This document shows positions 1 to 64,000 of a stretch of 64,000 nt of DNA, piece after piece. A program made the translations under genes and the position numbers. How positions within the stretch are numbered: the first letter of the stretch is position 1; the number at the start of each line of letters is the position of its first letter. This DNA is from Sagittula marina (GTDB lineage: Bacteria; Pseudomonadota; Alphaproteobacteria; Rhodobacterales; Rhodobacteraceae). The stretch is taken from positions 1 to 64,000 of the forward strand of contig NZ_JACIEJ010000004.1 in assembly GCF_014196795.1 (NCBI RefSeq), read 5' to 3'. Below the pieces are notes generated by a model. That model worked only from the letters and a program-made list of their open reading frames with translations, did not search any database and had not been told where the DNA came from.

Positions 1-177
1 GGCATCCCGGGTCTTGTTCTTGCGGCGGGTCTGTCCGGGCATGGCTTTGGCATCGGGCCGGGCGTGGGGCACCTGGTGGCGGACATGGTCCTTGGACGCG
101 CCCCCCTTACCCAGACGGCACAGTACCGCTTGGCGCGCTTCGGGCGCAGCCAGTGGGGCCAGGTGTCCGACTTCTGA
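1..177 (+). CDS. FAD-dependent oxidoreductase, C-terminal end (partial)
   Basis: The first frame is open from base 1 and ends in TGA at 175-177, giving the last 58 residues of a protein that starts before the window. The peptide contains GLSGHGFGIGPGVG followed by HLVADMVLG. This is the typical C-terminal FAD-contacting segment of the DadA/glycine-oxidase type FAD-dependent oxidoreductases, which oxidise amino acids or amines. The substrate cannot be read from this end piece. A truncated dehydrogenase start follows 18 bases downstream on the same strand, suggesting a former operon. Confidence 0.75.
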   Translation, partial: GIPGLVLAAGLSGHGFGIGPGVGHLVADMVLGRAPLTQTAQYRLARFGRSQWGQVSDF

Positions 178-195
178 CCCTGACGGAGCAGACAC

Positions 196-411
196 ATGAA
201 AACCCATGAACTGGCCCTCCTCCCAAGCGACGGGATCGGCGTGGATGTATTCGACGCGGCCCTGCCCCTGCCGATCCCTCAGTCCAAACGAGAGGCTGCA
301 GGTTGGATCCGGACGCGGCAAAGCCGGTCAACGGCGACAGGAACGGATCGAACAAAAGCCCCTCCAAACGCGACCTTTGCGCCCTCGACCGCGCGCCGCA
401 TGAAGGAATGA
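196..411 (+). pseudogene. Truncated isocitrate/isopropylmalate (tartrate) dehydrogenase-family start
   Basis: An ATG at 196 follows GGAG-like bases and encodes MKTHELALLPSDGIGVDVF. This is the N-terminal strand and glycine loop of the isocitrate/isopropylmalate/tartrate dehydrogenase family (family pattern: A-x-x-P-G-DGIG), here with Ser in place of the usual Gly. After about residue 23 the resemblance stops. The frame runs on through Arg/Thr-rich sequence to a stop at 411 with no NAD or metal-binding motifs, although the family is about 350 residues long. The likely reading is a gene cut off by a recombination event near base 265. The DNA from there to 618 shows no recognisable gene. Confidence 0.5.
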
Positions 412-618
412 AACGACTGAACCGAGCTTTGCATTGGTCCAAAGCGTCTTGCCTATCAACGGCCCTGACAAGTGACAGCCCCTTGTCGCTTACGATTTCG
501 CCCGAAAGCGAAAGAGCCCCAGAGGTCGCAGTTCCTGAAACAATATCGGCAAAAATTGCACGTCAGAACCGGATCGTTTCATCACACCACCAATCCACCG
601 GGCCCTTGCGACTGAACG

Positions 619-819
619 TCAGGCGGCGACCGGGGTGGCCTCGTAGCCTGCATCCTTGATCGCCACCATCAGCTGCTCTGACGACAGGGCGCTGTCGATC
701 TTGACCCGTCTGTCGGTCAGATCGCAGGCGACCGAGGCCGCGGGATCGGCAGCTTTGACGGATTTTTCGATGGCGGCGGTGCAGTGACCGCAGCTCATGT
801 CGGGAACCTTGAATTCCAT
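619..819 (-). CDS. copZ: Copper chaperone-like heavy-metal-associated domain protein
   Basis: This is a single HMA domain of 66 residues. The metal site DMSCGHC near residues 7-13 gives the MxCxxC pattern that binds Cu(I) in CopZ-type chaperones, which hand copper to CopA-type ATPases in the cytoplasm. I chose the start at 819 because TGAGG lies six bases upstream; an ATG four codons earlier (831) overlaps that ribosome site. It is divergent from copA and preceded by its own CueR-type promoter (850-880), so chaperone and pump are probably induced together by copper. Confidence 0.85.
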   Translation of the reverse strand: MEFKVPDMSCGHCTAAIEKSVKAADPAASVACDLTDRRVKIDSALSSEQLMVAIKDAGYEATPVAA

Positions 820-849
820 GTCGAACCTCATTGGTTTGAGAACACAGGG

Positions 850-880
850 GAGATGGGGCTTCCACCAAGGGGAAGGTCAA
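850..880 (-). promoter_or_regulatory. CueR/MerR-type promoter for copZ
   Basis: On the minus strand TTGACC (880-875) and CATCTC (855-850) are separated by 19 bp. That over-long spacer is the hallmark of MerR-family controlled promoters. The spacer region carries the dyad CTTCCCCTTGGTGGAAG (875-859), very close to known CueR operators. It points toward copZ. Confidence 0.75.
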
Positions 881-915
881 GACCAGCGGTGCGTCAAAGA
901 AATTTCACTCTGCAC

Positions 916-946
916 TTGACCCTCCAGTGACTGGAAGCCCCATATG
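916..946 (+). promoter_or_regulatory. CueR/MerR-type promoter for copA
   Basis: TTGACC (916-921) and CATATG (941-946) flank a 19-bp spacer containing the perfect dyad TCCAGT-G-ACTGGA (923-935). The geometry and the CCAG/CTGG arms match CueR-type operators. It lies 33 bp before the copA start and mirrors the copZ promoter. Confidence 0.8.
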
Positions 947-978
947 AAGGTCAGCCGCAAAGATTAACGGAGGCTGTC

Positions 979-3486
979 ATGCCGAAGCGAACCCCTGTCA
1001 CCCTGTCCATCGAAGGCATGTCTTGCGCGTCCTGCGTCGGCCGCGTCGACCGTGGTTTGTCCGCGATGGAGGGTGTTCATGACGTGTCGGTCAATCTTGC
1101 CTCTGAAACTGCCCGGATGGTTGTGGACAGCCCTGACCGTATCGCCGACGCCATCGCGGCGCTGGACAAGCTGGGATACCCGGCACGCGCGGCGGACGTC
1201 ACGCTCAGCATCGCAAGCATGTCCTGCGCGTCCTGCGTCGGCCGCGCCGACAAGGCGCTGGCGGCGATACCGGGGGTGCTGGAGGTCAACGTCAACCTTG
1301 CGTCGGAAACCGCAACGGTGCGCTATGTCGATGGCGCGGTGACGCCCGCCGACCTGATCGCCGCCAGCACACAAATCGGCTATCCTGCGACGGTGGTTCA
1401 GGCCGCCGGGGGAGAGGACCGCACCGCCCGCAAGGCCGAAGAGGCGCGCAGCCTGTCCCGGCGCATGGGCTATGCCGCCGCGCTGACCCTGCCGGTGTTC
1501 CTCGTAGAGATGGGCGGGCATGTCGTCCCGGCCTTCCATCACTGGATCACCGCGACCATCGGCCAGCAGACCAGCTGGACCTTGCAATTCATCCTGACCA
1601 CCCTTGTGCTGATCGGTCCGGGGCGCGTGTTTTATGCCAAGGGCCTCCCCGCGCTGCTCAAGGGGGCCCCCGACATGAACAGCCTCGTCGCTGTCGGAAC
1701 CGGTGCCGCCTACCTGTATTCGGTCGTCGCGACCTTCTTGCCCGCGCTTTTGCCCGATGCCGTCCGCGCCGTCTATTTCGAGGCCGCGGCGGTGATCGTT
1801 GTGCTGATCTTGCTGGGCCGCTTTCTGGAGGCGCGGGCCAAGGGACGCACGGGCGCCGCGATCCAGAGCCTGCTGGGCCTCCAAGGGCGGACCGCCCGCG
1901 TGCTGCGCGATGGCGACAGCGTCGAGGTCTCGGTCGACGATCTGGCACAAGGTGACATCATCGTCGTCCGCCCCGGCGAGCGCATCGCCGCTGACGGAGA
2001 GGTGGTCGAAGGCACCAGCCATGTCGACGAAAGCATGCTGACAGGGGAACCTGTTCCGGCAGAGAAAGCGCCCGGCGACACCGTCACCGGCGGCACCGTG
2101 AACGGCGCTGGCAGCCTGCACTTCCGGGCCACGCGGGTCGGCCGCGAGACGACGCTCTCCCAGATCATCCGCATGGTCGAAGAGGCTCAGGGCGCCAAGC
2201 TGCCCATTCAGGGTCTGGTCGACAAGATCACCCTGTGGTTCGTTCCCGCCGTCATGTCCGCCGCCACGCTGACCGTGCTGATCTGGCTGATTTTCGGACC
2301 GTCTCCCGCGCTGACGCTGGCGTTGGTTGCGGGTGTCTCCGTGCTGATCATCGCCTGCCCGTGCGCCATGGGTCTGGCAACGCCGACCTCGATCATGGTC
2401 GGAACCGGCCGCGCCGCCGAGATGGGCGTGTTGTTCCGCAAGGGCGATGCGCTGCAGCAGCTCGATCGCGTCGAGGTCGTGGCGCTGGACAAGACCGGCA
2501 CCGTGACCGAGGGCCGCCCGGAGCTGACCGACCTTGTGCTGGCGGATGGATTTGAGCGCGCCGACGTACTGTCGAAAATCGCCGCAGTCGAGGACCGTTC
2601 CGAGCATCCCATCGCCGAGGCCATCACCCGCGCGGCCCGCGCCGAGGGGGCACCGCGCGCCGAGGCTGACGATTTCACCTCGATCACTGGCTACGGCGTG
2701 CGCGCCACGGTGGACGGCGCGCAGGTTCTGGTTGGAGCTGATCGCTTCATGGCGCGCGAGGGCATTGACACGACTGCGCTGGCCGCGCGCGAGACCGATC
2801 TGGCGACACGCGGACGCACCGCGCTCTACGCTGCCATCGACGGGCATCTTGCCGCCGTGATCGGCGTCGCCGATCCTGTCAAACCCGCCAGCCGCGCGGC
2901 GGTGGCTGCCCTGCATGAAAAAGGCCTGACCGTCGTCATGATCACAGGCGACAAACGCGAAACAGCCGACGCCATCGCCCGGGAAACCGGCATCGACCAG
3001 ATCATCGCAGGCGTGCTGCCCGACGGCAAGGTCGCCGCGCTGGACGAGCTGCGACAAGGGCGTCGCATCGCCTTTGTGGGTGACGGCATCAACGACGCAC
3101 CGGCGCTGGCCCATGCGGATGTTGGCATTGCCATCGGCACCGGCACCGATGTGGCCATTGAATCCGCTGACGTGGTGCTGATGTCTGGCGACCTGCGCGG
3201 CGTGGTCAATGCGTTCGAAGTTTCGCGCCGCACCATGCGCAACATTCGACAGAACCTGTTCTGGGCGTTTGGCTACAACACGGCGCTGATCCCGGTGGCG
3301 GCGGGAGCCCTTTATCCGGCCTTTGGCGTGCTGCTGTCGCCGATGCTGGCGGCGGGGGCGATGGCGCTGTCCTCTGTCTTTGTGCTGACCAATGCGCTGC
3401 GCCTGCGCCGCGTGGCCCCCGCGATGGATGAAGGCAGGGCCACCGTGGCCACCCCGTCCCGCGTCACAGCCGCCCCGGCGGAATAA
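979..3486 (+). CDS. copA: Copper-translocating P1B-type ATPase
   Basis: This 835-residue protein pumps Cu(I) out of the cytoplasm across the inner membrane using ATP. Two N-terminal HMA domains carry GMSCASC (about residue 13) and SMSCASC (about 80). Membrane segments follow. The transmembrane ion site CPC is near residue 458, the phosphorylated Asp in DKTGTVTEG near 504, the P1B signature His-Pro in SEHPIAEA near 541, and the hinge [10 protein letters not shown] near 700. Length and motif order are complete for CopA/ActP. It is followed 10 bp later by the cueR-type regulator and divergent from copZ, forming a copper-homeostasis module. Confidence 0.95.
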
Positions 3487-3496
3487 GGAGATGAAA

Positions 3497-3916
3497 ATGA
3501 ACATCGGTGACGTCGCCCGCCGTTCGGGCCTGCCTGCCAAGACCATACGCTACTATGAAGATATCGGATTGATCCGCCCGCAACGCAGCGAGAACGGGTA
3601 TCGCAGCTTTCGTGAACAGGACCTGCACAAGCTGGCCTTTCTCGGCCGGGCCCGTGCTCTGGGGTTCACCATCGAGGACTGCCGCACGCTTGTGGCGCTC
3701 TATGAGGATGAGGGCCGCGAAAGCGCTCAGGTCAAACACATCGCCATGGAGCACCTGCGGCAGATCGAGGACAAGATCGCCCAGCTTCAATCGATGCGAT
3801 CCACGCTGAACACGTTGGTCCACGCCTGTGCGGGCGACAACCGCCCCGACTGCCCTATTCTTGAAGATCTGGCCCAGACCAGTCCCGAGGCGCGGTCCGC
3901 TGAAAAGCAGTCATGA
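3497..3916 (+). CDS. cueR: MerR-family copper-responsive regulator (CueR-like)
   Basis: This 139-residue MerR-family activator starts at 3497. AAGGAG (3485-3490) lies six bases before that ATG and directly abuts another ATG at 3491, so the second is preferred. Residues 1-70 form the winged HTH (MNIGDVARRSGLPAKTIRYY). A coiled-coil dimer helix follows, then CAGDNRPDC, the C-x7-C metal-binding loop characteristic of CueR/HmrR. It probably senses Cu(I) and distorts the two 19-bp-spacer promoters upstream of copA and copZ. Confidence 0.9.
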   Translation: MNIGDVARRSGLPAKTIRYYEDIGLIRPQRSENGYRSFREQDLHKLAFLGRARALGFTIEDCRTLVALYEDEGRESAQVKHIAMEHLRQIEDKIAQLQSMRSTLNTLVHACAGDNRPDCPILEDLAQTSPEARSAEKQS

Positions 3917-4168
3917 GGCATTTGGCGGAAGATAATCATTTGTGCGTGGTACGACACATCGCGCCCGCACAACCTTGGCACGTTTTGAAACCTCAACGGC
4001 TTTGAAGCCGCCTCCCAAAAGCAGAGCGCAGTTCTGATATACCCTCTCTGGAAACCTCGTTTGCGCCATACCTGATTATGCGCGGTATTTTCAGGGTTCT
4101 CCTTCAGCGCTCAGGTGCGAAATGTTTCCGATGCAAATGCCCGAAAGACCTCAAGAATCCGACCGGCT

Positions 4169-5569
4169 CTACCTTTGCCCGACCCAGCCTCGGTCGTCGC
4201 TGAAGGCGCGCGCGTCAGAGATCCTGACAGGGCCGTAGGTTTCCGACGTTGTTTCAAGAGGCTCAAACGGTCGGTGCGAGGCCGCAAGGAGGACGTTGGT
4301 CCGGCCCAAGGCGTTCAAATCCCCTGCAACGGCGTCCACATGAGGATACAATTCCCGCAGGATGGCGTGAACCCCGCGCACGAGGGGGCCGTCTGGTGCA
4401 TCCAGCAGGTTCACGTAGACCGGGCCATCAACGATCTCCTGCAGGCGGGCAAACGTTTCGCGCGTGGCAAGATGGGCCGGGACGGAGCTGGAAGAAAACG
4501 CATCCATCACCGCGGCGTCGAAGCGCTGTTGCGTCTCGTTCAGGTACACGCGCCCATCGGCATGGACGATCCCCAGCCGTCCACCGGCGCGGGGCTCCGC
4601 CGCATCATACCCGGTCTGAGCGATCATCTTCGATGCAAGTGGCATGTTTTGGCGCACCACATCCGTCACCAGTGGATCAATCTCGACGGCAATTGCCTGC
4701 GCGTCTGGCCGCGAGGCAAGGAGCTTGGTCGGCAACGAATATCCGCCGCCCCCGATGAACAGCACCGAAGGGTCCGGCCCGAGATCGCGATCCATCCGGC
4801 CCCAAATCCAATCCGTGTAGCTCAGCGCCAACTCCACCTCGGCGTCATCACGCGTAATCCTCTCGGCGGCCTGTATCGTGCCGTCCGAAATAAGGCGCAC
4901 CTCGGAGCCGCGCTGCGCGACACGCAGGCAGGACAGGCCGGATTCGTATTGGCAGGCCGGTGTTCCCGCAAGACCGGCAAAGGCGACGAAGCCCGCCGCA
5001 GCGACGATCACGCCCGGGCTGCCCGGTTCGCCGCCGCGCACCAGGGCCAGGCAAAGCAGCGCAACCACCCCGCAAGCCGCAAAAGTCGCTGTTGATCCAA
5101 TCAGCGGCAAGGTGACGAAACCGGCAAGGATAGCGCCAAAGATCGCCCCGACCGACCCTGCGGCCATCACGAAGCCTAGCGAAGACCCCTCCCGCCCCGG
5201 ACGCGCCTCCATCGCCAGTTTGGCAAGCAGCGGCGACGGCAGCGTCACGCAGACCGACGCGGGGAAGAAGACAAGAAACACGCTGATCATCATGCCATCC
5301 GTGCCGCGCGCGCCCCAAGCATATAACAGGCCAAGCAATGTGGGCGATACGGCCATCAGAACCGCCGTTGCAATCAACGCGCTGCGGACATTGCTCAAAG
5401 CCTCCTTCCGGGGCTGCTCCGCAATAACCCCGCCGACGGCGCTCCCCAAGGAGAACCCTCCCAGCACCGTCGCGATGACGGTCGTCCAGGTCAGCAAGGA
5501 CGTGCCGAAAAACGGCGCCAGCACGCGGCCTGCGGCGATCTCATATGTCAGCCCCACGGCGGACAGCAC
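4169..5569 (-). CDS. Membrane spermidine synthase-like protein (MFS/SpeE fusion type)
   Basis: The N-terminal half has several hydrophobic helices. The C-terminal third holds a Rossmann methyltransferase-like fold with VLFIGGGGYSLP, an acidic AVEIDP strand end and DAFSSSSVPAHL, as in polyamine aminopropyltransferases. Proteins of this shape are called fused MFS/spermidine synthases; their substrate is uncertain. The first standard start is GTG at 5569, but that would cut the first membrane helix. The frame stays open upstream (RFSVTIFLILV), with AAGGAG (5614-5609) six bases before an ATC codon at 5602, so translation may begin at that non-standard codon. It stands alone between gene-poor stretches. 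Confidence 0.8.
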   Translation of the reverse strand: MLSAVGLTYEIAAGRVLAPFFGTSLLTWTTVIATVLGGFSLGSAVGGVIAEQPRKEALSNVRSALIATAVLMAVSPTLLGLLYAWGARGTDGMMISVFLVFFPASVCVTLPSPLLAKLAMEARPGREGSSLGFVMAAGSVGAIFGAILAGFVTLPLIGSTATFAACGVVALLCLALVRGGEPGSPGVIVAAAGFVAFAGLAGTPACQYESGLSCLRVAQRGSEVRLISDGTIQAAERITRDDAEVELALSYTDWIWGRMDRDLGPDPSVLFIGGGGYSLPTKLLASRPDAQAIAVEIDPLVTDVVRQNMPLASKMIAQTGYDAAEPRAGGRLGIVHADGRVYLNETQQRFDAAVMDAFSSSSVPAHLATRETFARLQEIVDGPVYVNLLDAPDGPLVRGVHAILRELYPHVDAVAGDLNALGRTNVLLAASHRPFEPLETTSETYGPVRISDARAFSDDRGWVGQR

Positions 5570-5602
5570 GAGGATCAGGAAGATGGTGACGGAAAAGCGG
5601 AT

Positions 5603-6277
5603 GGGACTCTCCTTGCGGTTTGCATATGGGGGTCGCCGGACCCGGCGTGAGTGACTTTCAGACGTAGCGGGCTCACCGGAAAAATCCTGCCCTTTCGCAA
5701 TTGTCCTTCAGCATGACGTCGCATCAGGTGGCCGGTCGTTCGAGCCCAAAACCGTCGCGAGGTCATAGCGAGGTCTGTAGACCCTGTGACCGCACCGCAA
5801 AATGACCGCTACGGACGCCCCGACCCAACGCCCTTCTGACTGTTCACGCGGCCAGCGATATGACCGCTATACTGAAGGCCTTGAACAATAATGCCCGCGC
5901 GACACCCGACCGGCCTGCTGCCCTCACGCGCCTTTCATCGCATAGATGAAGGACATGACCGAGCAAAAGCGCCGCCTAAAAATTGATCTTGAGATGACCG
6001 TGTCCGATGTCCCTTGCTCGGGCGAGCTGACTGCAACAGGTCATAGATTAACGATGCAATCTGCCGAAAGGCGCCCTCTCGGCAGGTTGATGAAAGGAAC
6101 CGGCACATGCCGCGATGAAGCGGCAGTAAACGAGGCGGTGTTGGGACCGGGACGACGCACATGCACGCCGAACGGTGCCTGCCCTTCCGGGATTCAGCGG
6201 CAAAACCAGTCGCCTTCGAAGCGCAAGTCGCAGAAGTATGCAACCGGCCAGCCCCTGATCCCAATGCAGGTCGCGTC
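5603..6277. other. Gene-poor stretch
   Basis: About 670 bp between the SpeE-like gene and the TPP enzyme holds no open frame that resembles a known protein. Frames at 5946-6404 (plus) and 5935-6303 (minus) have odd composition and no ribosome site. The decamer ATGACCGCTA appears twice (around 5800 and 5860) but forms no larger repeat. It may be decayed sequence. Confidence 0.4.
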
Positions 6278-7891
6278 TTACATCCGCATGCGTGGCACGT
6301 CATTCGGGTCCAGTCGAAGCTCGATCAGCAGCGGCTTGTCCCGGGTTTCGATCGCCTTGATCGCATCCTCCAGATCTTCGTTGGATTCCACCACAATGCC
6401 GTGACCGCCAAGTGCGGTCCCCACCTGAGCGAAGGAGGGCCAGTCAAACATGGACAGGCCCGGGTCCATCTTGCGGTCGAGAAACTGGATATGCTCGGCA
6501 CCGTAGGCGGAGTCATTGGCCACTATGACGATCAGGTCCTGCTTCATCCGGACAGCGGTGTTGAATTCATTGATGCCCCCCATCATGAAACCACCGTCGC
6601 CGGTAAAGAGCACGACCGGGCGGTTCGGCACCGCATAGCCCGCGCCGATTGCGACCTGCATCCCCAGGCCAATGGAGCCAAAGTTCGTGGTGGCTATAAA
6701 GCTTTCTGCGTTGGGGCAGGAAATCCGGCACCAGACCTCTGTCATGAAGCGCCCGCCATCGGTGGTGAGGAAGCGGTCTTTTGGCAACGCGGCTTCCAGT
6801 CTGTCCAAAGCGTATTCGAAATTCACGAACCCCCGCGTGGTCTTGTCCGGGTCGCCTTTGGGATGGGCGGTCAGCGCGTCAATGTCGAGTTCGGTGGAAA
6901 AGCCGCTGCCGGGGATCTCCGCTTCGTCCAGCCACCAGACGATATTGTCGGCGGTCAGACCGGCATCTGCGATAAGCGATGCATCGGGGTGATAATTCTT
7001 GGCGACCTCTGTCACGGTGTTGTTGATCTGCACAACACGCTTGCCCTTCATCAACGCGCCCTTGTCGGTGGTGAATTGGTGCAGGGATGTCCCGAACGCA
7101 ACGATGCAATCGGCCTTGCCTATCGCGTCATAGGCGGCGGGCGTCGACAAGGTGCCGAAGATGTCGATGTTGTGGGGATGGCCGTTGAACATGCCCTTGG
7201 CCTTTAGCGTGGTGGCCAGCGGGGCCTCCAGACGGTCGGCCAGAGCCTTGATCTGTGGGACCGCGTCCTTTGCACCGATGCCCGCCAGAATGATCGGGCG
7301 CTTTGCGCTGGCGATCATGCCGATGGCTTCGTCCAAGTCATCGCCGGCTGGAACGTAGGACGGCGCATTGAACGCCTGAAAGACGTGTTTCGTGTGCTCG
7401 ATCTCCTGCCACATGAAATCGACCGGCATGTTCAGAACGATGGGGCGCTTTTCCACCTGTGCCCGGTAGATGGCGTGGGCCACATCATAAGAAGCGGTTT
7501 CGGGCGAACGCATCTGTTCGAACCCGGCGCCCGTGACTTTGACCGTTTCGCGCTGGTCAATGTTTTGCAGGTTGTGCGGGTTGGAAACGGCAGTGTCTCC
7601 CGCCAGCAGAACCAAGGGAACATGGGCGCGCGTTGCCTCGGTCAGGGCGGTGACGCAGTTTGTCAAAGCCGGGCCATGGGTGACCGTGGCAAGGCCGACT
7701 TTGCCAGCAACGCGGCCATGGGCCAGCGCCATCAGGACCGCGCTGCCCTCGTAGGCCACCGGAACGAAGGTCGCGCCACCGTCGCGCACGAAATGGTCAA
7801 CGATGAAGAGGTTGGCATCCCCCATCAGCCCGAACATTGTGTCGAGGCCGTGATCGGCGAGGGATTGGGCAATGGATTGGTAGACGTACAT
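6278..7891 (-). CDS. Thiamine-pyrophosphate-dependent enzyme (acetolactate synthase-like)
   Basis: This 537-residue protein has the three-domain layout of the ALS/benzoylformate decarboxylase family. The N-terminal pyrimidine-binding domain has the cofactor-activating Glu at about residue 48 (VPVAYEGSAV). A central domain follows, then a C-terminal diphosphate-binding domain with GDGGFMMGG near residue 431 and AND about 26 residues later, completing the TPP/Mg motif. Family members decarboxylate or carboligate 2-keto acids. There is no ilvH small subunit next door, so a branched-chain biosynthetic role is unlikely, and the substrate is not evident. The gene stands alone, with about 1.1 kb of gene-poor DNA upstream. 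Confidence 0.85.
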   Translation of the reverse strand: MYVYQSIAQSLADHGLDTMFGLMGDANLFIVDHFVRDGGATFVPVAYEGSAVLMALAHGRVAGKVGLATVTHGPALTNCVTALTEATRAHVPLVLLAGDTAVSNPHNLQNIDQRETVKVTGAGFEQMRSPETASYDVAHAIYRAQVEKRPIVLNMPVDFMWQEIEHTKHVFQAFNAPSYVPAGDDLDEAIGMIASAKRPIILAGIGAKDAVPQIKALADRLEAPLATTLKAKGMFNGHPHNIDIFGTLSTPAAYDAIGKADCIVAFGTSLHQFTTDKGALMKGKRVVQINNTVTEVAKNYHPDASLIADAGLTADNIVWWLDEAEIPGSGFSTELDIDALTAHPKGDPDKTTRGFVNFEYALDRLEAALPKDRFLTTDGGRFMTEVWCRISCPNAESFIATTNFGSIGLGMQVAIGAGYAVPNRPVVLFTGDGGFMMGGINEFNTAVRMKQDLIVIVANDSAYGAEHIQFLDRKMDPGLSMFDWPSFAQVGTALGGHGIVVESNEDLEDAIKAIETRDKPLLIELRLDPNDVPRMRM

Positions 7892-9046
7892 GCTGAGTGC
7901 TCATCAATTTCGTGTGGGAAGGATCTGCCGCAGTTCTATCGCACCAATGGCGCGAGAAGTGCGCAGAGGTATGGCATTTGAAGAGAGATTTTCGGAACAT
8001 CACGCACGATCAACCAAATTAGCGCGTAGATCACGCACACAATCTGAAACGAGCGAAGCGCAGATTGAAAAGCGCGTTGTTGCAGACCGCCCGCCTGGGA
8101 CGTGCTGTCCACTCCCCTATTGAACTTGGGGCGATGTGTACGATCTCTTCGGTGTCGAGGGGGTGATTGGGTCTCTCAGTAAGACATGGATCGTAATTTT
8201 GGCGGCCGGTGTCTCTTGGCTCGAAAAGGCGGTTTCAAAAGGCGTTGGCGCACCACATCTTTTCCTCGATCCGACCTTTGATGTGATATCCAGCGCAGCA
8301 TTTCCGCCCCCCCCGGCCATAGCGGCGCGCGATGCGGAGAGTTTCGTTTGTGACAATTGCTGCCGGACTGTTTTCGGCTCAAGACAGCGCGTTCTTGCGG
8401 ATCGGAATGATCGCTGGCGCGAAGGCCCAATGGGGCCGATTCCATGGCCAAATGGACCTTACGCCATTGGCAGCGTTCGAGAATACCCGCGGGCGTCCCT
8501 CATGCGGCGCGAGCCTAGGCACGCCCAGCAACCCTCTTACACATGCGAGCATGGGCCACCACCGGTCATTGAACCAGAACCGAACCATTTAAGCGCTTAT
8601 TGATAACCGGGCCAAACCGTCGTGCAGGAGCTGGCAGTTTGGGACTCACTCGTTCGCCCAGCTCAACGACATGGTTTCCCGCGGCGCCTCCTCCGTAAAA
8701 ACGAGTTCGGACACATGGCGGTGCATTGAGAGGCGCGCCCGAAAACGGCGGAAACAGACCAGAACAAAAAGATACAAAACGGAGAAACCCCGGCAGGCAC
8801 ATCGCCAAACCGGGTTTTATCGTTCAAGATCAAGTGGTACGCCTAAAACGACAAAGTTCGAACCCTCTTTTCGATGAACTCCAGCGATGGCAGGCCATAC
8901 TTGCGACCCTTCCCGACCGATATTTCGCAGTGCGCAAGGATGACGAAGAGTAGGCCTGAACGGGATCAAACTTCGCCCAAGTGCAACTGAGTCCGTTTCT
9001 TCTGGTCGGCGCGGAATGATGCGTCGACCAGAAAACCGAGGATGGA
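7892..9046. other. Gene-poor left flank of the accessory island
   Basis: I find no confident gene here. A plus-strand frame at 8136-8603 and minus frames at 8117-8451 look like decayed or spurious sequence. A short frame ending at 8953 encodes NPLFDELQRW and then LATLP, faintly like the tail of IS66-type transposases, but it is too short to claim. A hairpin at 8785-8818 (AAACCCCGG ... CCGGGTTTT) resembles a terminator. This is probably the scarred left edge of the island that ends at tRNA-Leu. Confidence 0.35.
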
Positions 9047-11027
9047 TCAATAGCCGTACTTGTCTTTGCGGTCACCAAAGGCCTTCTTCCCGCCCTCCAT
9101 CGTTTCGGTAATCTTGAAACAGATGTCGGTACTATCAATTGCACCGCTGCAACCTACGGTTCGCATTGCTTCCGGAGCAACATCCATGCCGACGACTAGC
9201 TCCGACGAACCATTTACAACGATGTTTGCGTTATGGCTTGCGAAGAAGATTTGTCTCCTTTGCTTGGCAGTATGAAGTTTGTCCGCGAGGACCGAAACGA
9301 TCTTGTTGTCGAGATCACCCTCGGGTTGATCAATCAGCAATGGACCGCCTGGTTGCTCCAATAGCATGAATAGTAGAGCCGCCGCACGCTGCCCTTCCGA
9401 GGCCTTGTCGAACGAAATCGGCCGATCTTCATCACAGTAAAACAGGGAAATGGCCGGAGCTGGAACCGCCGTGGCCATCACCTCAACTCGCTGCAGATCA
9501 AGCAAAGTCAGAAAGCTAGAAAGCGCCTTGTCTGTGACCCCAAGCGTGTCCGACAGATTGACGCAGTCCGGTCCTCCTCCTGTCGCAGACGTAGAAGAAG
9601 ACATTTGGCGCCAACGAAGTGCATTAAGACAATCATCCAAAATTGCCTCTAGTACGTCCCATACGCCCTTCGCCGCGATTGCATCCGTTAGCTTTTGGTA
9701 GCGAGTCGCAGTTTGCGAACCGGTTCTTGCCATTAAGCTGTCTGCAGCCTCAGTTATCTCGGATAGATCACCTTCAAGTTCCACTTCTGCCTCAACCCGG
9801 TTGTCAGAAAGCTCCTCGATCATATCCGCCCAGGTTTTAGTCTTGGCAGCCCTCTGCGTGACCTTCGCCTTGAGGTCGTTGAGACATTCCTCAAGTTTTT
9901 TGGTGCCTGCTTCGGTAGAAGGCATGTCAACTTTCAGTTCCTCGATTTTGGCATCAAGCTCGCGCAACTCCTCTTTCAATCTGACGATCTGATCTGTGGC
10001 AGCCTTGTGCTCAGTTAGCTTTTCCATAACCAGATTACGTTCCGTCCGCGCGGCCTCTAAGCTCTGCGACAATTCCATTCCGGAAAGCGAAACCTTTTCT
10101 GAACTCTCGGTCAGCTCTTCTACCAGAGCATTGACGCCATCGACCAGTATCTTGGAGAAGTCTGCGTATGCGTTATTGAACCCCTGAGCCTCCTCAGTGG
10201 ACTGAATAAACGTGGGAGAAGCTTCGACTTTCCTTTTTAGATCAACCAATGCATCCAAAGCAGATTGAGCATGCTTTTCACATGTGCCCCGCAAGCCATC
10301 CTGAACAACAAGAGCATCAAAACGCACAATTTTTTGTCGATCTTCCTCTGGTAGTTCAGGCAGATTTTCCCCAAGGGCCTGAATACGTTGCGTCAAAGAA
10401 CCCTTTTGCATTGATAGCTTGTGCAGCTCGGCCTCTGCTTCCCAAGCTGCCGAAAGGTCCTGAAGCGCAACTCGAACCTCTCGCTTTCCTGCCTCGACCT
10501 GACGAGCCATGTTGTCGTCATCTATTTTGTACTGCGGATCAACAAATTGAAGCAAACCGGACAGTTGAGCTTTCTGTTTCGTCTTCTTTCCAATCTCTGA
10601 AAGTTCACCCTGACTGTAAACAACCCCAGGAAACAACGACCTTAAGTCTTTGAGAGACACCTGTTTTTTACTGCCATCAGGGTAAGTGACAACCGGGCTA
10701 TAGGAACTTTGCGGACCACGATGGATTGCGAATTTGGCCCCATCTTGAAGTATGTCCAACTCGATGGAGGCAGACGGCTTTAGGAGCGTATCCTGAATCA
10801 GACTCTCTAAACGATCTTGCCCGGAATAATCTCCTTTCTTAAGATCATTGCAGCTTCTTCCAAGACCGAATGCTATGTACTCCAATAGAGTGCTTTTCCC
10901 ACTCCCACATCCTCCAATAGTGGAGTTCAGCTCGGAACTAATATTTAGATCAATTTTTGGAAAATATCCGATCCGGAAACTCGAACTGCCGTGATCGAAA
11001 CTGAAGTCAAGACCGGTGGGTGCAGAG
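9047..11027 (-). CDS. SMC/RecN-like ATPase portion of a frameshifted PHP-ATPase
   Basis: This frame is open from about 11038 to 9047. It encodes Walker A GGCGSGKST (about 10903), long coiled-coil segments, the ABC-signature-like region SEGQRAAALLF, Walker B LLIDQPEGDLD and the H-loop FASHN. The first ATG at 10885 lies after Walker A, so separate translation would give a dead ATPase. The real start is the PHP gene upstream, one frame away. Removing two bases from the TCTCT repeat at 11024-11028 joins the two into one protein of about 940 residues. Composition is more AT-rich than the neighbours, suggesting transfer. Databases label this architecture TrlF-type, as I recall. Similar PHP/ABC-ATPase pairs are suspected in defence or tRNA damage; that is inference. 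Confidence 0.75.
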
Positions 11028-11877
11028 ATATTCGCGACCTATGCCCGAGGTAGGCTTGCCTCACCGCCTCAGCAGTAGGGCTAGCCATTTTCATCCAGCA
11101 GTCATTCTTGCCCAAATTCTTGAAATCTGCCGTGCGAGAATCGGAAGTCGGCAATGGATATACGTACCTCGAACCCCGATCATTTTCCTTTCCGGATAAG
11201 CGCCTTTTGGCCTTTCCACCCAGATTATTGATGTTCTGCCCATTGTCCAAGTAACTACCGACGTAAGGCATTCTAGCGAAGTCAGCATGCGCCCCATTTT
11301 TAAGTACAGTATGTTGTCCGCCATCCGAAACATTGGGCACAACTATATATCTGCCCTTTAGCTCATCGACTTTGTCCAAAACCGCGGCAACATCAGGATA
11401 GTGGTGCCCAAGCTGCGTGACCGCAGGGCCTTGTTTAGCTTTTTCTTTCTGTGCAGGCTTGATAATTCCAAGTTTAGACTGAGCTTCCGACAGCCACTCG
11501 TCGCTTAAATCTGCGTCGAAGATGATTAAACACTGCACGCCACCGTGACAGGTGAGCTCCATGCCGGGCAGGAACCATAAATCAAAATCGGGGTCTTCCA
11601 GTTTTCGGTCGGATATTGCCCGCTTGATAAATGGTACCATCACCATTTCGTGGTGATCAGTGACGGCGATCACTTCGAGGCCTCGAATACTGCACATTAT
11701 TACAAACTCGTTGGCCCACTCCTGCCGTTCCCGGTTTACGTCGTCCATCGTCGCAGGACTGCCGTTTAGATCATCGTTCTCGCCTACGGGTCTCTGCCCC
11801 TTCCAGTTCGGATCGCGCGGTGTGTGAACCTGAAAATCGCATTTGCGCCAATACGCATAGTTCATGTGATGACCCAT
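10945..11877 (-). CDS. PHP phosphoesterase domain portion of the same frameshifted gene
   Basis: The frame encodes CDFQVHTPRD near the start and AVTDHHEM near residue 75, the first two metal-binding motifs of the PHP phosphoesterase superfamily. A metal-dependent nuclease or phosphatase core follows, up to GHRSRIS. After that the frame drifts into unrelated residues and stops at 10945, while the continuation (APTGLDFSF) is found one frame over. ATG at 11865 is an alternative start to 11877. This is the N-terminal third of a PHP-SMC ATPase; see the ATPase entry. It could be a pseudogene, a reversible slippage allele or a sequencing error. Confidence 0.75.
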   Translation of the reverse strand: MGHHMNYAYWRKCDFQVHTPRDPNWKGQRPVGENDDLNGSPATMDDVNRERQEWANEFVIMCSIRGLEVIAVTDHHEMVMVPFIKRAISDRKLEDPDFDLWFLPGMELTCHGGVQCLIIFDADLSDEWLSEAQSKLGIIKPAQKEKAKQGPAVTQLGHHYPDVAAVLDKVDELKGRYIVVPNVSDGGQHTVLKNGAHADFARMPYVGSYLDNGQNINNLGGKAKRRLSGKENDRGSRYVYPLPTSDSRTADFKNLGKNDCWMKMASPTAEAVRQAYLGHRSRISLHPPVLTSVSITAVRVSGSDIFQKLI

Positions 11878-12252
11878 TTCTTCGTAGTGAGGCTATTCGC
11901 CCTATAGTGGCAGGCGCAGAGTAGGTTCGCCACGCCGTTTCCGCAATCACATAGCGGTCCATGTGTAATCTTTCGCTCGTAGTGATTCGGCTTGTGCCGC
12001 CGCGACGCTTGTCAAGCAAATGTGGCACGGCCACGCGACCAGATGTGCTTTAAAAGTGAGACGCCTTTTAGGCCTGCAACTATGCCTATGGTTTCTTTCC
12101 CAAAAATATCGGCCACATGTGCTTTAATGCGCCGCAGTGAAAGCAAGTAAATGTAGCAAATTCAAAGCTTTACATACCAGTCCGGATTGGCTCATGCTTT
12201 TGATCATCAACAAATTCGATCTGCCAGACACATTCTCCGAAAGGGTTTGAAC
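11878..12252. other. Intergenic region between the PHP-ATPase and the recombinase module
   Basis: About 375 bp of relatively AT-rich DNA between divergent genes. I see no open frame of interest. It probably carries the two promoters for the divergent modules. Confidence 0.4.
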
Positions 12253-12531
12253 ATGCCTCAAAACGGTTCGAACAATGTCCCATCCGGCGCAAAACGGATC
12301 CGTTCCATTCGGCCCTCGAATGCCACAGACAAAGTGCTGGATAACGACACGCGATCAGACCTCGACTGCAGGGAAACCATCAGCGCGATCATTGGGGCTT
12401 TCATCGACATCGCGTTCGGCCGTTCGGCCACTGACCTAGCTCAAGAGGCTGCAAAGGAGAATATAGAACTTTCGCAAACTATTAGTTCATTTCATCGCAA
12501 CCGCACAAAAACCAAAGAGGAGAAGAACTGA
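12253..12531 (+). CDS. Small protein of unknown function upstream of a serine recombinase
   Basis: A 92-residue, charged, mostly helical protein, with AAGGG seven bases before the ATG at 12253. A longer frame from 12187 has no ribosome site. Its stop overlaps the recombinase start (TGATG at 12529-12533), so the two are translationally coupled. I do not recognise the family. Small proteins translated with large serine recombinases are sometimes directionality factors or DNA-binding partners, but nothing in the sequence proves this. Confidence 0.6.
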   Translation: MPQNGSNNVPSGAKRIRSIRPSNATDKVLDNDTRSDLDCRETISAIIGAFIDIAFGRSATDLAQEAAKENIELSQTISSFHRNRTKTKEEKN

Positions 12532-13223
12532 TGCCTCCGGAATCCAATCCAACCAAATGCATTATTTACACGCGCGTGTCTTCGCAAAAACAAGTAAATG
12601 AAGGCTCCGGTCTTGGCAGTCAGGAACGCACCTGCCGTGATTATGCGGAAAGGCAAGGCTACGAAGTAATCGAAGTTGCGGCTGATGTCATTTCCGGGAG
12701 GAAAGCAGAGAGACCGGGTATGCAAGCATTGCTTCACTCTTTGGGTGACTTAAAACACAATACAGAGAAGTGTGTGGTTATTGTCGATGACATCTCGCGA
12801 TTTGCTCGTGATGTTTCTACTCATACAGCATTGCGGGACAAAATTGTCTCCCTTGGTGCTAAGATTGAAAGCCCAACCGTTAAATTTGGCCACGATGCGT
12901 CAGGCAAATTTATGGAACTGATCATGGCTGCTATCGCGGAGCACGACAGCGCTCACAACGCGGAACGTTCGCACAGGCGCACGGTGTCTCGACTCAAGCT
13001 AGGGTTCTGGACTTTCTCTTCTCCCCTCGGCTACGATTATACCAAAGCGCCCGGAGGCGGAAAACTGCTCGTTCGCATTGAACCGTTGGCGACACATATA
13101 CAGGGAGCATTGCAGGGATTCGCCGACGGACGATTTCAATCCCCGGGTGAAGTTAAACGACTTCTCGAAAGCAAACCAGATTTTCCGAAAAAAACAAACG
13201 GGGAAAGCTGCACTACGATCTGA
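12531..13223 (+). CDS. Large serine recombinase, catalytic half (frameshifted)
   Basis: The protein begins with the resolvase/invertase catalytic domain: IIYTRVSSQKQ contains the nucleophilic Ser, followed by GLGSQERTCRDYA and the DDISRFARD segment. A recombinase domain begins (PLGYDYTK...), but the frame then ends at 13223. The downstream gene continues the same protein in the -1 frame. Adding one A to the seven-A run at 13188-13194 restores FPKKNKRGKLHYDLIKR and the rest. Large serine recombinases integrate or excise phages and islands. It lies next to the 3' end of tRNA-Leu. Confidence 0.85.
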   Translation: MPPESNPTKCIIYTRVSSQKQVNEGSGLGSQERTCRDYAERQGYEVIEVAADVISGRKAERPGMQALLHSLGDLKHNTEKCVVIVDDISRFARDVSTHTALRDKIVSLGAKIESPTVKFGHDASGKFMELIMAAIAEHDSAHNAERSHRRTVSRLKLGFWTFSSPLGYDYTKAPGGGKLLVRIEPLATHIQGALQGFADGRFQSPGEVKRLLESKPDFPKKTNGESCTTI

Positions 13224-13936
13224 TTAAGCGGATGCTTACCAACCCTTTGTATGCAGGCCATTTAGAATATCCCAAATGGGGAGTTGAGCTTACTAAAGCT
13301 CAGCATGAACCCCTCATAAGTTACTCGACTTTCTTGATTATTCAGGACCGTTTGAAGGGACGCGCGACTGCACCTGTCAGGAAAGACATTAGCGCAGACT
13401 TCCCATTGCGTGGCTTTTTGATCTGTGAGGCATGTGGGTATCCCTTGACTGCGTGCTGGGCGCGAGGCCGTAGCGGCAAGAAAAACCCCTACTACCTCTG
13501 CCAACACCGAGGCTGCTCTGATAAAGGCAAATCGATACCGCGCGAGGAGCTGGAGCAGCTCTTCGGAGACCTACTGAAAAAGCTGGTCCCCACCCAACAG
13601 ACGTTTCAGCTTGCGGAAAACATGTTCAAGGCAGCGTGGGAGGAGCGGCGGCTTACTGTCCTGTCTGAGAAGAAGGAGTGGCTTGCGAAAGCGAAACGGC
13701 TCGAAAAAAACATCGACAGCTTGATTGAGCGCCTAGTTCAAACCAGCGATGAGCGTATCCAAGCAGCCTATGAAAAGCGCTTGGCTGAGCTGCATCAAGA
13801 ACGGGCGATTGCTGAGGAGGCAGCAGCCTCTGTAGCGCTTCCCGACCAATCGTACGAGGAAATGTTCGAACACGCTATGGTTTTTCTCTCAAACCCGTAC
13901 AAAATTTGGGAAAATGGCCAGCTACAAACCAAGTGA
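13196..13936 (+). CDS. Large serine recombinase, DNA-binding and coiled-coil half (frameshifted)
   Basis: This frame begins inside the upstream fragment (KRGKLHYDLIKR) and has its own ATG at 13232 (MLTNPLYAG). It contains the recombinase domain end, a zinc ribbon with Cys pairs (CEACGYPLTACW and CQHRGC) and a long coiled coil near 13660-13830, the standard C-terminal half of a large serine integrase. Alone it lacks the catalytic serine. It forms one broken gene with 12531-13223. Confidence 0.8.
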   Translation, partial: KRGKLHYDLIKRMLTNPLYAGHLEYPKWGVELTKAQHEPLISYSTFLIIQDRLKGRATAPVRKDISADFPLRGFLICEACGYPLTACWARGRSGKKNPYYLCQHRGCSDKGKSIPREELEQLFGDLLKKLVPTQQTFQLAENMFKAAWEERRLTVLSEKKEWLAKAKRLEKNIDSLIERLVQTSDERIQAAYEKRLAELHQERAIAEEAAASVALPDQSYEEMFEHAMVFLSNPYKIWENGQLQTK

Positions 13937-13982
13937 TCAGTGCTGAGGTTGGTGTTTTCAGAACCCTTAGTGGTAGGCAGGC

Positions 13983-14004
13983 TTTCCGGTCTTCAAACCG
14001 GAAA
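13983..14004. repeat. Short inverted repeat between recombinase and tRNA-Leu
   Basis: TTTCCGGT and ACCGGAAA form a perfect 8-bp dyad around a 6-base centre. There is no T-run on the proper side for either flanking transcript, so a terminator is not clearly supported. Its place between a serine integrase and a tRNA 3' end makes a recombination-site component possible. Confidence 0.4.
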
Positions 14005-14057
14005 AACCACCATACCATTCAAGGCCTTATCGCTCATCCAAACCATGGATGGCAATC

Positions 14058-14141
14058 TGGTACCCAAGGCCGGACTCGAACCGGCACGCCTCGCGGCGGG
14101 GGATTTTGAATCCCCTGCGTCTACCATTCCGCCACTTGGGC
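14058..14141 (-). tRNA. tRNA-Leu (anticodon CAA)
   Basis: On the minus strand an 84-nt type II tRNA can be folded. The acceptor stem is GCCCAAG / CTTGGGT with encoded CCA. The anticodon stem GGGGA/TCCCC encloses TTCAAAA, giving anticodon CAA. There is a long variable arm, and the T arm contains GGTTCGAGTCC. Its 3' end faces the serine recombinase module, a common place for island integration. Confidence 0.97.
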
Positions 14142-14342
14142 CCTTTGATGCGCACCATGTAACCGCGTTGCATCGCGGCGTAAAGAGGTTTTGAGCATAT
14201 CCTTGACGCTCCTTCGACTGCATGGTTGTTGCCGGCCAATGACCCTGCGGAGAACGGTTGAGGCAACGCTGGACATGCGACGCCATCGCGCCAGGACCTT
14301 GAACTCCGCGGTCTGACCCAATGCTTGAAAAAGGCGAACTGC

Positions 14343-14981
14343 ATGACGGATCTACCTCATAGCGAAGGCACCGCGATTTCCGATCGTCTCGACATGCTCG
14401 TCCTGGACGCACAAGCCTTGGCCGGACAAGGCGAGAGCGCTGCCGTGACCCTGGAGTGGGTGCTGGCGCAGCTGCATGAGCGGGCATTTGGCCTGTTCCT
14501 GCTGATCCTCGCCCTGCCCTGCTGCATCCCGTTTCTTTATGGCATTCCGCAAGTTGTCGCCCTGCCGCTGATGTTTGTCTCCGCGCAAATTCTGGCCGGG
14601 CGGCAAACGCCATGGCTGCCGGGCAAACTTGGGGCGCGCAGTGTGTCTTCCGAGGGGCTTGCCAACCTGGCCAAGCGCGCCGGCCCCTGGTTGCGCCGGA
14701 TCGAGGCGATCAGCCGCCCCCGCCTTGGCACACTGACCCGCGCCCCGGCGGACAGGCTGGTCGGTCTGGCGCTGGTGCTGTTCAGCGCCTCGATTCTCGT
14801 GCCGCTGCCGGGGACAAACACCGTGCCGGGATTTGCCGTCGTCGTGGTCGCCATGGGCCTGCTGCAACGCGATGGGCTGCTTGTCATTGTCGGCACGGTT
14901 CTTGGCACGGCGTGGATCGGCACGCTTCTGTTTGCCGGGGCGACGCTGGTCAGCCTTATCCGGTCATGGCTTGGCGTCTGA
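14343..14981 (+). CDS. ExoD-family inner-membrane protein
   Basis: A 212-residue protein with a soluble N-terminal stretch (LEWVLAQLHERAFGLFLLILALPCCIPF) and several membrane helices, matching the ExoD family linked in rhizobia to exopolysaccharide synthesis. Its exact role is unknown. I chose ATG 14343; an ATG six codons earlier has no upstream ribosome site, while AAGG lies about nine bases before 14343. A dsbB gene follows about 96 bp downstream on the same strand. Confidence 0.75.
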   Translation: MTDLPHSEGTAISDRLDMLVLDAQALAGQGESAAVTLEWVLAQLHERAFGLFLLILALPCCIPFLYGIPQVVALPLMFVSAQILAGRQTPWLPGKLGARSVSSEGLANLAKRAGPWLRRIEAISRPRLGTLTRAPADRLVGLALVLFSASILVPLPGTNTVPGFAVVVVAMGLLQRDGLLVIVGTVLGTAWIGTLLFAGATLVSLIRSWLGV

Positions 14982-15077
14982 ACCGTCAAACGATCATTGC
15001 ACAGACGGGTTTGTGATTTGCATCGCGCTTCCCCCCAAGGCAACCAACCCAAAAGACGCGGACCAAACGAGATCCCA

Positions 15078-15545
15078 ATGACCCTGAACAGACGCTTTCT
15101 CACCGCCCTTGCCACCGCCATGTCGATCTCGCTGATCGTCGGTGCGCTCGCGTTTCAACACATCGGCGGGATGCCACCCTGCAAGCTTTGCTACTGGCAG
15201 CGATATGGCCACTGGGGCGCGATTGCCTTCGGCGCGCTGGCCCTGGTCATTCCGAACCGCGTTCTGCTGGGTCTGGCGGCGGTCTCGGCGGCGGCTTCCT
15301 CTGCCATCGGCGCCTATCACACAGGCGTGGAACGCAAGTGGTGGGAGGGCCCGACCTCCTGCACCGGCACAGATGTGGGCAGCCTGTCCACCGATGAGCT
15401 GTTCGACAAGATCATGTCTGCCCCGGTCATTCGCTGCGACGAGATCCCGTGGGACATGTTCGGCCTGTCGATGGCAAATCTGAATGTTCTGGCCTCTGCG
15501 GTGATCGCGCTGATCTTTATCGCTGCGATCCGCGCAAAGGCTTGA
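15078..15545 (+). CDS. dsbB: Disulfide bond formation protein B
   Basis: This 155-residue inner-membrane protein has four hydrophobic helices. The first periplasmic loop carries PCKLCYWQR, the CxxC that passes electrons to quinone. The second loop carries SCTG and a later Cys in VIRCDEIPW, the pair that reoxidises DsbA. It keeps the periplasmic oxidase DsbA oxidised. No dsbA is in the window. I prefer ATG 15078 because the residues upstream are not DsbB-like. Confidence 0.85.
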   Translation: MTLNRRFLTALATAMSISLIVGALAFQHIGGMPPCKLCYWQRYGHWGAIAFGALALVIPNRVLLGLAAVSAAASSAIGAYHTGVERKWWEGPTSCTGTDVGSLSTDELFDKIMSAPVIRCDEIPWDMFGLSMANLNVLASAVIALIFIAAIRAKA

Positions 15546-15710
15546 CCACACAGCGGAATTTCTGCCCTATATCTTCGGTTTAGCCCCCTGAACCAAAGTT
15601 CAAGGCGCGGCAAACACCCCTTGCGCCCAATATCCGCCGCGCCCCGACCCTGCCATCTGTTCCCCAGCCACAGGCACCACCGCCTGTCGCCTTAACAGAT
15701 GGAGCTTCTC

Positions 15711-15962
15711 ATGAACCGCATTATCCTGTCCGGCGCGCTCGCCGCCTTGCTTGCCGCCCCTGCCTTTGCATCCGACGACGACCTCGTTCTGGATGACGCC
15801 ATGCGCACCCGCATCACCGAACAGCTGACCGCAGAGGGCTACGAGGTCGGCAAGATCAAGATCGAAGATGGCGAATACGAAGCCTACGCCAAGAAGGACG
15901 GCCACCGCTACGAGGTCTTCCTTGATGCCGATCTGAACGTCACCCACACCAAGGACGACTGA
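15711..15962 (+). CDS. Secreted PepSY-domain protein
   Basis: An 83-residue protein with a signal peptide (about 18 residues, cleavage near AFA-SDD) and one PepSY-like domain (ITEQLTAEGYEVGKIKIEDGEYEAYA, shown here as one segment in parts: ITEQL, YEVGKIKIEDG, YEVFLDADL). GGAG at 15701-15704 fixes the start at 15711. It precedes a cytochrome b561 gene by 62 bp. PepSY/cytochrome b561 pairs are often found together in proteobacteria, suggesting a periplasmic partner or sensor for that redox protein. Confidence 0.75.
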   Translation: MNRIILSGALAALLAAPAFASDDDLVLDDAMRTRITEQLTAEGYEVGKIKIEDGEYEAYAKKDGHRYEVFLDADLNVTHTKDD

Positions 15963-15974
15963 TCCCCTCGGCCT

Positions 15975-16004
15975 GCCGGGGGCGACGTGCCCCCGGCCCT
16001 TTCG
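15975..16004 (+). terminator. Hairpin after PepSY gene
   Basis: GCCGGGGGC / GCCCCCGGC form a 9-bp stem (15975-15983 and 15989-15997) with a 5-base loop, followed by a weak CCTTTC tail. It is probably an attenuating terminator or an mRNA-stabilising hairpin before the cytochrome gene. Confidence 0.5.
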
Positions 16005-16024
16005 TATCTGTCAGGAGCCTGCGC

Positions 16025-16564
16025 ATGACACACCACCGCGTCTGGGACCCCTTCATCCGGGTCTTTCACTGGAGCGTCGTCACGCTCTTTTTCGCCAATG
16101 CCTTCGTCGTCGATGACGACAGCAAATTGCACCACTATGTCGGCTATGCGGTTGCGGCGGCGCTGGTGCTGCGGCTGGCGTGGGGTCTGATTGGCCCGAC
16201 CTACGCCCGCTTTGCCCAATTCGCGCCATCCCCCGCCGGCGTCACGGCGCAACTGTCCGATATGGCCACCGGGCGCAAACGCGCGCATCTGGGCCATACG
16301 CCGCTTGGGGCCTTGATGATCTTCAACCTGCTGCTCTCGCTCGCGGGAATCGCGTTGACCGGCTACCTGATGACCACCGATATGTTCTGGGGCGTCGCAT
16401 GGCCCGAAGACCTTCACGAAGCGCTGGTGACGTGGACCGAAATCTCGGTCGTGCTGCACGTGGTGGCCGTGATCTGGGAAAGCCGCCGCACCGGCGTCAA
16501 TCTGCCGCGTGCCATGGTCACGGGTATCAAGGACATTCCGGACGGTCTACAGATCGAACCATGA
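16025..16564 (+). CDS. Cytochrome b561-type diheme membrane protein
   Basis: A 179-residue protein starting RVWDPFIRVFHWSVV, with His residues in helices 1, 2 and 4 (FHWSVV, KLHHYVGYA, ISVVLHVVAV) that match the heme ligands of the bacterial cytochrome b561/Ni-hydrogenase b-type family. It probably transfers electrons between the quinone pool and a periplasmic partner. Its stop overlaps the next start (ATGA at 16561-16564), so the downstream regulator is translationally coupled. Confidence 0.85.
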   Translation: MTHHRVWDPFIRVFHWSVVTLFFANAFVVDDDSKLHHYVGYAVAAALVLRLAWGLIGPTYARFAQFAPSPAGVTAQLSDMATGRKRAHLGHTPLGALMIFNLLLSLAGIALTGYLMTTDMFWGVAWPEDLHEALVTWTEISVVLHVVAVIWESRRTGVNLPRAMVTGIKDIPDGLQIEP

Positions 16565-17094
16565 CCCGACATGCTCCCTATGGCCTGATGATCCTGATTG
16601 CCGCGCAATTGCTTTGCGCGGTGTTCTTCCTCGGTGATGTGGTGGCAGACGGGCTGGAGGCAGGCTGGCCGCATTTCATGGATTGGCACTTCGGTGTGGA
16701 GGCGCTGGCCGCCCTCGCGCTGATCGCCGGGGTCGGCTTTGAGATCCGCACACTCATGGCCCTACTGCGACGCGAAGCCCATCTGAAAGAACAGCTTGGC
16801 CTTGCCGCTGGCGCGTTCCACGAGATCGTCACCCAGCGCTTTGCCGATTGGGGGCTGACCCCTTCCGAGCAGGACGTGGCGCTGTTTACGCTGAAGGGCC
16901 TCGCCATCCCGGAGATCGCAACCCTGCGCGGCAGCGCCGAAGGCACGGTAAAGGCCCATCTCGGCGGCATCTACCGCAAGGCTGGCGTCAACAGTCGCGG
17001 GGCATTCCTCGCCCTGTTCATCGAGGACCTCATGACGCAGCCCGCCGATCCCGTGCCACACCACCCCACGCCGGTTTCGCCCACAGGGACGTGA
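16561..17094 (+). CDS. Membrane-anchored LuxR-type HTH regulator
   Basis: A 177-residue protein with two hydrophobic N-terminal helices (about residues 8-26 and 45-66), a linker helix and a C-terminal LuxR/GerE HTH (LTPSEQDVALFTLKGLAI, then TVKAHLGGIYRKAGV). Membrane-tethered LuxR proteins of this size are common and unnamed. Coupled translation with the cytochrome b561 and proximity to a PepSY protein suggest it reports on envelope redox state. That is inference. Confidence 0.75.
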   Translation: MTRHAPYGLMILIAAQLLCAVFFLGDVVADGLEAGWPHFMDWHFGVEALAALALIAGVGFEIRTLMALLRREAHLKEQLGLAAGAFHEIVTQRFADWGLTPSEQDVALFTLKGLAIPEIATLRGSAEGTVKAHLGGIYRKAGVNSRGAFLALFIEDLMTQPADPVPHHPTPVSPTGT

Positions 17095-17145
17095 CAGCGC
17101 AGCAAACCTCTGCCATGACCAGACCGACCTGACGGAGCACGCCTC

Positions 17146-17289
17146 ATGACCAATCAACTCGCCATCGTGCTGGGGCTGATGATCGCCCTCCTCTTTGGTG
17201 TCGATTTTTTGATGTTCGACGGCGAAGGCACTCTGTTCCTCGCGCGAAAGCTGTATTGGCTCATTGACTACCTCGCCTTCTGGCGGTGA
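17146..17289 (+). CDS. Small single-helix membrane protein
   Basis: A 47-residue frame (MTNQLAIVLGLMIALLFG at the start) with GGAG eight bases before the ATG. It has one membrane helix followed by a short amphipathic tail ending DYLAFWR. The ribosome site and position between the LuxR-type gene and gap support a real small gene. The function is unknown. Confidence 0.6.
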   Translation: MTNQLAIVLGLMIALLFGVDFLMFDGEGTLFLARKLYWLIDYLAFWR

Positions 17290-17340
17290 CACTGATGTGC
17301 ATACGCGTCGCTCGGGTTGACTTTGACGCCGGTAGATGCA

Positions 17341-17354
17341 TGTTAGCGCTAAAC
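17341..17354 (+). promoter_or_regulatory. LacI-type palindrome upstream of gap
   Basis: TGTTAGCGCTAAAC contains the perfect palindrome TTAGCGCTAA, 63 bp before the gap start. It resembles the operator of CceR, a LacI-family regulator of central carbon metabolism known from Rhodobacter sphaeroides (from memory). A related site lies upstream of eno. Confidence 0.55.
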
Positions 17355-17416
17355 AAAACGCCGTATCGCATCCTCCGCGACTTCGGCCCTTCTGATCATC
17401 GAAAGGGGAGCCTCCC

Positions 17417-18418
17417 ATGACCGTCACCGTCGCCATCAACGGCTTTGGCCGCATTGGCCGCAACGTGCTGCGTGCCATTATCGAATCCGGCCGCACCGAT
17501 ATCGAGGTGGTCGCGATCAACGACCTCGGTCCCGTGGAAACCAACGCCCACCTTCTGCAATACGACTCCGTGCATGGCCGTTTCCCGGTCGAAGTGACCC
17601 ACACCGACGACTCCATCGACGTGGGCCGTGGCCCGATCAAGGTCACCGCCATCCGCGACCCCAAGGATCTGCCCTGGGGCAATGTGGATGTGGCGCTGGA
17701 ATGCACCGGTATCTTCGCCACCCGTGACAAGGCCGCGCTGCACCTCGAAAACGGCTCCAAGCGCGTTCTGGTCTCCGCCCCGGCATCCGGCGCGGACAAG
17801 ACGATCGTATTCGGCGTCAACGATTCCGTGCTGACCGCCGAGGACACCGTTGTGTCCAACGCGTCCTGCACCACCAACTGCCTCTCCCCCGTTGTCAAAG
17901 TGCTCAACGACGAGATCGGCATCGTCAAAGGCTTCATGACCACGATCCACAGCTACACCGGCGACCAGCCGACGCTGGACACCATGCACAAGGATCTGTA
18001 CCGCGCCCGCGCGGCAGCCCTGTCGATGATCCCGACGTCGACCGGTGCGGCCAAGGCCGTGGGCCTCGTTCTGCCCGAACTCAACGGCAAGCTGGACGGC
18101 GTCGCCATCCGTGTGCCCACGCCGAACGTCTCCGTCGTCGATCTGACGTTCGAGGCCGCGCGTGACACCACGGTGGAGGAAATCAACGCCGCCATCCGCA
18201 AGGCCGCCGACGGCCCGCTCAAGGGCGTGCTGGGCTACACGGACAAGCAGCTGGTCTCCGTGGATTTCAACCACGACCCGCATTCGTCGATCTTCCACTG
18301 CGACCAGACCAAGGTCATGGAAGGCACCATGTGCCGCATCCTGACGTGGTATGACAACGAATGGGGCTTCTCCAACCGTATGTCCGACACAGCCGTCGCC
18401 ATGGGCAAACTGATCTAA
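17417..18418 (+). CDS. gap: Glyceraldehyde-3-phosphate dehydrogenase, type I
   Basis: This 333-residue NAD(P)-dependent enzyme converts glyceraldehyde-3-phosphate to 1,3-bisphosphoglycerate in lower glycolysis. The Rossmann start [10 protein letters not shown], catalytic ASCTTNC (Cys near residue 151) and the C-terminal [12 protein letters not shown] are all present. AAAGGGGAG precedes the ATG. The LacI-type palindrome upstream and the terminator downstream suggest a monocistronic, carbon-regulated gene. Confidence 0.97.
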
Positions 18419-18443
18419 GCTGGCTCAGCCAGAGCTGTCGAAG

Positions 18444-18466
18444 CGGGGCCCAAGCGGCCCCGTTTT
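18444..18466 (+). terminator. Rho-independent terminator of gap
   Basis: CGGGGCC and GGCCCCG form a 7-bp GC stem around CAAGC, followed by TTTT. It starts 26 bp after the gap stop and separates gap from the convergent DCC-family gene. Confidence 0.85.
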
Positions 18467-18471
18467 GCGTT

Positions 18472-18870
18472 TCAGATGTTGTTTTCTGGTTTGAAGCCGA
18501 TCCGCCCCGCCATGCGCGACAACCAGGGCCGCAGCGGCAGAAACACCCGATACGCGCCTTCCAGCATCTGCGTCACGCCCGGCACACGCGCCAGCTTTGC
18601 GGCCCATCGCCAACGCGGCAGCTGCGCCCAGATCGCCACGAACCCGCGCGCGCCAGACTGCAACGTTCCATCGGCCCGCCGCACATGAAACCGTCCACGC
18701 GCCGCGTCCGGGTCCAGATCCGGCCCCACCTCCACATCCTCTCGTGACACATCGACAAAGCACAAACGCTCCGCGCCCTGCTGCTTCCGGTAGTGGCCGA
18801 TCTCGGCAGAGCACAGCGGACAGGCTCCGTCATAGTAGACCGTCACCTCTGGCGTCTCGTTCCGCGTCAT
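18472..18870 (-). CDS. DCC-family thiol-disulfide oxidoreductase-like protein (DUF393)
   Basis: A 132-residue protein with VYYDGACPLCSAEI near residue 10, the DxxCPxC signature of the DUF393/DCC family, which is predicted to have a thioredoxin-like fold. GGAGG eight bases upstream of the ATG at 18870 fixes the start; 18 further in-frame residues upstream are not typical. The family function is not established. It is convergent with gap. Confidence 0.8.
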   Translation of the reverse strand: MTRNETPEVTVYYDGACPLCSAEIGHYRKQQGAERLCFVDVSREDVEVGPDLDPDAARGRFHVRRADGTLQSGARGFVAIWAQLPRWRWAAKLARVPGVTQMLEGAYRVFLPLRPWLSRMAGRIGFKPENNI

Positions 18871-18925
18871 GCTCAAGCCTCCTGTGCCGTTGCCCATCAG
18901 GTAGCACGCCTCGACCCCAGACAAA

Positions 18926-18959
18926 GAAAAAGCGCCGCTCAGGGAAGCGACGCCTTTTT
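18926..18959. terminator. Bidirectional terminator-like hairpin
   Basis: AAAAAGCGCCGCT and AGCGACGCCTTTTT form an imperfect stem with a bulge and A/T tails on both sides. It lies just after the DUF1127 gene stop (minus strand) and before the DCC gene start, and would end DUF1127 transcription. Confidence 0.6.
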
Positions 18960-18984
18960 GAATGACAAAGTGGGGCGGTCCGAC

Positions 18985-19146
18985 TTAGCCGCCGTAAACC
19001 GCCTGGTACGCGATGCGGGACATATCTGCGCGGTCCATGTTCAGGTCACGCATGTCTGCTTCGGTCATGGAGTACAGCTCGTTCAGGGTACGACGGTACT
19101 GTGCGTGTTTTGCCATGCGGGAGCGGATGGAAGAAATCATAGTCAT
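18985..19146 (-). CDS. DUF1127-family small protein
   Basis: A 53-residue protein with GAGG eight bases before the ATG at 19146. The body LNELYSMTEADMRDLNMDR, then ISRIAY-like (MSRIAYQAVYGG), matches the DUF1127 domain. Small DUF1127 proteins in alphaproteobacteria are often highly expressed and affect RNA turnover or phosphate and stress responses; this member is uncharacterised. A CTGC-N3-GCAG palindrome lies 55-70 bp upstream. Confidence 0.8.
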   Translation of the reverse strand: MTMISSIRSRMAKHAQYRRTLNELYSMTEADMRDLNMDRADMSRIAYQAVYGG

Positions 19147-19200
19147 GTTCAGGTCCTCATATCAGCGGATGTTTGTTTCTGTTGTCGCTAACATGGGCCA

Positions 19201-19215
19201 TGCTGCGCCGCAGCA
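19201..19215. promoter_or_regulatory. CTGC-N3-GCAG palindrome upstream of the DUF1127 gene
   Basis: TGCTGCGCCGCAGCA is a 15-bp palindrome. CTGC-N3-GCAG resembles the PhaR recognition element of Rhodobacter/Paracoccus polyhydroxyalkanoate genes (family knowledge). The same palindrome recurs at 43549-43563. Confidence 0.45.
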
Positions 19216-19306
19216 CAATTGCCAGAACGTGCGTGTCGCCATGCACAAAATGCATGGCCATCCAAGGGTGACGTTAACTTCTGATCTGCATTATGTGCAG
19301 GGCGGA

Positions 19307-20113
19307 TCAGCGCTTTGCCACCCTGTCGAAAAAGCTGTCGATCGCCTCCAGATACCCTGGCCGCTGCATCAGGATATCATGCCCGCCCAACGGGACCGGC
19401 ACCAGTTCCCCATTCGGAAGAGCCTGCGCCATGCGCTGCCCGTGCGCGTAGGGGATCACGCTATCCAACGTCCCGTGTACCACGAGGGTTGGCTCCTCCA
19501 CCCGACGCGCGGCGTCAATGCTGCGCCAATGGTCCACGCCCGGGATCCAACAGGCCGGCACATACGCCTGACGCGCCATAATCTCGCACAGCCGCGCATA
19601 AGGCGCCTCAAGCACCACCCCAGACACGTCGCGCTCGGACGCCGCAAAGGTCGCCAGCCCCGTGCCCATCGAATACCCGTGCAGCACGATCGGCCCATGC
19701 TCCGGCAGCACTTGCTGCAAGCCGTCCACCAACACCAGGGCATCGGCCTTCAGCGTTTCTTCTGACGGCGCGCCGGGCACGCCGCCGCCGCCCCGATAAC
19801 CCATGGCCACAACGCTGCGCCCGGCACCTGCATGATGCGAGAGCATTTCCTCGAAGGCCGGCAAAGCCCCGACATTGCCCATGAAATACACCACGACGGG
19901 TGCCCCCGCCCCGGCATCATGCACCCAGGCCACCACGGGGACCGCCCCGCCGGACACCTCCGCACGGGCAAAGCCCGGCAGATCCAGCGTGCTTTGTGAG
20001 TGAAACGGATAGACCAGCGCCCGATGCGCGCTGACCAGCAACATGGCATAGGCTGCATAGACCAGCACCGCCGCGCCAACGCCAATCGACGCAAGGCGGC
20101 GGCCCCGCATCAT
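19307..20113 (-). CDS. Alpha/beta hydrolase, membrane-anchored
   Basis: A 268-residue protein with one N-terminal hydrophobic segment, then an alpha/beta-hydrolase fold. The nucleophile elbow is GYSMG near residue 147, with a probable acid Asp in GTLDSVIP and His in GGHDILM. The substrate is unknown; related proteins act on esters or peptides at the membrane. Its start overlaps the coaD stop by four bases, so it is cotranslated with coaD. Confidence 0.8.
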   Translation of the reverse strand: MMRGRRLASIGVGAAVLVYAAYAMLLVSAHRALVYPFHSQSTLDLPGFARAEVSGGAVPVVAWVHDAGAGAPVVVYFMGNVGALPAFEEMLSHHAGAGRSVVAMGYRGGGGVPGAPSEETLKADALVLVDGLQQVLPEHGPIVLHGYSMGTGLATFAASERDVSGVVLEAPYARLCEIMARQAYVPACWIPGVDHWRSIDAARRVEEPTLVVHGTLDSVIPYAHGQRMAQALPNGELVPVPLGGHDILMQRPGYLEAIDSFFDRVAKR

Positions 20114-20601
20114 TTCAGCCTGTTGACCAAGGCGTCGCGCACCGCGGGCGTTACGAATTTGGACACGTCGCCGTCCAGCCGGGCGATTTCCTTCACCAGC
20201 TTGGACGCAATCGCCTGATGCTGGGCTTCGGCCATGAGGAACACCGTCTCCACCGATCGGTCGAGCGCCCGATTCATGCCAACCATCTGATATTCATACT
20301 CGAAATCCGCCACGGCCCGCAGGCCTCGCACGATCAACGATGCCCCCACGTCGCGGGCGCAGTCGATCAGCAGGTTCTCGAAGGGATGGGCAATGATCTC
20401 CGTCCCGGTCTCCGCGGCGATGGTGGCACATTCTGCCTCGACCATGGCCACCCGCTCATCGAGCGAGAACAAGGGACCCTTGTCGCGGTTGATCGCGACG
20501 CCGATCACCAGCCGGTCCACCAGCGTCGCCCCTCGGCGGATGATATCAAGATGTCCCAATGTGATCGGGTCGAATGTGCCGGGGTAGAGGCCGATGCGCA
20601 T
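20110..20601 (-). CDS. coaD: Phosphopantetheine adenylyltransferase
   Basis: This 163-residue enzyme makes dephospho-CoA from 4'-phosphopantetheine and ATP, the fourth step of CoA synthesis. The nucleotidyltransferase motif GLYPGTFDPITLGHLDI lies at the N-terminus, and a VRGLRAVADFEYE segment and a C-terminal ISSS-type region variant follow. Length is typical. It heads a two-gene unit with the hydrolase. Confidence 0.96.
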   Translation of the reverse strand: MRIGLYPGTFDPITLGHLDIIRRGATLVDRLVIGVAINRDKGPLFSLDERVAMVEAECATIAAETGTEIIAHPFENLLIDCARDVGASLIVRGLRAVADFEYEYQMVGMNRALDRSVETVFLMAEAQHQAIASKLVKEIARLDGDVSKFVTPAVRDALVNRLK

Positions 20602-20733
20602 GGAAGGCTCCCTTGCCTTTCAGTAAGTTGCGCTCACGCAACAATATTGCGCACCTGAATGCAAGCAGGAAAGCGGGACCGGCAGCCAGAATGGCCCGCG
20701 CAGCCCTGCCCGTTCGGCCCCGTTTGCCCTGCC

Positions 20734-21168
20734 TCAGTGACCCATTATCATGCCCTCGAGCGCATCACGCTCCATCGACAGTTCCGACAGGCGCGCCTTG
20801 ACCACGTCACCCAGCGTGATGAGCCCGACCATCACCCCGTCCTCGACCACGGGCATGTGACGGAACCGTCCTTCGGTCATTGTAGACAGCACATCATCAG
20901 CGCGATCGGCCAGCGTGCAGGTGACCAGCTTTACCGTCATGTAGTCGTCAACCGAATCGTCCATGCAACTGCCACCTTTGCGCGACAGCACACGCACGAT
21001 GTCACGTTCTGACAGAATCCCCTCCGCATGGCTGCCGTCGGTCGAAATCACCACCGTGCCGATCCGTTTGTCCGCAAGGATCTTGGCCGCCTCCGAAACT
21101 TTCGTTCCCGGCTTGACTGTGTAAACTTCGACTCCGCCCTTGCTCTTCAGGATCTGTTGAACCTGCAT
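20734..21168 (-). CDS. CBS-domain protein
   Basis: A 144-residue protein made of two CBS repeats (about residues 8-62 and 75-130), with GTVVISTDG, LSERDIVR, RHMPVVEDG and GLITLGDVVK at the usual places. Such stand-alone pairs bind adenosine nucleotides and act as energy sensors. AGGAGG just upstream sets the start at 21168; 18 extra in-frame residues upstream are unlikely to be translated. Confidence 0.85.
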   Translation of the reverse strand: MQVQQILKSKGGVEVYTVKPGTKVSEAAKILADKRIGTVVISTDGSHAEGILSERDIVRVLSRKGGSCMDDSVDDYMTVKLVTCTLADRADDVLSTMTEGRFRHMPVVEDGVMVGLITLGDVVKARLSELSMERDALEGMIMGH

Positions 21169-21251
21169 GGCGCTCCTCCTCTTCGACGACTGTATGTGAT
21201 CAGCGTGTGTCAGGTCTGACATGCTGTCAAGTAAACCCTAAGGAGCGGTTA

Positions 21252-22160
21252 TCATGTTTGTTCGGTATCGCTTTCCAGACGCAAAAGTTCTGCGCGCATG
21301 CCCGTGACCAGTGCCTCGGCAAAGCGGTTCATACGCTCCAGCCGTCGGTCGTCCTCGTGGCGCACCAGATAAAACGTGCGCACCAGCGACAGCTCGTCGG
21401 GCAGCACACGGCGCAACCCCGGTGCGAGCGGCAGACTGAAATCATGCACCACGCCAAGGCCCGCGCCCTGCCGAAGCCAGTGGAATTGTACCGCGACCGA
21501 ATTGGAGGCCAGCGGCACCTCTGTCAGGCCCAGCTCCGCCAGGTAGTCCAGTTCCTTGTCAAAGATCATGTCCTGAATGTAGCCGACGATCCGATGACCG
21601 GTCAGATCGGCGCGGCAGCGGATCGGCGGATGCGCGTCAAGGTAGTCTCCGCTCGCCGCCAGATGCAGCTTGTAGTCGGCCACCTTTTGCACGACCAGCC
21701 GCCCCGCCGTGGGCCGCGAGACAGTGATCGCCATATCCGCCTCGCGCCGCGTCAGGTTCACCAGCCGCGGCAGGGCAACGATCTGCACCTCCAGATCCGG
21801 ATTGGCCTGTGCGATACGGGCGCAGACCTGCGGCAGCAGAAAGTTCGCACAGCCATCCGGTGCGCCGATGCGGATCTGCCCGGACAACCCTTCCGACCGA
21901 CCCTGCACCGCCTCCGCCGCCATCAGCGCCGCCTGCTCCGCCGATTCCGCATGGGCCACCAGACGGGTCCCGGCCTCCGTCAGCGCATAGCCTTGCGGGC
22001 TTTTGACAAACAGCGCCGCCCCCATGACCTGCTCCAGCCGGGCGATCCGCCGCCCCACCGTGGCCGGGTCCATACGCAACAGCTTGCCCGCGGCCGACAG
22101 GCTTTCCCCACGTGCGACGCTCAGAAAAACCCGTAAATCGTCCCAGTCCACATCACTCAT
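21252..22160 (-). CDS. LysR-family transcriptional regulator
   Basis: A 302-residue LysR protein. Its N-terminal HTH reads DDLRVFLSVARGESLSAAG, followed by the conserved GRRIARLE turn and an effector-binding domain. It is divergent from mmsA with 93 bp between the starts, a standard LysR arrangement, so it probably controls mmsA in response to a valine-degradation intermediate. The intergenic DNA holds TGCACCTGTGCA and repeated TTTTGCAA elements. Confidence 0.88.
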   Translation of the reverse strand: MSDVDWDDLRVFLSVARGESLSAAGKLLRMDPATVGRRIARLEQVMGAALFVKSPQGYALTEAGTRLVAHAESAEQAALMAAEAVQGRSEGLSGQIRIGAPDGCANFLLPQVCARIAQANPDLEVQIVALPRLVNLTRREADMAITVSRPTAGRLVVQKVADYKLHLAASGDYLDAHPPIRCRADLTGHRIVGYIQDMIFDKELDYLAELGLTEVPLASNSVAVQFHWLRQGAGLGVVHDFSLPLAPGLRRVLPDELSLVRTFYLVRHEDDRRLERMNRFAEALVTGMRAELLRLESDTEQT

Positions 22161-22163
22161 CCT

Positions 22164-22217
22164 GCATTTTTGCAAAGCCTCTTTGCCAGATTGCACCTGT
22201 GCACGGCAATTTTGCAA
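22164..22217. promoter_or_regulatory. LysR/mmsA divergent control region
   Basis: The perfect dyad TGCACCTGTGCA lies at 22192-22203, flanked by two similar elements, GCATTTTTGCAAA (from 22164) and GCAATTTTGCAAG (from 22206). Repeated half-sites in the gap between a LysR gene and its divergent partner are probable regulator sites. Confidence 0.5.
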
Positions 22218-22253
22218 GAGTATGGTCCACGCAACTTCACAGGAGGAACCCCT

Positions 22254-23750
22254 ATGGAACTCACGAACTGGATCAACGGCGCCCACGTCAAATCGACGTC
22301 CGGCAACCATTCCGACGTCTTCAACCCCGCCACCGGCGAAGTGCAGGCGAAAACGCCGCTGTCGACCGTGGACGAGCTGAACGATGCCGTGGCCAAAGCG
22401 GTCGAAGCACAAAAGGCATGGGGCGCCACCAACCCGCAGCGCCGCGCCCGCGTGATGATGAAATTCGGTGCGCTCATCAACGAGCACATGGATGAGCTGG
22501 CCGAGATGCTGTCGCGCGAGCACGGCAAGACCATTCCCGACGCCAAGGGCGACGTGCAGCGTGGCCTCGAAGTGGTCGAAGTCTGCATGGGCGCGCCGCA
22601 CATGCTCAAGGGTGAATTCACCGACAACGGCGGCCCCGGCATCGACCTGTGGTCCATGCGCCAGCCGCTGGGCGTCGTTGCTGGCATCACGCCGTTCAAC
22701 TTTCCCGCCATGATCCCGCTGTGGAAAATGGCCCCGGCGCTGACCTCCGGCAACGCCATGATCCTCAAGCCGTCCGAGCGCGTGCCCTCCACCGCGCTCC
22801 GCCTCGCCGAGCTGCTACAGGAAGCCGGCCTGCCCGACGGTGTGCTACAGGTCGTCAACGGTGACAAAACCGTGGTTGACGCGATCCTCGATCACGAAGA
22901 CGTGGCCGCCGTGGGCTTTGTCGGCTCCACACCCATCGCCCAGTACATCTATGGCCGCGCCGCGAACAACGGCAAGCGCGCACAGTGCTTTGGCGGTGCC
23001 AAGAACCACATGATCATCATGCCCGACGCGGACATCGACAAAGCCGCAGACGCGCTGGTCGGTGCCGGCTTTGGCGCGGCAGGCGAACGCTGCATGGCGA
23101 TCTCCGTGGCCGTTCCCGTGGGTCAGGAAACCGCAGACAAACTGATCGATGCGCTGAAACCCCGCGTCGAAAAGCTGCGCGTCGGCCCCTACAACTCCGA
23201 TCAGGAGATGGACTACGGCCCCGTCATCACCGCGCAGGCCAAACAGCGCATCGAAGGTCTGATCGCTTCTGGCGTTGACCAGGGCGCGGACCTGCTGATC
23301 GACGGTCGTGGTTTCGAGCTGCAAGGCTACGAGAACGGCTTCTTCTGTGGTCCGTCGCTGTTTGACAACGTCACGCCCGACATGGACATCTACAAGGAAG
23401 AGATCTTTGGCCCGGTTCTGACCACCGTGCGCGCCGACACCTACGAGGACGCACTGAACCTGGTGATGGACAACCCCTACGGCAACGGTACGGCGATCTA
23501 CACCGCCGACGGCGACACCGCGCGCGACTTTGCGCACCGTGTGAACGTGGGCATGGTCGGCATCAACTTCCCGATCCCGGTGCCGCTGTCGTACCACACC
23601 TTCGGCGGCTGGAAGAAATCCGCATTCGGCGACCTGAACCAATACGGCCCGGACGCCTTCCGCTTCTACACGAAGACCAAAACCGTCACCGCGCGCTGGT
23701 TCTCCGGCATCAAGGAAGGCGGCGAGTTCAACTTCAAAGCGATGGATTGA
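22254..23750 (+). CDS. mmsA: Methylmalonate-semialdehyde dehydrogenase (CoA-acylating)
   Basis: This 498-residue aldehyde dehydrogenase oxidises methylmalonate semialdehyde to propionyl-CoA in valine (and possibly myo-inositol) breakdown. AGGAGG seven bases upstream sets the start (MELTNWINGAHVKS). It has GITPFNFPAM near residue 145, GSTPIA in the NAD fold and catalytic Cys in GERCMAIS near residue 280; the GERCMA pattern is typical of CoA-dependent MmsA. The hydrolase and dehydrogenase that feed it lie at 29.7-31.6 kb. Confidence 0.95.
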   Translation: MELTNWINGAHVKSTSGNHSDVFNPATGEVQAKTPLSTVDELNDAVAKAVEAQKAWGATNPQRRARVMMKFGALINEHMDELAEMLSREHGKTIPDAKGDVQRGLEVVEVCMGAPHMLKGEFTDNGGPGIDLWSMRQPLGVVAGITPFNFPAMIPLWKMAPALTSGNAMILKPSERVPSTALRLAELLQEAGLPDGVLQVVNGDKTVVDAILDHEDVAAVGFVGSTPIAQYIYGRAANNGKRAQCFGGAKNHMIIMPDADIDKAADALVGAGFGAAGERCMAISVAVPVGQETADKLIDALKPRVEKLRVGPYNSDQEMDYGPVITAQAKQRIEGLIASGVDQGADLLIDGRGFELQGYENGFFCGPSLFDNVTPDMDIYKEEIFGPVLTTVRADTYEDALNLVMDNPYGNGTAIYTADGDTARDFAHRVNVGMVGINFPIPVPLSYHTFGGWKKSAFGDLNQYGPDAFRFYTKTKTVTARWFSGIKEGGEFNFKAMD

Positions 23751-23796
23751 TCGTAGCTTCGGGGCGGTCCCGCACCGCCCCGACCAAACCGTTTCA

Positions 23797-23830
23797 GGCG
23801 TGCCGCTGACCCGCGGCACGCCTTTTTTTT
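23797..23830 (+). terminator. Rho-independent terminator of mmsA
   Basis: GGCGTGCCGC and GCGGCACGCC form a perfect 10-bp stem with a 6-base loop, followed by eight T. A second GC hairpin (GGGGCGGT / ACCGCCCC) lies just upstream at 23761-23781. Confidence 0.92.
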
Positions 23831-24041
23831 GGGCGCTTGCCCCGGCTAAGCATTTTCTTGAAAGCGTGATGGCATCAAGCGACCTCCGGTTTTCCTCATA
23901 CCTTTTAACCGGTTGGGCCAATTTGCAGCGCATGCCGAATATCTCTGAAATATTTATAAACTTGTCATGAACTTTTACCGCCCTAAAGTGTGCTGTGAGG
24001 CGCTTTTCGTGTGCGGCGCGCCTACTCTCAGGGGGCACCTG

Positions 24042-24479
24042 ATGACGATTGAATACACGTTCCATCCAGACCAAAAACTGGCGTTTTTTCGCTTTTTCAA
24101 CCAGATCACGGTCCAGGACTGTGTCGAAACATTCCGCGCGTATGTGGCGCACCCTGATTTTCGGCCGGACGACCTCATGCTCTCGGACACACGCCAGCTT
24201 GAGGGAATAGATGCGACCTGTCTCGGCATCATCGTGGCCGTGGAACGGCTCCTGCCCTGCTTTCGCGCCTTTCCGGATACGGCACGCTCGATCATCTATG
24301 CCAAAAACGATTTGATCTTTGGCATGGCCCGAATGATGCAGCAAGTCATCGAACCGGTCAGCACGTTTGAATTTCAGATACATCGGACAGAGGCGGACGC
24401 GCTCGCCGCCGCCAACATGCCCCAGACCAGCCTGGATGATCTTGCGCGCGAACTTGGCGTTCTCGCTCCCCTCGCCTGA
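24042..24479 (+). CDS. Hypothetical STAS/SpoIIAA-like protein
   Basis: A 145-residue soluble protein starting MTIEYTFHPDQKLAFFRF, with GGGGG six bases upstream. The alternating strand/helix pattern (LMLSDTRQLEGIDAT, SIIYAKNDLIFGMARM) resembles SpoIIAA-like proteins of unknown function. A longer frame from 23967 has no ribosome site. It is 75 bp upstream of the carboxylate-amine ligase and may be cotranscribed. Confidence 0.55.
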   Translation: MTIEYTFHPDQKLAFFRFFNQITVQDCVETFRAYVAHPDFRPDDLMLSDTRQLEGIDATCLGIIVAVERLLPCFRAFPDTARSIIYAKNDLIFGMARMMQQVIEPVSTFEFQIHRTEADALAAANMPQTSLDDLARELGVLAPLA

Positions 24480-24554
24480 ACGCTTGTCCGTCGCGCCGGA
24501 ACCTGCTTTCCTGATCCTGCTCCGCGCACCGTCGGGGATATGGGGGACCAACAG

Positions 24555-25679
24555 ATGATCACACCGGCGTTCAGCATCGGCATCGAAGAAGAATACCTGC
24601 TGGTCGATCCCACCACGTGCGCTCTGGTCGAGGCGCCAAAATCCCTGATGACGGCCCTCACGCAGGACTTGGGGGATCAGGTCAGCCCCGAGTTCCTGCA
24701 ATGTCAGGTCGAAATCGGGACAAAGCCCTGCGCCACGATCAACGACGCCCGCGACGATCTCAAACGTCTGCGGAGCGCTGTCCTCACCCGCGCGGCAGAC
24801 CACGGGCTTGCCCCCATCGCGGCTTCCTGCCATCCGCTCGCCGACTGGAAAAAACAGACCCCCACGGACAAGGATCGCTACAATCAGCTTGGCCGCGACC
24901 TCGGCGGTGTGGTCCGCCGCATGTTGATCTGCGGGATGCATGTGCATGTCGGCCTGGACGATAACGCCCTGCGCGCAGACCTGATGCGTCAGGCAAGCTA
25001 CTTCCTGCCGCATCTTCTGGCGCTCTCGACCTCCTCGCCGTTCTGGCAGGGCGAAGACACCGGGCTGGCCTCCTACCGCATTTCGGTCTTCGACAACCTG
25101 CCCCGCACCGGCCTGCCACCGCAATTTTCAACCTGGGCGGAATTTGATCGCTCGGTGCAATTGCTCGTGGACCTCGGCGTGATTGAAGACAGTTCCAAGA
25201 TCTGGTGGGATCTGCGCCCGTCGTCCCGGTTTCCGACGCTGGAAACGCGGATCATGGATGTGCAGCCGCGTATGGAACACGCGCTGACACTGGCGGCGAT
25301 CACCCAATGCCTGATGCGGATGCTCTGGCGGTTGCGGGTCAAAAACCAGCGCTGGCGCGTCTACGACCGCTTCCTGATCGAGGAAAACCGCTGGCGCGCG
25401 CAACGCTATGGCACCACCGAAGGGCTGATCGACTACGGTCGCGGCGAGATCGTGCCTTTCGCGGAATTGGTCGAGGAACTGATCGACCTGCTCGAAGAAG
25501 ACGCAGGCGTGCTCGGCTGCGCGTCCGAGCTGCACCGCGCCCGCGACATGGTCAAAGCCACCTCCGCCACGCGGCAATTGGCGGTGCGCAATGCCGCACG
25601 CGACAGCGGCGCAGACAAGGACAGCCAGATGCGCGCCGTCGTCACCCATCTGATCGACGAATTCCACGCCGATCTCTGA
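24555..25679 (+). CDS. Carboxylate-amine ligase (YbdK/GCS2 family)
   Basis: A 374-residue member of the glutamate-cysteine ligase type 2 superfamily. The ATP/Mg-binding start [14 protein letters not shown] and the later [11 protein letters not shown] are diagnostic. YbdK proteins join a carboxylate to an amine, with weak glutamate-cysteine ligase activity in E. coli; the natural substrate here is unknown. I prefer ATG 24555 (GGGGG nine bases upstream) over ATG 24540. A glycosyltransferase follows 66 bp later. Confidence 0.85.
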
Positions 25680-25745
25680 ACGCCCCGCCCCTTGTCGCCC
25701 GCAACGCCGCGCGATAGGCAACGCCAAAGCTTGCAGAGGTCGCCC

Positions 25746-26876
25746 ATGACAGTCGCCATCGCCACTTCCGATTACTTCGTTCAGGGCGAGACCTTCATCA
25801 ATCGCCACATCGAACACATGTTCGGCGGCAACACCTGCGTGATCTGTGGCCGCCACAATGGACAGGACCCGCTGGGAAAACCGCTGTTCGAGCGCCGCGC
25901 AAAGCTGTCACGCGCCGACACGTTCCGCGCGCCCTTCGCCATTGCGGCAGGCGCTCTGACCCACGCCACCTCGCGCGTGCCCTTCGGGGACAACCGCCGC
26001 GCTCTGGCCCGGTTCATAAAGGCGCAGGACGTCGATGTGATCCTTGCGGAATTCGGCACACAGGCGATCGTTCTGGCGCCTCTGGCCAATGACCTGAACA
26101 TCCCGATCTTCACCTATTGGCGCGGCACCGACGCGTCCAAGATGCTGCGCGTCAAACAGCGCGTGCGGTCGTACAAGCTGATGATGCCCCGCCTCGCGGG
26201 CATGTTCTCCGTCAGCCAGTTCCTGCTCGACAACCTTGCCGCCCATGGCATCCGCCACGACAACGCCCACGTCGTGCCCTCCGGCGTCGACATTCGCCGC
26301 TTTACCCCCGGCGAAAAGCGCCCCGGCAGCTTCCTCGCCGTGGGACGTATGGTGGAAAAGAAAGCGCCGGAGATCACCCTGCGCGCCTTTGCCGAGGCCG
26401 CCCGGCAGCGTGACGCGCATCTGACCTTCATCGGTGACGGCCCCCTGTTGCAACGCTGCAAGGATCTGGCGCAATCCCTTGGCGTCGCTGACAAAATCAC
26501 CTTTACCGGCGCCCAGCCGCACGACGTTGTCCGCCAGCACCTGCACCATACCGAAGTGTTCCTGCAACACTCCGTCACGGCCAAGGACGGCAACACCGAA
26601 GGCCTCCCCACCGCCATTCAGGAGGCGCTGGCATCCGGCTGCATCACCCTGTCCACGCGCCATGCAGGCATCCCCGAAGCGGTCGAGGATGGCACGAACG
26701 GGCTGCTGGTCGACGAATGGGACGAAGCCGGGTTTGCACGCCAGATCGCCCACATCCTCGACATGCCCGACCGCTCCGCCATGGCCACCGCAGCGCGCCG
26801 AACCGCCGAAGAAAAATTCGACAACGCCAAGGGGCTCGCCCGGGTCGAGGACATCCTGCGCAAAACCCTCGCCTGA
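25746..26876 (+). CDS. Glycosyltransferase family 4 protein
   Basis: A 376-residue GT-B glycosyltransferase. The donor-binding half contains FLAVGRMVEKKAPE, HLTFIGDGPL and EGLPTAIQEALASG, the E-x7-E motif of GT4 retaining enzymes. It probably transfers a sugar onto an envelope lipid or polysaccharide; donor and acceptor are not evident. AGAGG seven bases upstream supports ATG 25746. Confidence 0.85.
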   Translation: MTVAIATSDYFVQGETFINRHIEHMFGGNTCVICGRHNGQDPLGKPLFERRAKLSRADTFRAPFAIAAGALTHATSRVPFGDNRRALARFIKAQDVDVILAEFGTQAIVLAPLANDLNIPIFTYWRGTDASKMLRVKQRVRSYKLMMPRLAGMFSVSQFLLDNLAAHGIRHDNAHVVPSGVDIRRFTPGEKRPGSFLAVGRMVEKKAPEITLRAFAEAARQRDAHLTFIGDGPLLQRCKDLAQSLGVADKITFTGAQPHDVVRQHLHHTEVFLQHSVTAKDGNTEGLPTAIQEALASGCITLSTRHAGIPEAVEDGTNGLLVDEWDEAGFARQIAHILDMPDRSAMATAARRTAEEKFDNAKGLARVEDILRKTLA

Positions 26877-26983
26877 CAGCACCTTGTAATTTACGGCAAA
26901 ATAACGGGAACATTCTGCACGGTTCCTCGTTGTATCCCCAGACGCCGGATTGGTTCGGCATAGATACATCTAGGAGATACATC

Positions 26984-27238
26984 ATGACCGGACTCGGTTG
27001 GTTCGCAGCTATCATCATCGGCGGCATTGCAGGTTGGCTTGCAGAAAAGTTCATGCATTCCAACATGGGCCTCATCATGAACATCATTCTTGGCATCGTG
27101 GGTGCCGTGATCCTCAACGCCATCCTGATGGCCGTCGTGGGCACCACGCTTGGCGGCTGGATCGGTCAGCTGATCATCGGCTTCATCGGTGCCTGCGCTC
27201 TGATCTTTATCGCACGCGCCGTACGTGGTCGCGCCTGA
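26984..27238 (+). CDS. GlsB/YeaQ/YmgE-family membrane protein
   Basis: An 84-residue protein with three glycine-rich membrane helices (FAAIIIGGIAGWLAEK..., LIMNIILGIVGAVI, LIIGFIGACALIFIA), typical of the transglycosylase-associated/YeaQ stress family. AGGAG eight bases before the ATG fixes the start. Its biochemical function is unknown; members are often stress-induced. A terminator follows at 27271. Confidence 0.88.
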   Translation: MTGLGWFAAIIIGGIAGWLAEKFMHSNMGLIMNIILGIVGAVILNAILMAVVGTTLGGWIGQLIIGFIGACALIFIARAVRGRA

Positions 27239-27270
27239 TATTTCAGTAGAAACTTTATAGAACGAACAAT

Positions 27271-27299
27271 GCGCGTCGGCCTTCGGCCGGCGCGTTTTT
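27271..27299 (+). terminator. Rho-independent terminator after the YeaQ-type gene
   Basis: GCGCGTCGGCC / GGCCGGCGCG form a stem with one mismatch around a TTC loop, followed by five T. It ends four bases before the next possible start codon (27303). Confidence 0.88.
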
Positions 27300-27302
27300 C
27301 AT

Positions 27303-28343
27303 ATGAAAGTGCCCATGTTCTCTGATCTCTCCCTTCCGCTCGTCCTGCTGATTTTTGCCGCCGCCGGAGCGGTTGTGATCTTTGCTTCGATCCGCGCCAC
27401 CCACCTTGCCGACACCATCGCCGACCGCACCCGCATGGGCGAAGCCATGGCCGGTGGCCTGATCCTTGGCGGCGCGACGTCACTGTCGGGCGTGGTGGTC
27501 TCCGTCACGGCGGCCAGTTCCGGAGACGCCAGTTTCGCCGTCTCCAACGCCGTCGGCGGCATCGCGGCCCAAACGCTGTTCCTCGCGCTGGCGGACATGC
27601 TGTGGAAGGGCGCCAATCTCGAACATGCCGCTGCCGAACCTGCCAACCTGTTTCAGGCCGTGATGCTCATCATCCTGCTGGCCTTTCCCGTGCTGGCCAT
27701 GGCGGGCCCTGATGTCTCCTTCCTTGGCATCCACCCCGTGAGCGTTCTGATTTTCCTCGCGTATCTCTATGGCGTGCGCCTGTCCTCCACCGTCGCCGAG
27801 GACCCCATGTGGACCCCGGTGGAAACCCGCGATACCCGCCACGACGAACCCGAGGACGATACCGAACAGAACAAATCCGCCAAGCGTCCCGCCATGATCT
27901 TCATCGCGTTGGTGACGCTGATGGGGCTGGCGGGATGGGTCATCAGCCAGATCGGCGGAAGCTTCATCACCCGCTTCGGGCTCTCGTCCTCGCTCGTCGG
28001 CGCGCTGCTGACCGCCGTCGTCACCTCCCTGCCCGAACTGGTCACCACCATTGTCGCCGTGCGCAAGGGCGCGTTGCAGCTGGCCGTGGGCGGGATCATC
28101 GGCGGCAACACCTTTGACACGCTGTTCCTCGTGTTCTCCGACGTGGCCTACCGCGATGGGTCGATCTACAATGCCGTCGGCCTCACCGATCTGTACTGGC
28201 TTGCCACGGGCCTGTTGATGACGGCCGTTCTGCTCGCGGGCCTCGTGCTGCGCCAGCGGCGCGGTCCGGCCCGCATCGGCGTCGAATCCGTGGTGATGAT
28301 CTGCATCTATGCCAGCGCCGTCGCTGTCGAAGTCCTCGCCTGA
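27303..28343 (+). CDS. Sodium/calcium exchanger-family antiporter
   Basis: A 346-residue inner-membrane protein with the two inverted alpha-repeats of the CaCA exchanger superfamily: ILGGATSLSGVVVSV near residue 55 and TAVVTSLPELVTTIVAV near 238, followed by GGIIGGNTFD. An acidic cytoplasmic loop (EPEDDTEQ) separates the halves. The ion is not certain. An ATG at 27315 is an alternative start, since 27303 abuts the upstream terminator. Confidence 0.82.
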   Translation: MKVPMFSDLSLPLVLLIFAAAGAVVIFASIRATHLADTIADRTRMGEAMAGGLILGGATSLSGVVVSVTAASSGDASFAVSNAVGGIAAQTLFLALADMLWKGANLEHAAAEPANLFQAVMLIILLAFPVLAMAGPDVSFLGIHPVSVLIFLAYLYGVRLSSTVAEDPMWTPVETRDTRHDEPEDDTEQNKSAKRPAMIFIALVTLMGLAGWVISQIGGSFITRFGLSSSLVGALLTAVVTSLPELVTTIVAVRKGALQLAVGGIIGGNTFDTLFLVFSDVAYRDGSIYNAVGLTDLYWLATGLLMTAVLLAGLVLRQRRGPARIGVESVVMICIYASAVAVEVLA

Positions 28344-28437
28344 CACACCTTGCAATCTGCGCCCCTCCCTGCCTAATCTGAACAAGCGTTCATTTACGGA
28401 GCCGCCCCAGCGGCCCCACGGCATGGGAGGGTCAGAA

Positions 28438-29577
28438 ATGGATTTTGCGCTGACAGAGGAACAATCGGCAATTTTCGACATGGCGCATGCCTTCGGGCAG
28501 GAACATATCGCGCCACATGCCCGCCAATGGGAAGCCGATGGCACCATCCCCAAAGACCTCTGGCCCCAGCTGGCGGACCTGGGCTTCGGCGGGCTCTATG
28601 TCTCCGAGGAATCCGGTGGCGCAGGTCTCAGCCGTCTGGACGCCACGCTCGTGTTCGAGGCGCTCTCCATGGCCTGCCCGTCTGTCGCGGCCTTCCTGTC
28701 GATCCACAACATGTGCGCCCGCATGATCGACAGCTTTGCGGACGACGCGTTCAAAGCCCGCGTTCTGCCAAAGGCGCTCAGCATGGAAACCGTGCTCAGC
28801 TACTGCCTGACCGAACCCGGGTCCGGCTCTGACGCCGCCGCCCTGAAAACCCGCGCCGCAAAGACCGACCAGGGCTACACCCTCAACGGGACCAAGGCCT
28901 TCATCTCCGGCGGCGGCTATTCGGATGCCTATATCGTCATGGCACGCACCGGCGCGGACGGCCCCAAAGGCATCTCCACCCTATACGTGGAAGACGGCAC
29001 CAAGGGCCTTTCCTTCGGGGGGCTGGAGGAAAAGATGGGCTGGAAAAGCCAACCCACCCGGCAGGTGCAGTTCGACGATTGCCACGTGCCACCAACCGCC
29101 CTGCTCGGCGAAGAAGGCAAAGGCTTCAAATACGCCATGGCCGGGCTGGACGGCGGCCGCCTGAACATCTCCGCCTGCTCGCTCGGTGCGGCGCAGACCG
29201 CGCTCACCATGACGCTGCAATACATGTCCGAACGCCGTGCCTTCGGCCAATCCATCGACCAGTTTCAGGCGCTGCAATTCCGCCTCGCAGACATGGAAAT
29301 CGAACTGCAGGCCGCCCGCACCTTCCTGCGTCAGGCCGCCTGGAAGCTCGACACCGGCGCGCCTGACGCCACCAAATTCTGTGCCATGGCCAAGAAATTC
29401 GTCACCGAGGCGGGCTCCAAAACCGTGGATCAATGCCTGCAACTGCACGGCGGTTACGGCTACCTCGCGGATTACGGCATCGAAAAACTGGTCCGCGATC
29501 TGCGCGTGCACCAGATCCTCGAAGGCACCAATGAAATCATGCGCCTGATCGTCGCGCGCCAGATGCTGGCCAGCTGA
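28438..29577 (+). CDS. Acyl-CoA dehydrogenase (probably isobutyryl-CoA)
   Basis: A 379-residue FAD flavoenzyme. It has YCLTEPGSGSDAAAL, the FAD/substrate signature, near residue 122, and QLHGGYGYLADYG plus ILEGTNEIMR near the C-terminus; the Glu in EGTNE is the usual catalytic base. GGGAGG seven bases before ATG 28438 sets the start. Because valine-pathway enzymes follow 80 bp downstream, isobutyryl-CoA is the likely substrate, giving methacrylyl-CoA; other branched acyl-CoAs are possible. Confidence 0.88.
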   Translation: MDFALTEEQSAIFDMAHAFGQEHIAPHARQWEADGTIPKDLWPQLADLGFGGLYVSEESGGAGLSRLDATLVFEALSMACPSVAAFLSIHNMCARMIDSFADDAFKARVLPKALSMETVLSYCLTEPGSGSDAAALKTRAAKTDQGYTLNGTKAFISGGGYSDAYIVMARTGADGPKGISTLYVEDGTKGLSFGGLEEKMGWKSQPTRQVQFDDCHVPPTALLGEEGKGFKYAMAGLDGGRLNISACSLGAAQTALTMTLQYMSERRAFGQSIDQFQALQFRLADMEIELQAARTFLRQAAWKLDTGAPDATKFCAMAKKFVTEAGSKTVDQCLQLHGGYGYLADYGIEKLVRDLRVHQILEGTNEIMRLIVARQMLAS

Positions 29578-29657
29578 GCCATTCCGTTTCTCTGCGTTAC
29601 AAATACCTCCGGGGTCCGGGGCAGCGTCCCGGTCCAACCACACCTTAAAGGCCCGAC

Positions 29658-30698
29658 ATGAGCGATCTGCATATCCGTACCACCGGCCAGGCTGGCCACA
29701 TCACCCTCACCCGGCCAAAGGCGCTGAACGCCCTGTCCCACGACATGTGTCTGGCCATCGAACAGGCCATCGACGCCTGGCGCACTGATGACTCCGTCGC
29801 GCTGGTGATCCTCGACGCCGAGGGAGAAAAGGCCTTCTGCGCCGGCGGCGACATCGCGCAGATGTACCGCAGCGGCATCGCGGGCAACCCGGACTTTGCC
29901 CGTACGTTCTGGCGCGAGGAATACCGCCTCAACGCCAAGCTGGCGGAATACCCCAAGCCGATCGTCTCGTTCCTTCAGGGGTTCACCATGGGCGGCGGCG
30001 TGGGGCTTGGCGGCCATGTCAGCCACCGCATTGTCGGCGATACCTCAAAGATTGCGATGCCGGAGGTTTCCATCGGCTTCATCCCGGACGTGGGCGGCAC
30101 CTACCGTCTGGCCAAGGCGCCGGGCCGCCTGGGTGAATACCTCGGCCTCACCGCCCACCGCATGACCGCCGGCGATGCGATCCACGCGGGTTTTGCCGAT
30201 CTCTACATCCCTGAAGACGCGTGGCCCACGCTCAAGACCACCCTGTCCGAAACCGGCCAGACCGACGCGCTCACGCAGGCCGCGCAGACGCCGCCCGCCA
30301 GCGCTCTCGCCGACCAGCAATCGCAGATCGACGCCCTCTTCGCCGGGGAGACACTGACAGATGTCATCAACCTGCTGCGCCACGGCACATCGGATTTTGC
30401 GGCCGAAACCCTCGCCACGCTGGAGAAACTCTCGCCGTTGTCGATGGCCATGACGCTGGAGATGATCCACCGCCTGCGCGGCCCCTCGCTCGACATTCGC
30501 AAGGCGCTGGAACTCGAATATCGCGTCAGCCACCGCATCATGGAGCATGGCGATTTTCTCGAAGGCATCCGCGCCGCCATCATCGACAAGGACAAGACCC
30601 CGCACTGGCGCCACACCCTCGACAATCTGCCCTCTGTGGCGGTGTCGAAAATGCTGATGCCGCTGGGCAAAGACACATTGGATTTCAAGGAGAGCAGC
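29658..30698 (+). CDS. 3-hydroxyisobutyryl-CoA hydrolase (N-terminal part of a fused frame)
   Basis: The first 347 residues of a 638-codon frame (29658-31574) form an enoyl-CoA hydratase-type protein. FCAGGDIAQMY and GFTMGGGVGLGGH build the oxyanion hole, and MPEVSIGFIPDVGGTY supplies the Glu/Asp typical of 3-hydroxyisobutyryl-CoA hydrolases rather than hydratases. It would release 3-hydroxyisobutyrate in valine breakdown. There is no stop codon before the dehydrogenase that follows in the same frame. Confidence 0.88.
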
Positions 30699-31574
30699 AT
30701 GAACATCGCCTTTATCGGACTGGGCAACATGGGCGCGCCCATGGCCGCCAACCTCGCCAAGGCAGGCCACACCGTCACAGGTTTTGACGTGGCCGGCACC
30801 ACCGCCGAGGGCGTGGCCATGGCGGATACAGCGGCCAAGGCCGTCGCGGATGCCGCCGTGGTCATCACCATGCTGCCAAACGGTCAGATCCTGCGTGACG
30901 TCGCCGCCGACATCATCCCGCACATGGCCAAGGGCGCGGTGCTGCTCGATTGCTCCACCGTGGACGTGGACGCCGCCCGCGCGGTGGCCGAGCTCTGCAC
31001 GCAATCGGGGCTGCTCGCGCTGGACGCGCCTGTCTCCGGCGGCATTGGCGGCGCGGCGGGCGGCACGCTCACCTTCATGGTCGGCGGCTCCGGCGACGCC
31101 TTTGCCATCGGCAAGCCGCTGTTCGACATCATGGGGCAAAAAGCCGTGCACTGCGGCGCCTCCGGCAACGGTCAGGCGGCCAAGATCTGCAACAACATGA
31201 TCCTTGGCGTCACCATGATCGCCACCTGCGAGGCGTTCTCGCTCGCGGACAAGCTGGGTCTCTCGCGTGAGGCGATGTTCGACGTGGTCTCCACCTCTTC
31301 GGGGTACTCATGGTCGATGAACGCCTACTGCCCCGCGCCAGGCGTCGGTCCGCAATCCCCGGCGGACAACGACTACAAACCGGGCTTCGCCGCCGATCTG
31401 ATGCTGAAGGATCTGCGCCTCAGCCAACAAGCCGCCGAAGCCGCAGATGCCGACACCCCCATGGGGGAAGCCGCCTGCGAACTCTACCGCCAATTCGTCG
31501 AGGCCGAGGATGGCAAGGGCCGCGACTTCTCCGCCATGTTGCCCCGCCTCGCCGCACGCAAACGCGGCGAATGA
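30699..31574 (+). CDS. mmsB: 3-hydroxyisobutyrate dehydrogenase (C-terminal part of the fused frame)
   Basis: Residues 348-638 of the fused frame are a complete 291-residue 3-hydroxyisobutyrate dehydrogenase: MNIAFIGLGNMGAPM for NAD, the DAPVSGGIGGAAGG substrate loop and the catalytic Lys in GQAAKICNN. AAGGAG (30687-30692) sits six bases before its own ATG at 30699, so it may also be made alone. It produces methylmalonate semialdehyde, the substrate of MmsA. It is joined in frame to the hydrolase. Confidence 0.93.
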   Translation: MNIAFIGLGNMGAPMAANLAKAGHTVTGFDVAGTTAEGVAMADTAAKAVADAAVVITMLPNGQILRDVAADIIPHMAKGAVLLDCSTVDVDAARAVAELCTQSGLLALDAPVSGGIGGAAGGTLTFMVGGSGDAFAIGKPLFDIMGQKAVHCGASGNGQAAKICNNMILGVTMIATCEAFSLADKLGLSREAMFDVVSTSSGYSWSMNAYCPAPGVGPQSPADNDYKPGFAADLMLKDLRLSQQAAEAADADTPMGEAACELYRQFVEAEDGKGRDFSAMLPRLAARKRGE

Positions 31575-31580
31575 TTGCCT

Positions 31581-31608
31581 GCCGCTCAGCGCCAAATCGC
31601 TGAGCGGC
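31581..31608 (+). terminator. Strong hairpin after mmsB
   Basis: GCCGCTCAGCG and CGCTGAGCGGC form an 11-bp perfect stem with a 6-base loop eight bases after the mmsB stop. There is no T-run, so it may protect the 3' end or act with Rho rather than terminate alone. Confidence 0.55.
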
Positions 31609-31619
31609 AAAGCACTTAT

Positions 31620-31632
31620 GGAACGGTTTCCC
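31620..31632 (+). promoter_or_regulatory. GGAACGGTTTCCC element
   Basis: This near-palindrome lies 48 bp before the first secreted CPxGLAxK protein. An almost identical perfect palindrome lies 40 bp before its relative at 32430, suggesting shared control by one unknown regulator. Confidence 0.4.
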
Positions 31633-31679
31633 GGACGGGCGCATTTCTTGCAAATCGTCCCTGTCAAAGGAATCGTTCC

Positions 31680-32030
31680 ATGTTTCGGACACTGACCGCT
31701 GCCACCCTCGCCGTCGCCACACTGTCGATGCCCTTCGCCGCCCAGGCGGGCTCCACGGGCTGTCCTCAAGGTCTGGCGCAAAAGAACAATGGATGCATGG
31801 CCCCCGGTCAGGCGAAAAAGCAGCCCGCCACACATGACCAGACAGACATCATTGTGCTGGCTCCGGGTGACCGCCTCTCAGGCGAATACCGCCGCATCGA
31901 CGACCCAAGCCAATACGGCCTCAACCCGCATCGCGCGTATTATCGCGTCAATGATCAGATCTACCGCGTTGATCGCCACACCAAAGAGGTTCTGGATGTC
32001 ATCGGAGCCGTCGCCGCGCTGGAGAACTGA
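31680..32030 (+). CDS. Secreted protein with CP-GLA-K motif and RcnB-like tail
   Basis: A 116-residue protein with a clear signal peptide (cleavage near AQA-GST). A short Cys motif follows: CPQGLAQKNNGCMAPGQAKK. The C-terminal unit YYRVNDQIYRVD resembles RcnB-type periplasmic domains. AAGGAA precedes ATG 31680. It shares both the Cys motif and the tail unit with the 32430 protein. Such small proteins have often been mislabelled as excinuclease subunits because they lie next to uvrA; nothing here suggests DNA repair. Confidence 0.6.
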   Translation: MFRTLTAATLAVATLSMPFAAQAGSTGCPQGLAQKNNGCMAPGQAKKQPATHDQTDIIVLAPGDRLSGEYRRIDDPSQYGLNPHRAYYRVNDQIYRVDRHTKEVLDVIGAVAALEN

Positions 32031-32073
32031 CCCGACGGGCGCAAGGTCGGTTGATCCATGTCATATTCAAACT

Positions 32074-32085
32074 CTCATACATGAG
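32074..32085 (+). promoter_or_regulatory. Small dyad before the DUF2892 gene
   Basis: CTCAT-AC-ATGAG is a 5+5 bp dyad 38 bp before the DUF2892 gene, in an AT-richer patch. ArsR-type repressors often control such genes, but the match is weak. Confidence 0.3.
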
Positions 32086-32122
32086 TTACTCTGATCTCAG
32101 AAAACAGATTGGGAGTGATGAC

Positions 32123-32323
32123 ATGACAAAGAACATGGGACAGGCCGACCGCCTCATCCGAAGCATCCTGGGCGTTGTGCTCATATTGCTCGCCGTTACG
32201 AGCCTGGCCAGCGTCTGGGCATGGATCGCCGGAGGGGTCGGCGCCGTCATGCTCGCAACTGCGGCGTTGGGCACGTGCCCGCCCTACAGCTTGCTCGGCA
32301 TCAACACCTGCAGTCGAAAGTGA
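32123..32323 (+). CDS. DUF2892 (YgaP-type) small membrane protein
   Basis: A 66-residue protein starting MTKNMGQADRLIRSILGVVL, with two membrane helices and the CPPYSLLGINTC ending, characteristic of the DUF2892/YgaP transmembrane family. GGAG seven bases upstream fixes the start. In several bacteria this domain accompanies rhodanese and persulfide-handling genes; here it sits alone between two secreted proteins. Confidence 0.85.
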   Translation: MTKNMGQADRLIRSILGVVLILLAVTSLASVWAWIAGGVGAVMLATAALGTCPPYSLLGINTCSRK

Positions 32324-32377
32324 CATAAGCAGACGACGCCGAATGCTCTCGAAACAGGCGGTGACGATCTGCGATCA

Positions 32378-32390
32378 GGGAACGGTTCCC
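32378..32390 (+). promoter_or_regulatory. GGGAACGGTTCCC palindrome
   Basis: A perfect 13-bp palindrome, itself bracketed by GATC on both sides (32373-32376 and 32391-32394), 40 bp before the secreted protein at 32430. Compare 31620-31632. Confidence 0.45.
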
Positions 32391-32429
32391 GATCACATCG
32401 CGTTGATCACTCAAAGAAAGGTCCAACGC

Positions 32430-33482
32430 ATGTACAAACTTCTCATGGGTGGAGCCGTGGCCTTTGCCATGTCCTCCACCGCGCTCTCCGCCGCGCCGAT
32501 CCAACTGCACAGGGGCATTTCGTTGCCCAGCGACGCCGCTGCCCAAGCCGACATCTGGCTTGCAAAAGGCAAGGACGACAAGGGCAACGGCAAAGCCAAG
32601 GGCCACGCCAAAAAGGTGAAGAAAAACCACGGTCCTAACCATGAGGACAAGGGCCCGAAGGGCAAAGACAAGCCCAAGAAAGCCAAGGCTAACGGCAACG
32701 GCAACGGCAACGGCAAGCCTGAAAAGGTCAAAGCCGACAAGGGCAAGGGCAACGGTTCTGCGAACGCCGCAGAAAACAACGCCAGTGCAAAACTCCGCCG
32801 CGCCTTCACGCCCGAAGAGCGCCAGGAAACGGCAACCCGCCTCTTTTCAACTTCTGCGCCCAGTGGCCGTGATATGCTGACCGTGCTCGGCGCGACAGCG
32901 CTCGGTCTGGCATCGTCGCAACTGGTGGTGGCTGACACACCCGAGGGTGAGCTGATCACCTACGCCAACTGCCCGCCCGGGCTTGCCAAGAAAGACCCAC
33001 CCTGCGTGCCACCGGGCCTCGCCAAGAAAGGCGTGACCTTCGACGAGTGGGCATCTTACGATCGCGACCGCTATGACGAGATCTGGGTAGAGCGTCGCGA
33101 GGCATGGAATGACCGCGATGTGGTGCCGGAGCCAGACCTGCTTTTGCTTCAATCCGATGACATCGCAGAGCTTTTCAATCTCGGCCCCGCACCCTCCGGG
33201 CAGCGCTACGGCCTGATCGACGGCCTGCCGGTGTTGCTGGACGAAGAGGATTACACATCGCTTCTGCTGGTCAATCAGATGGCGCAGATCGACGGCCTCA
33301 GTGACAGCCTGCCCATCGCACCGACCGCCGCGCTGACGCAAGATGAGCTGATCAGCCTCTACCGCTTGCCGCAACTCGGCGCGGAAGAAAACTACGCCGT
33401 GGTCAACGGCCAGCTCGTGCGGATGAACGACGACGAATACGAAATACTCCAGCTGATCCGCGTGGCACGCGCGATCCTTTAA
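32430..33482 (+). CDS. Secreted Lys/Gly/Asn-rich protein with tandem RcnB-like units
   Basis: A 350-residue protein with a signal peptide, then a strongly basic low-complexity stretch (residues 50-115, rich in K, G and N). The Cys motif CPPGLAKKDPPCVPPGLAKK is near residue 180. Two C-terminal repeats of a roughly 50-residue unit follow, around RYGLIDGLPVLLDEEDY and NYAVVNGQLVRMNDDEY. The motif and repeat unit are shared with the 116-residue protein at 31680. It is probably periplasmic or extracellular, and metal or polyanion binding is conceivable. No enzyme motif is seen. Confidence 0.6.
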   Translation: MYKLLMGGAVAFAMSSTALSAAPIQLHRGISLPSDAAAQADIWLAKGKDDKGNGKAKGHAKKVKKNHGPNHEDKGPKGKDKPKKAKANGNGNGNGKPEKVKADKGKGNGSANAAENNASAKLRRAFTPEERQETATRLFSTSAPSGRDMLTVLGATALGLASSQLVVADTPEGELITYANCPPGLAKKDPPCVPPGLAKKGVTFDEWASYDRDRYDEIWVERREAWNDRDVVPEPDLLLLQSDDIAELFNLGPAPSGQRYGLIDGLPVLLDEEDYTSLLLVNQMAQIDGLSDSLPIAPTAALTQDELISLYRLPQLGAEENYAVVNGQLVRMNDDEYEILQLIRVARAIL

Positions 33483-33503
33483 CCCGTTACCCCGAAACGA
33501 CAA

Positions 33504-33532
33504 AGGGACGCCAAACCGGCGTCCCTTTTTTC
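33504..33532. terminator. Bidirectional terminator between the secreted protein and uvrA
   Basis: GGGACGCC and GGCGTCCC form a perfect 8-bp stem around AAACC, with A on the left and a six-T run on the right. The two flanking genes converge here. Confidence 0.9.
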
Positions 33533-33549
33533 ATGCCTGAGCGGTAAAC

Positions 33550-36438
<2,889 letters not shown>

Positions 36439-36506
36439 TGGCGTCCTCGGCAGTCATGACCGACCAAACATAGGGCAAATGCTGCACCGCGCCAATGGGG
36501 GTCGCG

Positions 36507-36521
36507 GAACATTTACCGAAC
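36507..36521 (-). promoter_or_regulatory. LexA (SOS) box upstream of uvrA
   Basis: Read on the minus strand the sequence is GTTCGGTAAATGTTC, an exact GTTC-N7-GTTC alphaproteobacterial LexA site, 69 bp before the uvrA start. It also lies upstream of the divergent rhodanese gene. Confidence 0.8.
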
Positions 36522-36593
36522 ATCAAGGATTCCTGTTTACATTCATATTGCAGAATGGATCAATTTCATGGTTCCCGACAGGAGGGGCTGAAA

Positions 36594-36950
36594 ATGTTCG
36601 CATTCATGCAACGCAGCCGAGAGGTCACCGCCATGACCGCTGCGGAGGCTGTGACCCGCCACGCCGCCGGTGACATCGTATTGATCGACATTCGTGATCC
36701 ATCCGAATTGCGTCACGGAAAGGCCCGCGGCGCGCTGAACATTCCCACCGCCAACCTGTGGAAATACGCCGACCCGCGGTCCACGACATGCCAGCCGGAG
36801 CTGAAACAGGGCAAGCCCATCGCGGTCTACTGCGCCTCCGGGGCCCGCTCGGCCGAAGCCAAACAGATGCTCCAGCGGCTCGGTCACGAACAGGTTCACA
36901 ACATCGGCGGGCTGGTGCATTGGCGCCGCGCCGGGGGCGCCGTCGACTAA
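36594..36950 (+). CDS. Rhodanese-like sulfurtransferase
   Basis: A 118-residue single-domain rhodanese with IDIRDPSELRHGKARGA and the active-site loop YCASGARS, whose Cys carries the persulfide. It moves sulfane sulfur, typically from thiosulfate to a thiol acceptor. GGAGGGG just before ATG 36594 sets the start; a longer frame to 36495 is unlikely. Confidence 0.88.
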   Translation: MFAFMQRSREVTAMTAAEAVTRHAAGDIVLIDIRDPSELRHGKARGALNIPTANLWKYADPRSTTCQPELKQGKPIAVYCASGARSAEAKQMLQRLGHEQVHNIGGLVHWRRAGGAVD

Positions 36951-36995
36951 AGCACAGGGCACCTCGCAGCGCCCTGCCCCTCGCCGAAATATCGC

Positions 36996-38081
36996 TCACC
37001 GATACAACAACGACTCTCCATCAGCGAAGAGATGCACCTTGGACGGCTCGGCGGTCAGCGTCACGCCCCGCCCCCGCATCCCCGTGTGGATGCCCGGCAG
37101 CTTGGCGATGACCGCCGCGCCGCCTTGCGGTTTGAAATACAACAACGTGACCTCGCCAAGCGCCTCCGTGATCTCCACCTCTCCGGTGAACACCGGCGGC
37201 GCGTCGGTCAGGGTGAAATCTTCTGGCCGTATGCCGACATTCACCGTGCGCCCCATGTCGGATGCCTCGGTGGGCACATCGGACAGCACCTCGCCGCCAC
37301 CGGCCAGTGTCACACGGGTCTGCGCCCCGGTGGCGGTCACCTCGCCGGGCAGCAGGTTCATCGCCGGAGAGCCGATGAACTGCGCCACGAACTCATTGCG
37401 CGGCTGCTCATACAGCTCCAGCGGCGGGCCAACCTGCGCGATCCCCTTGTTTGCCAGAACCACGATGCGCGTGGCCAGCGTCATCGCCTCCACCTGATCG
37501 TGAGTCACATAGACCATCGTCCGGTCGGGCATGGATTCCTTGAGCTGCGCAATCTCGATCCGCGTCGCCACCCGCAACGCCGCATCAAGGTTCGACAGCG
37601 GTTCGTCGAACAAAAACACCTTCGGGTCGCGCACGATGGACCGCCCGATGGCGACCCGCTGACGCTGCCCACCGGACAGCGCCTTGGGCAGGCGATCAAG
37701 GTAGGGATCAAGCTGCAACATCTTCGCCGCGCGTGTCACCGCCGCGTCGATCTGCTCCGGCGATTGCTTGGCCAGTTTCAACGCAAAGGCCATGTTCTCG
37801 CGCACCGTCATATGCGGATAAAGCGCGTAGGACTGAAACACCATGGCGATGCCGCGCTGCGCCGGCGGCACATCGTTCACCACCTGACCGTCGATCTCCA
37901 GCGTGCCACCGGTGATCTTTTCCAACCCGGCAATCATGCGCAGCAGCGTCGACTTGCCACAGCCCGAGGGGCCGACAAACACGATCAGCTCCCCCGGTTC
38001 GATGTCCAGATTGATGTTGCGCAACACGTTGACCGCGCCGCCGTATGTCTTCTCGACATCTGTAAGTTTCAGTCCCGCCAT
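36996..38081 (-). CDS. aglK: Alpha-glucoside ABC transporter, ATP-binding subunit
   Basis: A 361-residue MalK/UgpC-type ATPase: Walker A GPSGCGKSTLL, signature LSGGQRQRVAIG, Walker B VFLFDEPLSNLD, then a C-terminal TOBE/regulatory domain. It powers the AglEFG importer. The ATG at 38081 is preceded by GGGGGAG. It is the last gene of the agl operon, 62 bp after aglA. Confidence 0.93.
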   Translation of the reverse strand: MAGLKLTDVEKTYGGAVNVLRNINLDIEPGELIVFVGPSGCGKSTLLRMIAGLEKITGGTLEIDGQVVNDVPPAQRGIAMVFQSYALYPHMTVRENMAFALKLAKQSPEQIDAAVTRAAKMLQLDPYLDRLPKALSGGQRQRVAIGRSIVRDPKVFLFDEPLSNLDAALRVATRIEIAQLKESMPDRTMVYVTHDQVEAMTLATRIVVLANKGIAQVGPPLELYEQPRNEFVAQFIGSPAMNLLPGEVTATGAQTRVTLAGGGEVLSDVPTEASDMGRTVNVGIRPEDFTLTDAPPVFTGEVEITEALGEVTLLYFKPQGGAAVIAKLPGIHTGMRGRGVTLTAEPSKVHLFADGESLLYR

Positions 38082-38143
38082 CTCTCTCCCCCTTTGATGC
38101 GCGTCCGCCACAGGCGCTATGCTGCGGCGAACGCGACTGAAGT

Positions 38144-39790
38144 CTACTGCGCCTTCAACGCCAACGCCGGCTGCCACGGTCCAAGATGCAGCTTGCCGTC
38201 CCACCCCGGTGCAGCGCTGCCAAGCTCCTGGCCAATCTGGTGCCATTCCCCCGCCGGTGCGTCGAGCGTTGCGGGTTCTCCGGACAGGTTCACCGCGACA
38301 AAGATCGTCTCGTCTTCGTGCGTCCGGGTGAAATGCACCACGCTGCCCGTTGCCGCGACCTTGGAATGCGCGCCCTTCTTCAGGGCCTTGTGCGCATGGC
38401 GGAATCCGATCGTCCGGCGATAGTGGTGCAACAGCGCGCCCGGATCATTCTCCTGCTCGGACACCGCCAACGGCAGGTGTTGATGCGACACCGGCAGCCA
38501 CGGTCTTTCTGCCGAGAAGCCGCCATTCTGGCTGCTGTTGTCCCAGACCATCGGCGTACGACAGCCGTCGCGGCCCTTGAACTCCGGCCAGAACTCGATG
38601 CCATAGGGGTCTTGCAGATCCTCGAACGGCACATCTGCCTCGCCCAGACCCAGCTCTTCGCCCTGATAGATGCAGACCGACCCGCGCAGGCACATCATCA
38701 GCGTGTTCATCGCCCGGCTGGCCGCAGGTGGCAGATCCCAGCGCGTCGGGTGCCGCACCACATCGTGGTTGGAATAGGCCCAGCAGGCCCAGCCGTCCGG
38801 CACCTTCTCGTCGACCATCTCCATGACGTTCACGACGCGCTCCGCCGAGGGGCGGTGATTGGAGAGGAATTCAAACGAATAGCACATGTGCACGCGGTTA
38901 TCACCGGCAGTGTATTCGCCCATGATCTCCAGCCCCTTCTGGGCATCGCCAACCTCGCCCACGGCCGTTGCCGCCGGATATTCATCCAGCAAGGCGCGGA
39001 ACCGCTCCAGGAACGCAAGGTTCTCCGGCCGGTTCTTGTCGTACAGGTGCAGCTGGTGGTTGTATGGATTGACCTTCGGCGCGATGGAATCGTCGCGCTC
39101 CTCCGGCGGCAGGCCGGGATTGTCGCGCAGTTCAAGGTCGTGGAAGTAAAAGTTGATGGTGTCCAGGCGGAAGCCATCAACCCCACGATCCAGCCAGAAC
39201 CGCACCGAGGCCAGCAAGGCATCCTGCACCTCCGGGTTGTGCAGGTTCAGGTCGGGCTGCTCGACAAGGAAGTTGTGCTGGAAATACTGTTCCCGCCCCG
39301 GATGCCACTGCCAGCCCGGCCCGCCAAAGATCGACAGCCAGTTCGTCGGCGGCGTGCCATCGGGCTTGGGATCGGCCCAGACGTACCAATCCGCCTTCGG
39401 ATTGTCGCGCGACGACTTGCTTTCAAGGAACCACGGATGCTCGTTCGAGGTGTGCGACAGAACGAGGTCGATCATCACCTTGATGCCGTAGAAATGCGCC
39501 GTCTCCACCAGCACGTCGAAATCCGACAGCGTGCCGAACATCGGGTCCACGTCGCAGTAATCGCTGACGTCGTAGCCGAAATCCTTCATCGGCGAGGTGA
39601 AAAACGGCGAAATCCAGATCGCGTCCACGCCGAGAGAGGCGATATGCGGCAGGCGTCCGGTGATCCCGTTCAGATCCCCGATGCCGTCGCCGTTGCTGTC
39701 CTGATAGGAGCGCGGATAGATCTGATAGATCACCGCACCGCGCCACCAATCCTTGTCCACGGATTTCGGGTCGATTGTCTGCTCTGTCAT
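38144..39790 (-). CDS. aglA: Alpha-glucosidase, GH13 family
   Basis: A 548-residue cytoplasmic enzyme that hydrolyses alpha-glucosides such as maltose, sucrose or trehalose. GH13 motifs: VIYQIYPRSYQDSNGDGIGDL, DLVLSHTSNEHPW, the nucleophile region DGFRLDTINFY, the acid Glu in AVGEVGD and YSNHDVVR. AGGAAAG before ATG 39790 sets the start. Its place between aglG and aglK matches the agl operons of rhizobia. Confidence 0.93.
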   Translation of the reverse strand: MTEQTIDPKSVDKDWWRGAVIYQIYPRSYQDSNGDGIGDLNGITGRLPHIASLGVDAIWISPFFTSPMKDFGYDVSDYCDVDPMFGTLSDFDVLVETAHFYGIKVMIDLVLSHTSNEHPWFLESKSSRDNPKADWYVWADPKPDGTPPTNWLSIFGGPGWQWHPGREQYFQHNFLVEQPDLNLHNPEVQDALLASVRFWLDRGVDGFRLDTINFYFHDLELRDNPGLPPEERDDSIAPKVNPYNHQLHLYDKNRPENLAFLERFRALLDEYPAATAVGEVGDAQKGLEIMGEYTAGDNRVHMCYSFEFLSNHRPSAERVVNVMEMVDEKVPDGWACWAYSNHDVVRHPTRWDLPPAASRAMNTLMMCLRGSVCIYQGEELGLGEADVPFEDLQDPYGIEFWPEFKGRDGCRTPMVWDNSSQNGGFSAERPWLPVSHQHLPLAVSEQENDPGALLHHYRRTIGFRHAHKALKKGAHSKVAATGSVVHFTRTHEDETIFVAVNLSGEPATLDAPAGEWHQIGQELGSAAPGWDGKLHLGPWQPALALKAQ

Positions 39791-39878
39791 AAAATGTCTT
39801 TCCTGTTCCGGGCCGGGAGGTCTGGCTCGCACGGGCCCATCTTTCGCCTCGGACCGACGCCCAAGGCATGGTTAACCT

Positions 39879-41033
39879 CTATTTCACCGATCCCGCCAGC
39901 AAGCCGCGCACGAGATACCTCTGCATTGCAAAGAACACGAACAGCGGGACTGCAATGCTGACAAAGGCCGCCGTGGCAAGGATTTCCCAATTGCCCCCGC
40001 GCGTGCCCAACAATTCAACGATCTGGTTGGTCATCACGGTGGTTTGCCCTGTTGCATCAATCAGGAAAACCTTGGCCACAAGCAGATCGTTCCACGTCCA
40101 CAGGAACTGAAAGATCGCGAAGGACGCCAACGCCGGATAGCTCAGCGGCAGGATGATCTTGGTAAAAATCTGAAACTCGGTGGCCCCGTCCACCCGGGCG
40201 TTCTCGATGATATCCCGCGGCAGACCGGCCATGTAGTTGCGCAGCAGATAGATCGCCAAGGGCAGGCCAAAGGCCGTATGCGCCAGCCACACCCCCAGGT
40301 AGCCTTTGCCGATGCCGATCTGCAAATGCAGCTTCAGGAGCGGGATCAGCGCCAGTTGCAACGGCACCACCAACAGCCCCACCACAAAGGCGATCAGCAG
40401 CGCGCGCCCCGGAAAGTCCATCCACGCGAGGGCATAAGCCGCGAACGCCGCCACCACGATGGGGATGATCGTCGCCGGGATCGTCACGGTCAGCGTGTTG
40501 AAAAACGCCTTGGCCATGCTGTCCGTCGCATTGTCGCTGAACAGCACCTGTTGGTAGTTGGCCAGCGTGAACTCCGGCGGCACCAGCGCGGTGACGAACA
40601 CCCGCTGCCCGCGCCGCCCCTCGATCTGCTCGGGCGCTTCCATCCGGTAGTCGCCGTTCTCCTGCACGGTGACGCGCTCACCGGCGCGGGTCTCGGCGGT
40701 CTCGCCCGCCGCGTAAGCCCCCACATCGCGCGAGGACGTGCCCCAGACCGAGATCGGCGCCGGCTCCACGCCTTCCTCGTCAAACAGGTTGCCCTCGATC
40801 ACCCAGACATCGCCGTCCTGCACCTGCGTCTCCGGCGACCCCGTGCGCAGCGTCAGGTTCTGCTCGGCGGCAAAGGGCGCCTTCCACCAGCCGGTCGTGG
40901 CGATCTGGTCCGCCGTGCGAAACGACGACACGAACAGCCCCACGGTCGGGAACAGCCAGAGCGCCACGATCAGCACCACAGAGATATTCACCGCCCAGCT
41001 CAGCGAGGATTTCGATCCAGCGATATTGTCCAT
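39879..41033 (-). CDS. aglG: Alpha-glucoside ABC transporter permease
   Basis: A 384-residue inner-membrane permease with six helices and the ABC-coupling EAA loop (ENARVDGATEFQIFTKIILP). Between helices 1 and 2 is a periplasmic stretch of about 110 residues (TLRTGSPETQVQDGDV...FVTALVPPEF), longer than in MalG but, as I recall, usual for AglG. It pairs with AglF, 18 bp upstream. Confidence 0.9.
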   Translation of the reverse strand: MDNIAGSKSSLSWAVNISVVLIVALWLFPTVGLFVSSFRTADQIATTGWWKAPFAAEQNLTLRTGSPETQVQDGDVWVIEGNLFDEEGVEPAPISVWGTSSRDVGAYAAGETAETRAGERVTVQENGDYRMEAPEQIEGRRGQRVFVTALVPPEFTLANYQQVLFSDNATDSMAKAFFNTLTVTIPATIIPIVVAAFAAYALAWMDFPGRALLIAFVVGLLVVPLQLALIPLLKLHLQIGIGKGYLGVWLAHTAFGLPLAIYLLRNYMAGLPRDIIENARVDGATEFQIFTKIILPLSYPALASFAIFQFLWTWNDLLVAKVFLIDATGQTTVMTNQIVELLGTRGGNWEILATAAFVSIAVPLFVFFAMQRYLVRGLLAGSVK

Positions 41034-41051
41034 CAGGTTTCCTCTCGCGGC

Positions 41052-42053
41052 TCAGCGCATCTCGCGGCGCGCCTGCACCACGTTCCAGACCAGAATTGGT
41101 GTCACCAAGACCATGATGACGATGGCAGAGGCCGACCCCACCCCCCAGTCATTGGCACGGAACAGCTTGTCGAACATGTAGTTGGCCAGAACCTGCGTGC
41201 CCCACTGGCCGTTGGTCATGGCGAATACGATGTCAAAGATCTTCAGCACCACCAGCGTGATCGTCGTCCAGACCACCATGATGGTCGGATAGATCTGCGG
41301 CACCTTGATCTTGAAAAAGATCTGGAACGGCCCGGCCCCGTCCACGATGGCCGCCTCGATGGTTTCTTCGGGAATGCCGCGCAGCGCCGCCGACAGGATC
41401 ACCATGGCAAAGCCCGTCTGGATCCAGATCAGAACCACCATCAGGAAAAAGTTGTTCCAGAACGGCGTCGTCAGCCATTGCTGCGGATCATTGCCGCTGA
41501 ACCAGACGTACATGGCATTCAACACGCCGATCTGCTCGGTGTCCGGCGGGCGCGCGTCATAGACCAGCTTCCAGATCACCGACGCCCCTACAAAGGAGAT
41601 CGCCATCGGCATGAAAATCAGCGATTTCGCGATATTGCCCCATCTCAGCCGGTCGGTCAGCTGGGCCACGATCAGACCCAGCGCCGTGGACATCGCCGGA
41701 ACAACGAACAGCCACAACATGTTGTTGGTCATGGCCTCCCAGAACTTCGGCTCAGAGAACATCTGGCTGTAGTTGGCCAGCCCGACAAATGCCCCACCCT
41801 GATCGCGGTCGGTCATCGACAGGCGCAGCGTCTCGACCACCGGATAGGCCAGGTAGAGCGTCAGCGCGAACAGCGCCGGAAACAGGAACAGCCAGGGGCG
41901 GACCATGTTCGCGCGGTTGATATTGCGCCCCGCGTTCGGCCCCTTGGCGGGAAACAGCACACGGTCGACCAACTGGTTGGAAAAATAGAAATAGGCGACG
42001 CAGGCGCCCACACCGATCACGATGGTCATCAGACCTTGTATTGCCGGATGCAT
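41052..42053 (-). CDS. aglF: Alpha-glucoside ABC transporter permease
   Basis: A 333-residue permease starting MHPAIQGLMTIVIGVGACVA, with eight hydrophobic segments and the EAA-like loop EAAIVDGAGPFQIFFKIKVP. It forms the transmembrane channel with AglG. It is 74 bp downstream of aglE. Confidence 0.9.
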   Translation of the reverse strand: MHPAIQGLMTIVIGVGACVAYFYFSNQLVDRVLFPAKGPNAGRNINRANMVRPWLFLFPALFALTLYLAYPVVETLRLSMTDRDQGGAFVGLANYSQMFSEPKFWEAMTNNMLWLFVVPAMSTALGLIVAQLTDRLRWGNIAKSLIFMPMAISFVGASVIWKLVYDARPPDTEQIGVLNAMYVWFSGNDPQQWLTTPFWNNFFLMVVLIWIQTGFAMVILSAALRGIPEETIEAAIVDGAGPFQIFFKIKVPQIYPTIMVVWTTITLVVLKIFDIVFAMTNGQWGTQVLANYMFDKLFRANDWGVGSASAIVIMVLVTPILVWNVVQARREMR

Positions 42054-42127
42054 CAGCCGCTCTCCTCCCCCAATTGGCAGCCAAAGGCACCCCGCGACCG
42101 CGCGGGATGCCCCGTAAGTTCAGCGCG

Positions 42128-43393
42128 TTACTTCAGCGCGTCCCAGCTGTCCTGGATCTGCTTGCCGACCTCTTCGGACGATGCGCCGCCCGCGTAGTCG
42201 ACCATCCCGGTCCAGAAGGTGCCCGCGCCGACGCCACCGGGCATCAGGTCCGACCCGTCAAAGCGGAAGGTCGTCGCATCCAGCAGGATTTCGTTCATCG
42301 CCCGCAGCGTCGGATCAGAGAACTTGTCCAGATCGACCCCGGTGTGCGGCGTCAGGAAACCCTTCAGCCCCATCCAGATTTCATGCGCGTCCGGCGTTTG
42401 CAGATAAGCAATCAGGTCATGCGCCGCCTGGTTCTCGTTGGTGATGGCCCAAAGCGTACCCGCGCCCAAAACCGGCTTGCCCAGATCCTTCTCGGCGTAG
42501 GCCGGGAAGTAGAAGAAATCCGCATCCAGACCCACTTCGGTGCCTTCGGGGAAGAACGCCGGGATAAACGAGGCCTGATGGTGCATGTAGCACTGCGGCG
42601 GCGAGGCAAAGAGCCCCTTCGGGCTGTCACGGAAGTCGGTGGAGGCCACCGCGCCCCGGCCGCCCGCAACGCGCGCGTCTTCGATGAACCAGCCGAATTC
42701 GTCAATCGCGCCGGTCACTTTCGGGTCGGTGAAGGGCAGCTCGTTGGACACCCAGGCATCGTAATCCTCGGGCGACTGCGTGCGCAGCATCATATCCTCG
42801 ACCCAGTCGGTCGCAGGCCAGCCCGTCGCGCCACCCGATCCCAGACCGATGCACCACGGCGTCTCGCCGTCCTCGACCATCTGCTCGGTCAGCGCCTTGA
42901 GATCTTCGAGCGTCTCCGGAACCTCGTAGCCCGCGTCCTCGAAGTTTTCCGGCACGTACCAGACCAGCGATTTCACATCGACCTTGTAGAAAAAGCCGTA
43001 CAGATCGTCTTCGCCATCCGGTCCGGTGTAGCTGCCCAGATCGACCCAGGACTGCCCCGCCGCGTAGTTTTCCTTGATCCAGTCGCCGGTGCCGTCCTTC
43101 AGCGGTGTCAGGAACCCGCGCGACGCCATGTCCGAGGCCAGCCCCGGCTGCGGGAACACCGACACGTTCGGCGCGCTGCCCGCTTCGGCATCCACCATGA
43201 TCTGCTGCTCAAAGCTGTCAGAACCCACGTAGGACACGTTGTGACCCGATTTCTCGGCAAAATCCGCCAGCACGGTTTCGACCATTTCCTGGTCCGGCCC
43301 CAGCCAGGGCCCAAACACCGTCACATCTTCGGCCTGCGCGGCCCCTGCCCCCAGCGCAACAAACGCAACACCAGCATAAAGCGATTTCTTCAT
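42128..43393 (-). CDS. aglE: Alpha-glucoside ABC transporter, substrate-binding protein
   Basis: A 421-residue periplasmic protein with a signal peptide (cleavage near AQA-EDV) and the family 1 solute-binding fold. GGAGGTTG before ATG 43393 sets the start. First gene of the agl operon, it delivers alpha-glucosides to AglFG. Two AglR-type palindromes lie upstream. Confidence 0.9.
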   Translation of the reverse strand: MKKSLYAGVAFVALGAGAAQAEDVTVFGPWLGPDQEMVETVLADFAEKSGHNVSYVGSDSFEQQIMVDAEAGSAPNVSVFPQPGLASDMASRGFLTPLKDGTGDWIKENYAAGQSWVDLGSYTGPDGEDDLYGFFYKVDVKSLVWYVPENFEDAGYEVPETLEDLKALTEQMVEDGETPWCIGLGSGGATGWPATDWVEDMMLRTQSPEDYDAWVSNELPFTDPKVTGAIDEFGWFIEDARVAGGRGAVASTDFRDSPKGLFASPPQCYMHHQASFIPAFFPEGTEVGLDADFFYFPAYAEKDLGKPVLGAGTLWAITNENQAAHDLIAYLQTPDAHEIWMGLKGFLTPHTGVDLDKFSDPTLRAMNEILLDATTFRFDGSDLMPGGVGAGTFWTGMVDYAGGASSEEVGKQIQDSWDALK

Positions 43394-43466
43394 TCTCAAC
43401 CTCCCGGACGACCACAGCTTTGTGGATGAATTCTCGTGCTCCCAGCGCAAAGGTGATTCCCCTCCC

Positions 43467-43480
43467 CCAAAGCGCTTTGG
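43467..43480. promoter_or_regulatory. LacI-family operator, aglE side
   Basis: CCAAAGCGCTTTGG is a perfect 14-bp palindrome with the central CG of LacI/GalR operators, 74 bp before aglE. A second copy is at 43614-43625. Confidence 0.8.
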
Positions 43481-43506
43481 AGACTTTCAACCTGAGACAA
43501 AGCTTA

Positions 43507-43526
43507 GACTCTGTCAACGCAGAGTC
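43507..43526. repeat. Dyad in the agl divergent region
   Basis: GACTCTG-TCAACG-CAGAGTC has 7-bp perfect arms between the two AglR palindromes. It may be an operator for a second regulator or a hairpin in the leader RNA. Confidence 0.4.
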
Positions 43527-43548
43527 CAACGATTCCCTCCATTTTCAA

Positions 43549-43563
43549 TGCTGCGCCGCAGCA
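43549..43563. promoter_or_regulatory. CTGC-N3-GCAG palindrome in the agl control region
   Basis: TGCTGCGCCGCAGCA, extended to ATGCTGCG-C-CGCAGCAT (43548-43564), is identical in its core to the site at 19201-19215 and resembles PhaR sites. Confidence 0.45.
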
Positions 43564-43613
43564 TGTCGCGCCGCGCTGCCGCGTCGAAAATACCCCAAGA
43601 TCGCTTGACTATT

Positions 43614-43625
43614 CAAAGCGCTTTG
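43614..43625. promoter_or_regulatory. LacI-family operator, aglR side
   Basis: CAAAGCGCTTTG is a perfect 12-bp palindrome identical in its core to the site at 43467-43480, 14 bp before the aglR start. It suggests autorepression and looping with the first site. Confidence 0.8.
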
Positions 43626-43639
43626 GGTGACATGCCGCC

Positions 43640-44662
43640 ATGAACCTCAAAGAACTCGCAAAACACCTCAAGTTGTCTCAGACCACCGTCAGCCGCGCGC
43701 TGAACGGCTACCCCGAGGTGAGCGAGCAAACCCGCCAGAGGGTTCAAAGCGCCGCGCGCTCGCTGAACTACAGCCCGAACACCCGCGCCAAAAGCCTGGC
43801 CACCGGGCGCACACAGGCCATCGGACATGTGCTGCCGATCTCCGCCAGTCACGAGATGGTCAACCCGGTGTTCGGTGACTTCATCGCCGGCGCGGGCCGC
43901 ACCTACTCTGCCGCGGGATACGAGATCGTCATCTCTCTGGTGCAGGATCAGGACGAGGCCGCAGCCTACCGCAACCTCCACGCCCGGGGCTCCGTCGACG
44001 GCATCCTCGTGCACGGCCCGCATATGTCAGACCCCCGCATCCCGCTGCTGCGCGAGCTGGGGTTGCCCTTCGTGGTACACGGCCGCGCCTCGCAAGAAAC
44101 AGGCCCCTATTCCTGGCTCGACATCAACAACCAGCGTGCCTTTGAACGGGCCACGGAATTTCTGCTGCATCTCGGCCATCGCCGCATTGCGCTGGTCAAC
44201 GGCCTGGAATTCATGGACTTCGCCTTCCGCCGCCGCGCCGGTTTCGAGGCCGCCCTGGCCGCCCGCGACCTCAAACCCGACCCCGCCCTCATGCGCTCCG
44301 AGGAAATGACAGAGGTGTCAGGATACCGCGCCGCCCGCGAGATGCTGGCGCGCGACGATGCCCCCACCGCCTTTCTCGTCTCCTCCATGATCACTGCCAT
44401 CGGCATCCGCCGCGCCATCCACGAGGCGGGGCTGGAGATGGGCCGCGACGTCTCGGTCATCACCCATGACGACAATCTGGGCTACCTCAAGAACGGCCAC
44501 TCCGTGCCGATCTTCACCGCCACGCGCTCCTCCGTGCGCCTCGCGGGGGAACAGGCCGCAGCCATGTTGCTCGACCTCATCCGCGATCCCGCGCGCACCC
44601 CGAAAACGCAGGTGCTGGAGGCCGAACTGATTATCGGCGCCTCCACCGGCCCCGCTCCATAA
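43640..44662 (+). CDS. aglR: LacI-family transcriptional repressor of the agl genes
   Basis: A 340-residue LacI-family protein with the N-terminal HTH and hinge (MNLKELAKHLKLSQTTVSRA ... TRAKSLATGRTQAIG) and a periplasmic-binding-like sugar domain. It is divergent from aglE, with two matching palindromes between, and cotranscribed with GH1 (9 bp gap) and glk. It probably releases DNA on binding an alpha-glucoside. Confidence 0.92.
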   Translation: MNLKELAKHLKLSQTTVSRALNGYPEVSEQTRQRVQSAARSLNYSPNTRAKSLATGRTQAIGHVLPISASHEMVNPVFGDFIAGAGRTYSAAGYEIVISLVQDQDEAAAYRNLHARGSVDGILVHGPHMSDPRIPLLRELGLPFVVHGRASQETGPYSWLDINNQRAFERATEFLLHLGHRRIALVNGLEFMDFAFRRRAGFEAALAARDLKPDPALMRSEEMTEVSGYRAAREMLARDDAPTAFLVSSMITAIGIRRAIHEAGLEMGRDVSVITHDDNLGYLKNGHSVPIFTATRSSVRLAGEQAAAMLLDLIRDPARTPKTQVLEAELIIGASTGPAP

Positions 44663-44671
44663 GGACCTCCC

Positions 44672-45994
44672 ATGCGACACAAACGCTCTGATTTTCCACA
44701 GGATTTCCTGTTCGGTACCGCCACGTCCTCCTACCAGATCGAAGGCCACGGCCAGGGCGGCGCGGGCCGCACCATCTGGGACGATTACGCCGACACACCC
44801 GGCAATGTCGTTCGGGCAGAGAACGGGCAACGCGCCTGCGATCACTACAACCGCTACGAAGCGGACCTCGATCTGGTGCGCGACGCGGGCTTTGACTGCT
44901 ACCGTTTCTCCCTGTCATGGGCGCGGATCATGCCAGAGGGGCGCGGCACGCCCAACGCCGAAGGTCTGGACTTCTACGACCGCCTCACCGACGCCATGCT
45001 GGAACGCGGGTTGAAGCCCGCCGCCACGCTCTATCATTGGGAACTGCCGTCGCCCTTGCAGGACATGGGTGGCTGGCGCAACCGCGACATTGCCGAATGG
45101 TTCGCCGATTACACCCGTGTCATCATGGACCGCATCGGCGACCGCATGTGGTCTGTGGCCCCGATCAACGAGCCGTGGTGCGTGGCCTGGCTGTCGCACT
45201 TCATGGGGCTGCAAGCGCCCGGCGTGCGCGACATCCGCGCCACCGCCCGCGCCATGCACCATGTGCTGCTGGCGCATGGCCGCTCGATCGAGACGATGCG
45301 CGACATGGGGCTGAACAACCTTGGCGCGGTGGTGAACATGGAATGGGCCACGGCTGCCGATGGCTCTCCCGAATCCGTCGCCGCCGCCACACGCTACGAC
45401 GCCTATTACAACCGATGGTTCCTGTCCGGCCTGTTCAAAGGCGCATATCCCGAAGCCGCTTTGGAAGGGCTTGAGCCACACTTGCCCAAAGGCTGGCAAG
45501 ACGACTTCGCCACCATCGGCGCCAAGCTCGATTGGTGCGGCCTCAACTATTACACGCGCAAGTTGATCGCCCATGACGACACGCCTTGGCCCGCCCTCAA
45601 GGAAGTCGACGGGCCCCTGCCCAAGACATTGATGGGATGGGAGATTTATCCTCAGGGGCTTCAGGACTTTCTTGAGCGCACCGCCCGAAAGTACACCGGC
45701 GACCTGCCGCTCTATGTAACCGAAAATGGCATGGCCTCCCCGGATGTGCTGACCGACGGCACCGTTCAGGACGAGGCGCGCATCGCTTATATCAATGACC
45801 ATCTGGACGCGGTACAGCGCGCGCACGCGACGGGCGTGCCGGTGAAGGGCTACTTCGTCTGGTCCCTTCTCGACAACTATGAGTGGTCGCTGGGATATGA
45901 GAAACGTTTCGGCCTCGTGCATGTGGATTTCGACACGCTGGCACGTACGCCGAAAACCTCCTACCATGCGCTGAAACATGCCCTGACCGCCTGA
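44672..45994 (+). CDS. GH1 family beta-glucosidase
   Basis: A 440-residue GH1 enzyme: the sugar-binding start FGTATSSYQIEG, acid/base Glu in INEPWCVAW and nucleophile in YVTENGMASP near residue 350. It hydrolyses beta-glucosides in the cytoplasm. It lies between aglR and glk, so beta-glucosides may enter by the same importer or the operon may respond to mixed glucosides. Confidence 0.93.
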   Translation: MRHKRSDFPQDFLFGTATSSYQIEGHGQGGAGRTIWDDYADTPGNVVRAENGQRACDHYNRYEADLDLVRDAGFDCYRFSLSWARIMPEGRGTPNAEGLDFYDRLTDAMLERGLKPAATLYHWELPSPLQDMGGWRNRDIAEWFADYTRVIMDRIGDRMWSVAPINEPWCVAWLSHFMGLQAPGVRDIRATARAMHHVLLAHGRSIETMRDMGLNNLGAVVNMEWATAADGSPESVAAATRYDAYYNRWFLSGLFKGAYPEAALEGLEPHLPKGWQDDFATIGAKLDWCGLNYYTRKLIAHDDTPWPALKEVDGPLPKTLMGWEIYPQGLQDFLERTARKYTGDLPLYVTENGMASPDVLTDGTVQDEARIAYINDHLDAVQRAHATGVPVKGYFVWSLLDNYEWSLGYEKRFGLVHVDFDTLARTPKTSYHALKHALTA

Positions 45995-46011
45995 CGACAC
46001 GAAAGACTTTC

Positions 46012-46968
46012 ATGCAGAAACCCGTATCCGTAACCGTTGACATCGGCGGCACCAACACGCGCGTGGCGCTTTGCTCTGGCGGGGAGTTGCTGGACGAGAC
46101 CGTGCAGCGCTTCCGCAACGCGGACTTCCCCGCGCTGGAGCCGATCCTCGACGCCTACCTCGCCCCGTATTCCATGGTGAACGCAATCTGTATCGACATG
46201 GCCGGCCCCGTGAAAGACGGGGTTGGTACGCTGACCAATCTGGACTGGACGATCCACGCAAGCCGCCTGTCGCAGCGCACCGGCGGGGCGCGGGTCGCCG
46301 TGCTCAACGATCTACAGGCGCAGGGTCATGCGGTGCCGTATCTCGCCTCCGATAGCCTGCTGACGTTGCTGCCGGGACAGACCGGGCCGTCGGATGTGCG
46401 ACTGGTGGTCAACGTGGGCACCGGGCTGAACGCGGTGCCGGTGCACACCTCCGGCGCGTTGACTTTGGTCCCTGCGGCCGAAGCGGGACACATCAGCCTG
46501 CAAGCGCGCACCGCCGAAGAACTGAGGCTGGTGGACTTCATCAGCGCTCGCCTGCCCTCCTGCGGGCTGGAGGAAGTGCTCTCTGGCCGGGGCTTGGAAC
46601 ATCTGCACGCCTTTGTCTGCGCGGATGAGGGCACGGGCAGCCCACTGAGTGCCGCGGCGATCAAGGATGCCTTTCTCGCCGGGGAGCCGCAGGCGCTGCG
46701 CGCCGCCAGGCTGTTCGCCCGCTACCTCGGACGCTATGCCGGGGATCTGGCGCTGACCAACCTGCCCTTTGGCGGGATCTACCTCGTGGGCGGTGTGGCA
46801 GGACACCTGGGTCCGCACCTGATGGATCTCGGCTTTGGCGAGGCCTTTCTCGACAAGGGACGCTTTGCCGCTTTCATGGAGCAATTCCCTCTGCACCTCG
46901 TGACCGACGACTACGCCGCGCTGCGCGGCTGTGCGCACCATCTGGCAGAGCTTCAGGCAGCGACCTGA
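46012..46968 (+). CDS. glk: Glucokinase
   Basis: A 318-residue ATP-dependent glucokinase. VTVDIGGTNTRVALC is the phosphate-binding loop, NDLQAQGHAVPYL the sugar-binding Asp segment and VVNVGTGLNAV the second glycine loop. It phosphorylates glucose set free by AglA and the GH1 enzyme, completing the uptake module. It starts 17 bp after GH1. Confidence 0.88.
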   Translation: MQKPVSVTVDIGGTNTRVALCSGGELLDETVQRFRNADFPALEPILDAYLAPYSMVNAICIDMAGPVKDGVGTLTNLDWTIHASRLSQRTGGARVAVLNDLQAQGHAVPYLASDSLLTLLPGQTGPSDVRLVVNVGTGLNAVPVHTSGALTLVPAAEAGHISLQARTAEELRLVDFISARLPSCGLEEVLSGRGLEHLHAFVCADEGTGSPLSAAAIKDAFLAGEPQALRAARLFARYLGRYAGDLALTNLPFGGIYLVGGVAGHLGPHLMDLGFGEAFLDKGRFAAFMEQFPLHLVTDDYAALRGCAHHLAELQAAT

Positions 46969-47068
46969 GGCGCCACATCCTGAAGAGATCGTAAATTTGT
47001 TGTCAGCCGCAACTGCGTGCTGACGTCATGCGTCTTGCCCCTCTGCGTCAAAGCGGTCACAAGAAGTC

Positions 47069-47977
47069 ATGACATTACGCGCCATTCTCCTGATGATCCT
47101 GTCCATGTCCCTGCTGGCGTGGTCCGATGTGTTCTACAAGCTCGCCACGCAGGGCAGCTCTATCGGGCAAGCCATGACACTGGTCGCCCTCGGCGGCACG
47201 GTGCTGTTCGTGCTGCTCAGTGTCGTGATGAAGGTGCGTATCCTGACGCGGGACGCGCTGCACCCGATGATCCTGCTGCGCAACGGGTTCGAGATCATCG
47301 GCGCAATCGGCTTGGTCACCGGGCTGGCCTATGTGTCGCTGCCTGTGTTTGCTGCGATCATGCAGACCGGGCCGCTGACCGTGACCATCGGCGCGGCGAT
47401 CTTTCTCAAGGAAGACGTCGGCCCGCGCCGTTGGGCGGCCGTGGGTGTCGGCATCCTTGGCATGTTGATCGTGATCCGCCCATGGTCCGCGAGCTTTACC
47501 GGATATGAACTTTTTGCCGTTCTGGGCATCGTCGGGCTGTCCGGGCGCGATCTGGTGACGCGCCTGTCGCCCTCGCATATCCCGGCGCTGGCGATCTCTA
47601 CCTGGGGGTTTGCCTTTACCATCCCGGCCGGATGTGTGCTGTGGTTCCTGTCGGACACCCCGACGGATTGGTCTGCGCCGACCTTGTGGTCCGTGCTGGG
47701 CGCAGTGATCGTGACCGCCTCGGGCTACCTTGCGATCACAACGGCAATGCGGCTGGCCCCTGCCGCCATCGTGGCACCGTTTCGCTACACGCGGCTGGTG
47801 TTCACCCCGGCGCTTGGCATCCTGATCTTTGGCGACCGGCCTGATGCGCTGACCTACGTTGGCGCGGGCATCATCCTTGTGGCGGGGTTGTACACGTTCT
47901 TCAGGGAGCGCGCGCTGGCACAGTCCGTCGCCCCGGTCGGAACCGCTGCGCCATCGCCGGCGCGCAAGGTATCCTGA
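47069..47977 (+). CDS. DMT-superfamily (EamA) transporter
   Basis: A 302-residue membrane protein with ten hydrophobic helices in two EamA repeats. GLAYVSLPVFAAIMQTGPL and PAAIVAPFRYTRLVFTPALG are the conserved end-of-repeat segments. EamA proteins usually export amino acids or small metabolites; the substrate is not evident. It is 126 bp upstream of eno, with LacI-type half sites between. Confidence 0.85.
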   Translation: MTLRAILLMILSMSLLAWSDVFYKLATQGSSIGQAMTLVALGGTVLFVLLSVVMKVRILTRDALHPMILLRNGFEIIGAIGLVTGLAYVSLPVFAAIMQTGPLTVTIGAAIFLKEDVGPRRWAAVGVGILGMLIVIRPWSASFTGYELFAVLGIVGLSGRDLVTRLSPSHIPALAISTWGFAFTIPAGCVLWFLSDTPTDWSAPTLWSVLGAVIVTASGYLAITTAMRLAPAAIVAPFRYTRLVFTPALGILIFGDRPDALTYVGAGIILVAGLYTFFRERALAQSVAPVGTAAPSPARKVS

Positions 47978-47998
47978 CCCGTCAGGACCGGCGCAACC

Positions 47999-49377
<1,379 letters not shown>

Positions 49378-49428
49378 TCTGAGTTTCAGATACACCAATC
49401 GGCAAAATTCGGCTGATCCAACCCTGCA

Positions 49429-49463
49429 AACCGCCACGTATTCCAAAAACGTGGCGGTTTTTT
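49429..49463 (+). terminator. Rho-independent terminator of eno
   Basis: AACCGCCACGT and ACGTGGCGGTT form an 11-bp perfect stem around a 9-base loop, continuing into a six-T run. An open frame that begins inside this hairpin (49451) is therefore unlikely to be the true start of the next gene. Confidence 0.92.
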
Positions 49464-49528
49464 CACGCTTCGATTACGGTAACTCGACTAGGTGGAATTG
49501 CAGGCAATTTGGCAGGAATTCTTGGACG

Positions 49529-50944
49529 GTGACAAAAGCCCCAATTGAAGACCGTCTCGACGATGTCAGACGGGCAGAATACGGCGCCCCCATGGAGGTT
49601 GCTGCGCGTTTGGCGGCGGTGACCGTGACGGCGCTGCTTGTGGGCGTGTTTGGCGGCAATGTGTTGTGCCTGATCTGGCTGACGGTGCATCTGGTGTCTC
49701 AGGCGACGTTTGCCGGGTTGCTGTTTCGGCGGTTCCCCGTGCCTGACCGCCTGGCCTTCCCGATTGCCATCGGTCTGTATGCCTTCATGATCGTGAACTA
49801 TTCCATTTACCCGCTGTATCTGATCGCGTTGAACCAGAATATCGCCCTGCTGACCGTCGCGAGTTTTGCGCTGGTCGGGCAAGTCACCTACATTCAGCAA
49901 CGCCGATTGTTGGAGCCGCATATCGTGGCCACGGACGTGATCAGCATGGCCTTGATCCTTGTCACGTTGACGGCCATTCTTTTGCCCTACGCGACGCAAA
50001 TGTCCGATCGGGTGCTGTTGCTGGTCACGCCGGTTGTGTTGTTCGGCTACGTCCTGTCGTCGCTGTTCAGCGGATTGCGACAGCAACGGCTGCTGCGCGA
50101 TACGCAAGCGCGCTACGCGTCCTCTCAGAAAGCGCGGGCGCTGAACCAGTTCGTCGGCGGCGTGGCGCATGATTTCAACAATCAACTGACTGCGATCCTT
50201 GGGCATCTGGAGCTGTATGAGCTGCTGGACAACCCGGAGGAACAACGGCAGGCGTTGTCTGAAAGCCGTGCTGCCGCCCGTCGCGCCGCGCTGACGGTCC
50301 AGCAGCTTCTGACGTCATCGGGGCGCACGCGGCTGTCGCCGGCGCAGGTGCCGATGGACGCGTTTCTCAACCACCTCAAGGCCATGCTGCCCGACTTGCT
50401 GGGCCCGGGGATGCGCGTGACGGTCACGGCACCACCGTCGACACAGACCGCCTGGGTCGATGCGGATATGCTGGAAACCTGCATGGTTCAGATTTGTCTG
50501 AACGCACAGGATGCTTCTGTGGGCACGGGGCGCGTGCGCATCTGGGCGGAAACCTGCACCCAGCTTCCGCCACAGGAGCAGCCCATTGGCTCAGAGCCGC
50601 CCTGGACTGTTCTATGGATCGAGGACGACGGGCCCGGTGTCTCGCCGGAGGCGTTGCCCCAACTGGCGGAGCCGTTTTATACCACCAAATCCACCAGCGA
50701 GGGCGCGGGGCTTGGCCTGTCCGCCGTGGCCGGATTCGCGCGGCAATCCGGCGGCCAGCTCATGATCCGAAGCGCGCCCGAGACAGGTTTGCAGGTCGGC
50801 ATCGCGCTCCCGTCGAACGCACCGTGTCCCGGCGTCCAGACGAAGCAGCAGGAGCGCGCGAAACGTGCGTCGTCACCAAAGCCTGACATGACAACGCCAA
50901 GGCGCTCCCCCAAACGGACGCAAGTTCAGGTCTCTGGTTCCTGA
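49529..50944 (+). CDS. Membrane histidine kinase
   Basis: A 471-residue sensor kinase starting at GTG 49529 (AGGAA upstream); earlier in-frame ATGs lie inside the eno terminator. Six N-terminal membrane helices are followed by the H-box GGVAHDFNNQLTAIL, N-box LNAQDA, G1 EDDGPGVS and G2 GAGLGLSA, as in NtrB-like kinases with the HDFNN motif. No response regulator lies next door. Its stop overlaps the convergent ccmE by 19 bp. Confidence 0.82.
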   Translation: MTKAPIEDRLDDVRRAEYGAPMEVAARLAAVTVTALLVGVFGGNVLCLIWLTVHLVSQATFAGLLFRRFPVPDRLAFPIAIGLYAFMIVNYSIYPLYLIALNQNIALLTVASFALVGQVTYIQQRRLLEPHIVATDVISMALILVTLTAILLPYATQMSDRVLLLVTPVVLFGYVLSSLFSGLRQQRLLRDTQARYASSQKARALNQFVGGVAHDFNNQLTAILGHLELYELLDNPEEQRQALSESRAAARRAALTVQQLLTSSGRTRLSPAQVPMDAFLNHLKAMLPDLLGPGMRVTVTAPPSTQTAWVDADMLETCMVQICLNAQDASVGTGRVRIWAETCTQLPPQEQPIGSEPPWTVLWIEDDGPGVSPEALPQLAEPFYTTKSTSEGAGLGLSAVAGFARQSGGQLMIRSAPETGLQVGIALPSNAPCPGVQTKQQERAKRASSPKPDMTTPRRSPKRTQVQVSGS

Positions 50945-51375
50945 TACATTCCTTGGGCCTTGAGCGCGTCGACAACTTCCTTGGGCATGTAGGTTTCGTC
51001 ATGCTTGGCGAGGATCTCAGAGGCCTGAAACACGCCTTCTACATAACGGCCGGTGCCAACCATCCCCTGGTTTTCCTCAAAGAGATCGGGCAGCACGCCG
51101 GTAAAGACCACGGGCACTGTCGCGCCGCCATCGGTGACGGAAAAGCGGATGGTTTCGCCATCGTCACGGACCAGGGTCCCCTCTTCGACCAGGCCACCGA
51201 TGCGGAACACTTCCGTTTCGGTGGGCGGCGCCTCCATCACCTGGCTGGGCGAGCGAAAGAAATTGATCCCGTCGCGCATGGCGTAGCCGATCAACCCGGT
51301 CGAGACGATCAGAGCCACCGCCGCCAAAGCGACCACTTGGATTCGGCGTTGCTTTTTCAGCGATTTCAGGGCCAT
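50926..51375 (-). CDS. ccmE: Cytochrome c maturation protein, heme chaperone
   Basis: A 149-residue periplasmic protein anchored by one N-terminal helix. The HDETYMP motif near residue 124 holds the heme-binding His. CcmE receives heme from CcmC and passes it to CcmF/H. Other ccm genes are not adjacent, as is common in this group. Its 3' end overlaps the kinase gene. Confidence 0.95.
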   Translation of the reverse strand: MALKSLKKQRRIQVVALAAVALIVSTGLIGYAMRDGINFFRSPSQVMEAPPTETEVFRIGGLVEEGTLVRDDGETIRFSVTDGGATVPVVFTGVLPDLFEENQGMVGTGRYVEGVFQASEILAKHDETYMPKEVVDALKAQGMYQEPET

Positions 51376-51540
51376 TCACGTTCTCCCGTCACATGAGCGT
51401 ACTGCTATATATGCGATTTTAACGACCAAGGGGAGAGGCGCGTCGATTTGACCGAATTCGGCCGCCCCTCCCCTTTTCTGCGTCGCGAAACAGGCCGGGG
51501 TCCGGGGCAGCACCCCGGCGCCCGCAGAGCCAGGACATCC

Positions 51541-52569
51541 TTACGGGAAACAGGGCGCCAGCATCAGACCGGCGGTTTCGTCGACGCCGAGCATCAGGTT
51601 GGCGTTCTGCATCGCCTGCCCGGACGAGCCTTTGCACAGGTTGTCCAGCGCCGCGACCACGATGACACGGCCCGGCAGGCGGTCCGCCACCACGCCGATA
51701 TGCACGAAGTTCGAGCCGCGCACATGATGCGTCGAAGGCGTCTCCCCCATGGGCAGGACTTCGACAAAAGGCTCATCGGCGTAGGCGGTCCGGAGCGCGG
51801 CGTTGATCGCCTCGGCGTCCCCCCGAACGTAGGCCGTGGCAAGGATTCCGCGGTTGAAGGGGCCAAGATGCGGCGTGAACTGGATCTTCACCTCGCGCCC
51901 TGCGAGCGCGGAAAATTCCTGATCGAACTCCCCCAGGTGCCGGTGCGTGCTGCCCACGGCGTAGGCGTTTGTGCCCTCGGACAGCTCTGCGTGCAGCAGG
52001 TTTTCCTTCAGCGACCGGCCCGCGCCGGACACGCCGCATTGCAGATCGAGGATGATCTCGTCGAGGTCGATCACCCCGCCGGCAATCAGCGGGCGCAGGA
52101 TATACTGGCCGGTCGCGGCGTTGCAGCCGGTTCCAGCGACAAGCCGCGCGCCCTTGATGTCGTCGCGGTAAAATTCGGTCAGCCCGTAAACGGCTTCTGT
52201 CTGCATCTCCTTGGCCGCGTGGTCGTTGCCGTACCACTGCTTGTACGCCTCCGGGTCGCGCAGCCGGAAGTCCGCCGAGAGGTCGACGATCTTGACCGTC
52301 TTCGGCAGCTTGGAGATCACCTCCTGCGAGGTCTTATGCGGCAGCGCGCAGAAACACAGGTCGATCTGGTCAAAGTCGATCTGCTCCCATGTCACCAGTT
52401 CCGGCAGGTCGAGGTGACGCAGATGCGGGAACACGGACGCCAGCGGCTGCCCGGCCTTGGAATTCGCGGCCAGCGCGGTGATCCTGAACGAAGGATGCGT
52501 GGCGATGAGCCGGATCAGTTCCGCGCCGGTGTAGCCGGACGCGCCGATGATGGCGATGGATTGGGTCAT
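51541..52569 (-). CDS. argC: N-acetyl-gamma-glutamyl-phosphate reductase
   Basis: A 342-residue NADPH enzyme of arginine synthesis. [15 protein letters not shown] is the Rossmann loop, and [12 protein letters not shown] carries the catalytic Cys near residue 150. It reduces N-acetylglutamyl phosphate to the semialdehyde. An 11-residue leader ORF with a strong ribosome site lies 72 bp upstream on the same strand. Confidence 0.96.
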
Positions 52570-52641
52570 GAGACACCTCGAATTTTCAGAAAGCAGGACA
52601 CAGGCATGGGCACCGCACCGAGGATCGGGCGGATGGCGGCT

Positions 52642-52677
52642 TTATCGTCGGCTGAGAGGCGCGATAATGTCATACAT
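52642..52677 (-). CDS. Candidate leader peptide of argC (MYDIIAPLSRR)
   Basis: An 11-codon frame MYDIIAPLSRR ends with two consecutive CGA arginine codons and TAA. AAGGAG (52690-52685) is seven bases before the ATG, a stronger site than that of argC itself. A short peptide ending in Arg-Arg before an arginine gene fits a ribosome-mediated attenuation or arrest leader. No terminator hairpin is obvious between the peptide and argC, so the mechanism is open. Confidence 0.5.
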   Translation of the reverse strand: MYDIIAPLSRR

Positions 52678-52759
52678 GCAAGGTCTCCTTGGCTTTGAGA
52701 TACCCTGTCTCCCCCCCGGTTTCAACAACGGAACACGCGCAAAGCCACGAGGCGAGCGG

Positions 52760-52784
52760 AGTATAAATCAATCGCGTTTATACT
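52760..52784. promoter_or_regulatory. Inverted repeat upstream of the BLUF gene
   Basis: AGTATAAA and TTTATACT are perfect 8-bp arms separated by 9 bp, an AT-rich element in GC-rich surroundings, 175 bp before the BLUF start. It is a probable operator or promoter core of unknown regulator. Confidence 0.4.
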
Positions 52785-52958
52785 TTGGCGCGTGAAAGTC
52801 AGCTGTGGGTCGTCGTTTTTGGCGTGTCTCCAAACGGGCGATTAAGATTTGAATGGAATCATCTGAAACGTGGGAATGACCCACGAGGCGGCAGAAGTCC
52901 CTGGAGGCGCGCGCTGGCAGAGCTGTGAGGCCTGACCATCGTGCCAAGGAGGTGACAA

Positions 52959-53576
52959 ATGTCCACACACATGCATACCGAATTGAGTGGCCCGGTCGTA
53001 CGGGTGGCCACGGGGCGCGGATACACCGGCATGGCTGTCGCGGATTTCAGCGACGTTCTTGGCAAGGCTGATGACAAGGCCACGTCCAAGACTGCGGAGT
53101 TGTATCGCGCGATTTATATCAGCCATACCCGCAACCGCCTGCCAGATCAGCAGCTCGATGCGCTGATGACGGATCTGCATCGGCAACATGCCATCTGCGG
53201 CATCTCGGGCCTGCTGCTGTACAAATCGCGCACCTTTTTTGAAATCATCGAAGGCCCGCAGCACACGGTCGACCGGACGCTGGACCGGATCTTTGCCGAT
53301 CCGCGTCACTACAAGATGAAGGTGATGCTGTATCAACGCGCGCCGAGCCGCAGGTTTGATGGCTGGTCCATGGGGTTTCGCAGGCTGGATGGCCGCAAGA
53401 CCAGGCAGACCTGCTATTTCACCCTGACGCGGCGCGCGTTGGAAGAAAGGTTCCCCCGGGGCGCGACCAAGGAAATCATGTATTTCCTGCGCGCCTATCT
53501 GGAGGCGCGTTTCACCCTTCCACCACAACAGGAGATCGCGGTGCGCTGCCGCGTAAACCCCAGGCTGAACGCCTGA
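52959..53576 (+). CDS. BLUF-domain protein with altered flavin-site residues
   Basis: A 205-residue protein. Residues 47-143 are a BLUF (blue-light, FAD) domain: AIYISHTRN, GISGLLLYKS, TFFEIIEGP, RHYKMKVMLY and GWSMGF. Aligned to AppA by spacing, Tyr21, Trp104 and Met106 are kept (Tyr53, Trp136, Met138). Asn45 is His77 and Gln63 is Glu95, the flavin-contacting pair needed for the normal photocycle. A basic C-terminal extension (about 60 residues) follows. It may sense light atypically or bind no flavin. Confidence 0.8.
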   Translation: MSTHMHTELSGPVVRVATGRGYTGMAVADFSDVLGKADDKATSKTAELYRAIYISHTRNRLPDQQLDALMTDLHRQHAICGISGLLLYKSRTFFEIIEGPQHTVDRTLDRIFADPRHYKMKVMLYQRAPSRRFDGWSMGFRRLDGRKTRQTCYFTLTRRALEERFPRGATKEIMYFLRAYLEARFTLPPQQEIAVRCRVNPRLNA

Positions 53577-53588
53577 GCCGCTGTGCGA

Positions 53589-54401
53589 TCACACAGATTC
53601 GAAGATGATCTGGTGCCTCAGAAAGCTGGTGGCGTGGCGCGAGACCCTGGCCGGGTCACCGGTGGTGAGGAACTTCGAGGTGGTGCCGCTGCCCAGCATG
53701 TTCGGGTGACGGTCGAGATAATCCGCGAGGCTGTCGGGCACCAGATCCGCCTGGCTGAACAGCCTCACATCCGCGCCGAGGGCGTCCTGGAAGATGTCGA
53801 ACATCAGCGGGTAGTGCGTGCAGCCAAGGATCGCCGCCTGCGGCCTCGGCATCTTGCGCTTGAGGGCATCGACGTGGGAGCGCACGAGCGCCTCGGCCAG
53901 GATCATGTCACCGTCTTCGATGGCGTCCACCAGACCGCCGCAGGCCTGTGCCTCCACATCGACGCCGATGGCGCGGAAGGACAGCTCGCGCTGAAAGGCA
54001 CGGCTGCTGACGGTGGCGGGCGTGGCAAAGAGCGCCACATGGTTGACGGCCACTTCGCGTGGGGGAGAGTTGTCGCCCCATTGCCGTTCGGTCATGGCTT
54101 CGATCAGCGGGACAAAGACGCCGAGCACCCGCTTGTCGCGGGGAATCCAGTTTTCCTGCATCCGGCGCAGCGCCGCGGCGCTGGCGGTGTTGCAGGCGAG
54201 GACCACCAGATCGCAGCCTTCGTCGAACAGGCGCGACACGGCCTTGGTCGTCAGGTCGTAGATGTCATCGGCGTCGCGGACACCGTAGGGCGCGTGGGCG
54301 CTGTCGGCGAAATAGACGAAGGGCACATCCGGCAGCCGCCTCACCGCTGCATCCAGCACGGTCAGGCCGCCCAGACCTGAATCGAAAACGCCAACTGCCA
54401 T
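53589..54401 (-). CDS. murI: Glutamate racemase
   Basis: A 270-residue enzyme supplying D-glutamate for peptidoglycan. [13 protein letters not shown] and [10 protein letters not shown] lie at the N-terminus, with the two catalytic Cys in ACNTASA and GCTHYPL. The length is typical. It is convergent with the BLUF gene, 12 bp apart. Confidence 0.95.
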
Positions 54402-54524
54402 GTCTTTCGCCTTTTCACCCGCGCGGTCTCGGTGCCGCGTCTGTGCCTCGATTGCGCCCGCGCCGGTCCTTGGACAGATGGCGCGGTCATGGACATCTCA
54501 TAAGAGGCTTTTGCGGGGAAATCC

Positions 54525-54559
54525 ATCACGGCGCGCGCCTATGATGCGCGCGCCGTGAT
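54525..54559. repeat. Large hairpin between murI and ior
   Basis: ATCACGGCGCGCGC and GCGCGCGCCGTGAT form a perfect 14-bp stem around a 7-base loop. It lies after the stop of the ior gene and before murI. There is no T-run; it may be a Rho-assisted terminator or mRNA stabiliser. Confidence 0.55.
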
Positions 54560-54586
54560 CTGTGGTGAAATGACACCGCCCGGCGG

Positions 54587-57500
54587 CTATTCCGCTGCCT
54601 GTGCCATGCCTTTTCCGCCATTGCGCAAGGCGGCGAGCAGCTCTTCGCGGCGCTTTTCTGCCGTTGCGGCGTTGGCGAGTTTCACCGGGCCAAAGCCGCG
54701 GATGCTGAGCGGCAGTTCGGCCAGGGCAATCAACGGCTCCATGATCTCGGGCGCAGCCTTTGGAAGCCATGCGTGCATGTCAGCCTCGTACTGCGCGATC
54801 AGGGCACGCTCCATGCGGCGTTCCTCGGTCCGGCCGAAGGGGTCGAGCGCGGTGCCGCGCAGGCGTTTCATCCGTGCCAGCCAGCGAAAGCCGGTGAGCA
54901 TCCTGGGGCCGAAGGTCTTCTTCTTGGGGCGACCGTCGCTGCCCTCCTCGCTCATCAAGGGCGGGGCGAGGTGGAAGGTCATCTTGAAATCACCGTCAAA
55001 GGTGTCGCGCGCCTTTTGCTCGGTCTCCAGATGCAAGCGGGCCACTTCGTATTCATCCTTGTAGGCCAAGAGCTTGTGGTAGCCTTTTGCCACGGCTTCC
55101 TTCAGCTTTGGATCCTGGATCGGGCGCAGCATGTCGCGGTAGCGCGCGGCGAGGTCCTCGTTCTGGTAGGCGGTCAGATGCTCCGCACGAAAGGCGATTT
55201 TCTCATCGAGCGATTTGGGTTTGCTGATGACGTTGGGTTTGAGCATCCCGGCTGCGTCCTCGGGGTACAGCACAGCCCAACGGCCAATGTCGAAGGCGCG
55301 CAGGTTGGCCGCAACCGCCGCACCGTTCAGCTCGATCGCCTGCTGGATCGCGTCGAGCGACAGGGGCACCAGCCCGCGCTGCCACGCCGCGCCAAGGATC
55401 ATGATGTTGGAAAAGATCGAATCCCCCATGGTGGCGCGCGCCAGCTCTGACGCGTCAAAGAAGGCGGCCCGCTCTTTCAGGCGTGCCTGCAGGGCCAGGG
55501 TCAACCGGTCGGCGGGCAGCTGGAATTCGGTGTTGCGGGTGAATTCGCCGGTGATGATCTCGTGGCTGTTGACCACGGCGCCGGTGCGGCCCGTGCGGGT
55601 CAGGCCAAGCGTTTTCGCCCCCGCAGAGACGACCAGATCACCGCCGATCAGCGCGTCCGCCTCGCCCGTGGCGACACGGACGGCGCTGATGTCTTCGGGC
55701 CGCTCTGCCAGACGCAGGTGAATGTGTACCGCACCGCCCTTCTGTGCCAGACCGGCCATTTCCATCATGCCCGCGCCCTTGCCGTCGATCTGCGCGGCCT
55801 GCGCCAGCACCGCACCGATGGTGACGACGCCGGTGCCGCCGACCCCGGTGATGACCACGTTCCAGGTGCCGTCGATCCTGGGCAGGACGGCGTCGGGAAG
55901 GTCGGGCAGCTCCAGCGTCTTGGTCTGCGCCTTGCGCACCGTCGCCCCTTCGAGGGTGACGAAGGAGGGGCAGAACCCCTTGAGGCAGGAGAAATCTTTG
56001 TTGCAGGCGGATTGGTCGATGGCCCGTTTGCGGCCCAGTTCGGTTTCCTCCGGCACGATGGCGACGCAGTTGGACTGTACGCCACAATCGCCGCAGCCTT
56101 CGCAGACGTCGGTGTTGATGAAAACCCGCTTGTCCGGGTCGGGGAACAGCCCCCGCTTGCGGCGGCGGCGCTTTTCGGCGGCGCAGGTCTGGACGTACAG
56201 CAGGACGGACACGCCTTCCTGCTTGGCCATGCTGCGCTGCACCTCGTCGAGGTCTTCGCGTTCGTGCAGCGTTACGCCGTCAGGGTAGCCGTTGGACACG
56301 TCTTCCTTCTGGTCATAGACCACCGCCACGCGGCTGACGCCCATGGCGCGGACCTCGGCGGCAATACGCTGGGGCGAGAGGCCGCCCTCGTTCGCCTGCC
56401 CGCCGGTCATGGCGACGGCGTCGTTGTAAAGGATCTTGTAGGTGATGTTGGTGTTCGCCGCGAGCGCCGCGCGGATCGCCTGAACGCCGGAGTGGTTGTA
56501 GGTGCCATCCCCGAGGTTCTGGAACACATGCGGGGTGGTGGAAAACGGCGCCTCCCCGATCCAGTTCGCGCCCTCGGCCCCCATGTGGGTAAAGCCGGAG
56601 GTCTCGCGGTCCATCCACTGCACCATGTAGTGACAGCCGATGCCCGCGTAGGCGCGGCTGCCGTCAGGCACCTTGGTCGACGAGTTGTGCGGACAGCCGG
56701 CACAGAACCACGGCGTGCGGGCGGCGATTTCCTCGGCATTGTCGGCGCGATTGGCCTCTTCGATGCGGGTGAGACCGGCCTTGACGCCATCGGTGCCCCT
56801 GCCCTCTTCGATGAGGATATCGCCGAGTTTCTGCGCGATCCAGACCGGGTCGAGCGCGCCCCGCGTGGGGAACAGCTCTTCGCGGTGCATCGCGCCGGAG
56901 CCGCCCTTGTACCAGCCGTAGACGCGGCGCCCGCGACGGTCGTCGAAGATCGCCTCCTTGACCTGCACTTCGATCAGCTTGCGCTTCTCCTCGACGATGA
57001 CGATCAGGTCCAGCCCTTCGGCCCAGTCGTGAAAGCCCTGCATGTCGAGCGGGAAGACCTGCCCGACCTTGTAGGTGGTGATGCCGAGGCGCTCTGCCTC
57101 TGCCTCGTCGATGCCAAGCAGCGCCATGGCGTGTTGCAGATCGAGCCAGTTCTTGCCCGCCGAGACGAAGCCGATCTTGGCCCCCGGCTTCCCCCAGACG
57201 CGTTTGTCCATGCCGTTGGCGCGGCTGAAGGCTTCGGCGGCAAAGCGTTTGTGGTCGATCATGCGCGTTTCCTGCGCATGGGGCGTGTCGCCCAGACGGA
57301 TGTTCAGACCGCCCTCCGGCATGGGGAAATCCGGCGTGACCAGCTGCACGCGATCCGGGCGGCCATCAACGACGGCCGTGGCCTCGACCGTGTCTTTCAT
57401 GGTCTTGAGGCCAACCCAAACCCCGGCAAAGCGGCTGAGCGCGTAGCCATAAATGCCGTAATCGAGGATTTCCTGCACGCCTGCGGGACTGACAACGGGC

Positions 57501-58003
57501 ATGTAGGCGTCCACCAGCGCCCATTCGGACTGGTGCAGAACGGTGGAGGATTCGCCGGTGTGGTCGTCGCCCATGGCCATCAGCACGCCGCCATGCTGCG
57601 ACGTTCCGGCCATGTTGGCGTGGCGCATGGCGTCGCCGGAACGGTCCACCCCCGGCCCCTTGCCGTACCAAAGACCAAAGACGCCGTCGAACTTGCCCTC
57701 GCCGCGCAGTTCCGCCTGCTGGGCACCCCAAAGGGCCGTGGCGGCGAGGTCCTCGTTCAGCCCCTCCTGAAAAAGAATATCGTTTTCATGCAACTGTTTT
57801 TGGGCGCGGTGCATTTGCATATCGACGGCGCCGAGTGGCGAGCCCCTGTAGCCAGTGCAATATCCGGCGGTGTTCAGACCCGCAGCGCGGTCGCGCGCCT
57901 TTTGAGTCAACATCAGCCGAACAAGTGCTTGCGTGCCGTTCAACAGGACCGTGTCCTTTGTCAGGTCGAACCTGTCATTCAGGGTAATCCGATGCTTGCT
58001 CAT
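54587..58003 (-). CDS. Indolepyruvate ferredoxin oxidoreductase, fused alpha/beta
   Basis: A 1138-residue single-chain 2-oxoacid:ferredoxin oxidoreductase. It has an N-terminal pyruvate-type and TPP-binding domain (GCPHNSSTKVPDG, GIGCHYMVQW), a ferredoxin motif CEGCGDCGVQSNC near 640 and a C-terminal gamma-type domain (GVGGTGVVTIG). It oxidatively decarboxylates aryl pyruvates from aromatic amino-acid breakdown to aryl-acetyl-CoA. It is divergent from a LysR regulator. Confidence 0.93.
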   Translation of the reverse strand: MSKHRITLNDRFDLTKDTVLLNGTQALVRLMLTQKARDRAAGLNTAGYCTGYRGSPLGAVDMQMHRAQKQLHENDILFQEGLNEDLAATALWGAQQAELRGEGKFDGVFGLWYGKGPGVDRSGDAMRHANMAGTSQHGGVLMAMGDDHTGESSTVLHQSEWALVDAYMPVVSPAGVQEILDYGIYGYALSRFAGVWVGLKTMKDTVEATAVVDGRPDRVQLVTPDFPMPEGGLNIRLGDTPHAQETRMIDHKRFAAEAFSRANGMDKRVWGKPGAKIGFVSAGKNWLDLQHAMALLGIDEAEAERLGITTYKVGQVFPLDMQGFHDWAEGLDLIVIVEEKRKLIEVQVKEAIFDDRRGRRVYGWYKGGSGAMHREELFPTRGALDPVWIAQKLGDILIEEGRGTDGVKAGLTRIEEANRADNAEEIAARTPWFCAGCPHNSSTKVPDGSRAYAGIGCHYMVQWMDRETSGFTHMGAEGANWIGEAPFSTTPHVFQNLGDGTYNHSGVQAIRAALAANTNITYKILYNDAVAMTGGQANEGGLSPQRIAAEVRAMGVSRVAVVYDQKEDVSNGYPDGVTLHEREDLDEVQRSMAKQEGVSVLLYVQTCAAEKRRRRKRGLFPDPDKRVFINTDVCEGCGDCGVQSNCVAIVPEETELGRKRAIDQSACNKDFSCLKGFCPSFVTLEGATVRKAQTKTLELPDLPDAVLPRIDGTWNVVITGVGGTGVVTIGAVLAQAAQIDGKGAGMMEMAGLAQKGGAVHIHLRLAERPEDISAVRVATGEADALIGGDLVVSAGAKTLGLTRTGRTGAVVNSHEIITGEFTRNTEFQLPADRLTLALQARLKERAAFFDASELARATMGDSIFSNIMILGAAWQRGLVPLSLDAIQQAIELNGAAVAANLRAFDIGRWAVLYPEDAAGMLKPNVISKPKSLDEKIAFRAEHLTAYQNEDLAARYRDMLRPIQDPKLKEAVAKGYHKLLAYKDEYEVARLHLETEQKARDTFDGDFKMTFHLAPPLMSEEGSDGRPKKKTFGPRMLTGFRWLARMKRLRGTALDPFGRTEERRMERALIAQYEADMHAWLPKAAPEIMEPLIALAELPLSIRGFGPVKLANAATAEKRREELLAALRNGGKGMAQAAE

Positions 58004-58049
58004 GATACGCCTCCCAACGCTGAGTTTAGAGGCATTATACAGACAAACA

Positions 58050-58068
58050 AGGTCAATGAAACTGACCT
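58050..58068. promoter_or_regulatory. LysR-type box between ior and its regulator
   Basis: AGGTCA-ATGAAAC-TGACCT is a 6+6 bp dyad that contains a T-N11-A LysR box (58053-58065), 47 bp before the ior start and 102 bp before the LysR gene. It is the likely regulator site. Confidence 0.6.
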
Positions 58069-58169
58069 ATGCGTGATTTTTTTCTTAAAGACCGACGCTT
58101 AAATCAAGTTGGTATTCATTTAATCGTTTTCTGCGTCTATGTGTGCGCCAGCAGCTGAAAGTGTAAGAT

Positions 58170-59075
58170 ATGGACTGGGACAAGCTAAGGATATTTCACG
58201 CGGTCGCGGATGCGGGCAGTTTGACCCATGCGGGCGATGCGCTGCATTTGTCGCAATCTGCCGTGTCCCGACAGGTGCGCGCCCTCGAAGAGGCGCTCAA
58301 CACCACCCTGTTCCACCGCCACGCGCGGGGGCTGATTCTCACCGAACAGGGGGAGTTGCTGTTCGAGGCGACCTCTTCGATGATCAAGCGGATCGACAGC
58401 GCCACCGCGCGCATCCGCGACTCCGAAGAAGAGGTGTTCGGCCAGCTCAAGGTGACGACCACGCATGGCTTTGGCGCGCTGTGGCTCGCGCCGCGGCTGG
58501 CGAAACTTTACGACAAATATCCCGACCTCAAGATCGACCTGATGCTGGAGGAGCGCGTGCTCGACCTGCCGATGCGGGAGGCCGACGTTGCCATCCGCAT
58601 GAAGGAGCCGAGCCAGGCCGATCTGATCCGCAAACGGCTGATGTCGATCCGGATGCGGATGTATGCATCACCCGAATACCTTGAGGCGCACGGTGTGCCG
58701 ACGGAAATCTCGGACATTCAGAACCACCGTCTGATCTGCCAAGCGCCCGGCGCACCGCAGGTTATGGCGGGTGAACAGCTGGTTGAATCGCTGCTGGCGC
58801 ATGATGTTCAGACGTCGCTGACGGTGAACAACTACTTTGGCGTCTTGCAAGCCGTGGTTGCAAACCTCGGGATCGGCGTGCTGCCGGATTACATCATCGA
58901 GGACTTCCCCACGATGATCCGCGTGCTACCTGATATAGAAAGCATCGAAGTGCCTGTTTTTCTGGCATATCCAGAAGAACTGCGTCAGTCGAAGCGCGTT
59001 TCGGCCTTCCGCGACTTCGTTCAGGACGAAATTATAGCACACAGACGCCAAAGACGCGCCATGGGCGCCGACTAA
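58170..59075 (+). CDS. LysR-family regulator divergent from ior
   Basis: A 301-residue LysR protein: HTH at the N-terminus (LRIFHAVADAGSLTHAGDAL, SQSAVSRQVRALEE), then an effector-binding domain. Its position opposite the indolepyruvate oxidoreductase with a T-N11-A site between suggests it controls aromatic amino-acid catabolism. Confidence 0.88.
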   Translation: MDWDKLRIFHAVADAGSLTHAGDALHLSQSAVSRQVRALEEALNTTLFHRHARGLILTEQGELLFEATSSMIKRIDSATARIRDSEEEVFGQLKVTTTHGFGALWLAPRLAKLYDKYPDLKIDLMLEERVLDLPMREADVAIRMKEPSQADLIRKRLMSIRMRMYASPEYLEAHGVPTEISDIQNHRLICQAPGAPQVMAGEQLVESLLAHDVQTSLTVNNYFGVLQAVVANLGIGVLPDYIIEDFPTMIRVLPDIESIEVPVFLAYPEELRQSKRVSAFRDFVQDEIIAHRRQRRAMGAD

Positions 59076-59189
59076 ATCAACTCAGGGGAGAAATTCTCAG
59101 TGTGGTATGCGCACAACGCATAACAGCAATGCTGCATCTGCGACATGGTTTTGCTTGCTCGACTCATATCTGATGATTTAATCGGCACA

Positions 59190-59271
59190 TGTTGATGCAG
59201 CGTAGTATCTGCGATGCATCTTCAACCTCCCTGTTGGACTTCGGCCGAGCTTTGTGCTCGGCCTTTTTTTT
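59190..59271 (+). ncRNA. Candidate small RNA with anti-Shine-Dalgarno loop
   Basis: About 80 nt with three ordered hairpins and no ORF. The first is GATGCA...TGCATC (59194-59220). The second has a TTCAAC/GTTGGA stem whose loop is CTCCCT, complementary to ribosome-binding sites. The third is a strong terminator (GGCCGAGC/GCTCGGCC, then eight T, 59243-59271). A possible promoter (TTGCTT at 59151, TTTAAT at 59177) lies just upstream. Alphaproteobacterial sRNAs with exposed CU-rich anti-SD loops are known. Exact ends are inferred. Confidence 0.6.
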
Positions 59272-59396
59272 GGCCAGGCGCGAGGACGCGACACCGTGTT
59301 TTAACGAAGTCTGCGCGATACTTGGCTTGCCCTCTTCCCCAACCTGCGGCGCGCGCTAGCATTCCTCCCAGTCAGCCAGCCCGAAAGGTATACAAA

Positions 59397-59798
59397 GTGC
59401 AAATGCCGCCGCCCCGTGTGCCGTACCGTTCGGCGCATCGCTTTGCCCGTCCACTGTGGACGGCTGCGGGGATATTGGCCGTGGCCCTCGGAGTGATCGG
59501 CATCGTGCTGCCGGTCTTGCCCACGACACCGTTCCTGCTGCTGGCGGGGGTGTGCTTCGGCAAGGGATCGCCGCGGCTGCGCCATTGGCTGGAAACGCAT
59601 CCACGCCTTGGCCCGCCGGTTGTCGCCTGGGAGCAGACAGGCGCGATTGCCAGACGGCACAAGAAAATGGCGCTTGGCATGATGGCGGCGACCTTTGCCG
59701 TCGGCCTTGCCGTTGGCCTGCCCGCGCATGTGCTGGGCATCCAGGTGATCTGCTTTCTGTGCGCGGGCAGCTACGTGTGGACCCGCCCCGACGCGTGA
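59397..59798 (+). CDS. DUF454 (YbaN-family) membrane protein
   Basis: A 133-residue protein with three to four hydrophobic helices and the DUF454 signature GVIGIVLPVLPTTPFLLLA followed by CFGKGSPRLRHWLETH. Its function is unknown. GTG 59397 has AAAGG eight bases upstream, whereas ATG 59403 is 14 bases from it, so GTG is preferred. Confidence 0.82.
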   Translation: MQMPPPRVPYRSAHRFARPLWTAAGILAVALGVIGIVLPVLPTTPFLLLAGVCFGKGSPRLRHWLETHPRLGPPVVAWEQTGAIARRHKKMALGMMAATFAVGLAVGLPAHVLGIQVICFLCAGSYVWTRPDA

Positions 59799-59876
59799 TC
59801 GCGAAAACCCTCAGTTGCATCGCCGGGGAAACAGCCTAACCTGATTGCATCGCTACAGACGTTCCGGGACCTTTCG

Positions 59877-60446
59877 ATGCAAAGCACGCAACATATCTCC
59901 TGCTCTTGTCATGCCATGACCTGGAGCCTGTCTAACAGCGCGCCGGGTCGCCACGTGGTCTGTTATTGTGCCGATTGCCAGTCGTTTGCGCGCCATCTGG
60001 GACATACGGAGATCTTCGCGCCCCACAACGGCACGCACATCTGGCAGACCGTGCCGGAGGCGTTGCAGATCACCGGCGGGCTGGAGCATCTGCGCGCGCT
60101 GCGCCTGTCTCCAAAGGGATTGATGCGCTGGTACGCGGGCTGTTGCGGGACGCCCATCGCCAACACGCTGGCCAAGCCGACGGTGCCCTTTGTCGGGGCC
60201 ATCCTGCCCGCGCCGGGCGACGGGTTCGGCCCGGTGAAAGGTCATGTGAACACCGCCATCACGCGCGGCGCGGTCAAGGAACGGGGGCTTCACGCGGCAG
60301 GCGGCACGATCCTGCTGCGCGCCGTCGGTGCCCTGCTGCGGCAAAAGACGCGCGGCAGCTTCTTTGACGAGGCGGGCCAGCCGGTGCGCGATCCGCAGGT
60401 GTTGACCGTGGCAGAACGCACAGCAGCACGGGGCGCGACGGCCTGA
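59877..60446 (+). CDS. DUF6151/GFA-like cysteine-cluster protein
   Basis: A 189-residue soluble protein with HISCSCHAM and CYCADCQSF near the N-terminus and GCCGTPIAN near residue 90, a Cys arrangement like GFA zinc-binding proteins. The enzymatic role is unknown. It precedes purL by 75 bp on the same strand. Confidence 0.7.
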   Translation: MQSTQHISCSCHAMTWSLSNSAPGRHVVCYCADCQSFARHLGHTEIFAPHNGTHIWQTVPEALQITGGLEHLRALRLSPKGLMRWYAGCCGTPIANTLAKPTVPFVGAILPAPGDGFGPVKGHVNTAITRGAVKERGLHAAGGTILLRAVGALLRQKTRGSFFDEAGQPVRDPQVLTVAERTAARGATA

Positions 60447-60521
60447 GGACCGCCTTGCCCCTTCCCCCCGCGCCCGCCTTGGCTTAAAGAGCGCGGCAAA
60501 TGCCAATCGAGGGGGAATCCC

Positions 60522-62681
60522 ATGCAGGAACCGGCCATCACCGAAGAGCTCATCGCATCTCACGGCATCAAGCCCGATGAATACGCCGAGATCCTGCGCA
60601 TCCTGGACCGGGAGCCGACCTTTACCGAGCTCGGCATCTTCTCTGCCATGTGGAACGAGCACTGTTCCTACAAGTCCTCCAAGCTGCATCTGAAGAAACT
60701 GCCGACCACCGGCCCGCAGGTGATCTGCGGCCCCGGTGAAAACGCCGGTGTGGTGGATATCGGCGACGGTCAGGCCGTGGTGTTCAAGATGGAGAGCCAC
60801 AACCACCCCTCCTACATCGAACCCTATCAAGGTGCTGCGACGGGCGTGGGCGGCATCCTGCGCGACGTGTTCACCATGGGCGCGCGGCCGATTGCGGCGA
60901 TGAACTCGCTGTCGTTTGGTGAGCCGGACCATCCCAAGACACGGCAACTGGTGCATGGCGTCGTCGAAGGCGTCGGCGGCTATGGCAACGCGTTCGGCGT
61001 GCCGACGGTCGGTGGCGAGGTGCGCTTTCACGCGGCCTACAACGGCAACTGCCTGGTGAACGCCTTTGCCGCCGGTCTGGCGGATACGGACAAGATCTTT
61101 TACTCCGCCGCGTCGGGCGTGGGCCGTCCCGTGGTGTACCTTGGGGCCAAGACGGGCCGTGACGGGGTTGGCGGTGCGACTATGGCCTCGGCCGAGTTTG
61201 ACGAGACCATCGAGGAAAAGCGCCCCACCGTTCAGGTCGGCGACCCCTTCACCGAAAAGCGCCTGATGGAAGCGACGCTGGAGCTGATGCAGACCGGTGC
61301 GGTGATCTCCATTCAGGATATGGGCGCGGCGGGCCTGACCTGCTCTGCTGTTGAGATGGGCGACAAGGGTGGCCTTGGCGTGCGGCTGGACCTGGAAAAG
61401 GTGCCGCAGCGCGAAACCAACATGACAGCCTATGAAATGATGCTGTCGGAATCCCAGGAACGCATGTTGATGGTGCTGGACCCGGCGAAGGAAGCCGAGG
61501 CCAAGGCGGTGTTTGTCAAATGGGATCTCGACTTTGCCATCGTGGGCGAAACGATTGCCGAGGACCGCTTCCTCATCGTGCACAACGGCGAGGTCATGGC
61601 GGACATGCCGCTGTCCAAGCTGTCGTCCTCCGCTCCTGAATACGACCGCCCGCATGTGCCCACCCCGGAGGCCGCGCCGCTGGCGGATGTGCCGCAGATC
61701 GACCCGATCGACGGGCTGAAGGCGCTGCTGGCCAGCCCGAACTACGCGTCAAAGGCCTGGGTCTACAACCAATACGACAGCCAGGTGATGGCTGATACCA
61801 TGCGCACGCCGGGCTTTGGCGCGGGCGTGATCCGCGTGCATGGCACCGAGAAGAAGCTCGCCTTCACCTCCGACGTGACGCCGCGCTACGTCAAGGCCAA
61901 CCCCGTCGAGGGCGGCAAGCAGGCGGTGGCCGAAGCCTATCGCAACCTGAGCGCCGTAGGCGCGCTGCCGCTGGCCACCACCGACAACCTGAACTTCGGC
62001 AACCCCGAGAAGCCCGAGATCATGGGCCAATTCGTCGGCGCGCTGGATGGCATCGGTCAGGCCTGCATTGCGCTTGACATGCCCATCGTGTCCGGCAACG
62101 TTTCGCTGTACAACGAAACCGACGGCACCGGCATCCTGCCGACGCCAACCATTGGCGCGGTGGGCCTGATTGCCGCCGACGAGGCCCCGATCCTCGACAC
62201 CCCGCGCGAAGGCCATGTGGCCCTGCTGCTGGGGGACACCGGTACACATCTGGGCCAGTCGGCCTTGCTGGCAGAGGTCTTCAACCGCGAAGACGGCGAT
62301 GCGCCGCATGTGGACCTCGCAGTGGAAAAGGCCAACGGTGACTTCATCCGGGCCAACCGGGACTGGATCAAATCCTGCACCGACCTGTCGGATGGCGGCC
62401 TTGCCATGGCCGCGTTCGAAATGGCCGCAGCCGGTGGCGTGGGTGTGGTGCTCGACAGCGCCGACACGCAGGAGCTGTTTGGCGAGGATCAGGGCCGCTA
62501 CCTGATCGCCTGCAACTTCGACCAGGCGGAGGCCCTGATGCTGGCCGCCGCGCAGGCCGGCGTCACGCTGACCACAGTGGGGAAATTCGTTGGCACCACG
62601 ATGAAGATGGGCAGCTCCGAGGCCCCCTTGTCCGAGTTGGTCAACGTCCACGACGGCGCCTTCGCCGCCACTTTCGGCTGA
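60522..62681 (+). CDS. purL: Phosphoribosylformylglycinamidine synthase subunit II
   Basis: A 719-residue enzyme of purine synthesis: N-terminal [33 protein letters not shown] and [14 protein letters not shown], all typical of small-type PurL that works with PurQ and PurS. It makes formylglycinamidine ribotide. AGGGGGAA before ATG. Confidence 0.98.
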
Positions 62682-62705
62682 CCTCGTCAGAAGCTTTTGC
62701 TTCGG

Positions 62706-62850
62706 AGCCGCCGTCGCCTGAGACCGGGGCGACGGACGGTATCACGGCGCGCAAGCTGTTTCGCCGAGGGGCCCCGCCGCGCGGGGAGACGGCTAAACCG
62801 CTTGCGGGACGGGGTGGCGTGCGTCAGCACAGGATCAGGCGACGGCGGCT
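62706..62850. repeat. Structured region with nested inverted repeats after purL
   Basis: AGCCGCCGTCGCCTGA (62706-62721) has its exact complement at 62835-62850. The inner CCGTCGCC also pairs with GGCGACGG at 62729-62736. The two pairings are mutually exclusive, so the transcript could switch between folds. No ORF of note lies inside. It may be a small RNA, a 3' UTR structure or a degraded repeat element. Confidence 0.45.
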
Positions 62851-62966
62851 TTGATGCATTTGCTTTGCTGAGCCAGAGCCCCCCTTCCCTTCCGCTCACC
62901 GGCAAATCAATTCTTTTCACGCATTGCGCCCTTCCCCGCTGGCACGTCGTGCCCCATATTCACACC

Positions 62967-63653
62967 ATGCTGAAGTTCACGCCCCTCCTGCTCGCCATTC
63001 TTTATGCGCTGGTCATGTATCAGGTCTCGTCCTGGCGCACCCGTCGGGAGCTTGATGCGAAATCCACCGAACTGGCTGATCCGGGGTTGAAACGCCTGAC
63101 CGACCGCATGGCCAAGGCGTTGGATCTGCCGCGGATCAAGGTGCATATCTACGAGATCGATCCCGTGAACGGGCTTGCCGCGCCGGACGGGCGGATTTTC
63201 ATCACGCGCGGGTTCTATCGCAAGTACCGCAATGGCGAGGTCACGGCAGAAGAGCTGGCCTCGGTCATCGCGCATGAATTGGGCCACGTGGCGCTGGGGC
63301 ATTCGCGGCGCCGGATGATCGACTTTTCCGGGCAAAACGCAATTCGCACGGCCTTGATGATGATCCTCGGACGCTTTCTGCCCTTTGGGATCGGCGCGCA
63401 GCTGGCGCATTTCGCGGCGTCCTTGCTGGCGGCACGACTGTCGCGCAGCGATGAATACGAGGCCGACGCCTACGCCAGCGCGCTCTTGCACAAATCCGGC
63501 ATTGGCCTTGCCGCGCAAAAGAGCCTGTTCCAAAAGCTCGAAGCCCTCACACAGTCGCGCGGTGGCGCCCCTGCCTGGCTTATGTCACATCCGAAAACCG
63601 ACGAGCGGATCAAGGCCATCGAAGCGATGGAGACCCGCTGGCAGAACACCTAG
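62967..63653 (+). CDS. M48-family metalloprotease
   Basis: A 228-residue zinc peptidase with one N-terminal membrane helix (LKFTPLLLAILYALVMY), HELGHVALGH holding the two zinc His, and DEYEADAYA holding the Glu ligand. ATG 62967 is chosen because residues encoded upstream (to 62697) are Arg-rich and unlike the family. It probably acts in envelope quality control. Confidence 0.85.
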   Translation: MLKFTPLLLAILYALVMYQVSSWRTRRELDAKSTELADPGLKRLTDRMAKALDLPRIKVHIYEIDPVNGLAAPDGRIFITRGFYRKYRNGEVTAEELASVIAHELGHVALGHSRRRMIDFSGQNAIRTALMMILGRFLPFGIGAQLAHFAASLLAARLSRSDEYEADAYASALLHKSGIGLAAQKSLFQKLEALTQSRGGAPAWLMSHPKTDERIKAIEAMETRWQNT

Positions 63654-63658
63654 GCCTG

Positions 63659-64000
63659 TCATCCTTCTGCGTCGGACAACAGCTCGAAGCCGCCTTCGGC
63701 CACGTCCTCGCCATTGACCTGCACCACCAGCCGGTGCCAGCCCGGATGCAGCTTGTAGGTCGTTGCATCGCCGCGCAGGGGATGGCGTTTTTCAAACGTG
63801 GTCGGCTGTCCCTTTTGCAAGCGCCCGGTCTTCAGCTTGAACACCTTTTCCACCGCGCGCCCCGGTCGGGCAAATCCCAGACGGTAGTCGACCATGACAT
63901 TGCGGTCGTCTGCGCCAAGCAGGTCGACGGCAAAGTGCAACGCATCACCGATCCGCAAGGTCGGCGTCTGGACCGTAAGATGCGCGGTGACACCGCCCGC
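63659..64000 (-). CDS. DNA alkylation repair protein (AlkC-like), C-terminal end (partial)
   Basis: The frame is open from the window end to a stop at 63659 and gives 113 residues. They form a beta-rich module (VMVDYRLGF, KVFKLKTGRL, EKRHPLRGDATTYKLHPG, HRLVVQVNGE) like the C-terminal Ig-like domain of AlkC-type HEAT-repeat DNA glycosylases. The catalytic part is outside the window, so the function is inferred. Confidence 0.7.
   Translation of the reverse strand, partial: AGGVTAHLTVQTPTLRIGDALHFAVDLLGADDRNVMVDYRLGFARPGRAVEKVFKLKTGRLQKGQPTTFEKRHPLRGDATTYKLHPGWHRLVVQVNGEDVAEGGFELLSDAEG

Follow-up and report, generated by a model that had tools for sequence, protein, structure and literature searches.

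The locus and the fused reading frame

The window, by which we mean the whole 64,000-nucleotide stretch of Sagittula marina contig NZ_JACIEJ010000004.1 analysed here, contains a single stop-free reading frame joining a 3-hydroxyisobutyryl-CoA hydrolase (HIBCH) to a 3-hydroxyisobutyrate dehydrogenase (HIBADH), consecutive enzymes of valine breakdown, as had been described in an earlier note made from the sequence alone (Table 1). The joint reads ...TLDFKESS-MNIAF, with a linker of six residues, and both domains scored above the curated cut-offs. Residues 3-341 matched the NCBIfam model NF004127 (3-hydroxyisobutyryl-CoA hydrolase) with 391 bits (cut-off 274), and residues 352-628 matched TIGR01692 (HIBADH) with 361 bits in the fusion and 364 bits for the half alone (cut-off 291.6). 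The Pfam assignments agreed with those of NCBIfam, placing ECH_2 at residues 13-329, followed by NAD_binding_2 and NAD_binding_11. E136 and D144 (numbering of the window's protein) in the HIBCH half, which we take to be the acid residues of the crotonase fold and to be catalytic, were invariant in 16 fused proteins, as were GLGNMG (G354-G359), SGG (S460-G462), K509 and N513 in the HIBADH half, presumably Rossmann and active-site elements of that enzyme. The dN/dS ratios for five pairs ranged from 0.08 to 0.30 for the HIBCH half and from 0.04 to 0.22 for the HIBADH half (285 codons; pairs including window-L089 and window-L090), pointing to evolution under constraint for both halves.

Table 1. 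Features of the fused locus and of its neighbourhood in the window
Feature	Position	Strand	Support or remark
LysR-type regulator, adjoining mmsA	21252-22601	-	HTH_1 and LysR_substrate; opposite strand
mmsA, methylmalonate-semialdehyde dehydrogenase	22266-23699	+	TIGR01722, 668 bits (cut-off 448.5); following pathway step
Acyl-CoA dehydrogenase, directly 5' of HIBCH	28438-29577	+	Pfam Acyl-CoA_dh N/M/1; joint with HIBCH used as control
HIBCH-HIBADH fusion ORF	29658-31574	+	638 codons, stop-free
HIBCH half, residues 1-341, 3-hydroxyisobutyryl-CoA hydrolase	29658-30680	+	NF004127, ECH_2 (PF16113), PDB relatives
Linker, residues 342-347 (DFKESS)	30681-30698	+	Sequence; also holds the internal ribosome site
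Internal Shine-Dalgarno site, AAGGAG	30687-30692	+	ATG follows after 6 nt; anti-SD duplex -8.3 kcal/mol
Internal ATG, HIBADH start codon	30699-30701	+	Start retained in 46/46 fused family genomes
HIBADH half (mmsB), 3-hydroxyisobutyrate dehydrogenase	30699-31574	+	291 codons; TIGR01692, PDB relatives

The genome carries the fusion in one copy, with no second close copy of HIBCH or HIBADH; the next matches were HIBADH-like proteins (33-35% identical) and hydrolase-like proteins (26-34% identical). The fusion must therefore work at least as a hydrolase. The acyl-CoA dehydrogenase lying directly upstream is probably the isobutyryl-CoA dehydrogenase of the valine pathway. A GCS2 carboxylate-amine ligase, a group 1 glycosyltransferase and a Na/Ca exchanger protein (23750-28438) separate mmsA from the other valine genes, and the LysR-type regulator is a candidate regulator of these genes. 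Just downstream of the fusion, the ORFs at 31575-32030 and 32175-33482 had no Pfam match; by eye, they have in common a short Cys-Pro...Gly-Leu-Ala motif, and the second contains a long Gly/Asn/Lys-rich stretch.

Solved relatives were found for the HIBCH half (4j2u, 4hdt) and for the HIBADH half (5y8g, 3obb), but none of the 60 PDB matches listed, of 96, covered both. For the hydrolase half, the solved relative with the highest score among the matches listed, 4j2u, aligned with query residues 1-347 and is labelled as an enoyl-CoA hydratase, a label that may be wrong. In a structure model of the fusion, both halves were confidently predicted (mean pLDDT 90.8) and the linker had neither helix nor strand; with a pTM of 0.67, the model fixes no domain-domain interface or arrangement. 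These features bear on the possibility that 3-hydroxyisobutyrate is channelled, that is, handed from one active site of the fusion to the other. Two consecutive steps with a free-acid intermediate would suit such a transfer. Convergent ALDH-ADH fusions are also reported to have evolved it (PMC12454647). Nevertheless, channelling appears unlikely here, given the short linker devoid of secondary structure, the model without a confident interface and the alternation of fused and unfused states on the gene tree described below.

The joint in related genomes

The earlier note had called for a comparison of the joint in relatives, and this was performed on two partly overlapping sets. The first (named set) consisted of contigs from one genome per species, limited to the best 80 of 592 relatives, a choice that favours in-frame hits. 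Both halves were present in 79 loci, including the window's own, and were fused in 16 of these: the window and 15 others, from Thetidibacter halocola, Pelagimonas varians, P. phthalicica, an uncultured Pelagimonas, Tropicibacter naphthalenivorans, Maliponia aquimaris, Marivita hallyeonensis, an uncultured Marivita, Thalassovita taeanensis, Thalassococcus profundi, Sulfitobacter brevis, Roseobacter sp. H9, an Ascidiaceihabitans, UBA1957 and Rhodobacterales 52_120_T64. The second set was a sample of 394 genomes of the family, 344 of which had a match. Joints were read in 212 of these 344 genomes, the other 132 lying outside the count; the 212 comprised 87 with a single match across the joint, three with a partial match, 52 with a two-piece match among the matches listed and 70 with a two-piece match taken in handle order. 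Eight were dropped (seven without both halves in the stretch and one with non-adjacent halves), leaving 204 classified pairs.

The two genes were fused in 46 of the 204 pairs, including that of a same-genus genome (G262, locus L089), so at least 46 of the 344 matching genomes of the family carry the fusion. In 45 of the 46, no stop interrupts the frame between the HIBCH start region and the end of HIBADH; in the remaining one (L202), the contig ends inside HIBADH. No fusion was found among the 52 or the 70 two-piece genomes, and one of the three partial ones (G119) was fused. Long open frames had also been flagged in three of the two-piece genomes (G051, G124 and G040), and these candidates were rejected, their joints (L141, L144 and L234) being 4-nt ATGA overlaps. 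Matches were found to 314 plasmid records, a count of matches only that has no bearing on the fusion state. An assembly or sequencing error of a single base at the joint would be enough to create an apparent fusion. However, 46 genomes in the family sample have an open joint, with joint sequences that differ from one another, and the joint is also open in 15 named loci besides the window. The one-frame bifunctional gene is thus conserved in relatives and the artefact reading is refuted for the fused state as such, the probability that we leave to it being negligible.

The two genes lay in the same frame in 92 of the 204 pairs, 46 of them fused and 46 with a stop. Another 32 pairs belonged to frame class 1, all with a stop before the HIBADH start, and 80 to frame class 2, comprising 55 ATGA overlaps of 4 nt, one overlap of 1 nt and 24 pairs with a stop before the start. 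The stop was absent from the joint in 46 of the 92 in-frame pairs, versus none of the 32 pairs of frame class 1 (Fisher p = 2e-8, a value that, like that for the control joint below, overstates the significance because relatives are not independent). Loss of the stop in frame class 1 would add a foreign tail out of the HIBADH frame, with a median run-on of 24 codons. The stop lay 0-6 nt before the ATG in 20 of the 46 separate in-frame pairs, so that fusion is a small mutational step away. These tightly packed pairs favour a neutral explanation, in which in-frame neighbours lost the stop by chance, the fusion was tolerated and free HIBADH does the dehydrogenase work.

The joint between the acyl-CoA dehydrogenase gene and HIBCH served as a control. 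It was readable in 167 stretches, the other 37 of the 204 ending short of that gene. No fusion was found at this joint among its 18 in-frame pairs in the family sample (p = 3e-5), nine of which had gaps of 20 nt or less, or among 17 in the named set, and this result argues against neutral stop loss. Fusion as a general habit of the operon was likewise unseen at this joint, the one control tested. The control joint is the more tightly packed of the two, with overlaps of 4 nt or less in 85 of the 167 pairs; four pairs overlap by 5-8 nt. Outside the family, spanning matches (counted by eye as starting before residue 120 and ending beyond residue 620) included no fusion among 31 in a class sample of 385 genomes or among 15 in a phylum sample of 398 genomes, with G458 present in both, and each had at least one stop. 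This also counts against neutral stop loss, although gaps can be longer there (24-153 nt, for example, in L058-L064 and L067-L069, distant loci of the named set), making a chance stop likelier. Long open frames around HIBADH were observed in other families.

The internal start and its predicted product

The AAGGAG six bases before the ATG at 30699 is present as the earlier note had reported, and the internal ribosome site is intact not only in the window, but in all 46 fused genes. The start codon was an ATG at the aligned place in 42 of these genes, an ATG three codons upstream in three and a TTG in one. In the three genes with the upstream ATG (L115, L160 and L173), each start has its own SD, so that the start moves but is kept. 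The predicted duplex with the anti-SD reached -5 kcal/mol or lower in all 46 (median -8.6), whereas 710 in-frame internal ATGs of the fused genes, used for comparison, had a median of -2.9 and reached this value in only 22% of cases; the internal start codon therefore has a better ribosome site than expected by chance. The internal site was also stronger than that of the HIBCH start in 42 of the 46 fused genes (-8.3 vs -3.3 in the window), and the same was true for 126 of the 137 separate pairs in which the HIBCH start could be read. The strength of the internal SD did not differ between fused and separate pairs (p = 0.30), a comparison that demonstrates retention rather than new selection, and that would also be expected if the stop had been lost neutrally.

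Codon usage in the four codons of the SD zone was skewed towards the SD sequence, with GAG accounting for 54 of 61 Glu codons (477 of 1040 elsewhere) and AGG for nine of 25 Arg codons (25 of 1236 elsewhere), and no such skew for Lys codons (12 of 22 vs 324 of 538 elsewhere). Together with the retention of the SD, the GAG and AGG skew suggests that a nucleotide signal has been kept although these bases now also encode the linker. The alternative is that the gene yields a bifunctional enzyme only, the SD and ATG being leftovers or kept by amino-acid constraint, with no free HIBADH. The linker is made up of polar or charged residues and might act as a simple spacer, and ribosome traffic is known to be able to mask internal sites: initiation at the internal start could be suppressed by ribosomes passing over it. 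We nevertheless find this alternative very doubtful, because the start and a site of -5 kcal/mol or lower persist in every fused gene, despite dS values of 0.67-1.73 between the window and members of its clade, and because of the codon skew.

In the absence of a stop after HIBCH, ribosomes translating it must continue, so HIBCH can be made only as part of the fusion; judging from the frame, the optional product of the gene would be free HIBADH, not free HIBCH. We infer that both products are made. Initiation at 29658 would yield the 638-residue fusion and no free HIBCH, and initiation at 30699, at the stronger site, would probably still yield a free HIBADH of 291 residues, which could top up the fused dehydrogenase half or co-assemble with it. 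The fusion would tie the supply of the hydrolase to the enzyme consuming its free-acid product.

History of the joint and relation to known systems

Gene trees were estimated with FastTree for the 204 pairs and, in a quick run, with IQ-TREE for 203. The fused state required 20 changes on the FastTree tree and 21 on the IQ-TREE tree, of which eight and nine, respectively, were forced by well-supported (starred) branches, against a mean of about 42 for shuffled labels; no shuffle out of 500 gave so few changes. Separate in-frame pairs required 41 and 39 changes, much like shuffled labels (212 and 116 of 500 as low). The reconstruction is limited by the uneven sampling of the frame classes and by the small number of well-supported inner branches (only 32 of 201 and 44 of 200). 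A four-state Markov model with a separate exit rate for the fused state gave a better fit (lnL -235.22 vs -238.40 and -234.75 vs -238.83), with a modelled exit rate of 2.3 for fused joints vs 11-21 for the other states; the gain in likelihood is modest, 2 x delta lnL being 6.4 and 8.2 for the single added parameter, and the relatives are not independent. On these trees, the join would have come and gone repeatedly within the family, and the fused state is clustered and appears, on a modest test, to persist for longer than in-frame separate states. Rapid turnover of the joint is what neutral stop loss would lead one to expect, but the longer persistence of the fused state is not, and neither is the lack of another close source of HIBCH in the genome; we regard this explanation as rather improbable.

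The window's clade (19 rows, SH-aLRT 98) contains 16 fused pairs, two of frame class 2 and one separate in-frame pair. The three separate forms, with a stop 3 nt (L103) or 11 nt (L258) before the ATG or an ATGA overlap (L276), count against a maintained fusion. The ancestor of the 19 rows was nonetheless reconstructed as fused, with a probability of about 1, so the fusion is probably older than the window's lineage. The earlier interpretation thus stands in part: the fusion of consecutive valine enzymes with an intact internal site holds, but its proposed origin, the recent loss of one T from TTCTAAGGAG, finds no support in the fused clade ancestor or in the separate pairs. Within the 25 nt preceding the start, TAAGGA was present in only five of 158 separate pairs, and in none of the 158 with a 10-nt gap; the two pairs with a gap of 10 nt in the frame class implied by that scheme read TAGGAG and TGAGGAG.

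Overall, we consider it likely that the fusion is maintained and yields a HIBCH-HIBADH enzyme that is obligately bifunctional, and that the former HIBADH start persists as a second site of translation initiation. The gain would most likely be a coupled dose or supply, or proximity, and the 4-nt overlap in 55 of the 204 pairs fits a preference for coupled synthesis. A broader possibility, put forward more tentatively, is that this single joint acts as a switch. HIBCH and HIBADH would flip between overlapping, separate and obligately fused states, and selection would keep the internal start in every fused lineage, fixing the dose of HIBCH to that of the fused dehydrogenase, with an adjustable free pool for mixed oligomers. 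Among the relatives, both enzymes occur naturally as fused, overlapping or separate versions, some of them apparently re-split, which makes possible a direct test of whether fusion brings channelling, dose control or nothing. They also carry a warning for annotation: where the genes are fused, a free dehydrogenase could be overlooked and the fusion mistaken for a frameshift error.

No paper on a HIBCH-HIBADH fusion was found among the matches listed from the open-licence literature, and a survey of frame transitions (PMC3711429) makes no mention of hydroxyisobutyrate in its main text. Fusions of consecutive metabolic enzymes are known from the aldehyde/alcohol dehydrogenases AdhE and BdhE (PMC12454647), histidine biosynthesis (PMC1963479) and G6PD-6PGL (PMC3148214). 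As in these systems, for which independent origins are reported, enzymes of neighbouring steps share one polypeptide; unlike what is described there, other enzymes are involved, the HIBCH-HIBADH joint flips within one bacterial family and the second start is kept. Tight coupling with a 4-nt overlap is reported as a pattern for subunits of complexes (PMC10666635). The ATGA overlaps of HIBCH and HIBADH in the family resemble such pairs, which keep a stop, unlike the joint of the window. A close parallel for the second start is Cas11b, which was shown by experiment to arise from internal in-frame translation within cas8b (PMC11899642). Here too, one frame would give both a long and a short product, the latter by internal initiation, but for HIBADH this is a prediction, and HIBADH is a complete metabolic enzyme that most of the sampled relatives encode as a separate gene. 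Neither the joining of consecutive enzymes nor in-frame initiation within a gene is therefore new in kind, and the novelty lies in the HIBCH-HIBADH pair, fused with a retained internal start.
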